Origin: Macrotis lagotis
Taxonomy: Eukaryota > Chordata > Mammalia > Peramelemorphia > Peramelidae
NCBI RefSeq assembly: GCF_037893015.1
Contig: NC_133661.1
Span: 187,125,203 to 187,189,202 of the forward strand
DNA length: 64,000 nucleotides
Reading direction: 5' to 3'
Of the stretch, positions 1 through 64,000 are shown piece after piece. The notes below the pieces were generated by a model, which was not told the DNA's origin, made no database searches, and saw only the letters and a list, made by a program, of their open reading frames with translations. Position 1 is the first letter of the stretch. Each line of letters begins with the position of its first letter. Made by a program: the position numbers and the translations under genes.

Positions 1-399
1 AGATTACTTATTGTCTCAGAGAGGGGTAAGAAGAGGGAGGAAGAGAAACTGCAACTCCAAACTTAAAATGAATGTTAAAATTAATTTTACATGTAATTTG
101 GGGGGAAATAAAATATTTTTTAAATTGCTTTTCTGTCTACTTATCTATCAACTATCTATGTAGAAACTATCTATCAATATATATATATGTGTGTGTGTAG
201 ACTCTATCTAGCTATCTAATTAATGTCTCTCTCCTGATTTAAAATATCATAAATGAACATGGGAAAGAGACTTATCCTTTTTATGCTGTACTGCAAGAGT
301 TGGATTAAGCCAGATATGTTGTGCCAATTTCAATAAAGGCCTCTTTGCATCCAACTGTGGGAAATCATTTGTTATAAGTAAAAGGATGATTTGACCTAT
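1..399. other. Unassigned AT-rich intergenic DNA
   Basis: No gene is seen here. The stretch is AT-rich and contains a short TA/TG simple repeat near 176-200. Weak MIR-like similarity may begin before 400. Confidence 0.5.
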
Positions 400-575
400 G
401 ATTTCATTAGCACAGGGAACTAACCCCGAATTGAGGAAACTTCCACTAGCAATGAGTGAACTCCCTCTTAGAACACTGATAAATTGTGATTTGCCCAGGG
501 TCACATAGTCAATGTGTGTCAGAATTGAAATTGGATGTCAGATTTTCTTGATTTCCACACTAGTTTTCAAACTTC
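400..575 (+). repeat. MIR-family SINE fragment
   Basis: The core reads as 'gatttgcccagggtcacata', followed by the usual degenerate 'gaattgaaattggatgtcag' tail. This is the MIR core in forward orientation. It is old and diverged. The open frame over it is a repeat artefact. Confidence 0.6.
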
Positions 576-1078
576 TGAACTAGATTGATTCTTTTGTTAC
601 TAGTTACTGAAAAAAGGTCTAAAAATAATTGTTTTGAAGGAAACTATTCTAGTGTTCATTTGAAGGTAGGACTGAAGATACTAAAGGGGATGATGGGATT
701 ATAATGATAGAAAATATCATTAGTAGCTGGAGCATTTGTGCTTTGGTAAAAAAGGAAAGAGACCTGAGTAAGGGGAGAGTCAGAGATTAGGAATAGGAGA
801 TAGATAACTTTTCTTTCCAATTAATTGGGAGAATCCAGAATCCAGACAAACTTATGGGGTAGAATGGTTACTTCTTGTATGGGAAGAATAATTAAGAGGA
901 GAAAATGACTCCACTATTTGGAGACAAAATGTTTAGAAAATAGATGATCCAGATATGCTAATTCAGTACTAAGGTTGAAAGAATGAGCAGCATTGTTTTC
1001 ATCAAGCAATCACTCAGCCAATAAACACTTAATAGATTAATACCAACACAAAAATAAGGATACTCAAGACAGTATAGT

Positions 1079-1535
1079 GTCATGGAAACAGAGTATCAAT
1101 AGCATCAAGGAGAAGGAAGGTATACATAGGATCATAGATTTTTGAAGTGAAAGAGACCTGAAGAGGTCATGTCCAACCACCTCAATATATTAATAATATT
1201 AATAACATTTAATTAACTTATTTTGATTAAATTAATTAATAATAATTATTAGTTGTAATAGCAGCTAACTTTATAAAGTACTTTGTTTTGTAAAATATTT
1301 TATAAAACATTTTAAAGTGTTTCATTCATATAATTTAATCTTCACAAGAATCCTACTAAGTAGGAAAGAATATATCTTTTTTATAAAGAACCTATTATGT
1401 TCCAGGCATTCTACCAAGTACTTTATAATTGTTATATTATCTCATTTTAGTAATATTTTGTGTTACATTTTCCATTTTTTGCAAATGAGCACAATGAGAT
1501 TGAGAAAAGTAAAGAAGCAGGAGCTTGTGCTTACT
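1079..1535 (+). repeat. MIR-bearing repeat, paired with a copy at 55.6 kb
   Basis: The stretch opens with a unit containing 'agagacctgaagaggtcatg' and 'tccaaccacctc'. It continues through an AT-rich part into a MIR body ending with 'gcaaatgagcacaatgagat'. The same order of blocks is found at 55639-56095, so the two are copies of one composite repeat about 450 bp long. No coding content is seen. Confidence 0.6.
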
Positions 1536-1589
1536 CATCTTCAGACTGAGTGTTTTGATCCTTCTTGGGCTCACAGGTAAAATATTTCA

Positions 1590-2295
1590 ATATTTTTCAA
1601 TGGTCTTCCTCTTCTTTCTCTGCTTGCTCATTTCCCCAGCCTTAGCCTGTTTTGGGGGTGCTTCCTGAGCTTTTGGGACACTCCCACAAAGATCTCAGTG
1701 TGTGAGGCTCTGTCTTCCCTCCTGGTCTGTGAATGACTCTATGTGCCCCCCTCTGCCATGGGGCTGAGGTGAGGGGGGCCCTGCTGTTCTATGGGGAGGC
1801 CTGGACTGCAATCAGGATCTGAATGTGGTCAGAGCCCCAGCATCCTGTTCCAGGGTCAGAGATCTGCAGTCTCTCTCTTCACTCCCCTCCCTAGGATCAA
1901 TGGGCTCATGCCCTGGGGGCTCCTGCTTACCAGCTCGGCCTGCTTCTGTTTCCTAGATCTGGGCTGTGGTGGCCACACTGCTTGCTGTGTGCCCTGAGGG
2001 CTAGGCTTCACATGCTCATGCTCCCTCTGGCAGAGGTCCCCCTGCTGTTCCCCCAATTTGTACCTGGTGCTCCCCAGGGCGTAGCTGAAGTTGTTTCACT
2101 CTGGCGGGCCACCCCTCTGGTGGCCGCCCCTCCAACCCCGGGAAGCAGAGCCTTTCTGCCCTTTTCCAGGTTACTTTGAGTAGGAGAACTGCCTCACTGG
2201 GTCCCTCTGTGGGTTCTGTCTCTTGATAATTTAGAGTTCTTAGTTTCGAAGATTTATGAGAGAGCGCCTAAGACATGATCCACTCCTGTTGCCAT
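1590..2295. repeat. GC-rich repeat-like block, family uncertain
   Basis: This block is clearly GC-richer than its AT-rich surroundings and has no convincing splice-bounded coding exon. It abuts an L1 fragment at about 2296. Read on the minus strand it begins with a 'gcagaagatggc' motif reminiscent of the 'caagatggc' starts of L1 5' UTRs. A minus-strand L1 5' UTR is therefore one possibility. I cannot name the family. Confidence 0.35.
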
Positions 2296-2850
2296 CTTCT
2301 GCTCATGATTTCTTAAAGAACAGTAGCATTTTATCACATTCATATGCCACATCTTGTTCAGTCATTCTGCAATTGATGGGCATCTCCTCAATTTCTAATT
2401 CTTTGCCACCACAAAAAGAGCTGCTACAATACTTGTATATGTGAGTTTTTCCCCCTTTTTAAGATCTCTTTGGTATATAGATCTAGTTGTGGTATTGCTG
2501 GATCAAAAGTTATGCAGTTTTATAGCACTCTGGGCATAATTCCAAATTGCTTTCCAGAATGACTGAAGCAGTTCACAACTCCATCAATAATGCATTGGTG
2601 TCCCGGTTTTCCCATATTCCCTCCAACATTGATCATTTCCATTTTCTGTCATTTTAGCCAATTTGATAAGTGGCTGGTGGTACCTCAGAGTTGTTTTACT
2701 CTATTTCTCTAATGAATAATGATTTAGAGCATCTTTTCATGTGATTATAGTTTTAATTTCATCTGAAAACTGAGAAACTTGTTCATATCCTTTAACCATT
2801 TGTCAGTTAGAGAATGACTTGTAATCTTATAAATTTGACTCAGTACTCTA
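2296..2850 (-). repeat. Old L1 ORF2 3' fragment
   Basis: The complement encodes the diverged tail of L1 ORF2. It shares the recognisable 'ggtattgctggatcaaaa' and 'tttgccaccacaaa' blocks with the younger L1 copies elsewhere in the window, but with many more substitutions. It is a 5'-truncated, non-functional fossil. Confidence 0.75.
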
Positions 2851-2984
2851 TTTTAGCCTTTCTTTCCTTTGTATTCCAGTACTGAGCACTTTGTAGGTGC
2901 TTAATGTTTACTGATCAACTGCTATTCCATCATATTCATTTGACTAAAAAGTTTTGTTCTGTCAACATGTCTGTCTTATTCATC

Positions 2985-3195
2985 CCCATTTCTCCACTCA
3001 CAAAGCCACCATCCTAGTTCAGGCTATCAATTTCAGTTTTCTTAAACTATTGTAATAGACTTCAAATTGATCTTCATGCTTCTAAACTCTCCCCTCTGCA
3101 ATCCATTGGAAAACACAGCTTCCAAAGTAATTTTCCTAAAGCAATACTGTTATATCTACTCCCTTAATATTCTCTAGTATGCCCATTATTTTTAT
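2985..3195 (+). repeat. L2 (CR1/L2 clade) LINE fragment
   Basis: The order of pieces corresponds to the L2 reverse-transcriptase C-terminal region: 'caccatcctagttcaggc', then 'actattgtaatagac', then 'ctctgcaatccattg', then 'taattttcctaaagca'. It is short and degenerate. Confidence 0.7.
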
Positions 3196-3384
3196 TAGAT
3201 GATTTATTATACTCTTAATATTAAACATCACTTTAATTTGACTGGTTTTGCAATCACTAGTATATAAGTAAATTAATTTCAATACACTCTTTCAATCTTT
3301 TGATGCATTCTATATACATGCCATTCTTATTTGCATCATAATATTTGTTCAAGCATTTCTCAGTTGTTAGATATTGCTGCCAGT

Positions 3385-3615
3385 TTTTTTAATTTAAATT
3401 TATTTTTTACTAAAGATATTATTTGAGTTTTACATTTCCCCCCAATCTTGCTTCCCTCCCCCCTCCCCCCCACAGAATGCACTCTGTTAGTTTTTACTTT
3501 GTTTCCATGTTGTACCTTGATCCAAATTGGGTGCGATGAAAGAGAAATCATATCCTTAAAGAGAAGTCTAAGAGGTAACAAGATCAGACAATAAGCTATC
3601 TGGTTTTTTTTTCCT
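3385..3615 (-). repeat. L1 3'-end fragment
   Basis: On the minus strand this is the last ~230 bp of the marsupial L1 3' UTR. It begins exactly at the internal A-run that follows 'tttaattta' in other copies, and continues through 'aaggatatgatttctctctc'-type sequence to the G-rich block and terminal A/T tail. It complements the L1 at 4959-6655, which ends at the same A-run. Confidence 0.8.
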
Positions 3616-3678
3616 GTAGGACCTAAAGTCAAGTCTTTCAAGTCCTTTATTGACTTTTTTTTTTACCTTTTTAAATAG

Positions 3679-4110
3679 GTCAAGATCTGGGACTTTACAA
3701 GTGGAAAATGTACCGACAGCCTGAGGGTAAGATACAGCAGGTGGGCATGTGAGGGTAGAAAATAATATCATTTAAATTTGCAAGTTATATGTAGTTCAAT
3801 AATCAATGAATTGTTTCCTGGAACATCCAAATCATGTGGCAAGACAAGTAATTAATGTTTTTAATAGAATGGCAAAGCTAGAATTTTCAATGTCATCTAG
3901 TCCAAACCTCATAAAAGAGGACTGAATGAGATCAGAAGTGACTTTTATGAGGGTCATCCAGCTACTTAGTGGTAGAAATGGGACTTGAGATCAGGTCTTC
4001 TGGCTCCCAGTCCAGGGCAGTTTTTACTTTATTTTTTGACAGGGAGTTTTAGAGGTGGCGCATGTCTGTGCTTTCACCCCAGATGGGAAGTTGTTGGTTT
4101 CAGGGTCGGC
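3679..4110 (+). pseudogene. TEP1: TEP1 WD40-repeat exons (candidate, upstream pair)
   Basis: Two exon-like blocks encode parts of WD40 blades. The first (3679-3726) lies between 'aaatag' and 'gtaagata' and reads VKIWDFTSGKCTDSLR, 16 whole codons. The second opens at 4043 after 'tttgacag', reads GVLEVAHVCAFTPDGKLL then VSGSADH, and joins in frame to the first. Where the second exon ends is unclear: the frame stays open to 4288 without WD-like content and an AATAAA lies at about 4419. TEP1 is the telomerase/vault-associated protein with a long C-terminal WD40 propeller and is the gene next to PARP2 in human. The assignment of this pair to TEP1 rests on strand, WD40 content and synteny. The more downstream exons match TEP1 better and are broken, so the whole 3' part is treated as decayed. 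Confidence 0.5.
3865..4020 (+). repeat. MIR-family SINE fragment
   Basis: It contains 'tcatctagtccaaacctcat', 'gggtcatccagctacttagt' and 'ggctcccagtccagggcag', a typical old MIR-class core and tail. It lies between the two candidate TEP1 exons, so this DNA is old sequence and not part of the neighbouring L1. Confidence 0.65.
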
Positions 4111-4496
4111 TGATCACCAAATGTTTGGAGAATATCCCAAGAGTTATCAGATGGGCTGTTCAGCCACTCAGAAGTCAGCTCTAAGGAACAACTACATCAA
4201 GGCCACTGAAACATGCAATCCAAATCTACATTTCTTGGAATCAGGAGCCACAACAAAGAAAACTAAGAGCAACACCATTTCCACCTGAGGAGGAAAGTGA
4301 AAACTCTTAAGACTCAAGCCACATGATAAACAGTTTAACGTTGGGTTAACCCCCAAAAAAGCAACTATCAAGAGAAACTTAAGTCTTCTTAAGAAATGAG
4401 TACCTTATACAGTAATCAATAAAGAGTCAACATATTCCAGCCTCAGTTTCTTAAAAGGGACTAAGAGTTAAGTTTTTTGCAGTACTTCACAGGTTA

Positions 4497-6655
<2,159 letters not shown>

Positions 6656-6659
6656 TAAG

Positions 6660-7149
6660 TTACAAAGAATTTTACAAGTTTCTTGACTTAATTGTACTAG
6701 AAAATATATTCCTGATTTTATAACTTTTGTGCATGTTGCTGTATTATAATTCCAATTTTATTGAGTTGTCATCTGTCTTCATTGTTATACAAACCGTTCA
6801 GAAAGTGGGTAAGTGTGAGGCTTTGAGAGTCAGGTAAGAGCTTGTGACTAGGAGAAAAGTTTGGATCTCTTCTCCTTCCATCTCCAGTCCCACATTGTTG
6901 CATACACATCAACCTCTACTTACCACTAATATACGTGTTAAATTGTTACCTTTTGACCCTTCAGACTCTTCCCCAAAGTACATTTCCCACAAAGATAGTT
7001 TGTTGTCATTTGTCTTTTCACTGTTACCAATATTACCTATTCTAAATTAACAGGCATTGTCCACTCTAGTCAAAGTATCTTGCTCTTGCTCTGATGAGGT
7101 CTCTCCTCTCCAGGTAACATAGGTGCTATTGAGAGGTCCACAGTGATTA
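6660..7149. other. Unassigned DNA
   Basis: No gene, named repeat or clear exon is seen. It probably represents TEP1 intron sequence by position. Confidence 0.4.
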
Positions 7150-7154
7150 CTGGT

Positions 7155-7231
7155 GATCCCTGGCAGTGTCTGGCAGGCAGGCTAAGGAACTGATCCTATG
7201 GCAGGAGACCAAAGCTGTCGCCAGAGCCCAA
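7155..7231 (+). pseudogene. TEP1: TEP1 WD40 exon ending in a good donor
   Basis: The exon reads LAVSGRQAKELILWQE then TKAVARAQ and ends at 7231 before 'gtgagt'. Compared with human TEP1 as I remember it, the final part (LWQE.KAVARAQ) is very close. A TGA lies two codons upstream of LAVSG in the same frame, so either the exon begins within this stretch or it is disrupted. The exon start shown is approximate. Confidence 0.6.
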
Positions 7232-7380
7232 GTGAGTAGGAATGGCTTCAGTTTTACTGGCTTAGTCCTCAGTAATATGCCCTAGAAAATAGACTGTGTG
7301 CCTGTGTTTGAAAGGAAGGCTGGGTGGGGAGACCGGTAGTGGGTCCAAGAACACTGAGCCCACCATGTGATCTATCCCAG

Positions 7381-7490
7381 GTCCCTGACCGAGTCAGTGC
7401 CCTGCGCTGGTCCTCTCCTCGAACCTTTGCCCTGGATCAAACCTAATTTAGAGACAAGTGGGAAAGGGCCTCATGCCCAACATTTTCAGG
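7381..7490 (+). pseudogene. TEP1: TEP1 WD40 exon with in-frame stop
   Basis: The exon follows 'ctatcccag' and reads VPDRVSALRWSSPRTFALDQ, T, then TAA at 7444-7446. Human TEP1, from memory, has a similar start (.P.R..AL.WSS..TF.) after the AQ of the previous exon and then continues. Weakly similar codons persist downstream of the stop up to a possible donor near 7490. The stop in the middle of a propeller blade is one of the signs that this gene is decayed. Confidence 0.6.
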
Positions 7491-8390
7491 TGAAATAGAA
7501 GAGAGATAATAGGGGCCTTCAATCACTAAGCAAAGGGGAACTCTGGTCAGATTACTGCCCCTGTACACTATTTGGGTAAACTATTCCTGGAAGAATTCTG
7601 ATTCTTAGAAAAGGCTTTAATCACCTCCATTTCAATCTTGTCTAACCCAGGAATGACTGTGGTAGGAGTTGATAGGATTTAGAAAAATTTGGACAATTTT
7701 CTCCCTTCTATTAATTTCCCAGACTTGACTTTAACCTTCAATTGAATGACGGTGCTTGAGAGGGACAGTCTGATATCTGCTATGGACTTGGTCCTAGATA
7801 GCTGCTGTCTCCTGAGCACAGTCACTTTTGGGGATCTAGGTTCTCTTGACCTTAATCCTGGTAAGATCTTAGGTAGGTCTTTCTTCCTAAGTTGAGGCAT
7901 GAATAGAAAAATCTTCAAGGTACTTTTTATCTAATTTAGAGCTGCCTCTCTCTAAAGTTGATCTTATTTGAGTCATGAGTACAGATCCTGTGAGGCATGA
8001 GAAAAAGTTCCAAGTTTAATCTTTGTTTCTTTCACTTTAGGGATGAGTTATCTTACAATTATCATCATATCGTTTTCTAACCACAAGGAATACGGATAGT
8101 TTGATTATCTCTATTTGTATCCCTAGTCCCTAGCATGCTGCCTGACTTATGGATTAATATTTATACATGATTCATTTATCATTTTGTATTCATGATAATT
8201 GCCCAAATATATAGAGTTCCTTGAGAACAGATATGTCTTATATTTTATATCTCTTCTAGGTTCTAACATGGGCACTCAAATGTTGGTTACTTTGGTGTGG
8301 CTAAGATTAACTGATTACTTTAGGGATTCCTGCAGATAAACTCTTACTGAATATGGATTGAAACTACCTACTTAAGAAAATAATATACAG
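7491..8390. other. Unassigned DNA, probable TEP1 intron
   Basis: No clear exon is seen. A weakly repeat-like stretch near 8100-8270 has 'ccctagcatgctgcctgact' (MIR/L2-like), but it is too diverged to classify. Confidence 0.4.
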
Positions 8391-8540
8391 GGGGCAGCTT
8401 ATTTGGTTCAATAGATAGAGCACTGGCCCTGTTTTCCTGAGTCAGGAAAACCTGAATTCAAATCCGACCTCAGACACTTGATGATTACTTAGTTGTGTGA
8501 CCTTGGGCAAGTCACTTAACCCCACTGCCTTGGGAAAAAA
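8391..8540 (+). mobile_element. WSINE1/Mar1-type SINE
   Basis: The head 'ggggcagctt' and the core 'gtgtgaccttgggcaagtca' are present. The copy is flanked by an 11-bp target duplication 'aataatataca' (8379-8389 and 8541-8551). It is inserted in TEP1 intron sequence. Confidence 0.9.
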
Positions 8541-8596
8541 AATAATATACATACAAATATATGCCAAACTGTTTTCATCTGTCCCTCAACAGCAGC

Positions 8597-8698
8597 AGAA
8601 AAAGATAACTATGTTGGGGTGCAAAGAGACTTTTAATTTACAGTTGGAAAATCCCAGTGGAATCGAATTGGACATCACCCAAGCCAAGTCTGAGTCTG
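8597..8698 (+). pseudogene. TEP1: TEP1 penultimate-region exon (LENPS..ITQAK)
   Basis: The exon reads KETFNLQLENPSG, IELDITQAKSES and ends at 8698 before 'gtaagc'. Human TEP1 near its C-terminus, as I recall it, has INLENPSRTLISITQAKPES, so this is a direct sequence match to TEP1 and not only to a WD40 fold. The upstream part is shorter than in human. The last codon is split so that G joins AT of the next exon (E-S-D-S-S-F), as expected for a genuine splice pair. Confidence 0.7.
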
Positions 8699-8805
8699 GT
8701 AAGCTGGCAAAGGATCCAAGAGAACAGAGCAGCCTAAGGGGGGAAAGGTGCATGGTGAGGGCCTGAAAGCTTGCTCGGGCTCTAACTCTGCCCTGGGAGT
8801 GGCAG

Positions 8806-8936
8806 ATTCATCTTTTCTCATGGCCAGCTCAGGTGTCTTTTGGAACATGGCAGAACTTACCCTCAGAGGAGACTGGGACACCAACATAAGGCAGAAAAAA
8901 GATGAATACGGGAAGCAAGAAAACTTGAGAAGAATA
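8806..8936 (+). pseudogene. TEP1: TEP1 exon (SSFLMASSGVFWN)
   Basis: The acceptor is 'gggagtggcag'. The exon reads DSSFLMASSGVFWNMAELTL, RGDWDTNIRQKKDEYGKQE, then a TGA at about 8937. Human TEP1, from memory, reads ESSFLCASSDGILWNLA here, followed by a W..GN..QKK segment. One residue is missing at ASS-G. No clean donor was identified before the stop. Confidence 0.7.
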
Positions 8937-9018
8937 TGAGATTAGAGAAAAAGCAAGAGGGCTTGGAAATAGAAAGAGGGACCTAGCAGGCCTGTCTATC
9001 TCTGTATTGACTCTTTAG

Positions 9019-9117
9019 ATTCATTCTGGTGCAGTCACAGCCTCCATGTGCTGAACTGTTCTGATAGCCTCTGAGGACCCAGATATGAATCTCTGGGAGA
9101 GGCCCAACCTATAGCTG
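9019..9117 (+). pseudogene. TEP1: TEP1 exon with frameshift and nonsense codon
   Basis: The acceptor is 'ctctttag' and the donor is 'gtgagc'. It opens with IHSGAVTA, loses the frame (a TGA follows within a few codons), recovers IASEDPDMNLWERPN in another frame, and then meets a TAG where the human protein, from memory, has Gln. Human order: IHSGSVTA, then TASKDRDVKLWERP. The ends of the exon are preserved while the reading frame is not. This is good evidence that TEP1 no longer makes a full-length C-terminus in this allele. Confidence 0.7.
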
Positions 9118-9288
9118 GTGAGCATGGCAGTCGTTATTGGGAACACAAAATGCTGTATAGCACAAGGAAGGAAGAACATAATATTTTGACCAGTTCAACA
9201 GGTCCTATAGTGAAAACCTTAAAAGTGAGACTATGTCCTTGTGTCTGTTACACTAGGGTCTCTTCTGTTGTAAGGAAGCAGTCAGCTG

Positions 9289-9493
9289 TGTGGAGCCAAG
9301 ACCTGGGCCTCCCCAGCAAATGGCTGTAGGCAGGGCAATGAGTACTTTCTGCTGTGAGAATAAGAAGACTAATCAGAGGCAGTCAGTCATGGAGACAAAG
9401 TCTGAGAATGCTGCAATGCCAATTTTTCAATATATTTACTATGCAAAAAATTCATTAAAACCACAAGTTCTATATAGTCTGATCTGTCACTGA
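9289..9493 (+). pseudogene. TEP1: TEP1 last exon homologue
   Basis: The sequence reads AVSCVEPRPGPPQQMAVGRA and then diverges. Human TEP1, from memory, ends CLEPWLGANSTLQLAVGDVQ GNVYFLNWE. The homologous part ends at about 9360. The frame then runs on to 9493, past the ancestral stop position. The coding end lies about 150 bp from the PARP2 stop codon on the opposite strand, so the two 3' UTRs must be short or overlap. Confidence 0.6.
9435..9440 (-). promoter_or_regulatory. PARP2: Candidate PARP2 poly(A) signal (AGTAAA)
   Basis: On the minus strand AGTAAA, a known variant hexamer, lies 66-71 bp downstream of the PARP2 stop codon. No canonical AATAAA is seen nearby. This is the best candidate only. 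Confidence 0.3.
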
Positions 9494-9505
9494 TGAACTA
9501 ACTCC

Positions 9506-12500
9506 TCACCAGAGCTGGGTGAAGTTGAATCGAATTTTCAGCAGGTATCGCATATGAACCTGATTAGGGTTATAGACAATAAATTCATTATAATTGAGGG
9601 TATAGCCCTCTGGGTTCAGAATTCCTGTATTACTTGCTGGTCCTAGGGGCACTGTGGATCCATTCCTGTCAAAGGAAAGAAGATAGAAAGGCTTTATTAA
9701 AACCTGTCTGGTCAAGGAATAGAAAGAATGGAATTAGTCAAAATAATTGTTAATACTTACAGAGTAACATAATGGGAGGGATTGGGAGCCATTTTGCCCA
9801 TTCCCTTGGTACTATGTTTGCCCTGCAGCAGTCCTGCTGCTTCTGGATTGGCCTCTAGCAACTCATTACATTCACCCAGGGCTACCTACACAAGAAAATA
9901 TCCTTGAAATTCACATAACATGTTTCCCCTCTAATAGTTGATAACTAGGAAGCATTTTAGCAGAATCACTGTCATACCTTCTCTCATTAAAAGATTCTCT
10001 TAATTTAAGCATAAGAGAGTGGAAGGCAGGTCATATGTTGATCATTTACAAGTCTAGAACCTGAACCCTGATCTTTTGGCTCCCAGTAAGCCCTCATGGC
10101 ATTTTCATCATTCTTTACCTCATTTCAGCTAAATACAAGTGTTGCAGAAAATGACAGAACCTAAGAAAGGGTTTTTATTTTCATGCTCTCTTCCCACCCT
10201 GAGAAGGGCTTCAACTGATAGGCAGTGGGCCCTATCTGCTGAGCCCCTTCCTTACCTCTGAGAGCAGCAGCAGACCTACATCCTTCAGGCGTGAGGCAAA
10301 GCAATAGTTGGCACTCTTGGAGGACATGTCAGCAAAGTATATTCCTTTTCCAAACTGCAATTGGCAAAGGCCTAGGTCAGCACTGAGCCCATGGAGGAAA
10401 AGGTAGAGCTAAACATACCACCAACCCTAGATTTTAAACATCTTGAGCAAAACTTCAGCTCGTTTTCTGGAATTAGGGGTTTAACAACTTTAATTGAGTG
10501 GACAGAATGAAGGTATAGAGCCTTTGGTTTTCAGTGCTCTAAGGGGAAGAAAAAAGGAGCAGCTTTTTCATTTTAGGAGTTAGAAGCCTTCATAAAAAGT
10601 GTTTAGAAGTTAAAGAAGGAAAAGCTCTAGTTGTCAAGAGAGTTAAGAATATCTAGATCCTATCTCCTATTTTCCTTAAAATGCCTAAGAAACAACTGTG
10701 AAGTTTGGGTGGGAGTCCATGAGGAGGTGGAAAAGCACCTCAGTTTCCATCAATCTCAAGACTTCACAGTTCCAATTTCCATGACTACTGAAGAAAATTG
10801 AGATCTAACTTCTTGTGTCAGGCTAGGGCTAAGGGGAACCTCCAGAATTCTCATCAGAACAAGAGTTCTACTCTAAAGACATTAAAGAAAAGTCATGACA
10901 TGTTCAACCTGAGAATTACAACTGTACTCACCATGTAGCCTGTCATGGGAGCTTCAGGGGGAGCAATGCGAAGTCCATGGCTTAGAATCCCCACCCAGTT
11001 ACCCAATCGGGAACCATGCCACAGCAGCATCCTAAGGGAGAGCCAATAGTATCAACCTGTGTTTTTTGTTGCTTCCCTTCCAGTTAGGCTTTGGATAGGA
11101 TCAACTCTCCATTTTCCTTTCCTCCCTCTGCAAATCATACTCTGTTCTTTAGGGAATTAGTTGTAGAGAGATCAGACAGAAGGTTTTCTTTACAAACTCA
11201 GACCTGTTGGGAAGATCCTTCCTGAAGGCTTCATTCTCACCCTCTTTCTCCACTTCGAAGACATCAAGCAAGGTCATAGTGTAGTCGTTATGAGTAGGGG
11301 CATGGGTGGAATGTAAATACTGCGAGATCACCTGGATGAAGGGATGAAAGAAATTATCAGTATTGGACTTGGCATCACTGACTCCGCCCCCCCCATGGGC
11401 TCCTTGATGCATGAAGGTAGAAGTATCTTTCTCAGATTCCCAAAAGATTTCACATTTTAGGAAGAGGCCTCACTCAGCTAAAGTCACACGGATGATAAAA
11501 ATACGGATTCTTTTCTTAATGGATTTGAGAGCCTAACATCAGAAATAATAATAGGAAAAGGAAGCAGTTTCAATAGGGGGAAAGAGAAGATATTTTTTAT
11601 CACTTTGAATTCATGACAGGAATGGTCCAGGGGGCGAAGAGCACAATGCAGGTTTCTATAATGCTGGTCCAGTGGGTGCTCTGGGGTCTTCAGCTCTGTC
11701 TTCACCAGTTTGATGGCAATTTCAATGTCCCCCAGGGCCTAAATGAGATATATAGCTGTGAGACAAGGCTGCTGGGACTAACAGGCTTAAGGGAAGTAGG
11801 CCATCAATCAATCCACATATCTCTTACCTCTAAAAGTTGTATCTTATCTTTCAATTCTTGCTCTGTTCGGATTAGTGGTGGAGTACGAAGCCTAGGACAA
11901 GAGATATAAGCAAATGTTAGTAGCTCACAAGAAGAATAACTCAAAAGGACTAAGAGAAATTCCATCACAAAGTGGGCTGAGGAACCAGATTACTTAGTGG
12001 AGACCAAAAACAGAATAGAATTTCCAGGATATGAAGAAACTGGTGCTCTGAATAGGACAAGAGAGAAAGGAAAAAGTTTCTAATTAAGATTTGAGTCACA
12101 AAAAAGGACTGCAGAATTCCTTACTACAGGGATGCTTATTGATACTTGATTCATCTCCTGATAATAGGTTTTCATAGGAGAATGGCTATACTACTTTTAC
12201 TGCTGTAGAAAATAATAAGGAATGAATTTGCTTGCAGTTAAAGAAAGGGGTATTCTTCAGGTACTTACAAAGCTAGGTTCAATTCTTCCTAAAACTAGAA
12301 ACTAAGTTAGCTGAAGATTAGGGATATAATCTGACACAAAGACACAGATTCCTCAAGAAAAGATTACATTTAATCCAAACCCAGCTTTCCAAGTTATTCA
12401 ATTCCAATTTTGGAACTAAGAAAGACCTTTTACTCTCAAGGGCTAAGAGAAGGTCAATACTCTTCTTCTGCTGGTAAGTTTCTTGGCAGGGATGGAGAAG

Positions 12501-15500
12501 ACAGAAGATTGAAGGGATGTAATGATGGTGATGCCCCAGATGCAACCTTACCCAAAGTCATGTGGGATTCTGGTATAGAACTCATTACATGCTTCCACCA
12601 GGCTCCGCCCACCAAGACCAGACCGGATACAATCTTCTATCTTCTTGAGTGACTGGTAACCTGCCTTGATTTGTGCCACTGTCAGCTTCCCTGTAGGCCC
12701 AATCAAAACACCAGATTTCCTAAATGAGTTTCTGATCTATCCCTTTAGACCATTTAAAGGAAACTCAATGCACCCAATCTTTATGCTATCCCCAATTCAG
12801 TACTTCTATCAGGGAAGTCCAATCTAGATTTATGGGGGAGAAAGAAGATCCCACTTTGAGATCTGGGGAAAGAAGGGAAGAATTCATTACAAGGCTCATA
12901 CCCAGCGGGGCTTTTTTGATATCATACTTCATCTCTACCATCATTTCTTCCATGGTCTGAATGTTGCAAATTAACTCTATCAACTCTTGGACTGGAAGCT
13001 CCAGCTGAGACTCTACTTTGGGAGGCGAAATGGGAGCCACTGTCCCTTCCTTTGATTCTTCTTCACCCTGAGACAGATTATAGAACCTATTTAGAAAGGA
13101 TTTATAGACATAATCTAGTTCTAGTCACATAAGTCCCTTCTACCTAACTCCTAACAAAGTCATGCAGTCTGCTTGAGAACCTCCTGGAGTAGCAAATTCA
13201 TTATTTTTGGAGGCAGTTCATTCTATTTCTAGACATCCTTTAATTATTAGAGTTCTTTTTTCTGGACTAGATCTATGACTTCATTGGCATAAGGAATACT
13301 CCATGAGGAACTTCCTGAATCCTTGGTAAATTAAGTCTTTTGTAAAGAAGTCTTAAAGAGGGGCAGCTAGGTGGTGCAGTGGATAAAGCACCCTCCCTGG
13401 AGTCAGGAGTACTTGGGTTCAAATCTGATCTCAGACACTTAATAATTACCTAGCTGTGTGGCCTTGGGCAAGCCACTTAACCCCATTTGCCTTGGAGGAA
13501 AAAAAAAAAAGAAGTCTTAAAGAATTGCCTGGGGCAGTGAGAGCTTAAGTGGCCATAAAGAGTTGAGACTGGACCCCAGGGCCAGCTCTCTACCCACTTT
13601 ACTTCTCAAAAAAGTTCATTCTATCGAGTCTAGTGTATGTTTGTAGTTTTGCCCATTTCTACAACTGTCCTCTAAAGAAACACAACATCCTTTTCAAATG
13701 CTTGAAAATCCCACGTCCTCTTTTACAAGTTAAATATCTCCAATTCCTTAGGCTATTCCCAGGGTTCTTTTGCTTAAAAAGAGTTAGAACTGAACACAAT
13801 GTTCTAAATGCAATTTTATCAATGTTTGACATTGTTGGAGCACTACTTTTCTATACACCCCTCTTCAACTAACAGTAAAACAGCAAATAAAAGTTTCCTA
13901 TAATCTGCAAGGATATGAGAGTTCTGCTCCTTCCCTGTCTACTTTGTCTCATTCTCACAACCATAATTAATCAAGATTATCAGTCACAAAATTGGTGAAT
14001 CCTAATCTTCAGGGAATGGTCAATTCCCAGGGAAAAAGGTAGCTTTACCTAAGGTGAGCTAACTATAGCTTTTCCCCAGAGGAAATGTTAGGAAATACCT
14101 GAGTATTGGTTGTATAGTCCATCTGGAGCATATCATATTTTCCAGGAACTTTCTCAAAGCTGCCACGATCTTCCCAACTATTCTTTGTTTTATCAAAAAA
14201 TCTGTGGAGTTCAAAGAAGAAGGGAGAAAACAATCACATAGATGAAGTTACATGACTATTTTCATACTCTGCAGAACAACTTTGCCTCATCACAAAGGAT
14301 CTTTGCGAAGCCCCACTTACTACATAGAATGTTCTCATATTACCATCCCATAAAAAACTATACTCAAAGGAATGGAAAGAGAGAAAACTCAAGAGGAATG
14401 AACAGGATTCTAAGGATTTTCAAAGTATGATTACATGAATCCTTGAGCCTAGACACAGAAGAAATAGCTCCCATTTTTCTGGTCATAAAAAGCAGGTATT
14501 TCTAAGGATTTGCAGGTCTTGGGATACATATTCAAGGGAAGGGAGAAGTTGATATAAAGACAGTTTCTGATCTCTAGATATTCTCCAGACATTGGAAGTC
14601 TCCTTTCCTCCTTGTCTTTTGAAATAATACAACATACCATCACATACTTGAATTTTATGGTCTCTAGTTAGCTTCAGAAAAGTCAGGCAGACAATTCCTA
14701 CTTGACTAAGAAGGTAGCATCTTCATCAAAAGAAGAGATGCTTTGGTGGATATTTTCCTGCCCACTTGCTAGGGCACTCACTTCTTTTGAAATATTTCTT
14801 TGGCTTTGTTTAGGTCCCCAGAACAAGTCACCAAACTGTGCTGTCCAACCTTCCCAACTGCAAAGGAAATGCCAGTGATAATGTCAGTCCTAAAGAGAAG
14901 CTCAATCCCTGTACAGTTGCTTAAGACAGAGAAAAACTTAATTTCCTCATGACTGCTATTCACTACTAAGGAAAAAGCAGGCCACAATGGTTGAAGGAGA
15001 CAAAGAAATTCTAGGGGTAGAGAAGTCTGGTAGAGTTTGAGGATTTGTTGATTCTTTTAATACAGATAATACATTTACCATAAAAGAAAGCAAGACCCAA
15101 ATCTAATTGCCCATATTGTTTTGACAGGGTCATCTTGGAGTCTGAAGGATGAACATTTCTTGAGAAGGGTACTGTTTCTCTTTGTACTTCCACCTCAAGA
15201 GCAGGAACTATATTAAATTTCTTTACTCAAGAAATCCATATTTCTTTGCATCACTCCAACCCTTCAGTTCCCATATGATCAATTCTAATCCAGAACACCC
15301 TTCATTTATTAGCAAACTGACCTAACTTTTCAAATACGATACCCCTCTCCCCCGCCCATGCTCCAAACCCCTTTTATAGCCATCACCTCGGCCCCATCTC
15401 ATCCAGACACTGAAGTTTCTCTGTCCATCATCTTCTAGCAGTTGGATGATATAATACTTGTTATTGTTGAACTGGAGATTGGTCTACAAGGATTGGAATA

Positions 15501-18500
15501 AAAAAAAGAGCACATAAACATAAGCTGGGTTAAATAGGAAATTCATATTATTTATTTTATTTTTTAGGTTTTTTTTTTTTTTTTTTGCAAGGCAGTGGAG
15601 TTAAGTGGCTTGCCCAAGGCCACACAGCTAGGTAATTATTATTATTAAGTGTTTGAGGCCGGATTTCAACTCAAGTATTCCTGACTCCAGGGCCGGTGTT
15701 CTACCCACTGCACCACCTAGCTGCCCCAGGAAATTCCTATTAAATGAGTTCCTTACATACAAACACCAATTTTCCCCTGGGAAATAGTGTAGAAGAGAGA
15801 ATTTTATGAGCAAGAAAAATGAGAACCAAAAGAAACTACCATTTCCTGATAGCTTTTAAAAAAACATTCTGCGATTCAAATCATGCATAAGAACCAGTGA
15901 ACATTCTAAAGCTCTGAACTTAGTCCTAGATAACCTGTTCTAGCTTCTTCTCTTTTGTCCCTCTGCTCCAATTCCCACCATTCCCTCCTTCCCCATCCTT
16001 AAAGCTCCTAAACCATTTGATCCTCTTCATTCTTAATTTATTCTAGTATATAGTGATTATTTTTCCAAGGAAAACAACAAACTCAAATCTGCAAAACTAT
16101 ACTAGTTATTTGGTTCCAGTTATTTCTTTTGTTAGTACTGACCACCACCAAGGCTTGTAGCAATCTGATAGAGAACTACAAGCAGGACAATGAAAGAAGA
16201 GGACAAAGAGCAAGGATCTCTTTTCCTTCAAGTTGGTATGTGGAGTAGGGGCCATTCTGGGGAGAATAGGACCAGGAAGTAGTACATCGGGGCAAAGTAC
16301 AACTGTGGTTTGACTGGAGTGAGGGAAAATCCACAAAGTAAAGCTTAGCTTAACATTGGAATACTGTTCCCTACACTGTCTGGTCCACTCCATACTTTCT
16401 TTGCTAATGTACACAGACTTTTCTTCCCTTCGTTTTCCAGCTTCCTATTAATTTAGTTAGAACTGACTTTCTAATTTGCTTAATCCACTCTTTCTGAAGA
16501 TGAAGCATAAAAGAAACTTCTAGGTTCTCAGTGAAATAGTAAAGATAACAGTTTTATAACTGGAAAAGCTGTTGTAATTAATGGACCTATTAAGTAGAAA
16601 ATTTCCTTTTTTCCATTCCCCATAACCTCTTCTTAATAAGAACTATAAAAGTAACTATAAAAAAAGTCTCAGAACAATTTTTGGTAATGTAATTTATTTT
16701 GCTCTTTGAGAAAAGGGTATCATATATCAACCTGCTAACAAACAGCTTAAAACATCTTGGGAAATATTTAATAGTAGGTGGGCTAGTATTGTGTTATAGA
16801 TGATACTGCCAAATAGATATTACCTAAGGTAAGGAATTCTGACTTAGGAGCATATGAACATATGGACCCTAACAATGAATAAAAAAGACAGTTTTCAGTG
16901 GAGCCAAGATGGCGGTGTGAAGGCAGCATTTCCCAGGAACTCTGACCCCCCCCCCCAAAAAACAAAGGATAGCTCTAACCAAAATTAAGAGGGCAGAACC
17001 CACAGAATTATGGAGTGATACATTTTGCCAGTCCAAGATAGCTTAGAGGTTCCGAGGGAAAGGTGTGTTTCACCAGGACCAGGGTTTGGAAAAAAAGCCG
17101 TGACACAGCCCAGCCCAGCCCAGAGACCACCAGCAACAGCTTGAAGGCCGTGAGAGAACTCTGCTCCACCAGAATGCGTGTAGAGTGAGGAGCACTAGCT
17201 GCAGAATCTGCAGAAATTCTCACTAGCTGTGAGAATCTGGAGAAATGCACCCCCAGAGAAGATAAGGGAAGTCTGCAGAGATTTCTCTGCTCTCCCTGGA
17301 GTAAGACTCTGCTGTTTGCCTACACTCAGATATAACAGTTTGGGGTTCCATACTAAATAACCAAGCTAGATCTCTCCTTATAGCCCCAGGGCAGAGGGTA
17401 GTGCTGTGGTCATCTACATATCAAAGCACAGAATAGAGAGCATAAGACCTTGGAGGAATAAAGGTCCCAGTGGGGTGTCCCCCCCAAAAAATAACCCCAA
17501 AGCCTTGAAAGTTCTGTAAATTAGTCTTGGACTGAGGAAATGAGTAAACAACAGAAAAAGAAGAATCTGACCACAGAGAATTACTTTAGTCCCATGGAAG
17601 ATTAAAACACATAGATGACGACAAAATCGAAGTTTCTATATCCAAAACCTCCAAGAAAATAGAAAATGGGCTCAGACTATGGATGAGCTCAAAAAAGACT
17701 TTGAAAAGCAATTAAAGGAGATGGAGGAAAAATTGGGAAGAGAAATGAGAGCGATGCAGAAAAATCACGAAAACCAAATCAAAAGCTTGGTGAAAGATAT
17801 ACAAAAAAATACTGAAGAAAATTATATGTTAAAAACCAGTTTAGGCCTAATGGAAAAAGCAAAACAAAAGGCAAATGAGGAGAAGAATGCCTTAAAAAAC
17901 AGAATTAGCCAGCTGGAAAAGGAGATAAAAGAGCTCTCTGGAGAAAATAACTCCTTCAAATGCAAAATGGAACTAAAGCAAGCTGATGACTTTGCAAAAA
18001 ATCAGGAAGAAACAAAAGACCTTGAAAACAGATCCAGAAGAAATAATTTTAAAATTATTGGGCTATCTGAAAGCCACAACCAGGAGAAGAGCCTAGATTT
18101 CATTTTTCAAGAAATAATACAGAAAAATTGCCCTGAGATCCTAGAAGCTGAGGGTAAAATAGAAATTGAGAGAATTCACTGGTCACCCCCTGAAAGAGAT
18201 CCCAAAAGAAAAACTTCCAGGAATATTATAGTCAAATTCTCAAACTCCCAAATCAAAGATAAAATTCTAAAAGCTGCCAGAAACAAGCAATTCAACTACC
18301 AAGGCTCCATAGTCAGGATTACACAGGATCTGGAAGCATCTACATTAAGGGCTCGTAGGGATTGGAATATGATATCCCAAAAGGCAAACGATCTTGGTTT
18401 ATAACTGAGAATCAACTATCCAGCAAAACTGAACATCCTCTTTCAGGGGAAAAGATGAACTTTCAATGAAACAGGAGACTTTCAAATTTTCCTATTGAGA

Positions 18501-21500
18501 TGACCAGAGCTGAACAGAAAGTTTGATCTCCAAGTACAGGACTCTGGTGAACTACTCAGAAAAGAATTAACTATGAGGAACTTGATGATGTTGAACTGTT
18601 TGTATTGCTGCATAGGAAGAAGATATTGCTAACTCATATGAACGTTCTCATTTATAAGAGCTGTTAGAAGGAGCATATACAGAGAGGACATAGGAAGGAG
18701 TGGAATATAATGGTATGATGTGGTAAAGGGATGGAGTCAATGGGTGATGGGGGAAAGTACTGGGAGGAAGGAAAAGGAAATGAAGAAGAAGCTGAGAGAT
18801 TTCACATAAGAGTCAAGAAAAAGCTTTTTCAATGGAGGGGAGAGGGGAAGGCAAGGGAGAATGAATGAGCCTTAATTCTTATAGGAAATGGCTCAAGGAT
18901 GAAATGACATACACACTTAATAGAGTGAGGAAATCTGTCTTGCCCTGGAGAAGGATGGGAGGAAAGGGATGGGATGAGGGGGAATGGGGGGTGGGGAAGG
19001 GAGGAATAGGTGATAGAAGAGAGGGAAGATCGAGGGAGAGGGTACTCAGATTCAACACACTTTGGGACAGGGCCTGAATGAAAGGAGAGAGAGAGAGAGA
19101 GAATAGAATAAATGAGAGTGGGGAGAAACAGAGTGGAGGTACAACTAGTAATAGCAACTGAGGGAAAAATATTGAAGCAACTTCTCTGGTGGACTTATGA
19201 TAGGGAAAGCAACTCACTCTAGAGAAAAAGCCATTGAAATCTGAACACAGACTAAGGTACATCTTTTCTCTCTCTATTCTTGAGGTTTTCCCATCTTCTT
19301 GGGGGGGGGTAGGGGGTTTGTTTATTCTTATGTTTACTCTTATAACATTCAATTTACATCAATGTATGGCATGGAAACAATGTAGAGACTGTCAGACAGC
19401 CTTTTGTGGAGGGGGAAAAATTACAGAATTCACAGCATTGCAAAAAATGATGGGTACATATTACTATTGTATATAATTGGAAAACAAATAGAATGTTAAA
19501 ATGTTTTAAAAAAAATACTTTTCAAAAGGCCTTGCCTTCTTACCTGATTCAGCATAACATCATATATATCATCCCCTTCACAATATACATGAGCCTAGAA
19601 GAATACAGATCAGACATAAGGAGATCTGACATTTACCAAAACAATTATTTGCAAAGTACTTTTACATAATGAAACCTCCTAATACCTTGAGGGAGGTTCT
19701 AAGCTCTATCATAGTCCTCACTTTAGGAGAATGAGGTTCAAAGAAGCTAAACAAGTTGCTCATAGGCAGCATTTGAAGAAGGCAGTATTTGAACCCAGAT
19801 CTCTTAGAACTCCAAATCCTGATTTCTACTCTTTCTGACACCAGGACAAGTTGGGCCCTGAGAAAGCCCTCAGGATTTTGCTCATCTCTACTGCTCTGAC
19901 AGAGCAAAGCTTCAATGAAAATGTGTCAGAAGTGGCCCTGACCAAGGCATTCATGCTCACTTGCAGATCCCAGAAGCAGGAGTAGCTGACTTCAAACACC
20001 TACTTCCTTGTCCTGTTTTCAGCAACATAGAGATATAGTACAGTCATCCTTACACCTCTGACTGCATAGCCCTCCCTCACGTGCATCCAGTTCCCTTGCT
20101 GATCATGGCATCACCTTCCTGATGTCATGTTCTTCCTCAAGAACAAAGAACAACACCCCCAGAGTTCCCATCCTATGGAATAGACTCTCAGGGGATGGGG
20201 CACATAATCTGTTAACAATGGGGAGATAAAGCTGACACTGCCCTATAGAACACCAAACTCTAGGGATGAATTTTAGCAGTAGCATCTACCAAAGGGAAGA
20301 CATTATTTTCTAAATTAAGGATTAGATAAAGGGTCTCTCACCTTTCCCACCTTAACTGCACACTCTGGGTCCACTGGAGCTTTGCCCTTCAGTAACAAGG
20401 TCTTCACAGTTACTGAGGAGATACAGATAAGCACTGTTTACAACTGGTGCTGGAATAAAAAAAATAGCCAGCACCTTTTTCATGTGTAATCTTCCTATTT
20501 CCTGATCAGTCTTTTATGAATAACTAGGAGAAAGGAGGCCAAGCCAAAATCTAGAAAACACTTCTGCTTAGTAGGCATAACAAGGTTGAAAAACCAGGAA
20601 AAAAAAAACAGAGGAGGATTTCTCTGATAAGAGAATGAAAAGAGGAAAATCAAGAGTAGTATGAGATGCTGCAGAGTGGTCAAGAAGGATTAAGATTGAC
20701 AGAAAACATTATATTTGACCATGAAGAAATTCCTGGTAACTTTGGAGATGGCAGTTTTAGATCAATGATATGGTCAAGCAACCTTCAGTGGCCCCAAAGG
20801 ATGGTTACCTTAGACCATATCTCAAAAGAACACACAAGCTACCCAGCAGAGTTGAAGGATCCAATATAAGCCTCTTCCCCAAAACTGCCCTTGATGCTAC
20901 CCTTCTTTACCCCCCTGAAGCTGACCTCTGTTCTCTTTGTTCTTGTCATTATTCTCAGCATCATCTGCCACAGGTTCTTCCTTCACTCCTTGTACGGAGA
21001 ATTCACCTCGGGCTTTCTTGGCTTCAGAAGGGTATTCCATAGATAAAGCATTGGATATATTTCTAGTACTGCCTCCATTAGCTTCAGTCAACTCTATAGC
21101 CACTAAAGGCAAAAAAGAGATAAAAACATAACATAAAGAAAAAGCAGAAAAAGCAGATCCCCAGATCTCCCTGGGAGTAGGGTAGAAGGAAGGACATAAG
21201 GGGAAAATTTTAGATGATACAAAACCAAAATACATTAATAAAATAGTTTTAAAAAAGAGGATATAAAATATGACTTTTTTCTCTGAAAAATTAGTATTTT
21301 TCATAAAGGATGAGTTGGGTAATAACTTCTACACATTACCAACAATTCCTAAATCCAATATTCTTGACATTCTTTGAGTAGTTTCCTCCATGATCTTTAA
21401 TACTTGAAGAGTTAATGGCCCTGATCATTTGGCAACCAGAGAATGATGATAAGCTAGGGAGCTAAGCTCCTCAACTTATAATGTTTTTGATGATTTTTAG

Positions 21501-24500
21501 TCCTTACTCTTTAATTTACTCTATAAATTGAAAGTTGTTCTTCACAATGTTCTCCTTGCTCCCCTGTAGGAATCATCCTCTATGCTGAAACAATGAATAG
21601 GTTTTTCTCCTTAGTGTATCTTTATCTATCCCCCTGTTCTCTTCAGTATATATACTTTTCTCAGTATGTCTTAGAACTTCTTTGTACACCCCATACCTTA
21701 TATAACTTGTTCCATCTTTCTCTACTATATGCATAAGATTATCCAATTGACTACTTCTTTCTCCACATATCAAAATCCCACGTTGAATTTCAGGCATTTT
21801 AAAATTAAATTAATAAACCTGAGAAACTACATATACCTGAAAGCTGGCGCTCTATTCTGCGCTGGTATCCACTTTTGCAATTGGTCTGTACCATGTTGTC
21901 CACATCCAGGGTATAACGTTTTCGGCCAAACATCACATCTATCTTTGACTCATTGCTTTCTGTTAGAGCTGCCTCCAGAGCCAGGCAAGTTTTAACATCA
22001 TATGGGATCCAGTCATCTTCCTCATCGTTCTGCCACTGCCAGACAAAATCTAAAGGGTAATAATATAATAAGGAAGATTTTGTAGGAGTTAGGGTGAAGA
22101 AGATAAAAGACAAAATTTTGAATTACCACCTCTACTCATCAGAAAGGTCTCAAAGGAAAATGTAAGTTGCATTTCTTTCCTCAAATTGTTACTAGGTCTT
22201 TCAGATTTGAGTCAATAAACATTTCTTAGGTGCTTAATCTTTTGCAAGCAATCTACCATCCAATGGTCCTGGAAACCAAACTATCTAATACAGAAATCCT
22301 AAGAGCCAAATTAGCCCTCTGACCTTCTACTTATAGTCTATAAAGAAAATCCAGGGGCGGCTAGGTGGCACAGTGGGGGCAGCTAGGTGGAGCAGTGGAT
22401 AAAGCACTGGCCCTGGAGTCAGGAGTACCTGGATTCAAATCCAGTCTCAGACACTTAATAATTACCTAGCTGTGTGGCCTTGGGTAAGCCACTTAACCCC
22501 ATTTCCCTTGCAAAAAACAAACAAACAAAAAAAAAGAAAATCCAACAAAACTCCTTTTTAATGATAGTGCCATGAAACAAGGAAACTATGTTATGATTAG
22601 AGAGAGGCACTGTAATCATTATGTTGACAACAAATGTGATTTGTACAAATTACAAGTTTTGCATAAGTAATAAAATAATAATAGATTTATGGTATCTGTC
22701 CCTAAATTGAACACCTCCTGATAAAAGAATAGACACTTACAGGAGTCCTTTTCCTTGATAGCAACAGCAATTCTCCTCTCAGACCTTGACTTTGTATTCC
22801 TCTGGACCATCTTCTTAAAGTCCACCTGGAGCTTCATGTTTCCACTCTCTGATGAAATATTTACCAAAGCAGTTCCTTTCCTGAAAGAAAAGCCCAATTT
22901 GAGGCAATCATTCCTATTCAAGTTCCTAAAATCAAAACCTTGGTAACTGTCATCCACAGACCTCCAGATCACTCCCCTTTATTTATCAATGAGTTCAGTT
23001 CATTGTTCACAATCTTTCTCTCCTCCACATTAGTGACTTTAAAATACATACTGACCCTCCCTCAAAAACCCTATCCATTTGGTTTCTTTACCTACTCAAC
23101 TTTTCACAATTTACTCCTTCATCCCATTTCAACCACACGCAGAGACTGTCATACCCTAGATCTTTTAATCACCCACAAAATACACTACTTCCATGTTCAA
23201 GAATTCCCCAAATTCCTTCTCTGACTATAATCTTTGCTTTCTGTTGTCAACCCAATTCTTTGTCCACACAGTAATCTCCAATTCCTTGAACCCTCATTTC
23301 TCCCTCAGGCCATTCACTACAGTAGCCACACTTTCCTTTTTTTCCCCATCTTGACCTCTTGTCAAACCAGTTGAATCCCTCACTCCTTTATCATATCACT
23401 AATTGCAGTCTGCCAAGCCTCAGTCTTGGATCATTCCTACCATGCACCATCTCTGCTCTTATATACATATTGCTAAAGAAGGTAGAGAAAATCATGCAAC
23501 TGTTCTGACAGGGTCTATTAAAAACTTTAGTTACAAAATTTCAACTGGGTTCTCAATGCTTCTAGACAATCTCCTCCTTTATTAAACTCACTTTCCCATT
23601 CTTCACAGCACTCTTCCAAACCATTTCATCCTTCCTCAAATTTCTAATGGCATCCACCCCCCTTATCCCACTCCCTCACCTGAGATCCTTGTCTCAAGTT
23701 TTACAGAAAAAAAATTGAGGCCATCTGCCATGAATTCTCTCTTCTACTTTCTTCCTTATCCCATACATGTGTGTGTGTGTGTGTATGTGTGTGTGATATA
23801 TATATATATATATATATACATATATTTATATATATACCCTCTGCCACTATCTTTCTTTACCCATCTCACATAATAAAGTAGCCTTACTCCTTTCTCTCTA
23901 TATACAACCAATTCCATTCCATCCCATCTCCTCAACAGATTGCCCCCACTGTCCTCTCCTACTCTATCACTTACTTTCAATCTCTTCCTATTGGTTCCTT
24001 CCCTACCTGCAAAACATACTCATGTCTCTCCATCCTCAAAAAACCCTCTCATGATACTTTCATCCCCTTTATATCTTCTGAAAAGGCTAATAGGTGCCTC
24101 TACTTTCTCTCCTCTCACTCTCTACTCAACACACTACAATCTGGCTTCCCATTTCTTTGTTCCACCAAAACTATTCTCTCCAAAGTTACTAAGGATTTCT
24201 TAATTACCAAATCCTGCAGCCTTTTCTCATTCCTTATTCTTCTGAACTTCTCTAGTCTTTGACATTGTTGACCACCTTCCCCTGGATATTCTCTTGAGTT
24301 TTCTTTTGAAGGTCTCCTTATATCTACTGGAACCTTCCTTCTCCATCTCCTTTGCAAAATTCTCATCTACATTCTAAATGCTGGATTATAGTTGAAATCA
24401 TACTCTCAAGTCAATTCTAGGCCCCTTCTCTTCTCCCTTTATAATATTACTCCCTCTCTACTAATGATCTCTCATCAGCTCCCAAGGATTGAATGATCAT

Positions 24501-26858
24501 TTCTATGCTGATGATTCTCAAATCTACCTATCCTGCCCTAATGTACTGACTTCTAAGTTTGCAATCCCATTTGCCTTTCTGACATATAGAACTGGATACT
24601 GTTCAGTAGACAAGATCTTTCCCCTATTATTGTCAAGACAACACCATTCTCCCAGTTCCTCAGGCTCCTAAGCTGGGTATCATCCTTGATTTCTCACTAA
24701 CTTTCACCCCACACAGCCAATCTGTTGAGAAAACCTATGGATTTCACCTATGACACATCTCCCAAATATGTGTCTTACTAGCCTCTGATCTTGCCCTCAC
24801 TCTAGGGCAGATATTTATCACCTCACACTGGTAGATTTGCTTCTCTCATTTCTTTCTCCACACTTATCCATCCTCCATTCATCCTACAAAGTAAGTTTCC
24901 TAAAGTGCAGGCCCAAACATATCACTCCCATACTCCAGGATCAAAAAAAAATACCCACATGTTCTAATTCAGTGATACTAGTATTCCATGAACAAGATCC
25001 TCAGCTATTCTCCTTCCTCATCTCTATCTGTGGGTTCCCTGGCTTGTGTAAAGTGCCATCTAAAATCCTACCTCCTTTTAATTCTAATGCCTTCCCTCTT
25101 TTAATCACCTCTGATTTGTCCTGTATACTGTTTGTACATTTTTGTTGGCCTGTTGTCTCCTGTTAGACCGTGAGGACAGTCTATTGCTTCTTTTTGTATT
25201 CCCAGTGCCTAGAATAGAGTGGGACATACAGTAGACACTGAATAAATGAGCTAGACTCAAATTTCTTAATACCTACAGAGGAAAACACGAAAGACAAACT
25301 AAATCCATGAAAGAATCAATCCAAAAGAATTGCCAGCAAGGGGGAAAAAGGACATCTGGTTCTCCAGTAAAAGAATCAGTGGTTCCTTGATGGAAGAAAG
25401 ACCAAGAATAACCTAAAATGCAAAAATGAAAGATTTGCCTCATGAATCTTATCATTATCTCACTAAACTAGATGCTGTAGAACATTTTTGAGATAGAGAA
25501 AAGGATGGAGTGATCCTCCATTCAACTGATTCATTAAAATTTTGGTGAACTTTTCCATTGACCTTCTGAGAGACTCTAGAGGCTAGAGATATTTTCTTAT
25601 TGCAGTCAGCAACTCCCAACTGAGATAAAAACTGGATGAGACAAACTCAATGCAAGTACATGTCAGAACATGGTCCCTGAATCTCATGTACCTCAGATAG
25701 GAAAGTATCCCCAGGGAAATTTTATTCCAAATTATCCCTTTGAACCAAATCTTAACCTCTGATATGGAAAATGAGAGGAAATTCTTAATCATACTGACCT
25801 GAAAGCCTCTGTGATCTCTGTATCCTGAGCAGAAGAATACCAATGCCAGACGCCTTCTGTGTCTTCCCATTGCCAACGAAATTTAATGGTAGGTGAGGCT
25901 GTCTCACTCTTTTCAGATTCTGGCTCTGGGTCTTGAAGCTTTATCTTTGCTGCTGGAGAGAAAACAGAAATGGAACTTGGGGACTGTCCAGAGGGGTGCG
26001 CCAGTGGGGTGGGTACCAAAGGGTAGAACCTGGACTATCCGTCATAGATCTGAGGGGCTGGTCGTATAATCAGGGAGACCTTGGTTCAAATGCTACCTAG
26101 GACAATTCCTAGCTGTTTTACTCCCTCCCTCCGGCCGGGTTCACTTCTCTAAACTTCAGTTTCTGTCAGGGGGTTTGGACTAGATGGTTACTAAGGTCCC
26201 TTCCAGTCCTAGCTTTGGATATACGAGATGAAAGGTTGGACTCAGGAGCATCTAAGGTCCCTCCTCTGTCTGGTCAAGTTAAGTCAAGAAGCGCCATGAG
26301 ACGTTTGCTATGTGGTATCCGGGCACTGCCAAGCGCTACTAGCTCTGCCCTCGGAGGACTCAGTCTTGGGTGAGGGGCAACACTGGCAGATGTAGTTCTG
26401 GATCCGGACCCAGATCCGCCCAAGGCAGGGCTCGACTCGTTGGTCTTCAGACGGAGCCTTTCCCGCTGGAGTCCTGGTGATGTCTCATCTGTCCTTTGCA
26501 CTGGGAGCCCGTGCTGCTGTCGGGGCTCCGTGGGGCGCATCGGGGGTGCTCGGAGTCAAAGATCCCGCGAGGGGGACGGAAAGAATGAGGGGCCCGCCAG
26601 CCTGCAGGCGCGGGGCAACGGATCGGGAGAGGCTTCGGTCGGACCTCTGACCCTCGACCCCCGACCCCCGCCCAGTCCGCGCAAACCGAGACTGGGGAGA
26701 AGCCCCACCCCCTCCTAGGCCCGGAACGCTCCCATTCCCGTAGGCTACTCGGCGGGCGGCGGAGAGGTGAGCCCCGGCCTCTTGCAACCCCCATTCCCGA
26801 GCCCCGAAACCCGCTTCGAACCTCGGGCGTGGCCGGTGCCTCTCCCGCGCGAGGGCAT
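9506..26858 (-). CDS. PARP2: PARP2 with two N-terminal WWE domains, 19 exons
   Basis: DNA-damage-activated nuclear ADP-ribosyltransferase. Exons in transcript order: 26789-26858, 25799-25952, 22741-22880, 21837-22049, 20926-21102, 20342-20412, 19544-19594, 15387-15483, 14782-14857, 14099-14201, 12902-13067, 12552-12690, 11828-11891, 11604-11738, 11204-11331, 10932-11031, 10256-10354, 9761-9885, 9506-9665. All junctions are AG/GT, all phases agree, and the sum is 2268 bp (755 codons plus stop). Domains: basic N-terminus; WWE1 about 47-121; WWE2 about 122-192; acidic/basic linker; WGR about 275-410; helical regulatory domain; ADP-ribosyltransferase domain with the H-Y-E triad at His600 (WHGS), Tyr634 (KGIYFAD) and Glu730 (YNEF). 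Human PARP2 is about 570-583 residues in 16 exons, so the extra length and the three extra exons are the WWE part. The start was chosen by Kozak context (taccATG) and a human-like SKRV segment. The exon 1 donor (gttgca) is weak and is the least certain junction. Confidence 0.93.
13360..13510 (+). mobile_element. WSINE1/Mar1-type SINE in PARP2 intron 10
   Basis: Full-length copy with a perfect 13-bp target duplication 'gaagtcttaaaga' (13347-13359 and 13511-13523) and an A-rich tail. It looks young because the duplication is intact. Confidence 0.95.
15545..15727 (-). mobile_element. WSINE1/Mar1-type SINE in PARP2 intron 7
   Basis: Reverse-oriented copy with a long T-run, flanked by the duplication 'aggaaattc' (15536-15544 and 15728-15736). 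It carries a small trinucleotide (att) expansion in the 'aattattattattaag' part. Confidence 0.93.
17540..18404 (+). pseudogene. L1/HAL1 ORF1 (nucleic-acid-binding coiled-coil protein), broken
   Basis: A typical start reads [20 protein letters not shown] and then stops. The main open part (17679-18404, 241 codons) is in another frame: a Lys/Glu-rich coiled coil over about residues 1-105, then the RRM-like part with [19 protein letters not shown] and [23 protein letters not shown] follows NDLGL, after which the C-terminal domain ([14 protein letters not shown]) continues with further stops. ORF1 proteins trimerise and bind LINE RNA; this copy cannot make a complete one. Confidence 0.8.
18720..19100 (+). 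repeat. Purine-rich low-complexity part of the HAL1-like element
   Basis: Long G/A-rich stretches including a short (ga)n run near 19084-19100. The opposite-strand open frame here is a by-product of the pyrimidine-rich complement. Confidence 0.6.
19630..19835 (+). repeat. MIR-family SINE in PARP2 intron 6
   Basis: Contains 'atttgcaaagtacttttac', 'gttcaaagaagctaaacaag' and 'gcagtatttgaacccagatc', the MIR body in forward orientation. Old and diverged. Confidence 0.65.
20045..20160 (+). repeat. 3' tail of a long Mar1/RTE-type marsupial SINE
   Basis: 'atggcatcaccttcctgatg' followed by 'tcatgttcttcctcaagaac' is the same tail as in the full copy at 58338-58645. It lies in PARP2 intron 6. Confidence 0.6.
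21837..22049 (-). CDS. PARP2: PARP2 exon 4: complete WWE2
   Basis: A whole second WWE domain is in one exon: [20 protein letters not shown], then [20 protein letters not shown], then [20 protein letters not shown]. All the family landmarks are present (WQW, W.PYD, LE.A, Y.LD...M.Q.N, R.I.R). The tandem arrangement recalls Deltex, whose two WWE domains form one recognition unit; this is an analogy only. The exon is flanked by 'accctttag' and 'gtatat'. Confidence 0.92.
22354..22532 (+). mobile_element. SINE with duplicated head in PARP2 intron 3
   Basis: A 22-bp partial head (22354-22375) is followed at once by a complete WSINE1-type copy (22376-22532). One target duplication 'aaagaaaatcca' (22342-22353 and 22533-22544) brackets both, so they arrived as one insertion. 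Confidence 0.92.
22741..22880 (-). CDS. PARP2: PARP2 exon 3: second half of WWE1
   Basis: The acceptor is 'cttttctttcag' and the donor is 'gtaagt'. It reads [20 protein letters not shown], then [20 protein letters not shown]. The pattern (V.I, then [15 protein letters not shown]) is the conserved second half of WWE, which includes the Gln and Arg positions that contact iso-ADP-ribose in characterised family members. A decayed inverted copy of this exon lies at 30425-30547. Confidence 0.9.
22950..25230 (+). mobile_element. Long L2 LINE fragment in PARP2 intron 2
   Basis: A pyrimidine-rich LINE runs antisense to PARP2. The reverse-transcriptase landmark [12 protein letters not shown] lies at about 24495-24530 (YADD motif of the CR1/L2 clade). 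It is followed by the 'ccacacagccaatctgttg' and 'cctaaagtgcaggcccaaac' blocks of the C-terminal region. Many stops and frame changes; inactive and ancient. It fills most of intron 2 and has no counterpart in the inverted PARP2 copy at 30.1-31.8 kb. Confidence 0.8.
23766..23840. repeat. (TG)n-(TA)n microsatellite inside the L2
   Basis: A run of tg dinucleotides passes into ta dinucleotides and a short 'acatatatttatatatata' tail. Confidence 0.9.
25799..25952 (-). CDS. PARP2: PARP2 exon 2: linker and first half of WWE1
   Basis: The exon lies between 'ctctccag' and 'gtcagt'. It reads [19 protein letters not shown], then [19 protein letters not shown]. The WQW, the second Trp/Tyr cluster and the later Glu are the hallmark positions of the first half of a WWE domain, as in RNF146, Deltex and PARP11-14. 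The exon ends in phase 2 and completes the codon R|K with exon 3. Confidence 0.9.
26060..26230 (+). repeat. MIR/Ther1-class SINE in PARP2 intron 1
   Basis: Contains 'gaccttggttcaaatgctac' and 'ttggactagatggttactaa' followed by 'ggtcccttccagtcctag', a Ther1/MIR-class structure in forward orientation. Confidence 0.65.
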
Positions 26859-26916
26859 GGTACCCTCTCCCCCCACTTTTCTGGTCCACTGTCCGGGACC
26901 GCTCTCTGGATACGAC

Positions 26917-26926
26917 GCATGCGCAC
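26917..26926. promoter_or_regulatory. NRF1-type site (CGCATGCGCA)
   Basis: Matches the core of the palindromic NRF1 consensus TGCGCATGCGCA. The same bases contain an upstream ATG on the PARP2 strand (26918-26920) that is out of frame with the main start at 26858. Confidence 0.5.
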
Positions 26927-26937
26927 TACGAAGAAAC

Positions 26938-26950
26938 GGGAATTCCCGCG
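26938..26950. promoter_or_regulatory. GGGAATTCCC palindrome overlapping an E2F-like TTCCCGCG
   Basis: GGGAATTCCC (26938-26947) is a perfect palindrome that fits the NF-kB consensus. It overlaps TTCCCGCG, an E2F-like box. Both lie between the PARP2 start and the RPPH1 promoter elements. Function is inferred from motif only. Confidence 0.35.
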
Positions 26951-26960
26951 CAGCCCAGCT

Positions 26961-27050
26961 TGACGTAAGTTATCATTTGCATACCGCCGAGAGGCTCATG
27001 GGATATTCGCCCTCTGTTAGAAAGAGTCGGGATTTTCTGAGCTTTATATA
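26961..27050 (+). promoter_or_regulatory. RPPH1: RPPH1 type 3 Pol III promoter / PARP2 bidirectional promoter
   Basis: Elements in order: TGACGTAA (26961-26968, ATF/CRE-like), ATTTGCAT (26975-26982, perfect octamer), a possible SPH/ZNF143 site around 26993-27011, a PSE-like stretch around 27009-27027 and TTTATATA (27043-27050). The TATA box lies about 30 bp before the RNA start. This reproduces the architecture of the human H1 promoter (octamer, SPH, PSE, TATA), which is shared head to head with PARP2. The PSE and SPH calls are by position and are the weakest. Confidence 0.85.
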
Positions 27051-27074
27051 GCGGCGCCCGGGCGGGAGCATTGC

Positions 27075-27428
27075 GTGGGGCGGAGGGAAGCTCATGAGTG
27101 GGGCCACGAGCTGAGTGCGTTACGTCACTCTCACCCAGCCCTTGGGAAGGTCTGAGACGAGGGCCAAGCGCGGCCCTAGCAGGGCTCCTCCCGCGAGCGT
27201 GGGGGGGTGAGTTCCCAGAAAATGGGTCCCGGCTCGGGGGGCAGAGTGGGCAGGAGAAGCCCTCGAGCTCCGTCTTCCTCCGCCAAGGGGAGCGGGCCTG
27301 GGCGGATGCCTCCCCCCGCCGGGGCTTGGAAACGACTCACGGCCGGCGAAGTGAGTGCAATGGCTGAGGTGGGCTACCTCCTGGAGGATCCCATAACCCA
27401 ATTCAGACTACTCTCCCCCGCCCCGGCT
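27075..27428 (+). ncRNA. RPPH1: RPPH1, RNA component of nuclear RNase P (H1 RNA)
   Basis: Catalytic RNA of RNase P, which removes 5' leaders from pre-tRNAs. The body matches human H1 RNA almost block for block: 'ggggcggagggaagctcatg', 'ggccacgagctgagtgcgt', CR-I 'gggaaggtctgagac' (27144-27158), 'ggtgagttcccaga', 'ggcggatgcctcc', 'gactcacggcc', 'gcgaagtgagtgcaatggct' and CR-V 'cccaattcagactactctcc' (27397-27416). CR-I and CR-V can form the P4 helix (ggtctga with ttcagac). The 5' GGGGCGG can pair with the 3' CCGCCCC (P1). Length about 354 nt versus 341 in human. The first T5 terminator is at 27428-27432. It appears functional. Its last ~30 nt are the first unit of a tandem array. Confidence 0.96.
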
Positions 27429-27983
27429 TTTTCATGCAATACTTTTTATTTGCTTTTTCCCAATTCAGACTACTCTCCCCCGCCCCGGATTTTTCATGCA
27501 ATACTTTTTATTTGCTTTTTCCCAATTCAGACTACTCTCCCCTCGCCCCGGCTTTTTCATACAATACTTTTTACAAATACTTTTTATTTGCTTTTTCCCA
27601 ATTCAGACTACTCTCCCCCGCCCCGGATTTTTCATACAACACCTTTTATTTGCTTTTTCCCAATTCAGACTACTCTCCCCCGCCCCGGCTTTTTCATACA
27701 ATACTTTTTATTTGCTTTTTCCCAATTCAGACTACTCTCCCCCGCCCCGGATTTTTCATACAATATTTTTTATTTGCTTTTTCCCAGTTCAGACTACTCT
27801 CCCCTCGCCCCGGATTTTTCATACAATACTTTTTACAATACTTTTTATTTGCTTTTTCCCAATTCAGACTACTCTCCCCCGCCCCGGCTTTTTCATACAA
27901 CACCTTTTATTTGCTTTTTCCCAATTCAGACTACTCTCCCCCCGCCCCGGCTTTTTCATACAATACTTTTTATTTGCTTTTTC
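27397..27983 (+). repeat. Nine-copy 62-bp tandem array of the RPPH1 3' end and terminator
   Basis: Units start at 27397, 27459, 27521, 27597, 27659, 27721, 27783, 27858 and 27920. Each carries CCCAATTCAGACTACTCTCC (CR-V, P4 3' strand), the CCGCCCC of P1, and three T-rich blocks: a T5 Pol III terminator after CGGC/CGGA and two more T-rich runs within the next 30 bp. Units 3 and 7 are longer (76 and 75 bp) because 'atacttttta' is locally duplicated, and both have CCCCTCG in place of CCCCCG. Units 4 and 8 share 'caacacctttt'. This gives a four-unit higher-order period of about 262 bp. Units 1-2 have 'catgcaa' and 3-9 'catacaa'. The first unit is the real gene end. Confidence 0.95.
27428..27458 (+). 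terminator. RPPH1: RPPH1 Pol III terminator cluster
   Basis: Three T5 runs follow the RNA end: 27428-27432, 27443-27447 and 27454-27458. Pol III normally stops in the first. The cluster is repeated in later array units. Confidence 0.8.
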
Positions 27984-29019
27984 GACTAGCAAGGTGCTGC
28001 CCCTCTTTTTTTTAAAGACCTTTATTAAGTTTGCCGTTTTGTGGATTTTTGAAAAAAAAAAATCAGGTGTACTTTTATACAAATTAAAAAGGAGGTTCCT
28101 AAAAATTTCAATTTGACCAGATATGGCCCTCCTTTTTGAACTTCCTTTTATTTGTATTCCCGCGGCTCACAGGAGGCGCATAATAAATAGTTATTAAATT
28201 GAACCTCTCAAAACAAAGAGAATTTACATTGGGAAACATAACTATCCTAGTACTCGAATAAGGCATTTCCTGGAGTGGGAGGAGAGGGCTATGAAAATAG
28301 TAATGATTGAACAACTTTTACTAAACACATTGATGCAAAAATGATTTCCAAAAAACGAATAAGCTACAGCAACATATTGGAAAGATTCACTTTATAACTA
28401 ATTATATTTAACCCAGGAGTGCAAGTTTGGTTTAACATTAGGAAGCCCTTCTGTAGAGGGAAACCAACCTAGGATATTTGAGAGAAATGTCACCTCCCCT
28501 TGGGAATGCATGTTATTTTTTATAAGCTTTCTTACAAGAAAAATATGCTCTAGCTTTGGTATTGTTTCAGGTTCTTTGCAATTTCTGATTGGACTTGCTT
28601 TAAAAAATCTTTTTTTTATTATGAATTTAAGATGCAAACATGGCCATTAAATGTAAAACAGAACAAATCATGGATCAACAAACATTTATTAAATGTCTGT
28701 TACAGAAAACTGGGATCATTCCTGCCTTCAAAGCACCTAGAATCTGTTCTGGATCAGAAGAAGATTGCCTGCCATGGGGTTATCTACCAGGTCTCAATTT
28801 CTCACTAAAATATTTGTATAATTACATTAAGGAAGGACCTACAAATTCCCAAATAATGCTCTGGATAGGGAGATATTATAGTACATAGATTAAAGGGAGG
28901 AATTAGCAGCAAGAATTTACTTCTATTCTTTTGAGTCAAAAAAAAAAAGAAGCTGAAACAGAAAGTTCTTCCTTTACAAGAAATCTCCCCATTATACAAA
29001 TAACTTTATGTATAGAATT
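27984..29019. other. Unassigned intergenic DNA
   Basis: No gene or well-defined repeat is seen. A short 'cataataaatagttattaaa' piece near 28169 is SINE/L2-like. CCNB1IP1, the next gene in human, was not found. Confidence 0.4.
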
Positions 29020-29256
29020 TTTTTTTAGGTTTTTGCAAGGCAATGGGGTTAAGTGCCTTGCCCAAGGCCACACAGCTAGGTAATTATTAAGTGCCTGAGG
29101 CTGGATTTAAACTCAGGTACTCCTGACTCCGGGGCCAGTGTTTTTTGCAAGGCAAATGGAGTTAAGTGGCTTGCCCAAGGCCACACAGCTAGGTAATTAT
29201 TAAGTACTCCTGACTCCAAGGCTGGTGCTTTATCCACTATGCCACCTAGCTGCCCC
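29020..29256 (-). mobile_element. Dimeric WSINE1/Mar1-type SINE
   Basis: Two partial SINE bodies lie in direct order (29020-29141 and 29142-29256). The first lacks its head, and a deletion removes part of the second core. A single imperfect target duplication ('tatgtatagaatt' 29007-29019, 'tatgcataaaatt' 29257-29269) brackets both, so the dimer inserted as one unit or rearranged after insertion. Confidence 0.85.
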
Positions 29257-29269
29257 TATGCATAAAATT

Positions 29270-30109
29270 CTTAAAGAAATTTCAGGCAACCACCAAAGCT
29301 TAGGGGCAGGAGTTGGGGAAAGGGTAACATACTCCAAAAGCTTAAATTTACATCAATTTGGAGGGGTATCTTCTTATGGTTTGCAAATTTGTTTTGACTT
29401 GTGATTTGGAATTTTATTTAATCCTCTCAATAATTCCATGAAATTGGTACAGTGTATATATAAATACATATACACATAAATACATGCAAAATACATGATA
29501 CACATATATACATGTGTTAATATTTGTGTGATTAGATTTCATCAATATAGGTATTAATATAGATAAGGATATATATTGATATAGATATGGAAATACCTCT
29601 TTTATAGAGGAGGAGATTGGGGTTTAGAAAGGTTAAGCAACTTGTAAGAAATGTACACATGTTAACTATATAATACTTTCTTTATTGTTACCATTATTTT
29701 TTATTTATTTCATAATTCTGTTTTTTTGTCATGTACAATATATAATATGTCTTTAGTATATTTTATGACAAATGTAAAGATATTGTGTTGTGTATTCCTG
29801 ATATATAGGAATATATAAAATAGCCTCTGATTTCTCACACTAAATTCATCTCCATTTCTAATTCTAACACTAATCCTAACCAACTCCAATGCTAACCCTC
29901 TGACTCTAATTCCAATAAGTAAAAATTGCTACAGAATGGTCCACTTGTGTAAAGCGAGAAATGTCCATATATGAAACTGAGTTTTGTTTTCTTTTTTATA
30001 TATAAATGAAATTTAACACAATAGTAACCAAAAATTGTGTTTGTTTGGATCCCCTTCTAAAATTCTTTTTTGTTTTCTTCTGTATATCATTTTAAATGTT
30101 TTGTCAACA
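29270..30109. other. Unassigned AT-rich DNA with TA-rich simple repeats
   Basis: AT/TA-rich runs are seen at about 29450-29590. A few MIR-like bases ('gaaaggttaagcaacttg') are near 29618. Nothing else is recognised. A decayed PARP2 exon 2 counterpart could be expected near 29.8 kb but is not convincing. Confidence 0.4.
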
Positions 30110-30424
30110 TTGTTGACTTTCCATCTCAGAGATGTTATGTGCCAACCAGTTCTCTGAACTTTTGATAAGATTCATGAAGAAAATGTTTCTGCTTTCATAT
30201 GCCAGACTATGCTGGCATCAAAACTCCCTTCATTCCTACATTGGGGAATTAGATATTCTCTCTTTCCTACTTCTCTGCCCTGGTCCACCTCCAACTATGC
30301 TGTCAATACTTTTAGACTGGTTTTACCATGGGAATTACTTAATCTCTCTTTTTTTTTAACCTCTTTGGGGATTAGGAAATTGGGTGAAAATGACTGAATC
30401 AGATTGGTTTAAATACAGGAGATG

Positions 30425-30547
30425 CTTTGTTAAAATTCTCACAGATAATGGAACCCTGAAACTCTAAGTGAACCTGAAGAAAGTGGTGAAGTCCATCCAA
30501 GGACCAAGAAGAGAACTGCTGTTGGCCATCAAAGACCAAGGCTCCTG
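30425..30547 (+). pseudogene. WWE1 second-half exon copy (PARP2 exon 3-like)
   Basis: It reads FVKILTDNGTLKL, stop, VNLKKVVKS, then LLLAIKDQGS before 'gtaagt'. PARP2 exon 3 reads [22 protein letters not shown] and AVAIKEKDS at the same positions. One TAA interrupts it, and small length differences are present. Confidence 0.8.
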
Positions 30548-31205
30548 TAAGTATCTGCCTTTTGATCAAGAGGTCTTTATCTGGGGGACAAATATCATTA
30601 GCCAATTATTATTTTCTCATTCATAGATATATTTCTACTCTGTACAAATCATATTCCTTGTTGACATGATTCATGACTCTTTCAAACTGTATTATAAACA
30701 ACTTGCATTATGAATATTATCTTTGTTCCTTGGCACCATCTTTTAAAATAGGTTTTGTTGGGTTTTCTTCATAAAACAAAAACAAAAGAAGACAAATCTG
30801 GGAACAAATCTGTTTCTTGACAACTCTACGTTGAATTCCAGGACCATTAAGCTAGATATATTGCTTTCAAAGATTAGGCATTTAATAAATATTTAGTGAT
30901 TTCAATTTATCCTAATTTAATTTTTCAGATTAACAAGAATTTTTCTCTCCTCTATGCCTCACAATTGAACAATAAAAAACCCTTTTAACAAATATAGATA
31001 GCTAAATAAAATGTTAACCATGTTCAAACATTTTTATTGACTCAGATTGGAAAGTCCCAATAAATTTTGAAGAAAGAAGGCCACGAGACTTTTAAGACTT
31101 TAAGACCCTTTTGATGTATGCTTTAGAGCAGAAATGGGTTGTCCTGAATTTTGTCACTTCAACTTAATTTCTACAAAATATTCCTTTTGATGTTGTTACA
31201 ATGTA

Positions 31206-31381
31206 GATTCTGTTTGGTACATGACAGTCTGATAAAACAATGATTGAATCCCATATGACAATGAAACTTACCTAGTTCTTGAGGCGGCTCTAGCAGAAAG
31301 CAATAAATTGAAAATGGGTGTAATATTTGGCAAAAAACATATTATACTATGGTTATGAGCAGAATGCTAATTGCAAAAGTC
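31206..31381 (+). pseudogene. WWE2 exon copy (PARP2 exon 4-like), truncated
   Basis: After 'acaatgtag' the bases follow PARP2 exon 4: 'attctgtttggtacatgaca', 'gaatcccatatgacaatgaa', 'cttgaggcggctctagcaga' and 'atttggcaaaaaacat'. The first Trp codons of WWE are lost. LEAALAESNKLKMGVIFGKK is readable, and stops follow. It is cut near 31381 and joined to intron 4-like sequence. Confidence 0.8.
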
Positions 31382-31480
31382 CCTAGGAGCATGAAGAAAA
31401 TTATGAAGAACAAGTTTCAGTTCATAGAGGAAACTGAAAAAAGCAAGGACCAATGGTCACAAAAAAAAACTGTCAAGGTT

Positions 31481-31625
31481 GAGGGGCAGCTAAGTGGTGC
31501 AGTGGATAGAGCCCCAGCACTAGTCAGGAAGACCTGAGTTCAAATATGTTCTCAGACACTTAATAATTCTCTAGCTGTGTGACCTACTTAACTTAACTCC
31601 ATTGCCTTAAATAAAATTTTAAAAA
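31481..31625 (+). mobile_element. WSINE1/Mar1-type SINE, diverged
   Basis: Head 'ggggcagctaagtggtgcag', core with a small deletion ('gacctacttaacttaactcc') and an A-rich tail. Inserted in the intron 4-like part of the inverted PARP2 copy. Confidence 0.85.
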
Positions 31626-31764
31626 AACACTCAAGACCAAGGGGCTCAGATGCCCAGCTCAAGTTCATTCACTGTTTTTCAAGAGATCTGGAGCCTTTAG
31701 CTTTTCTAGTATTATTGATTTAAAAAGGACTCCTCAGAGGCAATAGTGCTGTCAAGAATATGGT

Positions 31765-32497
31765 CAAAGGATATGCAAAGGCAATTTACAGATAAGGAAA
31801 TCAAAGCAATCCATAGTCATATGAAAAATTGCCCTGAATCATTACTTATTAGAAAAATGCAAATTAAAGCATCTCTGAGATACTACCTCACATCTCTCAG
31901 ACTGACCAATATGACCAGAAAGGACAATGATAAATATTGGAAGGGATGTGGGAAATCTAGGACACGAATACATTGTTGGTGGAGCTGTGAACTCATCCAA
32001 TCTTTCTGGAGAGCAATTTGGAATTATGCCCAAAAGACAACAAAAATGTGCATATGCTTTGATCCAGCAATACCACTACTGGGTCTATACCCTGAAGAGA
32101 TTATGAAAAAGGGTAAAAACATCACTTGTACAAAAAATATTCATAGCAACTCTGTTTGTGGTGGCAAAGAATTGGAAATTAAGTAAATGTCCTTCAATTG
32201 GGGAATGGCTTAACTAACTGTGGTATACGTTTGTGTGTGTGTGTGTGTGTGTGTGTGATATGTAACACAATTGTTCTATTAGAAACCAGGAGGGATGGGA
32301 ATTCAGAGAAGCCTGAAAGGATTTGCATGAACTGAGGCTGAGCAAGATGAGCAGAACTAGAAAAACATTGTACACCCAAATTGCAACATGGGGATGATGA
32401 CCAACCTTGATGGACTTGCTCATTCCATCAGTGCAACAAACAGCGACTATTCTAGAGTATCTGTGATGGAGAATATCATCTGTATCCAGAGCATCTT

Positions 32498-32498
<1 letters not shown>
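31765..32498 (+). mobile_element. L1, 5'-truncated ORF2 tail
   Basis: Begins at 'caaaggatatgcaaaggcaa'. A readable C-terminal ORF2 part includes KASLRYYLTSLRLTNMTRKD and AIPLLGLYPEEI. It then enters the 3' UTR, where a (gt)n run (32228-32257) interrupts it. It ends at the compound microsatellite instead of its normal 3' end. Confidence 0.85.
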
Positions 32499-32538
<40 letters not shown>

Positions 32539-32632
32539 TCTCTCTCTCTGTCTTTGTCTCTGTCTCTCTCTCTCTGTCTCTCTGTCTCTCTGTCTCCCTG
32601 TCTCTCTCTCTCTCTCTCTTTGTCTATGTCTA

Positions 32633-32683
<51 letters not shown>
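32499..32683. repeat. Compound (CT)n-(CA)n microsatellite
   Basis: About 130 bp of ct/tctg repeats (32499-32632) is followed by about 50 bp of pure ca repeats (32633-32683). The Arg/Glu- and Val/Cys-rich open frames over it are artefacts. Confidence 0.95.
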
Positions 32684-32684
<1 letters not shown>

Positions 32685-33678
32685 TCTGGTAGAGGTGAGA
32701 CTCATTGTGGTCTTTGCCATGGGTGGTAAGCTGGCTACAAGCTAAGATTATATCTAAAACTACATGTATAGCTTTATAACTTACACTACTAAGACTTTTA
32801 TTATCTATTTGTCAGAAGAGTCCCCTTTGGGCTATCTTTTGTGTAATTAGAACAAACTTTATCTTCAATACCTCAAAAAGAAAAAGCCATATATTTTTGT
32901 AACTCTCTATGGCCTCAATTTGACCTAGAGTGCCAAGAAAAGTGGCCTATTAATGTATCTCTTACTTATAATCCAATTTTACTACCTGACCTTTTTTGCC
33001 AGCATAATGGTAAACAGACAGAGACCACTGAAGCTTTTATGGCCTTTGCTCAGAGATGAGAATTTATGGAAAAAATGTAAAGTAAAAAAAATCAAAATGC
33101 TCCTGATAAAGGGAGTCCACTCCCTTTTTACTTCTCAAAGTTTTTTTTCCAAAATGCAGTTCAGCTTCTGTGTAACCTAAGGCCCATTCCATTCTGGGAA
33201 TTATGCCAACAAAAAATTTTTTTCTGCCTTTTTTCCTGCTTCTTGAGAACCTGGAAAAGGTTAAAAGCTGATTGAGTTTGGTTTTTTAAAGTTATACAAG
33301 CATTGATCAATGCAAATGTAATTTTTGAATTGGGATATGTACTGTGAATTTTTTTTTCTATGTTTGAATCGTGAGAAATGTTTTGCTACTTGCCATACAA
33401 TTAAGAAAGTAACTTGAAAATGCTTTGTTACTTTTTTGGTAAATTTCGTATTTGTAAGCTGTTAAAGATTTTTATAAAGTATTAGAACACCATTAAAGAA
33501 TTTTTGATGCATCTATCTTTAAGAAATATTTGAATTGTGTCAAATTAAGAGAAAGAATTGTAGTATGATAAGTAAAGTCATTTATGAACAATATGGTCAC
33601 TATATATCTATATTATATAGTTGGAAAAATAAGGTTTTAAATACGTCATTGGTTCTATTTAAAAACAATATATACTTC
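32684..33678. other. Unassigned intergenic DNA
   Basis: No gene or named repeat is recognised. By position, the next part of the inverted PARP2 copy (exon 5-like) could lie here, but no convincing match was found. Confidence 0.4.
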
Positions 33679-33838
33679 TTTTTTTTAATTTTTTTTAGAT
33701 TTTTCAAGGCAATGAGGTTAAGTGGTTTACCCAAGGCCACACAGCTAGGTAATTATTAGATGTCTGAGGCCAGATTTGAACTCAGGTACTCCTGAGTCCA
33801 AGGCCAGTGCTCTATCCACTGCACCACCTAACCACCCC
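33679..33838 (-). mobile_element. WSINE1/Mar1-type SINE
   Basis: Reverse-oriented full copy with T-rich start, flanked by the short duplication 'atacttc' (33672-33678 and 33839-33845). Confidence 0.92.
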
Positions 33839-33845
33839 ATACTTC

Positions 33846-34769
33846 CTTTTTCAATGTATTTGTATTTCTTTCCTTTCTCATGGTTTTCTTCCTTTTCTCT
33901 TAATCCTAATTTCCCATACCAAAAATGACTAATCTGAAAACATATTTAATGTGTACAATATTCACCTGACTGTTGCCACTGAGGGGAGAGGAGTGGGAAG
34001 GGATTACAGGTTTGCATTAATATAGAGAACTTTTTGATGAGGGAGATGATACCAAAAAGCCCCACTAGGGAATAACCCTATATTACAGCTTCACTTTTCT
34101 TTTTTTGTTCACCAATGGGATATTCCTTCACTCCCAGAACACTAGTCTGGTCTTCCTTGATATTGTTGAATTAGAGGTAGCAGAGGAAGGAATGACTAGA
34201 ATTTATTTTAAATAAACATGGTATTCTGCATCAGAGATACCCCCAAAATCGTCCCTGTTTGTTGCACTGATGGAATGAGCAAGTCCATCAAACTAAAGGG
34301 AAAGATCAGAAAATCATTTAGGAAATCTGATCTCTGGCTGAGCATACAAGAAATCTGACAGTGGCACAAATCAAGGCAGTTTCTTAAAAGAAACTGATCT
34401 GGTCAAAAGTGGGCAAAATGAATTTTAAAACAGGATCCCACATGACTTTTGGCAAGGCTGTTTCTAACATATTTCTGCCTTTTTCTTATCTTCTCTCCAC
34501 CTCTGTCTCCAAACTAGCCAGAAGTAAAGAAAGGCTCATAACTAATATCCTCCCAGTTCTAGAGGAGAAATAAACAATTTTCCTTAGAGACAAAGCTAGG
34601 ATTGACCATCCCAGCAGCCTGAGGTCCTTCGCAATATAATATCCCCTCTTCCTGATACATTATATCTCTTAATTACTGGGAGTCCCTTAATTTACAAAGA
34701 ATGTCATCTAGATTTAGAAAGAGCAGAGAAACACCCCTTCTATATGACTTCACATAAAAGTTATTTTCT
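33846..34769. other. Unassigned DNA with a small L1 piece
   Basis: A fragment near 34245-34300 ('gttgcactgatggaatgagc', minus orientation) is from the L1 3' UTR. Nothing else is recognised. Confidence 0.45.
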
Positions 34770-34909
34770 TTTGATTTTTGCAAGGCAGTAGGGTTAAGTT
34801 ACTTGTCCAAGGTTACACAGCTAGGTAATTATTAAGTGTCTGAAATCAAATTTGAACTGAGGTCCTCCTGATTCCAGGACCAGTACTCTATCTACTGTGC
34901 CACCCAGAT
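34770..34909 (-). mobile_element. WSINE1/Mar1-type SINE
   Basis: Reverse-oriented, moderately diverged. Target duplication 'gttattttct' (34760-34769) and 'gttgttttct' (34910-34919). Confidence 0.9.
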
Positions 34910-35594
34910 GTTGTTTTCTAAATGAAACTTAGAGAAATCTAAACAAAGTGCACTTTGCATTCTTGAAATTATTTCTTATACTTAATCATAGTATCAATAA
35001 ACTGGAAAGCACCATGTCAAAGCTGAATAAATTTTTAAACTTGTATTTCTGCTCAGTCTGCTTTCTTTACCTCTAATTAAAAGTTATAAATCTAAATGTT
35101 TACTCTATGTAAAAATGTCAATTTGCCAAGTCAAGGTTTATGCCTCCCCATCCATAAATCTAAATGTTGACTCTAATTGGGTCAATACTGCTTGGTTATC
35201 CTTGTAATAGCATCAATAAATTCTTTTATTTGTGTCAGCAATCACAAGATAACACACATCTTAGAAGAGGGAGAGAAATTCTATGTTTGTTTAAGATATT
35301 CCTTGTCTTGCCTAAACAGAAATGTTTATCAGAAAAATATGGAGAAAACATAATGATTCTATGAGAAAGTCACAAATGTAGATCATGATATCTTTATGAA
35401 ATATTATGTAATCTCATTGGCTATTGCCCCAAATTTTGTGACTCTTTGTTCATTTCCTGTAAAAGGTTTTCCTAACTTCCTACTTTTAAATTGGTTTCTA
35501 ACTGATTTTCCACCTGTAGGTGTTTCTCTATACCATTAAAAAAAAACACTCTTTTTTGCTTAATTGGTGTTTGCTTTGCTTAAGACTAAATTTT

Positions 35595-35750
35595 GTTATG
35601 TTAGAAGTCAACCAGTCTAACTTCTTCATTTAACAGAAAAAGAGTCTTAGGCACAGGGCAGCTAGAGTATTTACCCAAAGTCACATAGGTATTAATTAGA
35701 GAGCAAAGAGGTAATCTGATAGTAAATCCAATGCTTTTCTCAATTAGCCT
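35595..35750 (+). repeat. MIR-family SINE
   Basis: Contains 'gtcttaggcacagggcagct' and 'acccaaagtcacataggtat', the MIR body in forward orientation. The minus-strand open frame across it is spurious. Confidence 0.6.
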
Positions 35751-35831
35751 CTCATTTATGTATATAAAGGTTTTGGGGAAAATATCCTTGGATGAAAAAT
35801 GAAAGCCAAAAAATAGCATGTGTAGTACCAA

Positions 35832-35925
35832 ATAATATATATATGTATATAAACATATAGATGGATATATATATATAGATAGATGGATATATATATTATA
35901 TATGTATGTATTATCTATGGATATG
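35832..35925. repeat. TA-rich microsatellite
   Basis: Imperfect 'atatatatgtatat' and 'tagatggatata' repeats. Confidence 0.85.
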
Positions 35926-37149
35926 TTGAATCATTTTTCCCCCCTTTGAACCTTGAAATAAATTTACACAGTTTTTCCAAGGACTCATAAATTAAGAGGA
36001 ATAAAGTATTTGCCATGGCCTACCTTACTTATGTGGCCAGATTTAGCTAGAGCAAAGATGAATATCTAGGATTGAGAGTAAATGCAATCTGCTAGGTTGG
36101 TTTTATGGTGAAATTTAGTAAATGCCCATTCCCTAGGTAGAAAACAGGAGACCCTCAACAGCAGAGGCCTGGTGATCTCTTGAAGGGCAAGAAAGAATTT
36201 GATTTCATCTCTCCTAAGACTGCCAGAGACAAGAAAGGCAATTGGAAGGGAATCAAGGGAAAGCAGATGCCAAATAAGGAGTCCTCCTAAAGAGGGAAAC
36301 TCCAAACAACAATTCAGATTTGTTTTAGGAGTAACCTTGTCTATTTAGGCAGAAGGGATAGCAGAAAATACAAAGGTCTAAAGGCCAAGATTGCACATCT
36401 GCCAAACCTAGGTTGGCTCATTCTATGTTTTAAGAAACCTGAGGAAAGGGTGGCTCTGAAAAAGATTTATTTTTATGTGTCTGTGATTCCTAATCTGGGG
36501 GAATTTAATTAAAATATCAGGAACCTCTGCAGGGGATCAGGGCCTGCACCGAGGCTGTTGTCTATGAGAGTTGGAAGAAGGGAATATATATGACCAATGG
36601 TGTGAAAATAGAGAACCAGTTTAATAGAAGCTTTGGCAGAGGGCTTTAAATTGCTGACCTTGGGGAGTTTCTATGCTATCTTAAAGTAGATAAAGAGACT
36701 CATTTGAACTTTACCACAGCCTGGTAAGATAGGTGCAATTATTAATCCTAAGAAACAGTAACATGAAGCTTCTTTGACTTGGCTTCTGTACTGACAAATT
36801 AGGTTTCTGTCAATAGTCAACCCTCCACTGAGTAACCCCTTCCCCCCTCAACAAAAAATCCCAAGCTGTACATCTTCATTTTTTTTGATGGCATAGAAGT
36901 CTTTATTAATTTAAAAAATACATATCTGGGTTGGAGACTAGATAAAGAGAAAAGAAGATGAGGGAGAGAGACCAAAAGGAAGACTTAGTCTGGTGCCTCA
37001 AACAGGGAGACAATGTGATTAGGGGCAAAAGTGAGAAGGCTTGGCCTTCACAAAGAAAAGCAAGTACTCTTCCTTGCAGCCTAGAGAAAAGGGGAACTGG
37101 AGATGAGTTTTGATCTATAAAAGTAAAAGTTTAAAAAATTCAAGGTGAT
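35926..37149. other. Unassigned intergenic DNA
   Basis: Nothing coding is recognised. A short MIR-like piece ('cctggtaagataggtgcaat') lies near 36720. Confidence 0.4.
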
Positions 37150-37282
37150 GGGGACAGCTAGATGGTGCAGTAGATAAAGCACTGGCTCTGGAATCAGAAT
37201 GACCTGAATTCAAATCCACACATATACTAACTGTATGACCCTGAACAAGTCACCTATCCCCATTGCCTCATAGAAATAAAAT
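37150..37282 (+). mobile_element. WSINE1/Mar1-type SINE, diverged
   Basis: 'gggacagctagatggtgcag' head and 'tgaccctgaacaagtcacct' core, shorter than consensus. The flanks share 'aaattcaag'. Confidence 0.85.
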
Positions 37283-38365
37283 TCAAGATGTACTTGCTTT
37301 TATTTTCTCAATAAGGGCTCTAAAGGAAAATCTGCTCATAATTATGATTTTGTAATTAGCATTTTTCTTGTGCCAGTGTTACCTTTGTATTATCATAAGA
37401 ATTAGAATTTGCCAGGGAATAGAGAAACAAATTCCATGAGTATCCTCTGTTTTCATAAAATCCAGTTTTAATACAGTACACATCAGTATGTGCCTAAAGT
37501 ACAGAGCCACCAAGAAGTGTAGGTAGCATAACTATAATTTAATAAGATTGCTTTCTACAAACCACACAAGAAGACTAAGTTCACCTCTTAACTTAATATT
37601 TTGTCACAAAAAAAGTAATCATTTTCTTTGGGATGACAGCAAAATGAGGATTTTAGTGACAGAATGAACCTGAAATTCATAATTTTAATTCAGAATTAAC
37701 TTCCACCACTTATTTGATGAAGAGCCTTTTTTGTTTTCCCTCATTTGTGATTCTGAGCAGGAAAGAGTTTGGGGAATGAAGGGAAGGAAAGCTGTAGAAA
37801 ACCTTGAGAATAATTTAAGAGGAACTTGAAGAAAAAGAACAAAAGCAATAGGTCTCCTGGCTTTATCTATGACCTTTTAAATAGTAATATTTTCCCCATG
37901 TTGGTTTGATGGAGATTCATGCAGAATAAATATTTAGAGTACAGTATACCCAGTCCATAGCTGCCATGACAACCAAGAGTGTCACGCTGACCTTAAGTTG
38001 TATAAACAGAATCCAAGGTGGAAATTTTTATTGAATGTCCTGCATCTATCTGCCAACAATAAAATGAAGCAAAATTCTTGTTTAAAACATATCCCATCTA
38101 TAAAAATAATAGAATACTCAATGACAACTGAATATCTAACTTCAAACCTTTGGTTTTATCCAAAAAAGATTAATTCTGAGACCTTAGGTAAATAAAAATG
38201 ACTATTATTATTCCTATTTTACAAATAAGGGAAATGGATCTTAGGTAGGTGGCTATAGCCATAGTCATGCAGCTACTCTGTCTCAGAATCAGTGAAGCAG
38301 CATAATGTCCTGGAGAATCTGGACCTAGGTTCAAATCTCATTCCACCTTTTCTTCTGTGTAAATT
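37283..38365. other. Unassigned DNA with MIR fragment
   Basis: A MIR body is visible at about 38195-38290 ('cctattttacaaataaggga'). The rest is not assigned. Confidence 0.45.
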
Positions 38366-38515
38366 TTTTTGGTTTTTTTGCAAGGCAATGGGGGTTAAGT
38401 GACTTGCCCAAAGTCACATAGCTAGATAATTATTAAGTGTCTGAAGCCATATTTGACCTCAGGTCCTCCTGACTCCAGGACCAGTACTCTATCCACTGAG
38501 CCATCTAGCTGCCCC
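38366..38515 (-). mobile_element. WSINE1/Mar1-type SINE
   Basis: Reverse-oriented full copy, flanked by a 'tctgtgtaaattt' duplication on both sides. Confidence 0.92.
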
Positions 38516-40536
38516 TACCTCTGTGTAAATTTAGAGAGATTGCTCTCTTCCTCCTCTCCCATCTCAGTCCTATGACTCCCCAAACCACATTGTTCCTTGC
38601 TTTTCTTTTGTCATCCTGCTAATAATAGAGGGCAAGGATGCTTATCCCCAAATCTTTGGGTTCATCTGAGCATTTTTTAATGTTTTGTTGAAACTTTACT
38701 TTCATCATAGTTTAGTGACAGAAGAACCCTTTGGGGTGATGAACTTCTCTGTTATTGTGGGACTGGGTAAAAGCATTAAGCTCCAGTTAAGGTGGTAAAA
38801 TGGACTGTTCCTATTTGTACCAGTTGAGCTACTTCAGACTCCTCAGAGACAGGATGGTATTTGGCACAACATTGTAAGCAGGTGGAGAGAGGTATGGAGA
38901 CAGAGCCCAAACAGCCCCCAGGGCAGTCCTAGATAACACCCTCTGTGGCATGTTTTCTCTCATCTTGTTTTCCTTTTTTTCTCCCCCTCCCCACCTTTCT
39001 TTCTGCTTTGACTATATTTTTAAGTATTTTGTTACTATTTCTTAGACATTTCTAAACCCCTGCTGGGGACCTTTGTTACTGAACTGTTAGTGGAGTGGCA
39101 GTGTACATTGTTGTAGAGTGGTGACATGTGCTAGACACAAAACTAAACTGCTGTGCATTCAACCAGTTATTGCATGATTTAAGGGTCTCTAAATCCCCAA
39201 AATGAATTTTGGAGAAATGACCTAGGAGTACATCATGGCCTGACCCCAAACCTGGCCCAGCCCAAAATCAAATTGAGCTGTATTAACCTAATCTCCTCTG
39301 TATTAACATTTATACTTTACAAGATTTGTGAATTCAGTAAGTGAAAAAAACCTATGATTTTGTTTTTACATGTTCCCTTTCCATTGACATAGACTGTAAC
39401 TTGCTCCTTAATGCCTTAAGAGATCATTTCATGAGATGCCATAAGTCAAAAAAAATACATCACTTATTGATGAGCCTATCAGAACTTTGCGAGGCACAGG
39501 TCCCCAGATGACAGAAGTAACTGCATCCATTGAAATATGCTTCATTGTCTCAGTCTTTTAAGAACTCAGTCATAGCTCCACCATGAAGGGTTATATGTGG
39601 CTCATAACAATTGCTCCAAGATATTATTAAACCATAGCAGTTGTCTTTGGGCAATTTAGTATCAAATAGCAGAAATATTTGACTGAAGTAGTTCATTTTT
39701 ATTTTCTTTATTTTCTTTAACTCTGAATAGACCAATGTGGTGGCAAAGTGATCCACAGGGTGATCCTGAGGGAACCTTCCAGCCATGATGATCATGGTAA
39801 TGGCTGAAAAGTAGGCTAGTGTTCTGAAGGTAAGGACCGGATTTTTAGTGGCACAGTCCTTTGGCTTCCTTGATTTCTGTAGGAGTATGTCTATCAAAAC
39901 TATTCAGATATCATTCTTGTTATGTGAGAATGACTTTCCCTATAAAAGAGGTGAGGGAATTTTTATTTTTGTTGGATTTTTGTTGTTGTTGATCAGGACA
40001 ACTCTGCTTTTCAGTTAGAATGTTCAAGTTAGCTCACAAGTTTATTCTACCTGTCACCTAGGATCATTTTGTTTTTGTCACCTGAAGTTTTGGAAGTGAG
40101 ATGAAATTCCTGTTATCTGGCTTAGAATCACAGTTTCTCTAGCCATAACCCCACATTGATACAAACCAGTTGATTAAACCCTTGCAGATTTGAATTTATG
40201 GATAAAAGATGACTGGAATTCCTTCTAATTTAGGGAGGGTTTTTTTTTTGTTTTTTTCCTCACCTTGTCCCTTAATCTGTGCCTAAACCATTGGGCAGTA
40301 TCCTTGAGTCACAAATTAACTGGATTGTAGTTACTTATCTCAAATCTCACAATTCTTTTCTGGGTCAAAAAACTAGGACCCCTTGGTGATTTTTGTTTCA
40401 AAGAGCTGTTTATTTCTGCACTGGATCATCCCTCCAAAAGTGACAGCACTCAAGAGGAAGATCCTGCTCAGATCCTAGTTGGAGAATTTCCTTTTAGCTA
40501 TCTGGAATTTTCTTTTAGCATATTATAGATCAGGAC
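38516..40536. other. Unassigned intergenic DNA with one unexplained open frame
   Basis: A minus-strand open frame of 115 codons (39550-39897) contains AGRFPQDHPVDHFATTLVYS and FDTKLPKDNCYGLIISWSN. I do not recognise it. No splice context or second exon is visible. Part of it (39731-39850) is repeated at 43345-43465, which suggests an old repeat or retrocopy and not a gene. Confidence 0.4.
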
Positions 40537-41715
40537 TTCCGGCCAAGATGGCAGAGAGAAGACAGGCACAGTTCTAAAGTCTCCTGATCTCTTCCCCATC
40601 TATCACATGAAACAAACCTCTTAAAAGAAATCAGATCCAGAAAACCCAGAAAGAAAAGCCAGAAGAACAGCTACCTCAGGATTCCGGGCGGGTGGGTCTG
40701 GGCTCCAAGGGATCTGCCCCATCAGCCAGATTAACAGCTGAATTGGAACCGGGAGTCTGAGGTCCTGAGAGCCGGACCTGCTGGATCAGCGGTGGGGCTG
40801 GACGAAAGGGGCTTAGGTCCATGGGGAAGCAGAGGTGCTGGTGTTGGTGCTGTCCCCCTGGAGCTCCGGGACCAGGCTGGGGGAAGTATTCTGGTGCAGG
40901 AGAACAGCAGACACCATCCCTAGGCTTCTCGGGTCTGAGAAACTCTGAGGGCAAGCCTCCATTGCACAGAGGCTTCTCCTCAAACAAAGGCAAATTACTT
41001 CTGCCTCAGGCCCAGGTGTGTGAGCAAAAGAACCAGCCCAGCTGAGGAATGACCTCAGGCCAGGGTAAAGCCCACCATTGATTGAAGGCAAAAGAATTCA
41101 ATAGTTCCAACTCCTGCCTTCGGGCAAAGGGAGAAGGCCTCAATCAAGGTCACAGACACTCCAGAGAAAGCAACCAGCACCTCCTACTGGCCAGCCAGAA
41201 AACTGCATTCAGTAAAGCCTTCAGAGATTTCAAGCCCAGGTGAACCAGCCCCCGCCAACTCAAGGTCTTAGCATAATGAAGAAGGGTCAGCGGAAAGGTG
41301 AATCCATAGAAAAATTCCTGGAAGGGAAAGACCCCAACTCAGAGAGACCTGGAACCTCTGAGGAGAATACAATCTGGTCTCCAGCACAGAAAGACTTCCT
41401 TGAAGAAATAAGGAAGGAGCTTAAAAATTTGGGGGAGACAATACCTTAGAAAGTACAATTGGACAAACACAAAAGGAGAATAAATCTCTCAGATCATCAA
41501 TTGGACAATTACAAAATGAGAATAATTCTCTCAGATCCTCAAACAAGCAAATGCAAAAAGAAATTAATTCTCTCAAAACCTCAATTGGTCAAATGGAAAG
41601 CTCTTTCAAAAGTAGAATTGACCGATTGGAAAAGGAGTTGCAAAAGGTTAATGAAGAAAACTCCTCCCCCCAAAAAATAATGAAGTCTACAGAAACTAAT
41701 GACTCCATGAGACAT
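40537..41715 (+). mobile_element. L1 5' end: 5' UTR and ORF1 N-terminus, 3'-truncated
   Basis: Begins 'ggacttccggccaagatggc' and contains a GC-rich 5' UTR. ORF1 starts at 41277 with MKKGQRKGESIEKFLEGKD, an early TAG near 41447, and then a coiled-coil region with 14-residue (42-bp) tandem repeats of the type IGQLQNENNSLRSS (about 41457-41625). It is lost after about 41715, before the RNA-binding part. This is the only young L1 head in the window; the other young L1s are tails. Confidence 0.85.
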
Positions 41716-43110
41716 TATAGATCAGACTTTGGAAAATTTTCAAGAATAGTGAACAAAAGTACAGGAAACTTGTTCATTAGGCCTATTTTTGCAATTCCTC
41801 AGCCTTATAAAATGATATTTCACTGTGAGAAGCAACTTGGAGTTAGACTAGAGACTTGGATTTGAGTCCTGGTTCAGACAGTCAATAGCTACTTGACACA
41901 AGTAAGCCACATTACCCCCAGTGAGCACCCAAATTGAGTCAGGGAACATTTGTACTGGCCACTTTTCCAGGGTGCTTGTGCTCATTCTGACAACCTTAAA
42001 GTGCTGTATAAATGTGAGCTGGTGTTGGTCATTTGTATTGCTGTTATTATATTCATTCCTGCCTGTTAGGAAAATTTTTCCTGCTTGCATTTCACGTGTA
42101 TGTGTTAATTGTATACATCTTACCTCTATCGATAGTTCATCAAAAGGGGCTTTACAAAGGTCTAGGCTAATATATGATTATTTTTCACAGTGAAAGCATT
42201 GAATATGCCATAATTAATACATTTTCCAACACAGCTAAAGTATAGTCCATTTATTTATGAGCATTTACCCAATTCAGGCTATTATGGCATAATTTTCCTG
42301 TATTATATGACATCCCTTTTCTCATGGAACCACTATGAGTTCTCTTTATCCAGAGACAGAGCACTCTCTAGTGGTGGTAGAGGGTGCTTTTTGCAAGGAA
42401 TTATTCCCAATTAAGGGATATAAAAATCACTGATGCCTAGAAGATAGGATCCTGCAAAGGGGTATGATGGGCTGTGGGAGGGAGACACAGAAGAGTGCTC
42501 CCCATTCTCAGCAATTCTTCTGTGACCTCTCTAAGGTGAGAACATTCTTCATATATTGATAACAAATCATTCTGAGTATATTCTGAGCAACAAAGATTGC
42601 TCACTGTTTTGTAGTGAACAAGAAGGAAAAATAGGAACCTTCTAACTCATTTTTATCCCCCTTATCCGTAGCTTAAATGTGGAATATTTTATTTCTTTAA
42701 AGGGAGGCTTTTACCTTATTAGAACATATCGAGGTAATGAAATGGAATGGTATGGCTTGGCCAGAACCCTAAAGGGCCTCTCTAGCTCCTCAGGTCCTGG
42801 CATACCTGGCAGCTCCCCCTCTTTATGTTCAGTGAATGGAGTTTAGCTCTCAGCTAGACTTTTTGATTAATGGCAGTCGGTAGTATTAGAGCTCCATTGA
42901 TATTCCAGCTGCCTCATAGAGTGCTAGAATATTCCTAGTCTAATGAACAACAAACACTGTGCTATTTGAAGAGAAAATCAAGACTTTTGGAACCAGTACT
43001 GTCAAAGACAAGTTGTGACAGTGTGTGGCTCAGCCAAGACCAGGTTCCCTTAATTGCTTGTCTCAGGTACAGGAAGATGCAGGAACACAGAAGCTTTGCT
43101 CCAGTTCAGA
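41716..43110. other. Unassigned intergenic DNA
   Basis: MIR/Ther1-like similarity at about 41840-41930 ('ggatttgagtcctggttcag'). No coding gene is recognised. Confidence 0.4.
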
Positions 43111-43114
43111 TCCA

Positions 43115-43345
43115 TGGTCTAAGGGAGAGAGTGGAAAGACTCCTGGATTTGGAACCAGGAGAGAAAGACCTGGGTTCAAATTCTGTCTCTGGAAGTGAAA
43201 AATTGGGTGACCATGGGCAAATCATTTAACTCCTTTGGGTTTCTTTGAGACTCAATTTCCTCATTTTAAAATGGACCTAATAATCTAGTGCCTAGTTCAC
43301 AAGATATTTGTTAAGATCAAATGAGATGATTTATAAAAAGTGCTT
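43115..43345 (+). repeat. Ther1/MIR-class SINE
   Basis: Contains 'agacctgggttcaaattctg', 'catgggcaaatcatttaact', 'tcaatttcctcattttaaaa' and 'aaatgagatgatttataaaa', an old mammalian SINE in forward orientation. Confidence 0.7.
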
Positions 43346-43751
43346 AGACCAATGTGGTGGTGAAGGGAAGGCCATGTACATTGATCCTGAGGGAACCTTT
43401 CAGCCAGAGTGATTGCAGGCAATGGCTGAAAGGTGGCTATTATTTTGAAAGTAAGGACTGTCTGCCCTATGATATTTCTTTTTAAAAAACAATTGCATAT
43501 ATAAAAGCAGATACAAAATTAAAAAAAGACTCTAGGTAAAAACGTGGATCTATTACATATAGTTTGCCTTAATAAAGAGTATTTAATAACTCCAACAAGT
43601 AAGGATTGTCAAACATGTTTGCCATGTGTGGCGTTTCCCAAACTTATATATCTAATTCTGCCCCTTGGGTCCATTACCCTTCAGAGAGGAGGTAGCCAGA
43701 ATGCTTCTTCATCAACTCTCAGAAGTTGCTCTTAGCCAGTGCATTGAACAG

Positions 43752-45005
43752 ATTGAGGAAAGGATAGAAAGTAAATTAGATAACATCTGGGAATCCATGC
43801 CCCATTTACAAGGTCTGTACACTGCTCCCCGTTGTTTCAAAGCATGTATTTTTGACATAAATATTCTTCTATTTAAGCTATATAACTGTCAATTATGGAA
43901 TAACAATCAGTTCAGAAGACTCAAGCTAGCAAATGCTTCAAAGGTCAGTGGATAGATAGATATACATGGGTTAAATCTTTCAAAAAATTTTTTTTTCACA
44001 GTGTTGACACTGTATAAATGTTCTCCTTGTTCTTTTCTCTTCACTTTGTATTAGTTCACACACGTCCTCCCAGATTTCTTTGAAACTATCCGTTTTGGCA
44101 CAAGATTTCATCACATTTATATAACATTAATTAAATCAGCCATACCCTAATTGATGGATATCCCATTTTATCTCCAGTTGCTTGATTTAACAGAAAGTTA
44201 CTTTAAATATTTTTGTCCATTTGTATCCTTTTTCTCTTTGATCTCTTTGGAGGTATAAGCTTAATAGTGATGTCACTAGGGCAAAGGATATGCACTACTC
44301 ATGTCACTCTTCAGAGGAAATTACATTGTAATGGATAGAATAACATATACAGGAAAGGGACTTTTGATTTAGGGAGTCACAGGAATGGTAAGTATAGCCA
44401 AAGAGGTGATTATTATGCTTTTTTTTTTCAGAAGCAGTAGGTGGAAAACTGGAGACAGACATGTATGGTGGCAATGCAGAACAACACCCAAGGTGGAGGG
44501 ATGGGAGGAAATCTGAGGCTACCTGGATAGCACTCAACCTCAATCATTTCCTTATTGATGTAGATTCTCCAGTGGTATGAATGACAACCCATTAATGTGT
44601 GATTTTTGTCCATGTCCTTCTGTAGATTAGCTGTCTCTTGTGTAAGGGACCTTTCTCTGATTTCTTTTTATATTTCATGGATACCAGTGCAATTCTTAGG
44701 TTATCCATTTTTTACCAGTTACTCTCACTACATGACCAAAGGAGGTGGCCATTTCCTTTTCATAAATGCTTTTGAAACTTTTATATCTTTCAAGCAAATC
44801 ATAATTGGTAACCACCCATGTTTATCTATACACTGCCCTTTGAGGTATTTGAAGTATAGCTTGAGTCTTCTGGACTGATTATCGTTCCATAATTGGTAGT
44901 AATTTAGCTTAAATAGAAGCTTTGAAGCATCAGGGAGCACTGTATGAACCTTGTAAATGGGGCACCCAGATGTTATCCTATCCATTCTCTGTCCTTTCCT
45001 CAATC
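43752..45005. repeat. Large inverted repeat (arms ~220 bp)
   Basis: The left arm (43752-43975) and the complement of the right arm (44805-45005) share an ordered series: 'ttgaggaaaggaca/ta', 'gataacatctggg', 'ccccatttacaaggt', 'ttctatttaagcta', 'caattatggaa', 'agaagactcaagct' and 'atacatggg/aaacatggg'. About 830 bp lies between the arms, including an old L1 piece. No transposase or TIR-like end is evident. Confidence 0.75.
43985..44340 (-). repeat. Old L1 ORF2/3' fragment
   Basis: 'ctaattgatggatatcccat' and 'tgatgtcactagggcaaagg' are degenerate versions of blocks in the younger L1s. It lies in the loop of the inverted repeat. Confidence 0.6.
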
Positions 45006-45089
45006 TGAATCCAACTATTTGTCTAGCTATAATGCCTGTCCAAACCCAGCCACCCCTACTATTATTACTATTTTATTTTATTTTGGGTC

Positions 45090-46305
45090 TTTTTTCCCCT
45101 TCTTTTTGTTTTTTGCAGGGCAATGGGGATCAGGTGGCTTGCATGTTAAGAATATTTATATTTTCTAATTTTTATACTTTTTATTAACACACTTACAAAA
45201 AACATTCAAACACTGGAAAAATTAAATAACTTTGGAAGCAGAGCTCAAAGCTTTCTGCTTACATATAAGTGACAATTCAGAGCTGTTGGCACAAAAAAAA
45301 TCCACATTCATAAAACCCTTACTACTATATATCAAACATAAGTTAAGTAAATCATAGGCACTAGTTTATCAAATGCACATTTCTTCCATAAGTCTAACCA
45401 CAGAGAATCCTTAAGATTTTCCCAAACAGAAAAATTGGCAGTGCACAAAGGCTTCCTAGTTAAAAAAAAAAATTCAATTTTTCTCTTCAGGAAAACAGAA
45501 GCCAAATGTCTGTGGTAGTAGAACAGCAGGTAAAAAGGTTGCTTTACCAAACCCAAGTTCAGAATACCTTTTTAGTAAGTGATGAAGTAGTTGAATTTTT
45601 AAAAAATATATATTTTCAGATGCAGCCATTTAAAAACAAAGTTAAATAACCTGAATATTCCTTTTGAAACTCATTTTCAAACTGAAAGATTAATTTTTTT
45701 CACAATAGATCAATTAAAATTCCTATTAGACTGCAGCATTTTTTTTTGCAATGTTGCACTGAAAACAGGCCTGTTTTTATGGCAATAGCTAGTTCTTTCA
45801 CTTATATGCTTATATAATTAAGCAACCTCACCCATGTAGATATTGTAGATATTATCAGCTGGCCTATGTTAACAAGGTGCCCAGAGGAAAAGTCACCTGG
45901 TAGTTCTAGGTTGGTGAGTATAGAAAGCCTTGCTGCCATTTTCCTTGAGTATTCAATACTGAAATAAATATATTGTGTGGTTGTCCTAGGAAAAAGTAGT
46001 CACATCTACCTTAGCATTAAAAATAACTAGTGGGTTACACAGCATAACAAAGCGCATGAACTCAGTTTACAAGTGGATGAGTTATCACCTTACCTGTAGT
46101 CTAGTTTTCTTAGTTTCCTTATCTTCCTATTTTCTTTGCCTCTGGCACTTTTTCATGGCTCCTCATCTTGTGGTGCTTCTATGCTACCATTGTACTCTAC
46201 CATTATTATGCTGGGTGATTGTTGGGTCTACGGGGCTGGATGTGGGCTCGGGTGCTCATGGCTCCAGGGCTGGTCCTTCGTCCATTGCACCACCTGGCCA
46301 TACCT
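45090..46305 (-). mobile_element. SINE interrupted by a ~1.07-kb insertion
   Basis: The SINE start (45109-45150, 'ttttgcagggcaatggggat') and the SINE end (about 46215-46305, 'ctccagggctggtccttcgt', 'ccattgcaccacctggcca') are about 1 kb apart. The outer flanks share 'attattactatttt', consistent with one original SINE insertion. The middle of the SINE is lost at the junction. Confidence 0.7.
45146..46214 (-). pseudogene. Retrotransposed mRNA 3'-UTR-like segment inside the SINE
   Basis: The complement is AT-rich, intron-free and ends with 'gttaataaaaagtataaaaa', an AATAAA signal followed by an A-rich tail. This is the profile of a 5'-truncated retrocopy of a long 3' UTR. The parent gene is not recognised, and no coding part is visible. 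Confidence 0.5.
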
Positions 46306-47290
46306 ACAATTATTACTATTTTTTTAATTTTAATTTTTTTCTCTCCCCTTTATCTCTCAAGCAAGTCTATATTCATGGGGGGAAGGGTGTATTTCGTTTA
46401 CTCTTAAACAAGAATGTTTTATTAATGTAAAAAAAACAAAACAAAGCATTTGTACAAAATGAGAATAATGCCTGTCCAAGATCTATGTAGCAAGTGGTAA
46501 AGCTTATAACTCAATGGGTTTTCTCTCCAACTGCATATGTCATAATCAGGGTGATAAGAATTTTCATTTGCTTGTTAACCATATTTAAACAAGACTAGCT
46601 TGAGGACTTCATCATCAATAATAAATTCAAGCAATTGGGGTTTCCCTATCATATCCCTACTCAGTATTGATAATCAGAAGGTCATTAAGCAAAGGGATAT
46701 TTATGTGGTATTATCTACATCATTTTCAGGATCATTTTATTTTTGTTTACCTTGGTGGGTATATTTTTTAAATCTTTTTTGTTGTTGTGAACTTGACAAA
46801 CATCAACAAGCCTATTTCCTTACACAAAGGAAAAACAAAAAGGCTTATGACACTTTGAATCTGTATTATACATGTAGCATGGTAAATTGATATTCTTTTA
46901 TTTTGGTGTCATTTTTCATTTCCCTTCCCCCTAAGCAAACATCTTTTTTAACTATTGTAGTCAGGCACAACAAATGTATATACATATGACTGTTCATTTG
47001 AAGACAGGCATCTCATTCTGTACCTTTGGTCCATCACCATTCTGCCAAGAGGTGGGAAGCCTGCCTTCTTATCAGTCTTCTAGAATCATACTTGGTCAAT
47101 GTGTAAATGATTCCCCTGGTTCTTCTCATTTTCATTGGTGGGATCCTGTAATTGCACTCCTCTTATCAATTATATGACAAACTTTGACTTGCCAAAGGGA
47201 ATTGTCTCCAAATCTGCCTGTTCTCTTTTCTCATTTTTCATCAAGGCTATTGCCAGTGTATCTATAGGCGATTCTTATAAAGATTTCATA
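46306..47290. other. Unassigned intergenic DNA
   Basis: A stretch near 47020-47130 ('ccaagaggtgggaagcctgc') resembles 43655-43750, so it is part of an old dispersed repeat. No gene is seen. Confidence 0.45.
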
Positions 47291-47622
47291 GAGGGGCAGC
47301 TAGGTGGCATAGTAGATAGATTACTGGCCCTGGAGTCAGGAGGACCTGAGTTCAAATCCAGACTCAGATACTTAATAATTGCCCAGCTGTGTGACCTTGG
47401 GGGAGTCATTCTTTTTGCTTGTTTTTTTCCATGGTATACATTGATCCAAATTGAATGTGATGAGAGAGAAATCATATCCTTAAGGAAGAAACATAAAGTA
47501 TAAGAGATAACAAGATCAGACAATAAGATATCAGGGTGTTTTTTTCTAAATTAAAGGTAATAGCCCTTGTAGGCAAGTCATTCTTTACCCCATTGCCTTA
47601 AATAAATAAAATTTTAAAAAAA
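47291..47622 (+). mobile_element. WSINE1/Mar1-type SINE split by an L1 3' piece
   Basis: SINE halves 47291-47414 and about 47574-47622. Outer target duplication 'aaagatttcatag' on both sides. Between them lies a minus-oriented L1 3'-UTR fragment (about 47415-47573), itself bracketed by 'agtcattcttt' copies. The L1 piece therefore landed in an existing SINE. Confidence 0.9.
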
Positions 47623-47639
47623 AGATTTCATAGAAATGA

Positions 47640-48150
47640 AAATTTAGCAGGTAATTGGTTACTGATCTCATCAATCATCAGGCATTTATTAAGTACCAGC
47701 TCCTGTAATTAAGTTGCCTCTTGCCTGGTTCTCTATTATTTTGCTAACTGATGATTTTAATTGTCTTAAAGTAAGGTACCACTTAGATGTAGCAGTGCCA
47801 CCAATACTTAAATTACAGGCAGAAGAAACATGGGATCATGGAAAGACCATAGGACCATATAAGACAAAGCTATCTGACTAGATGATCTCTAAAGCCCTTG
47901 AGGGTGCTATATTAAAAATAAGACTGAGCAAGCATCTTATCAATTCTGTCTCCTACCCAGGACTACAAAATCTAATTATTACAGAAACTGATGCTACAAA
48001 AATTTCTGGATCATGACCTAAATCTTCTTGGTTCCCATTCACTAGATTTTTTTTTTATTTTAAATTTTATTTGTGCCTTTTTTGGGGGGGCATTACACTC
48101 ATTTCTGAATATGCCTCTCCTGCCTCCTTCCTCAAAAGCTTTCCCTTGGA
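47640..48150. other. Unassigned intergenic DNA
   Basis: No gene or named repeat is seen. Confidence 0.4.
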
Positions 48151-50359
48151 GGCTAGAGGCATTCCCAATAAGATCAGGGGTGAAATATGGATGCCCATTA
48201 TCACCACTATTTAATATCGTATTAGAAATATTAGCTTCAGCAAATAGAGAAGGAAAAAGAAATTGAAGGAATTAGAATTGGGAAGGAAGAGACAAAACTC
48301 TCACTCTTTGAAAATGACATGATGGTCTACCTAGAGAATCCCAACAAATCATCCAAAAAACTACTGGAAACAATTAGGAATTTTAGCAAAGTTGCAGGAT
48401 ATAAAATAAACCTTCATAAATCCTCAACTTTTCTATATATGACTGGCAAGATACAGCAGGAAGAGCTAGAAAGAGAAATCCCGTGCAAAGTAACCTCAGA
48501 CAATATAAAATACCTGGGAGTCTATTTGCCAAGACAGATTCAGAAACTTTTGAAAACAATTATTAAACACTTCTCATACAAATTAAATCAGATTTAAATA
48601 ACTGGGCAAATATAAACTGCTCATGGATAGGGAGAGCTAATATAATAAAAATGACAATTCTACCAAAACTAAACTACCTGTTTAGTGCCCTACCAATCAA
48701 AATTCCAAAAAATTACTTTAATGAGTTAGAAAAAGCTGTAAGTAAATTCATATGGAGAAATAAAAAATCAAGAATTTCCAGGGATTTAATGAAAAAAAAG
48801 TACAAAAGAAGGAGGCTTAGCCCTACTTGATCTAAAATTATATTATAAAGCATCAGTCATTAGTATTGGCTAAGAAACAGAGTGGTAAACAAGTGGAATA
48901 GACTAGGTGCAATAGCAAGAAACGATTATAGTTATCTGCTGTTTGATAAACCCAAAGAGTTCAGCTATTGGGATAAAAACTCTCTCTTTGATAAAAACTG
49001 CTGGGAAAATTGAAAATTAGTATGGAACAAACTTAGATTAGACCAACACCTCACACCCTTTACCAAGATAAGATCCAAATGGAAACAGGATTTAGACATT
49101 AAAAAAAACAATACTATAAGCAAATTAGAAGATCAAGGACTAGTTTACCTATCAGATCTATGGAAAGGGAAGCAGTTTATGACTAAAGAAGAGATGAAGA
49201 ACATCACCAAAACCAAACTAGATGATTTTGATTACATTAAATTAAAAAGTTTTGCACAGATAAAACCAAGATCAAAAGAAATGTAGTAAACTGGGAAACA
49301 ATCTTTACAACTATTGATTCTGACAAAGGACTCATTTCTAAAATATACAGAGAACTGAGTCATTTAAAAAAAAAAAAGCTATTCCCCAGTTGACAAATGG
49401 TCAAAGGATATGCAAAGGCAATTTACAGATGAGGAGATCAAAGCAATCCATAGTCATATGAAAAATTGCTCTAAATCATTAATTATTAGAGAAATGCAAA
49501 TTAAAGCTTCTCTGAGGTACCACCTCTCAAGACTGGCCAATATAACCAGAAAGGATAATGATCATTGTTGGAAGGGTTGTGGGAAATCTGGGACACTATT
49601 ACACTGTTGGTGAAGCTGTGAACTCATCCAGCCTTTCTGGAGAGAAATTTGGAACTATGCCCAAAGGACAACAAAAATGTGCATACCCTTTGATCCAGCA
49701 ATACCATTACTGGTCTATACCCTGAAGAGATGATGAAAAAGGGTAAAAACATCACTTGTACAAAAATATTCATAACAGCCCTGTTTGTGGTGGCAAAGAA
49801 TTGGAAATCATGTAAATGTCCTTCAGTTGGGGAATGGCTTAGCAAAGTGTAGTATATTTATGTCATGGAACACTATTGTTCTATTTGAAAAAAGAATGGA
49901 TGGGAATTCAGGGAAGCCTGGAGGGATTTGCATGAACTGATGCTGAGTGAGATGAGCAGAATCAGAAAAACACTGTACACCCTAACAGCAACATGGAGGT
50001 GATGATCAACCTTGATGGACACACTTATTTCATCAGCGCAACAACCAGGGACAATTTTGGGCTATCGGCAATGGAGAATACCATCTGCATCCAAATAAAG
50101 AACTGTGGAGTTTGAACAAAGTTCAAGGACTATTCCTTTTAATTTAGGAAAAAAACAACTTATTGTCTGATCTTGTTATCACTTATACTTTTTGTTTCTT
50201 CTTTAAGGATATGATTTCTCTCTCATCACACTCAATTTGGATCATTATACAACATGGAAACAATGTAAAGACTGACAAATTGCTTTCTGTGGGGGGGTGA
50301 GAGGGAAGTAAGATTGGGAGGAAAATTGTAAAACTCAAAATAAATAAAATCTTTAAAAA
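48151..50359 (+). mobile_element. L1, 5'-truncated, RT domain to 3' end
   Basis: Starts in the ORF2 reverse-transcriptase domain ([20 protein letters not shown]; the catalytic F-A-D-D region reads FENDMMVYLENP). It runs through the C-terminal region and the 3' UTR to an A-tail. Imperfect target duplication 'aaagctttcccttg' / 'aaagctgtcccttg' at the two ends. Several stops and frameshifts and a mutated catalytic motif; not active. Confidence 0.9.
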
Positions 50360-50374
50360 AAAAAGCTGTCCCTT

Positions 50375-50734
50375 GTAAAAAGATTATATAAAAAGAAATA
50401 GTTTGGATATCCATTCCTCAGGCTGTGAGCATTCCCACTAAGGTCACAGAAAGTTCCATTTGAACATTTTGTATTTATGAGAGTATTCATTCTGGCTTTA
50501 TGGAGGTCCATTGGATTTCTATGTAAAGATATTTCAAGTCCTTTGTATCTTTTGTGGTTATTATAACATAATCACTGCCCAGCTCCCATCATCACATTCC
50601 CTTGTCATCAAGAAAAGCAATGAAGCAAAACTTAATGACACAGTGAAGATGAAATATTAAAAAAATACTATTGTATTCATCTGGCACATTCTGATCTCCA
50701 TCCCATTGTTATCAAGATAAATGGTTGGGTGGGG
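50375..50734. other. Unassigned intergenic DNA
   Basis: Nothing is recognised. Confidence 0.4.
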
Positions 50735-50880
50735 CAGCTAGGTGGCCCAGAGGATAGAGCATCGACCCTGGAGTCAGGAGGACCTGAGTTCAAATCCAGC
50801 CTCAAACACTTAATAATTACCTAGCTGTGTGGCCTTAGGCAAGTCACTTAACCCATTGCCTTAATAAATTAAAAAAAAAA
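50735..50880 (+). mobile_element. WSINE1/Mar1-type SINE
   Basis: Complete copy with A-tail, flanked by 'gataaat(g/a)gttggg' duplications. Confidence 0.93.
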
Positions 50881-50970
50881 ACAAAGATAAATAGTTGGGG
50901 AAGTCAAGTAGTACAAAGGATGAGGGAGAGCACTCTAAGCTTTCTAGAGACCACCAGTGCAAATGTCCGG

Positions 50971-51024
50971 AGTCCAGAGATGGAGTGTCTTCTTTTAAGT
51001 CCAGAGATGGAGTGTCTTCTTTTG
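50971..51024. repeat. 27-bp direct tandem duplication
   Basis: 'agtccagagatggagtgtct' plus 'tctttt' occurs twice in a row (50971-50997 and 50998-51024) with one terminal difference. Confidence 0.95.
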
Positions 51025-51424
51025 AAGTGTTGGGGGGTAATGGAAGATGGAAGAAAACTGAAGAAAGAGGGGAGAAGTTTATTGAACCTAGAGGAGATAG
51101 TGAACCACTGCAATTTTTTGAGTGTGGGGTGGGGTAACAAAGATAGACTTATATTGGAAAACCCCAAAGAGACGTTCTGGGAAACCCCAGAGAAACCAAA
51201 CACCAAGTCTCTGGAAGAGAACTTGGGAAAACTCTTAGGAGCTTGTTTTAGCCAGGCTTTATTTTATTTCCATTTCCCAGTTAATCCTAACATTTCAGAG
51301 TCCAAGTTAAGCACTTATAACATTGCAGTTAATTCTAACCTATTTTAAAGGAAAGAAAAGAGGATCCTGGATTGGTCAATAGGAGGGTCACAGGAATAGT
51401 CATGCTGGAGAAAAAGTGATTTTT
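51025..51424. other. Unassigned intergenic DNA
   Basis: A plus-strand open frame through 51348 has no recognisable domain and no splice context. I do not call a gene. Confidence 0.4.
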
Positions 51425-52433
51425 ATTTATTTTTTTTTAATTAAAGATTTTATTTATTTTGAGTTTTACAATTTTCCCCCATCTTACTTCCCTCTCCCCA
51501 CTCCCCCACAGAAAGCAATTTGTCAGTCTTTACATTGTTTCCATGTTGTACATTGATCCAAATTGAGTGTGATGAGAGAGAAATCATATCCTTAAGGAAG
51601 AAACATAAAGTGTAAGAGATAACAAGATCAGACAATAAGATATCAGTTTTTTTTTCCTAAATTAAAGGGAATAGTCCTTGAACTTTGTTCAAATTCCATG
51701 GTTCTTTATCTGGATACAGATGGTATTTTCCATTGCAGATAGCCCAAAATTGTCCCTGGTTGTTGCACTGATGAAATAAGTGTGTCCATCAAGGTTGATC
51801 ATCATGCCCATGTTGCTGTTAGGATATACAGTGTTCTGGTTCTGCTCATCTCACTCAGCATCAGTTCATGCAAATCCCTCCAGGTTTCCCTGAATTCCCA
51901 TCCCTCCTGGTTTCTAATAGGATAATAATGTTCTATGACATACATATACCACAGTTTGCTAAGCCATTCCCCAACTGAAGGACATTTACTTGATTGCCAA
52001 TTCTTTGCCACCACAAACAGGGCTGTTACGAATATTTTTGTACAAGTGATGTTTTTACCCTTTTTCATCATCTCTTCAGGGTATAGGCCAGTAGTGGTAT
52101 TGCTGGATCAAAGGGTATGCACATTTTTGTTGCCCTTTGGGCGTAGTTCCAAATTTCTCTCCAGAAAGGTTGGATGAGTTCACAGCTTCACCAACAGTGT
52201 AATAGTGTCCCAGATTTCCCACAACCCTTCCAACAATGATCATTATCCTTTCTGGTCATATTGACCAGTCTGAGAGGTGTGAGGTGCTACCTCAGAGAAG
52301 CTTTAATTTGCGTTTCTCTAATAATTAATTATTTTGAGCAAATTTTCATATGACTGTGGATTGCTTTGATCTCCTCATCTGTAAATTGCCTTTGTATATC
52401 CTTTGACCATTTGTCAACTGGGGAATGGCTTTT
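51425..52433 (-). mobile_element. L1, 5'-truncated, complete 3' end
   Basis: Minus-oriented L1 tail from 'ggtcaaaggatatacaaagg' to the terminal repeat of its 3' UTR, with a clear 15-bp target duplication 'gaaaaagtgattttt' (51410-51424 and 52434-52448). Confidence 0.95.
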
Positions 52434-52489
52434 GAAAAAGTGATTTTTGAAAAGAAAGAATGATAGAGGCAAGTATCACTTTTGCTGAT

Positions 52490-53065
52490 TGAGTGACTGT
52501 CCTTTGCAATGGAAGAGGACCATAACATCAATGAATGATGCCATGACATGCACTTTATGTTGCTTATGGTGAAGGATATGTTGTACAAAGACATTTCTCA
52601 CTGCCTTCCTAGAACCATTATCACCCCATGGCCAGATTTAATAGGAAACAGGCATGGATACTGTGAGAGGCCTTGGCTTTATGGATGTGGGTCCCTTCCA
52701 TATTAGTTCTCCAGCAACACCAAGCAAAGAGCAAGAATGTGATTTACTGATGACAAATTGGCAGCCACAAGATATATCCAAATCTGTCCCTTGATCTAAT
52801 CATCAGTATGGTGATCTTTTGGTGATAGTCTTTCAACAGTCTCTCCAGAATAAGGTAAAGTTTCTTATGGACAACTCATTGGTATGGTACAATTTGGTGA
52901 CAAGCTTTTGATAGTAGGGTGAGGCTAACCAGTCACTGAGAGGTCAGTGCTACTCAACTCTACAAATACACTCCTCCAGACTCCAACTCACCAAGCTCAC
53001 CTGGACTTACTGGGATGAGGCCAGAATCCCAAAGTTTTCCATTATGCAGGCTTCTCTCTTGGGAC
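52490..53065 (-). repeat. RTE-clade LINE / long SINE tail, degenerate
   Basis: Reverse-oriented 'tttgcaatggaagaggacca' and 'atgatgccatgacatgcact' correspond to the tail of the long Mar1/RTE-type element at 58338. The continuation looks LINE-like, but I cannot place it exactly. Confidence 0.45.
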
Positions 53066-54090
53066 AAACTCATTGCACAGTGATCCTGCCCTTCACAAAG
53101 AAAAGAGTACTCTCCCTGGGACTACCATAGATTTCACCTTGCCATGTCTTTCTCCACCATTCTTGATTTGGGAATCTGAACTAGACTCCTTTTTGAAAGG
53201 CAAAGGGCAATGGAGGCCATTGCAAGTCCCTTTGGAATGGGAACCATACTCACCTATCTATCAGGACCTACTGACCCATATTCAACTTCTATTTACACAA
53301 AACCCTTCTCTACTTCAACCTTCAAAAGTTCTTGTTTTGCTATGTGAGAGTGTGATTTGTTTTGCTTTGTTTTTTTAATTTTTTTAATAAAAGTGCTATT
53401 GAACTTGTGTGAAAGATTTGGGTTTTTGTTTTTTAATCTATATTTCCAGCCTAATGAGTTTCTTCAAGTAAGCTTAAAACCACTGAATCCCCAAACCACA
53501 GAGCCATTTGAAGAATGAGAAGATTATAGGACTGGATATGTGCTACTTCTGAGGTTCTTTCTTCTCTTTTTTTTAGCTTATTTTTCTTCCTTTTTCTTCC
53601 TCTAATCGTACTGCCATCACCTTAATTTATAGGTTACAGCATAGACAAAAAAGAAGAGAGAGAAGCAAAGAAAGACAGAAATAAAATCTTACCCTGGCCC
53701 AGTACTGCTCCTTTCAGAATGCAGAGTCAGTATCAGACTGTAATTATTTATCTTACATGATATTATTTTCTGAACTTTTTCTGCAAAATTGGTGAATCTA
53801 TTAGATACCTTTTGAATTTTGGAGGTAGAAGTAAAAAGGTTGAATCAAACATGTTTGAATTTGTGACCTGCGATAGACCTTATCTAAGAACTTGCTATGA
53901 AAGAAGAATCTCAGATGATAAAGATATAAAGGAGTCTAAATTCAGCTTAGAAAGTCAAATCCTCTTGTGGTCCTTCTGTGAGAGTCTCAGAAAGAAAGAG
54001 ATAAAGGGAGAGAGAAGATTATAAACATTATAAAATGCACATATAATATGTCATCTATAGTCAAACATAAATTTCTATGTGGATAAAAGC
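53066..54090. other. Unassigned intergenic DNA
   Basis: No recognisable gene. A plus-strand frame of 101 codons (53073-53378) shows no known domain. Confidence 0.4.
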
Positions 54091-54215
54091 ATAATGAACT
54101 AAATTGAGATCTGGTCTTAGACACAGAAAGACCTGGGTTCAAGTCCCACCTCTGACAAATACTAACTTTAGACAACTTACCTACTTTCTCAGTGCCCTAA
54201 GCATCTTCTCAGAGG
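54091..54215 (+). repeat. Ther1/MIR-class SINE fragment
   Basis: 'aagacctgggttcaagtccc' with 'gacaacttacctactttctc' marks an old SINE. Confidence 0.6.
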
Positions 54216-54365
54216 TATTCACTAGTATTGATAAAGGTAGTTTGCTCATCTGATTATATCCTATGCCAATGAAATCACAGCTACAAGGGAAAATAAAGGC
54301 TTGTTAAATGGGAACAATAAAATTACAGAAAAAAAAATCACACATCTAGTTCCTACCCTAAAGAT

Positions 54366-54455
54366 ATATATATATATGTATTAATTGTATATATATATAT
54401 ATAAACAAATAAACATGTATATATATATATATATAAACATATGATATATATATTC
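54366..54455. repeat. TA microsatellite cluster
   Basis: Three runs of ta repeats are separated by short AT-rich spacers. Confidence 0.9.
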
Positions 54456-54734
54456 ATTAATGTATAATAAAATTAAATGCTAAGGATATGGTACAGATAA
54501 TAAGTATTATTCAGAGAAGAGATATAACTTAGGGGTTAGCTGGAAAAGATGGTATTTGATCTAAGTTTTGATAAGGTAGTATTTAAGGAAGGAAGGAAGC
54601 TGTAGATAAGATTTTAGGGTAATGGAAAGGTATAAACTGTTATAAATGGCTTGAGAATACTTAGTCCAGAGTGATTAAAAATGGATTTTTTTTTAACTAA
54701 GACATCTTAATAAATGACATACCTATCTCAAGGT

Positions 54735-54748
54735 GGGGGGGGGGGGGG
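54735..54748 (+). repeat. Poly(G) run
   Basis: A run of 14 G in an AT-rich context. Length may vary between alleles or be a sequencing limit. Confidence 0.85.
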
Positions 54749-54749
54749 A

Positions 54750-55406
54750 GAAATTCCAGAAATGTTAGGTCTTATATGCAGTTTGTTCCAATCATTGGCT
54801 AGGGTCACAAATCTAATTATTATATTTGTCTCCATACATTTTCCCCTCCCTGCTCATTATACTAATGAGCAAGAACAAATACCTCCTTGAGTATGTGCAA
54901 AAGAGAAGGATGCAGACCCTAGGTTAACTCTGAACTAGGTGGGGCAGACCTCAGTTTTTGATCAAATTGAGGCTAAGTCTTAATTCATTACCTGCCCCTA
55001 GGCAACAATACACGTAGACCCCAATCTTTGTAATGAAAGCTAACAATTTTCCCTTCACATTCTTGTGTAACCCAAACACCTTCATATTCCTCACATAAAC
55101 AAAGGCCTTGAACATTGTCATGGTGTCTTTGTATGACAGTTTGATGATAAAGGAGGATTCATGTTGGGAATTAGATGAAGAAAAGGTTGGATGAGTAAAA
55201 TAGGGCCAGAAGATGGAGAGCTTTAAAAAGTCTGCAGGTGTATTTGGTATGGATACAAATACACAAATTTGGAAGCCATTTGCGAAGAGGCAGTTTTTGA
55301 AGACAATGACAATAGACAAACTCTCAAAGGAAAGACCAATTTGAAATAACAGAAGGCAGAGCCTTGAAGAGAATACACATTTAGTTCATATTAAGAAGTA
55401 TGATCA
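54750..55406. other. Unassigned intergenic DNA
   Basis: A minus-strand frame of 122 codons (54951-55319) has no domain that I recognise. Confidence 0.35.
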
Positions 55407-55567
55407 GGGGCAGCTAGGTGGCACAGTGGATAGAGCACTGGCCCTGGAATCAGGAGTACCTGAGTTCAAATCCGGCCTCAGACACTTAATAATTACCTAG
55501 CTGTGTGGCTTTGGGCAAGCCACTTAACCCCATTGCCTTGCAAAAACCTAAAAAAACCAACAAAACA
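55407..55567 (+). mobile_element. WSINE1/Mar1-type SINE, near consensus
   Basis: Complete, little-diverged copy with a perfect 14-bp target duplication 'aagaagtatgatca' (55393-55406 and 55568-55581). Confidence 0.97.
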
Positions 55568-55638
55568 AAGAAGTATGATCAAAGAAGAGGGGGAGAGAGA
55601 TGGGGAATAAATGCCAGCAAAAGAGGAGACTCAAGAGA

Positions 55639-56095
55639 GTACAGTGCCATAGAATCAAAAGTATCAAGGAGATGGGAGAGATCCATAAGATCATTAATTT
55701 TTGAGGTGGAAGAGACCTCAAGAGGTCAAGTCCAACCACATCAATTTATTAATAGTAATAACAGCTAACTTTATATAACTCTTTAAAGTTTTATGAAATA
55801 CTTTATAAAGCATTTTAAAGTACTTCACTCATATTATGTAATCTTGACAAGAACCCTATTAAGTAGGGAAGGGAACAAGTATAAAGCACCTGCTATGTGC
55901 CAGGAGCTCTGCAAATATTATCTCATTTTACTTAAGACAGTATTACATGTTATATTATCCCCATTTTGCAGATGAGCACAGTGAGGATGAGAAAGTGAAG
56001 CAATTTGCTCAGGACCACTCAACTGGCAAATATCTGAAGCAGATTTGAACAAAGTTTGTTAAGGATCTCAATCTAGCATTCTATCCTTATGCCAT
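55639..56095 (+). repeat. MIR-bearing repeat, partner of 1079-1535
   Basis: Same block order as the copy at the left end: 'agtatcaaggagatgggaga', then 'agagacctcaagaggtcaag', 'cagctaactttatataactc' and a MIR body with 'gctatgtgccaggagctctg' and 'ccattttgcagatgagcaca'. Confidence 0.75.
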
Positions 56096-56286
56096 CTAGT
56101 TTTGTGACAAGTAGTCCACTGACCTATCCACAAAATCTATAAATGAGGAGGCTGAGGACTAAGAAAAATTTTTTAATTTAACCCTTCCAATCAACTCTCT
56201 TCTCCTTTCTTCGGAAAGTCATTGGTTCCATGCTTTTGACCAGTACCTTAATGCCTCCCTAGCTGTTTTCCAAGACTCTGAAGATA

Positions 56287-56440
56287 AGACAGCTATGTGG
56301 TACAGGAAAAGAGCACTGTCCCTGAAGCCAGGAGAATCTGAGTTCAAATGTGGCCTCAGAGATTTGATACTTGCTAGCTTTGTAAGATCTTGGGCAAGTC
56401 ACTCAACCTCATTTCCTTACAAAAACAAAAACAAAAAGCA
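56287..56440 (+). mobile_element. WSINE1/Mar1-type SINE, diverged
   Basis: 'acagctatgtggtacaggaa' head and 'atcttgggcaagtcactcaa' core, with an A/C-rich tail. Confidence 0.85.
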
Positions 56441-56595
56441 ACAAACAAATGCACTAAGATAAACTGTGTTTTCCAAACTTGTGCCTCTTTGGGAATACTT
56501 AAATTTTTAGCAAAAGGAGAATAGCTAGATCCATCTAGCTGAGAGAAAGCTGGGGAGGATGCTTTTCAGAAAAATAATAAAGAATACATTGTTCA

Positions 56596-56976
56596 ATGGG
56601 AGTGATGTTCAACCTTGAAGGACTTGCTCATTCCATCAGTGCAACAATCGGGAACAATTTTGGGCTGTCTGCAAAGGAGAGTACCATCTGTATCCAGATA
56701 AGGAGCTGTGGAGTTTGAACAAAGTGCAAGGACTATTCCTTTTAATTTAGAAAAAAAAAAACAGATAGCTAATTGTCTGATCTTGTTACCTCTTAGACTT
56801 CTCTTTAAGGATATGATTTCTCTCTCATCACACCCAATTTGGACCAAGGTACAACATGGAAACAAAGTAAAGACTGACAGAGTGCTTTCTGTGGGGGAGG
56901 GGGGAGGGAAGCAAGATTGGGGGAAAAATGTAAAACTCAAATAATATCTTTAATAAAAATAAATTAAAATTAAAAA
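56596..56976 (+). mobile_element. L1 3' end, short 5'-truncated insertion
   Basis: A ~380-bp L1 3' UTR with the internal A-run and terminal tail, flanked by a long target duplication 'aagaatacattgttca' on both sides (about 56579-56595 and 56977-56992). Confidence 0.95.
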
Positions 56977-56992
56977 AAGAATACATTGTTCA

Positions 56993-57873
56993 CTATGAGT
57001 CTAACTTAATATGCTAAATGTTTTAAAGAAGCAACAATTGCTAGTGAAGACTTTTACAATCATACAATAATATGAAGACCCTTGCTTATAGGGCCAACTG
57101 AGACAGTGAAGATTTTTATACAATATATTCTGGAAATGGCTTTCAATGAAAAGCCAGTATGTGTGAAAAATCCCTTTCTCCATCTGCCTGGATATGTAGT
57201 GGTCAAAGACACAATAAGCAAATTACTTCTTTTTCTTCACTCTCTAGTGACAATTGCCCTGGTGGAAGATCCTTTAGATGTGATCACTTATCAGGGTCCA
57301 TGAAAGGATGTGCTTGAAGTGAAGAAGCAGTTTTATCATGCAGTTTAATCGCCTGAGTGGCTTTAAGGACTGGCCAGTCTCACTTTCCCAATTCTAAGTG
57401 CAGTTTACCCAGAGCTATAAAGGTTAATGTTTAATAACTTTCAATATTGAAGTATTGGGAATGAAGTTAGACTCAATGATCGCTAAATTTTATTTTACCT
57501 TTAAGATTCTATGACCAAGTGCTACATTATGCCAGAATGTCCTGGATTTTAACTTCTTGTTCTGACTGATAATATACTGGCAAACAACCCTCACTGATCC
57601 ATTTGAGCTCTCTTTGGCTTTTACAATCTTCCTTTTTTTTTCCATCTATGCTTGGGATTACTTTTCCCATCATTTAAGCATAGATGCATAGATCTAAATT
57701 CATCACTTATTTATGTCATAAGGTCCATTAGGGCCATTCCTTGTGTTCTATATTAATCTGAAAAATGGTCAGTATAAAAATATTCTTCCTGATTTCTAAA
57801 CACTATTTTCTCTTGTGGCATTTTTTGGTCCATTTATTTTTACTCTTTTTAGTAAACTACTATCATCTATCTT
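56993..57873. other. Unassigned intergenic DNA
   Basis: An open frame of 73 codons (57082-57303) is not recognised. No other signal. Confidence 0.4.
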
Positions 57874-58025
57874 TTTTTTTTTAGGTTTTTGCAAGGCAAA
57901 TGGGGTTAAGTGGCTTGCCCAAGGCCACACAGCTAGGTAATTATTAAGGGTCTGAGACCAGATTTGAATTCAGGTACTTCTGACTCCAGGGCCAGTGCTT
58001 TATCCACTGCGTCACCTAGCCACCC
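57874..58025 (-). mobile_element. WSINE1/Mar1-type SINE
   Basis: Reverse-oriented full copy with a perfect 14-bp target duplication 'ctatcatctatctt' (57860-57873 and 58026-58039). Confidence 0.96.
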
Positions 58026-58337
58026 CTATCATCTATCTTCTACATAATAATTCTTTGCATACTTGGTCGCCATTTAGTGATCTTACCAGACTAGTCTGAA
58101 ATTTCAAGGCACAAGGACAGAGTCTCACAGTCAACTAACAATGGAATTTATTGTTAGTATATTTTAAATCCTGCTACATTCATTAAAGCTATTGTTTCAA
58201 ATGATTTTTAAAATTTGAATCACTTGGGTTTTTTAAATAGACAATCATGTCATTTTGCTATCATAGATAATTTTGCTTCCTTGTTAGCTGTTGATTCCCT
58301 TAATTTTACTTTGTCTAATTACTATAGCTAGCATTTC

Positions 58338-58645
58338 TAGGGCAGCTAGGGGGCACAGTGGATAGAGCACTGGCCTTGGAGTCAAAGGACAGGAATTCCA
58401 GCCTCAGACACTTGACACTTACTAGCTATGTGACCTTGGGCAAGTCACTTAACCCCATTGCCTCCCATCCAGAGTCAATTCCAGTCATCCTGATGCATAA
58501 CTGACCACTCAGATTACCCTGGAGGAGAAGGTGAGACTGGTGACTAACCCTCTCACTAACATCCAGTTCATGTGCTTGTCCTAGCATCACCTCCCTGATG
58601 TCATGGTCTTCTTTAATAATGAAGACCAACAAAAAAAACAACTCA
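58338..58645 (+). mobile_element. Long Mar1/RTE-tailed SINE
   Basis: The Mar1-type head and core are followed by a different, longer tail: 'gtcattcc/agtcatcctgatgc', 'tggaggagaaggtgagactg', then 'catcacctccctgatgtcat' and an A/C-rich end. This variant is longer than the WSINE1 copies. Confidence 0.8.
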
Positions 58646-59794
58646 GCACTTCTATCTCTTTATCAAATAATAGTAGAGACAGCATCGTTGCCTTACCCTT
58701 GAACTTTTTGAGACATATTCTAATGTATCTTCAATTACATTTTAAGATAATTTTGACCTTGTTAATTAATTGACAATTTATAAATCAATTGAATGGATTA
58801 TGTCCCGGGTTTCAATCTTGGTTTTGGTTTCAGGAAGTAAAGTAGCAAGGGAAATAATCTGAGATCACTAACCCTCTCCAAAACTGGACAGGTTGATTTT
58901 GAATGTCATGCTAGTTAAGATGAATGATGTTTTTAAAATGCTGGATAGACTAGCAGGACTACAAATAAACTAATCTGGGGTAAGCATAACCTAGTTACCT
59001 CTAAACGTACTAATTATCACCAAATAGGAATAAACAGAGATCAGGAGCATTTAAGGACTGAATGGATTTGTCAACAATTTAATCAGTAGTTTTATGTCTC
59101 TGTTCCCCATCTTCCCTCTGGGGGAAGAGTCCTAAACTAAGTAGACTTCATCATTGGTCAAATGTCAGTTTTCTCATCAAGCCTTTCCTTTGATTTCTTC
59201 ATCTTTTAGTCCAATTGGTTATTTTTTTTTAGATTAGAAAAATATTTTCTAAATGAGAAATGGAATAATAGGTTCTAAAGCTTTTAAAACTCAGGATCAT
59301 ATAAAGAAATCAAAAAAAAAGATGTCAGTCTTCTGGGGAATGTCATGTGTTGTTGATGTATTTAGTAGATTTCTTTATCTTTTTATCAGACATTTGTCCT
59401 TGAGCTGCTTAGAAGACACAAAAAAGAAAATTTTACTCTTGGCAAAGGTGAGGAGATGTCCTGATCCCTGGGAACTTTGTTAAATAGAAGAATTATTTTT
59501 CTTTCATTTACAGATGCATGGGAATTTGGGGGCATTAACCCATTTAGAGATATTCATGCTCCAGATAGATGTATCCTCTTCCCAGTTATTTGCCAAATGA
59601 CAAGGGAGTCACTAAGCAGCAGTCTAAAGATATTGTTGTGTCTATGGTTGCTCAGCATTGTCAGAGGAAAGGTTCATGTTCTCTTCTGAATCTGTAGAGG
59701 GAACTAATGTGTAGAAGGAGAAAGGGGAGAAGGAAGAGCGGAGGATCACTGCTTCTGGTTGTCTCAGATATAACAGTCAGTTGAGGAAGAGAAG
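58646..59794. other. Unassigned intergenic DNA
   Basis: No gene or named repeat is recognised. Confidence 0.4.
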
Positions 59795-60020
59795 AGACCT
59801 TTATATGTTGCTTACTATGGGCTTTTTGGAATATTTTTTCATTTGATTCTCTTCACAACCCTGCAAGTTAAGTCCTATTTTTATCCCCAGTTTACAGGTG
59901 AGGAAACTGAGGCAAACCAAGGTTAAATGAGTTGCCCAGGGTTACAATCTAATAAATATCTGAAGCTGGATTTGACTTCTGATTTCCTGACTCCAAACAT
60001 TCTTTATCACCAACTGCCTC
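59795..60020 (+). repeat. MIR-family SINE
   Basis: 'ttgattctcttcacaaccct', 'ccccagtttacaggtgagga', 'aactgaggcaaaccaaggtt' and 'gttgcccagggttacaatct' make a well-preserved MIR. Confidence 0.85.
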
Positions 60021-60243
60021 TAATTAAACCCTTGATGATTGGCCATACACTAATTGAAATTTAGTCAGCCAGTGAAACTGGTGAAAAGAGAGAGTGTAGT
60101 AGTTTCCTCTAAATTAAGCTTAATGTTTTTATCACTGTTGGTTAGATTTGTAAAAGTTCTTAGAAGTTATAACTCCTCCCTCCTTAGCACTATTCTTAGG
60201 GTTCCACAAATATATAGAGATTCATGCATATAACAATTCTGTA

Positions 60244-60400
60244 GGGGCGGCTAGGTGGTACAGTGAATAGAGTACCAGCCCTGGAGTCAGGAGTACCTGA
60301 GTTCAAATTCGACCTCAGACACTTAGTAATTACTTAGCTGTGTGGTCTTGGGCAAGCCACTTAATTCCATTGCCTTGCAAAAACTAAAAAAAAAAAAAAA
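60244..60400 (+). mobile_element. WSINE1/Mar1-type SINE
   Basis: Complete copy with a long A-tail and an 'aattctgta' target duplication on both sides. Confidence 0.93.
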
Positions 60401-60879
60401 AAATTCTGTATAAAAAATTTCTGTATGTATTGAGTTTCTGAATAAGTGGAAATTCTATCTTGTCAGTCTTAAATTAAAAAAAAACACCTGACATTATTAT
60501 CCCTGCTCAGTTTGTTCTCCATAAATTCATTTGCTGGTTTGTTTTTTCTATTGTATTTAAAGTTGGGGACTTCCACAAGTCTTCTTATATTGGGTTCACA
60601 AGCTCTTGAGTAATACAGAAAATCTCTAAATCTCTAAAAATCCTTCAGTGTAGCTCTGGTTTCAAGTGAGTATAAATTAAAACAGGAAAACAAAAGGTCC
60701 TGTGCTTAAGACTATATATCTGGCAGTTTTCATTTGTTTTATCTGTGCTGATCCAAACATGTCAACAATATAAACTGGATATAATCACAAACCAAAGTGC
60801 TAACAAAAGTTAGACTCAGTCTAAAGGATATTAAGTTGTAATAGTTATTTTCTCAGTTTTTATCCTTCCTAACTTCTTA

Positions 60880-61985
60880 GCAGTTTTTGACAATTTTCAA
60901 TTATCACCTCCCTCTTGCCCTCCTCTTTTAGCTTCTAGGATACTCATCTCTTTGGGTTTCCTCTTACTTGTCAACTCAGATCACACCTCCATAGTCTCCT
61001 TGAATAACTCTTCATCTATATTCTTCTCCCTCCAAAACTATCCTGAACTCTCTTCTCTTTTTTATCCCTCTCAGTAACCTCATAAGTTAGAAAGGATCTA
61101 GTTATTAACTCTTTATACATAACTTCCAAATCAATATAGCCAGTCCTAATTACTCTTTGGTATTCTAATCCCATATCAGTTGCCTCCTAGTTTTTAGGTA
61201 TCTCAACTTTTACATCCAAAAGATAATTCATTTTCTTCCCCATTAACTTTGCAAATTCCGGATATTTTACTGTGTATACCACCATTCTTTCAGTCACTCA
61301 GTTTTAAAACCTAAGAGTTATCTTTGATTCTTCCTGTTCAAAAATTACCAGATTTCTTAATTGCCAAAATTAATGACCATTTCTCAACCTATCTTGAATC
61401 TATCTGTTTTCTGTCTTGAACTCTTTTTAGTTTTTGACATTTGTTGATCACCCTTTTTTCCTGAATATCCTCTCTTCACAAGGTTTTTTATTATACTACT
61501 CTTTTCTGGTTCTCCTGCAACTGGACAGGGCCTTCTCAGTTTCCTTTGTTGAACATTCATTGAATTCACCTACCTTAATGGTCTGTTCCTGGCCTACTTC
61601 TATTTTCCCTTATTAATTGCCTAGTGGATATGTCAAAGTGGATGTTCTATACACATCTCAAATTCAATATGTACAATACAGAACTCCTCATCTTTTCTCC
61701 CAGATCTCTCTTCTCCTCAGCTTCTCTAGTTCTGTGGTGAGCAACAGTTTCCTCTCAATCCTATCCAGACTCACAACTTTGTTGTCATCCTTGACTCTTC
61801 ATACACTTGAGCCACAAATCTAATCTTCTGTCAAGCCCCATTATTTCTGCCTTCACATCTATAATGTATCCTCTTTTCTACACTTACACAGTTGTTTTCC
61901 CCCTTGGCACTTCACACTTGCCCTATTACAATAGTCCTCTGATTTTTCTCCTTACCTTTTTCTTTATTTACGCCAATTCATTTTC
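60880..61985 (+). mobile_element. L2 LINE fragment
   Basis: A pyrimidine-rich LINE with 'atctcaaattcaatatgtac', 'agaactcctcatcttttctc', 'gttgtcatccttgactcttc' and 'cccttggcacttcacacttg', the order seen in L2 reverse-transcriptase 3' parts. Heavily mutated. Confidence 0.75.
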
Positions 61986-62621
61986 CACTAATTTGCCAAA
62001 AATGGCTAAGAATCACCAAAAAATTTTGTGGTTTAACAGTTATGTGCATTGATTAATCATAGTTTAGATTTCTTCACGTGTATTTTTATATAAACTTTCT
62101 TTTCTTATGGAAATTTATTTTTTTCAAATAACAAGCATTTATTTTTCTCTCCCTTTCCCTTCCCTATCTACTGAATTCTTCATATGTATCAATATTCTTT
62201 CTGCAGCATCATGTATGATTTTGTCATTATGGACAGATTTTTCCTTTAAGTATACTATCTAACTTTTAAAACATATTTCAGTATTTTATGGAATACAAAT
62301 TTTTCCTGTGTTTGTACTTCTTGCTTTTTCCCCCCCAAAATTTGTATTCATTAGTTGCATTTTCATTTCTATTACAGCTTGGGCCTATTCAAATTAATTT
62401 TTATTATCTTTGTTCAGCCTCATCTAATCTGTTACTTGTCAGCTTAGGGGAAAGTCACTTAACTTAGCTGTCTCAGTTTACTCATCTGTATAAAAATAGC
62501 ATCTACCTTCCAGGGTTCTTGTGAGGATAAAATGTAATTTTACATATACATACATATATATTTATGTATTTATATTATATAATATAAATGGTAGCTATTT
62601 TTGTAGTCAATGCCATTGTTG
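61986..62621. other. Unassigned AT-rich DNA with a MIR-like piece
   Basis: A MIR-like stretch ('gtctcagtttactcatctgt', about 62445-62535). Otherwise AT-rich sequence without features. Confidence 0.45.
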
Positions 62622-62705
62622 GTTTTTTTCTTTTTTATTAAAGATTTTATTTATTTTGAGTTTTTCAATTTTTCCTGTAATCTTACTTCCCTCCCCCCAC
62701 CATTA
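62622..62705 (-). repeat. Very short L1 3'-end fragment
   Basis: 'ttattaaagattttatttat' followed by 'tttgagtttttcaatttttc' and the C-rich block match the last ~80 bp of the L1 3' UTR. Confidence 0.75.
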
Positions 62706-63525
62706 TTGCTTTAAAAGTCATTTCACAGTCACTTTGTAATTCTGGAATGTCACGGTTGCAATTTCCCTAGTTGTACCTTCTTCCTTTTTTTCAAAAAGTG
62801 AATTAAATTAACTCTTTATGTTCTTTAATATATTTAATATCCAATTTAATTTCTCATTTGATATTTCTTCCATTTCATTCTTTGCTACTTCAACTTGCAT
62901 TTCTTCTTAAATTTAATTTTTCTATTAACAAAAAACATTTATCTCCTTCCTACCTCCTCCTATCAATGGGGAAAAAAGGCAAAAACAAAACCAACTTTGG
63001 GATGTATTTGTATCCACACATATAGCCAAATAAGACAAATTCCTACATTTGCCATGTTTAAAAATGTATTTGTCTTTCTGTACCTTGAGGATAGCAATTT
63101 GAAATTATTATTTTTTAAATTTATTATTGCCTTTTGTTTTTATATCCATGATCCCCTTATATCTAACCCCATATAGCATCCAACTGAATAAAATCAAACT
63201 ACTACTGGGCAATCTTTTTTTTTTTTAGTAATGACCATTTTAAATTTTACTTTCTAATATAATAACTATTCTTGATGTTATGATATTGTACATTATTCTA
63301 ATATTATTAATGCCTTATAAAATAATATTAAGACCCTATAAATAACAACAAACTGTCACAAAGGAAATACGAAGTTTTCTACTTTCAAAGGCTACTAGGT
63401 TGTTGTAGTAAGGATCAAATGAAGAGTTTGTTAAGCCCTCAGAACAATCCCTGGCACATCAAGATCTTGATAAAATGCTTATTTCCTTCCTTTTTTTTTC
63501 TTACTACTGGGCAATCTTGTTGAAG
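62706..63525. other. Unassigned AT-rich intergenic DNA
   Basis: Nothing coding. A MIR-like patch near 63395-63470 ('aatccctggcacatc'). Confidence 0.4.
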
Positions 63526-64000
63526 ATAGACTGCCCTCATTTTATTGTGCTTTGCCCTGCATTTTTTAGATTGAAAGTCTGTGGTAACTTTTCATCCAGC
63601 AAGTCTGTGGTCACTATTTTTCTAATTATATGTGTTCACATCATGTCTCTGTAATATTTTTGCTAATTCTCACAGTATTTCAAATTTTTTCATTATTATT
63701 ACACCTATTGTGGTAATCTGTGATCTTTGATGTTACTATTGTATTATTTTGGAGTTACATAAACCACATCCACATAAGGCAGTTAACAACCAATAAATAT
63801 TGTGTGTCTTCTGACTGCTCCATTCATTTGGGTCTCCCTATTCCCTGAGACACAACAATATTGAAATTAGGACAATGAATAAGCCTACAATGGCCTCTAA
63901 AGTGTTCAAATGAAAGAAATAGTCAATCCATGCAACAAACTTCATTGTTTTATTTTAAGAAATTGTCCCAGTCACCCCAATCTTCAGGAACCACCACCAT
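63526..64000 (+). mobile_element. Tigger1-like DNA transposon, internally deleted, runs off the window
   Basis: The 5' part of a Tigger1-type (pogo/Tc1 superfamily) element is clear: 'aagtctgtggtaacttttca', 'ctaattctcacagtatttca', 'ttctgactgctccattcatt' and 'cctattccctgagacacaac'. The transposase start region follows ('aatggcctctaaagtgttca'). The sequence then jumps directly to the 3' part of the transposase region ('gcaacaaacttcattgtttt', 'aggaaccaccaccat'). Most of the transposase gene is therefore missing. The right end lies outside. Confidence 0.85.

What the first reader, a model, noticed from the sequence alone, without database searches (positions are those of the whole stretch)
27397..27983. 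RNase P RNA 3' end and Pol III terminator amplified into a nine-unit tandem array
Seen: nine direct copies of a ~62-bp unit. The first is the genuine end of RPPH1; each later unit repeats CR-V (the 3' strand of the catalytic P4 helix), the 3' strand of P1 and a cluster of T-rich terminator runs. Known: CR-V pairs with CR-I to build the RNase P core, and Pol III stops at T4-5. Inference: the array gives several back-up terminators. Read-through transcripts would carry alternative P4/P1 3' strands that could compete for CR-I or fold as extended RNAs. I know of no such array behind human H1 RNA.
Basis: partly seen in the sequence, partly recalled or inferred. Interest (0 to 1): 0.88.

Follow-up and report, generated by a model that had tools for sequence, protein, structure and literature searches.

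The report
RNase P gene's tail became minisatellite
Behind an intact RNase P RNA gene, probably of a marsupial, the last bases of the gene and its stop signal are repeated nine times head to tail; this is most likely an ordinary DNA minisatellite whose extra copies are predicted to be almost never transcribed by the gene's own polymerase.

Summary
RPPH1 (27079-27422, Rfam RF00009, 221 bits) runs into a nine-unit array without spacers, 27397-27982 (units of 62, 62, 76, 62, 62, 62, 75, 62 and 63 bp). Unit 1 is the gene's own 3' end plus terminator. Among TRF rows for the window it is the only array with more than 3.3 copies of a unit above 3 bp. That fits five units growing to nine by one out-of-register exchange. 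The back-up-terminator reading is weak: unit 1 alone has three T5 runs, and at a published 95% stop per T5 (passage of PMC6023835) about 1 in 8000 polymerases would leave it. Competing 3' strands are thermodynamically possible if such RNA existed, which nothing here shows. No excess conservation of the RNA part was found. Verdict: a probably young minisatellite seeded at the 3' end of an essential Pol III gene. No orthologous locus could be obtained, so age, polymorphism and spread are untested.

The parts
26975..26982 (+). Octamer ATTTGCAT of the RPPH1 (H1) promoter
   Evidence: Exact motif, the only one in the stretch 26500-28700 examined, either strand; position again; the meaning of the motif is recalled
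27043..27050 (+). TATA box of the RPPH1 promoter, about 30 bases before the RNA start
   Evidence: TTTATATA found at 27043; role recalled
27079..27422 (+). RPPH1, nuclear RNase P RNA, full length against the Rfam model
   Evidence: RF00009, 221 bits, E 3.2e-66, model 1-301 of 301
27397..27458 (+). Unit 1: genuine gene end (CR-V, 3' strand of P1) plus terminator with three T5 runs (27428, 27443, 27454)
27459..27520 (+). Unit 2, 62 bp
   Evidence: a sub-threshold RF00009 3'-end match, 27433-27484, ends in it (15 bits against 28)
27521..27596 (+). Unit 3, 76 bp: extra T in the P1 strand and a 13-bp internal duplication that adds a fourth T5 run
27597..27658 (+). Unit 4, 62 bp, middle T-run shortened to T4
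27659..27919 (+). Units 5-8: second copy of the four-unit block 27397-27658
   Evidence: 6 mismatches and 1 gap column in 262 columns
27920..27982 (+). Unit 9, 63 bp, closest to unit 5; followed by the unique flank CGACTAGC
26201..27500 (.). CpG island around the RPPH1 promoter; it reaches the start of the array
   Evidence: 300-bp windows with GC above 0.5 and CpG o/e above 0.5; PARP2-like exons lie on the - strand to the left

Best explanation
A minisatellite that arose by tandem duplication of the last 26 nt of RPPH1 together with its 36-bp terminator. Unit 1 still does the whole job: it supplies the 3' strands of P4 and P1, and three T5 runs stop Pol III. The first duplication left at most one base of shared sequence at its ends. 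Later growth went by slippage or unequal exchange; the last large step copied a four-unit block, most simply turning five units (A B C D A) into nine. Units 2-9 are downstream DNA that Pol III almost never reaches. SHOWN: anatomy, unit order, block structure. INFERRED: the exchange step, little read-through, lack of function.
For: Units differ by 1-6 changes; mean difference is lowest at lag 4 (1, 2, 2, 1, 1; mean 1.4), against 3.5, 3.43, 3.33, 3.75, 4.0, 3.0 and 2.0 at lags 1, 2, 3, 5, 6, 7 and 8 (lag 8 is one pair and fits period 4). 38 of 50000 random unit orders are as low at lag 4, 106 of 50000 if the best of lags 2-5 is taken. Blocks 1-4 and 5-8: 6 mismatches, 1 gap in 262 columns. Breakpoints: left flank ends CCCATAA against unit end GCTTTTT, right flank CGACT against unit start CCCAA, so one shared base. 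Three T5 runs in unit 1, predicted escape 1.25e-4. No excess constraint on the RNA part: 1 of 26 columns variable against 5 of 36, Fisher p 0.39; with indels 3 of 26 against 6 of 36, p 0.72. The window has no N, and the copies are distinguishable, which speaks against simple assembly duplication.
Against: All 9 units keep both CpGs (18 of 18) in a window with CpG o/e of 0.134, and every T-run slot keeps at least T4. This could be constraint, germline hypomethylation, homogenisation or youth. Taking my count of 7 substitution events in 58 other columns, and assuming a CpG rate 10, 5 or 3 times the ordinary (assumed factors), zero CpG changes has P 0.008, 0.089 or 0.235. With so few variable columns the constraint test has little power. 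No ortholog, population or RNA data.
Confidence: 0.8

Rival explanations
1. Selected back-up terminator: the array catches Pol III that passes unit 1 and shields downstream DNA.
For: 29 T-runs of T4 or longer in the array; 27 of T5 or longer, against a mean of 2.5 per 587-bp window over the whole 64 kb (array included) and at most 13 in windows outside the array. All slots remain at T4 or longer.
Against: Unit 1's three T5 runs are predicted to stop all but 1.25e-4, and unit 2 brings this to 1.6e-8, so units 3-9 add nothing measurable. A T8 also lies downstream at 28006-28013. No excess conservation of the terminator: it varies more than the RNA part, not significantly.
Confidence: 0.07
2. Alternative 3' ends: read-through RNAs carry extra CR-V/P1 strands and fold as extended or mis-paired H1 RNAs.
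For: Each of the 9 units' strands pairs with the P1 5' strand at -23.1 to -25.8 kcal/mol and with the CR-I stretch at -16.0 to -17.5. In all 9 folded RNAs that end in unit 2 or beyond, unit 1 has summed pair probability 0.0 with both, and a later unit takes P1, e.g. unit 2 at 6.8.
Against: Such RNAs are predicted to be rare. The folding is secondary structure only, without protein. An RNA ending in unit 3 has hardly any P1 pairing (1.3); in one ending in unit 7, unit 7 itself has 1.6 while unit 6 has 5.7.
Confidence: 0.04
3. DNA-level element: seven exact GC boxes (CCCCGCCCC) and 18 CpGs extend the unmethylated island of the promoter, or nine AATAAA motifs on the - strand end transcripts running toward PARP2.
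For: GC box exact in 7 of 9 units, AATAAA on the - strand in 9 of 9 units; 18 of 18 CpGs kept.
Against: These motifs come with the unit by descent. I identified no - strand gene to the right, but did not search that side systematically. GC falls to about 0.4 across the array. Motif meanings are recalled.
Confidence: 0.06
4. Assembly artefact: fewer units exist in the animal.
For: Copy number of a near-identical 586-bp repeat can be wrong in an assembly; the near-identical block 5-8 could be a mis-join.
Against: Copies carry private differences (units 6, 7, 9) and unequal lengths; no N in the window.
Confidence: 0.05

Closest known systems
Minisatellites / VNTRs (general class; recalled)
   Same: Head-to-tail units of tens of bases, few differences, length variants between units, higher-order block explained by unequal exchange.
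   Different: The first unit is the working 3' end of an essential ribozyme gene.
RPPH1-PARP2 bidirectional locus of human and mouse (Ame et al. 2001, seen only as a reference and as a sentence in passages of PMC13206784)
   Same: RPPH1 on one strand and PARP2-like exons on the other, to its left.
   Different: Whether any other species has the array was not tested; none could be fetched.
Pol III terminators with several T-runs
   Same: T-runs in series; single T4/T5/T6 stop 75/95/99% of U6 transcription (passage of PMC6023835 citing an earlier study).
   Different: Here the T-runs are multiplied together with gene sequence; the redundancy looks like a by-product.

Membership tests
Minisatellite | Head-to-tail repeats of a unit of about 10-100 bp | tested here: met
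Minisatellite | Internal variants arranged as expected from slippage or unequal exchange | tested here: met
   lag-4 structure, 38 of 50000 random orders as low
Minisatellite | Length polymorphism between individuals | not testable with these tools
   no population data
RPPH1 (nuclear RNase P RNA gene) | Full-length covariance match with promoter elements | tested here: met
   221 bits, model 1-301; octamer and TATA
RPPH1 (nuclear RNase P RNA gene) | Synteny with divergent PARP2 | tested here: met
   PARP2-like exons on the - strand within 12789-13124 and 11149-11466; the first exons next to the promoter were not mapped
Additional RNase P RNA genes (units 2-9) | Match at or above the Rfam gathering score | tested here: not met
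   in 27433-28060 one RF00009 match, 27433-27484, 15 bits against 28
Functional back-up terminator | Pol III reaches units 2-9 | not testable with these tools
   prediction only: 1.25e-4 leaves unit 1

The most novel reading that the evidence does not exclude
The array is a reservoir of near-functional 3' ends: unequal exchange repeatedly replaces the RPPH1 end with another unit, so the 3' end of an essential ribozyme evolves by array turnover, and rare alleles produce H1 RNAs with altered P1 or longer tails.
Probability: 0.08. Interest if true: 0.65.

Novelty: new member of a known kind. Interest (0 to 1): 0.33.

Why it matters
It is a natural case where the functional 3' end of an essential Pol III gene lies inside a potentially unstable repeat. 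It makes a simple test possible: whether array turnover reaches the gene's own end, and whether serial terminators change anything once three T5 runs are present. Otherwise it is a curiosity of one locus.

Tried and rejected
Related sequence: an exact 21-mer of the gene end in viral contigs (0 matches) and a 20-mer in genome contigs (0 matches); these collections are viral and prokaryotic, so the misses mean little. A protein search with one WWE open frame found nothing. The window's own genome could not be searched: seven identical requests did not complete.

[quoted passage not shown] the words RPPH1 and RMRP do not occur in its main text). Rejected as a specific cause here, because GC skew across the array is about -0.5 to -0.6 on the RNA-like strand, the wrong sign for an R-loop of RPPH1 transcription (the sign rule is recalled).

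Selection on the RNA part: an early run gave p 0.009 (0.15 with indels), but unit 9 had been cut one base too long there and was misaligned; the corrected run gave p 0.39 (0.72 with indels). The early p values and the early lag table are withdrawn. Searches also carried the extra base on unit 9, which does not touch the results quoted from them.

Rfam at a lax threshold on 27433-28060: besides the 15-bit RNase P match, one match to ODC_IRES at 27979-28058 (17.8 bits against 44, E 3.6), taken as chance.

Literature for a precedent: ten searches. RPPH1 with marsupial gave one paper, in which RPPH1 occurs once, in a reference title. No listed title or abstract start described a 3' array of RPPH1, but several listings were partial (12 of 17, 12 of 36, 12 of 120); one search returned none. 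The library lacks most subscription journals, so this does not show that it is unpublished. One paper asked for by DOI was not held. Passages of PMC10450202 were seen and not used.

Full report
What is there. RPPH1 lies at 27079-27422 on the + strand (RF00009, 221 bits, all 301 model positions), behind an octamer at 26975 and a TATA box at 27043 (motif meanings recalled). To its left, on the - strand, two open frames match PARP2 best among solved structures, so this is the RPPH1-PARP2 divergent locus and not a stray copy; a paper states that the endogenous H1 promoter drives H1 RNA and Parp2 in opposite directions (passages of PMC13206784). The first PARP2 exons next to the promoter were not mapped. 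From 27397, within the gene, nine units run to 27982 without spacer.

Anatomy of the unit. Columns 1-26 are the gene end (CR-V and P1 3' strand; names recalled), columns 27-62 the terminator with three T5 runs. Only 6 of 62 core columns vary among the nine units: 1 of 26 in the RNA part, 5 of 36 in the terminator (p 0.39). Length changes are an extra T plus an internal duplication of 13 and 12 bp in units 3 and 7, and an extra C in unit 9. Each unit keeps 2 CpGs and one AATAAA on the - strand; T-runs of T4 or longer per unit are 3 or 4, 29 in all (26 T5, 1 T6, 2 T4).

How it grew. Units are most alike four apart (differences 1, 2, 2, 1, 1). Of 50000 random orders, 38 are as low at lag 4, and 106 are as low at the best of lags 2-5. 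Units 1-4 and 5-8 differ at 6 sites and one gap in 262 columns; unit 9 differs from unit 5 by one insertion and from unit 1 by two changes. The simplest history is a five-unit array that exchanged out of register by four units. That is inference; slippage of a block would look the same. The first duplication left at most one shared base at its ends.

What it does. Unit 1 alone can finish the gene. A paper reports, from the authors' earlier study, stops of 75, 95 and 99% for single T4, T5 and T6 in U6 transcription (passage of PMC6023835). Applied to this sequence, 5% pass the first T5, 0.25% the second, 0.0125% the third, and about 1.6e-8 leave unit 2. These numbers assume independent stops and that the U6 values hold for this gene and species. 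The same paper reports Pol II activity of the H1 promoter (passages); Pol II RNA could cross the array, and this was not tested. As genes of their own, units 2-9 do not qualify: one RF00009 match of 15 bits, below the 28-bit gathering score.

Against my reading. Every CpG is kept in all nine units, although the window as a whole is CpG-poor, and every T-run slot is still T4 or longer. I read this as youth, homogenisation and a neighbouring CpG island (26201-27500), but selection is not excluded, and with 6 variable columns the test of constraint is weak. Copy number rests on one assembly. No relative of the locus could be examined (empty; own-genome request unanswered seven times), so nothing here speaks to age, spread or the human comparison.

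Verdict. A real and neat structure; most likely a passive minisatellite at the end of an essential gene. Interest is modest because the function proposed is made redundant by unit 1 itself.

Noticed in passing
21808-22122 and 22622-22978, - strand: Two WWE-domain open frames (Pfam E 1.2e-17 and 1.1e-05, to which 5 of the 54 open frames were given) between the promoter and the PARP2 exons at 11-13 kb. A paper states that WWE domains occur at the N-terminus of PARP2 in many non-mammalian animals, e.g. bird, frog and fish (passage of PMC4245714). If these frames are PARP2 exons, this probable marsupial kept them, and the human loss would be later than the origin of mammals. A protein search with the second frame found nothing.
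   Followed up: partly
27445-27974, - strand: One AATAAA motif on the - strand in each of the nine units; in the stretch scanned further ones start at 28021, 28147, 28615 and 28685.
   Followed up: partly
41456-41594: Longest other tandem repeat with a unit above 3 bp in the window, 42-bp unit, 3.3 copies, in an open frame of 146 aa at 41425-41865 that looks like a coiled coil by eye.
   Followed up: no
5118-6024 (-), 31719-32186 (+), 51802-52107 (-): Open frames that resemble each other by eye and, from recall, L1 reverse-transcriptase proteins.
   Followed up: no
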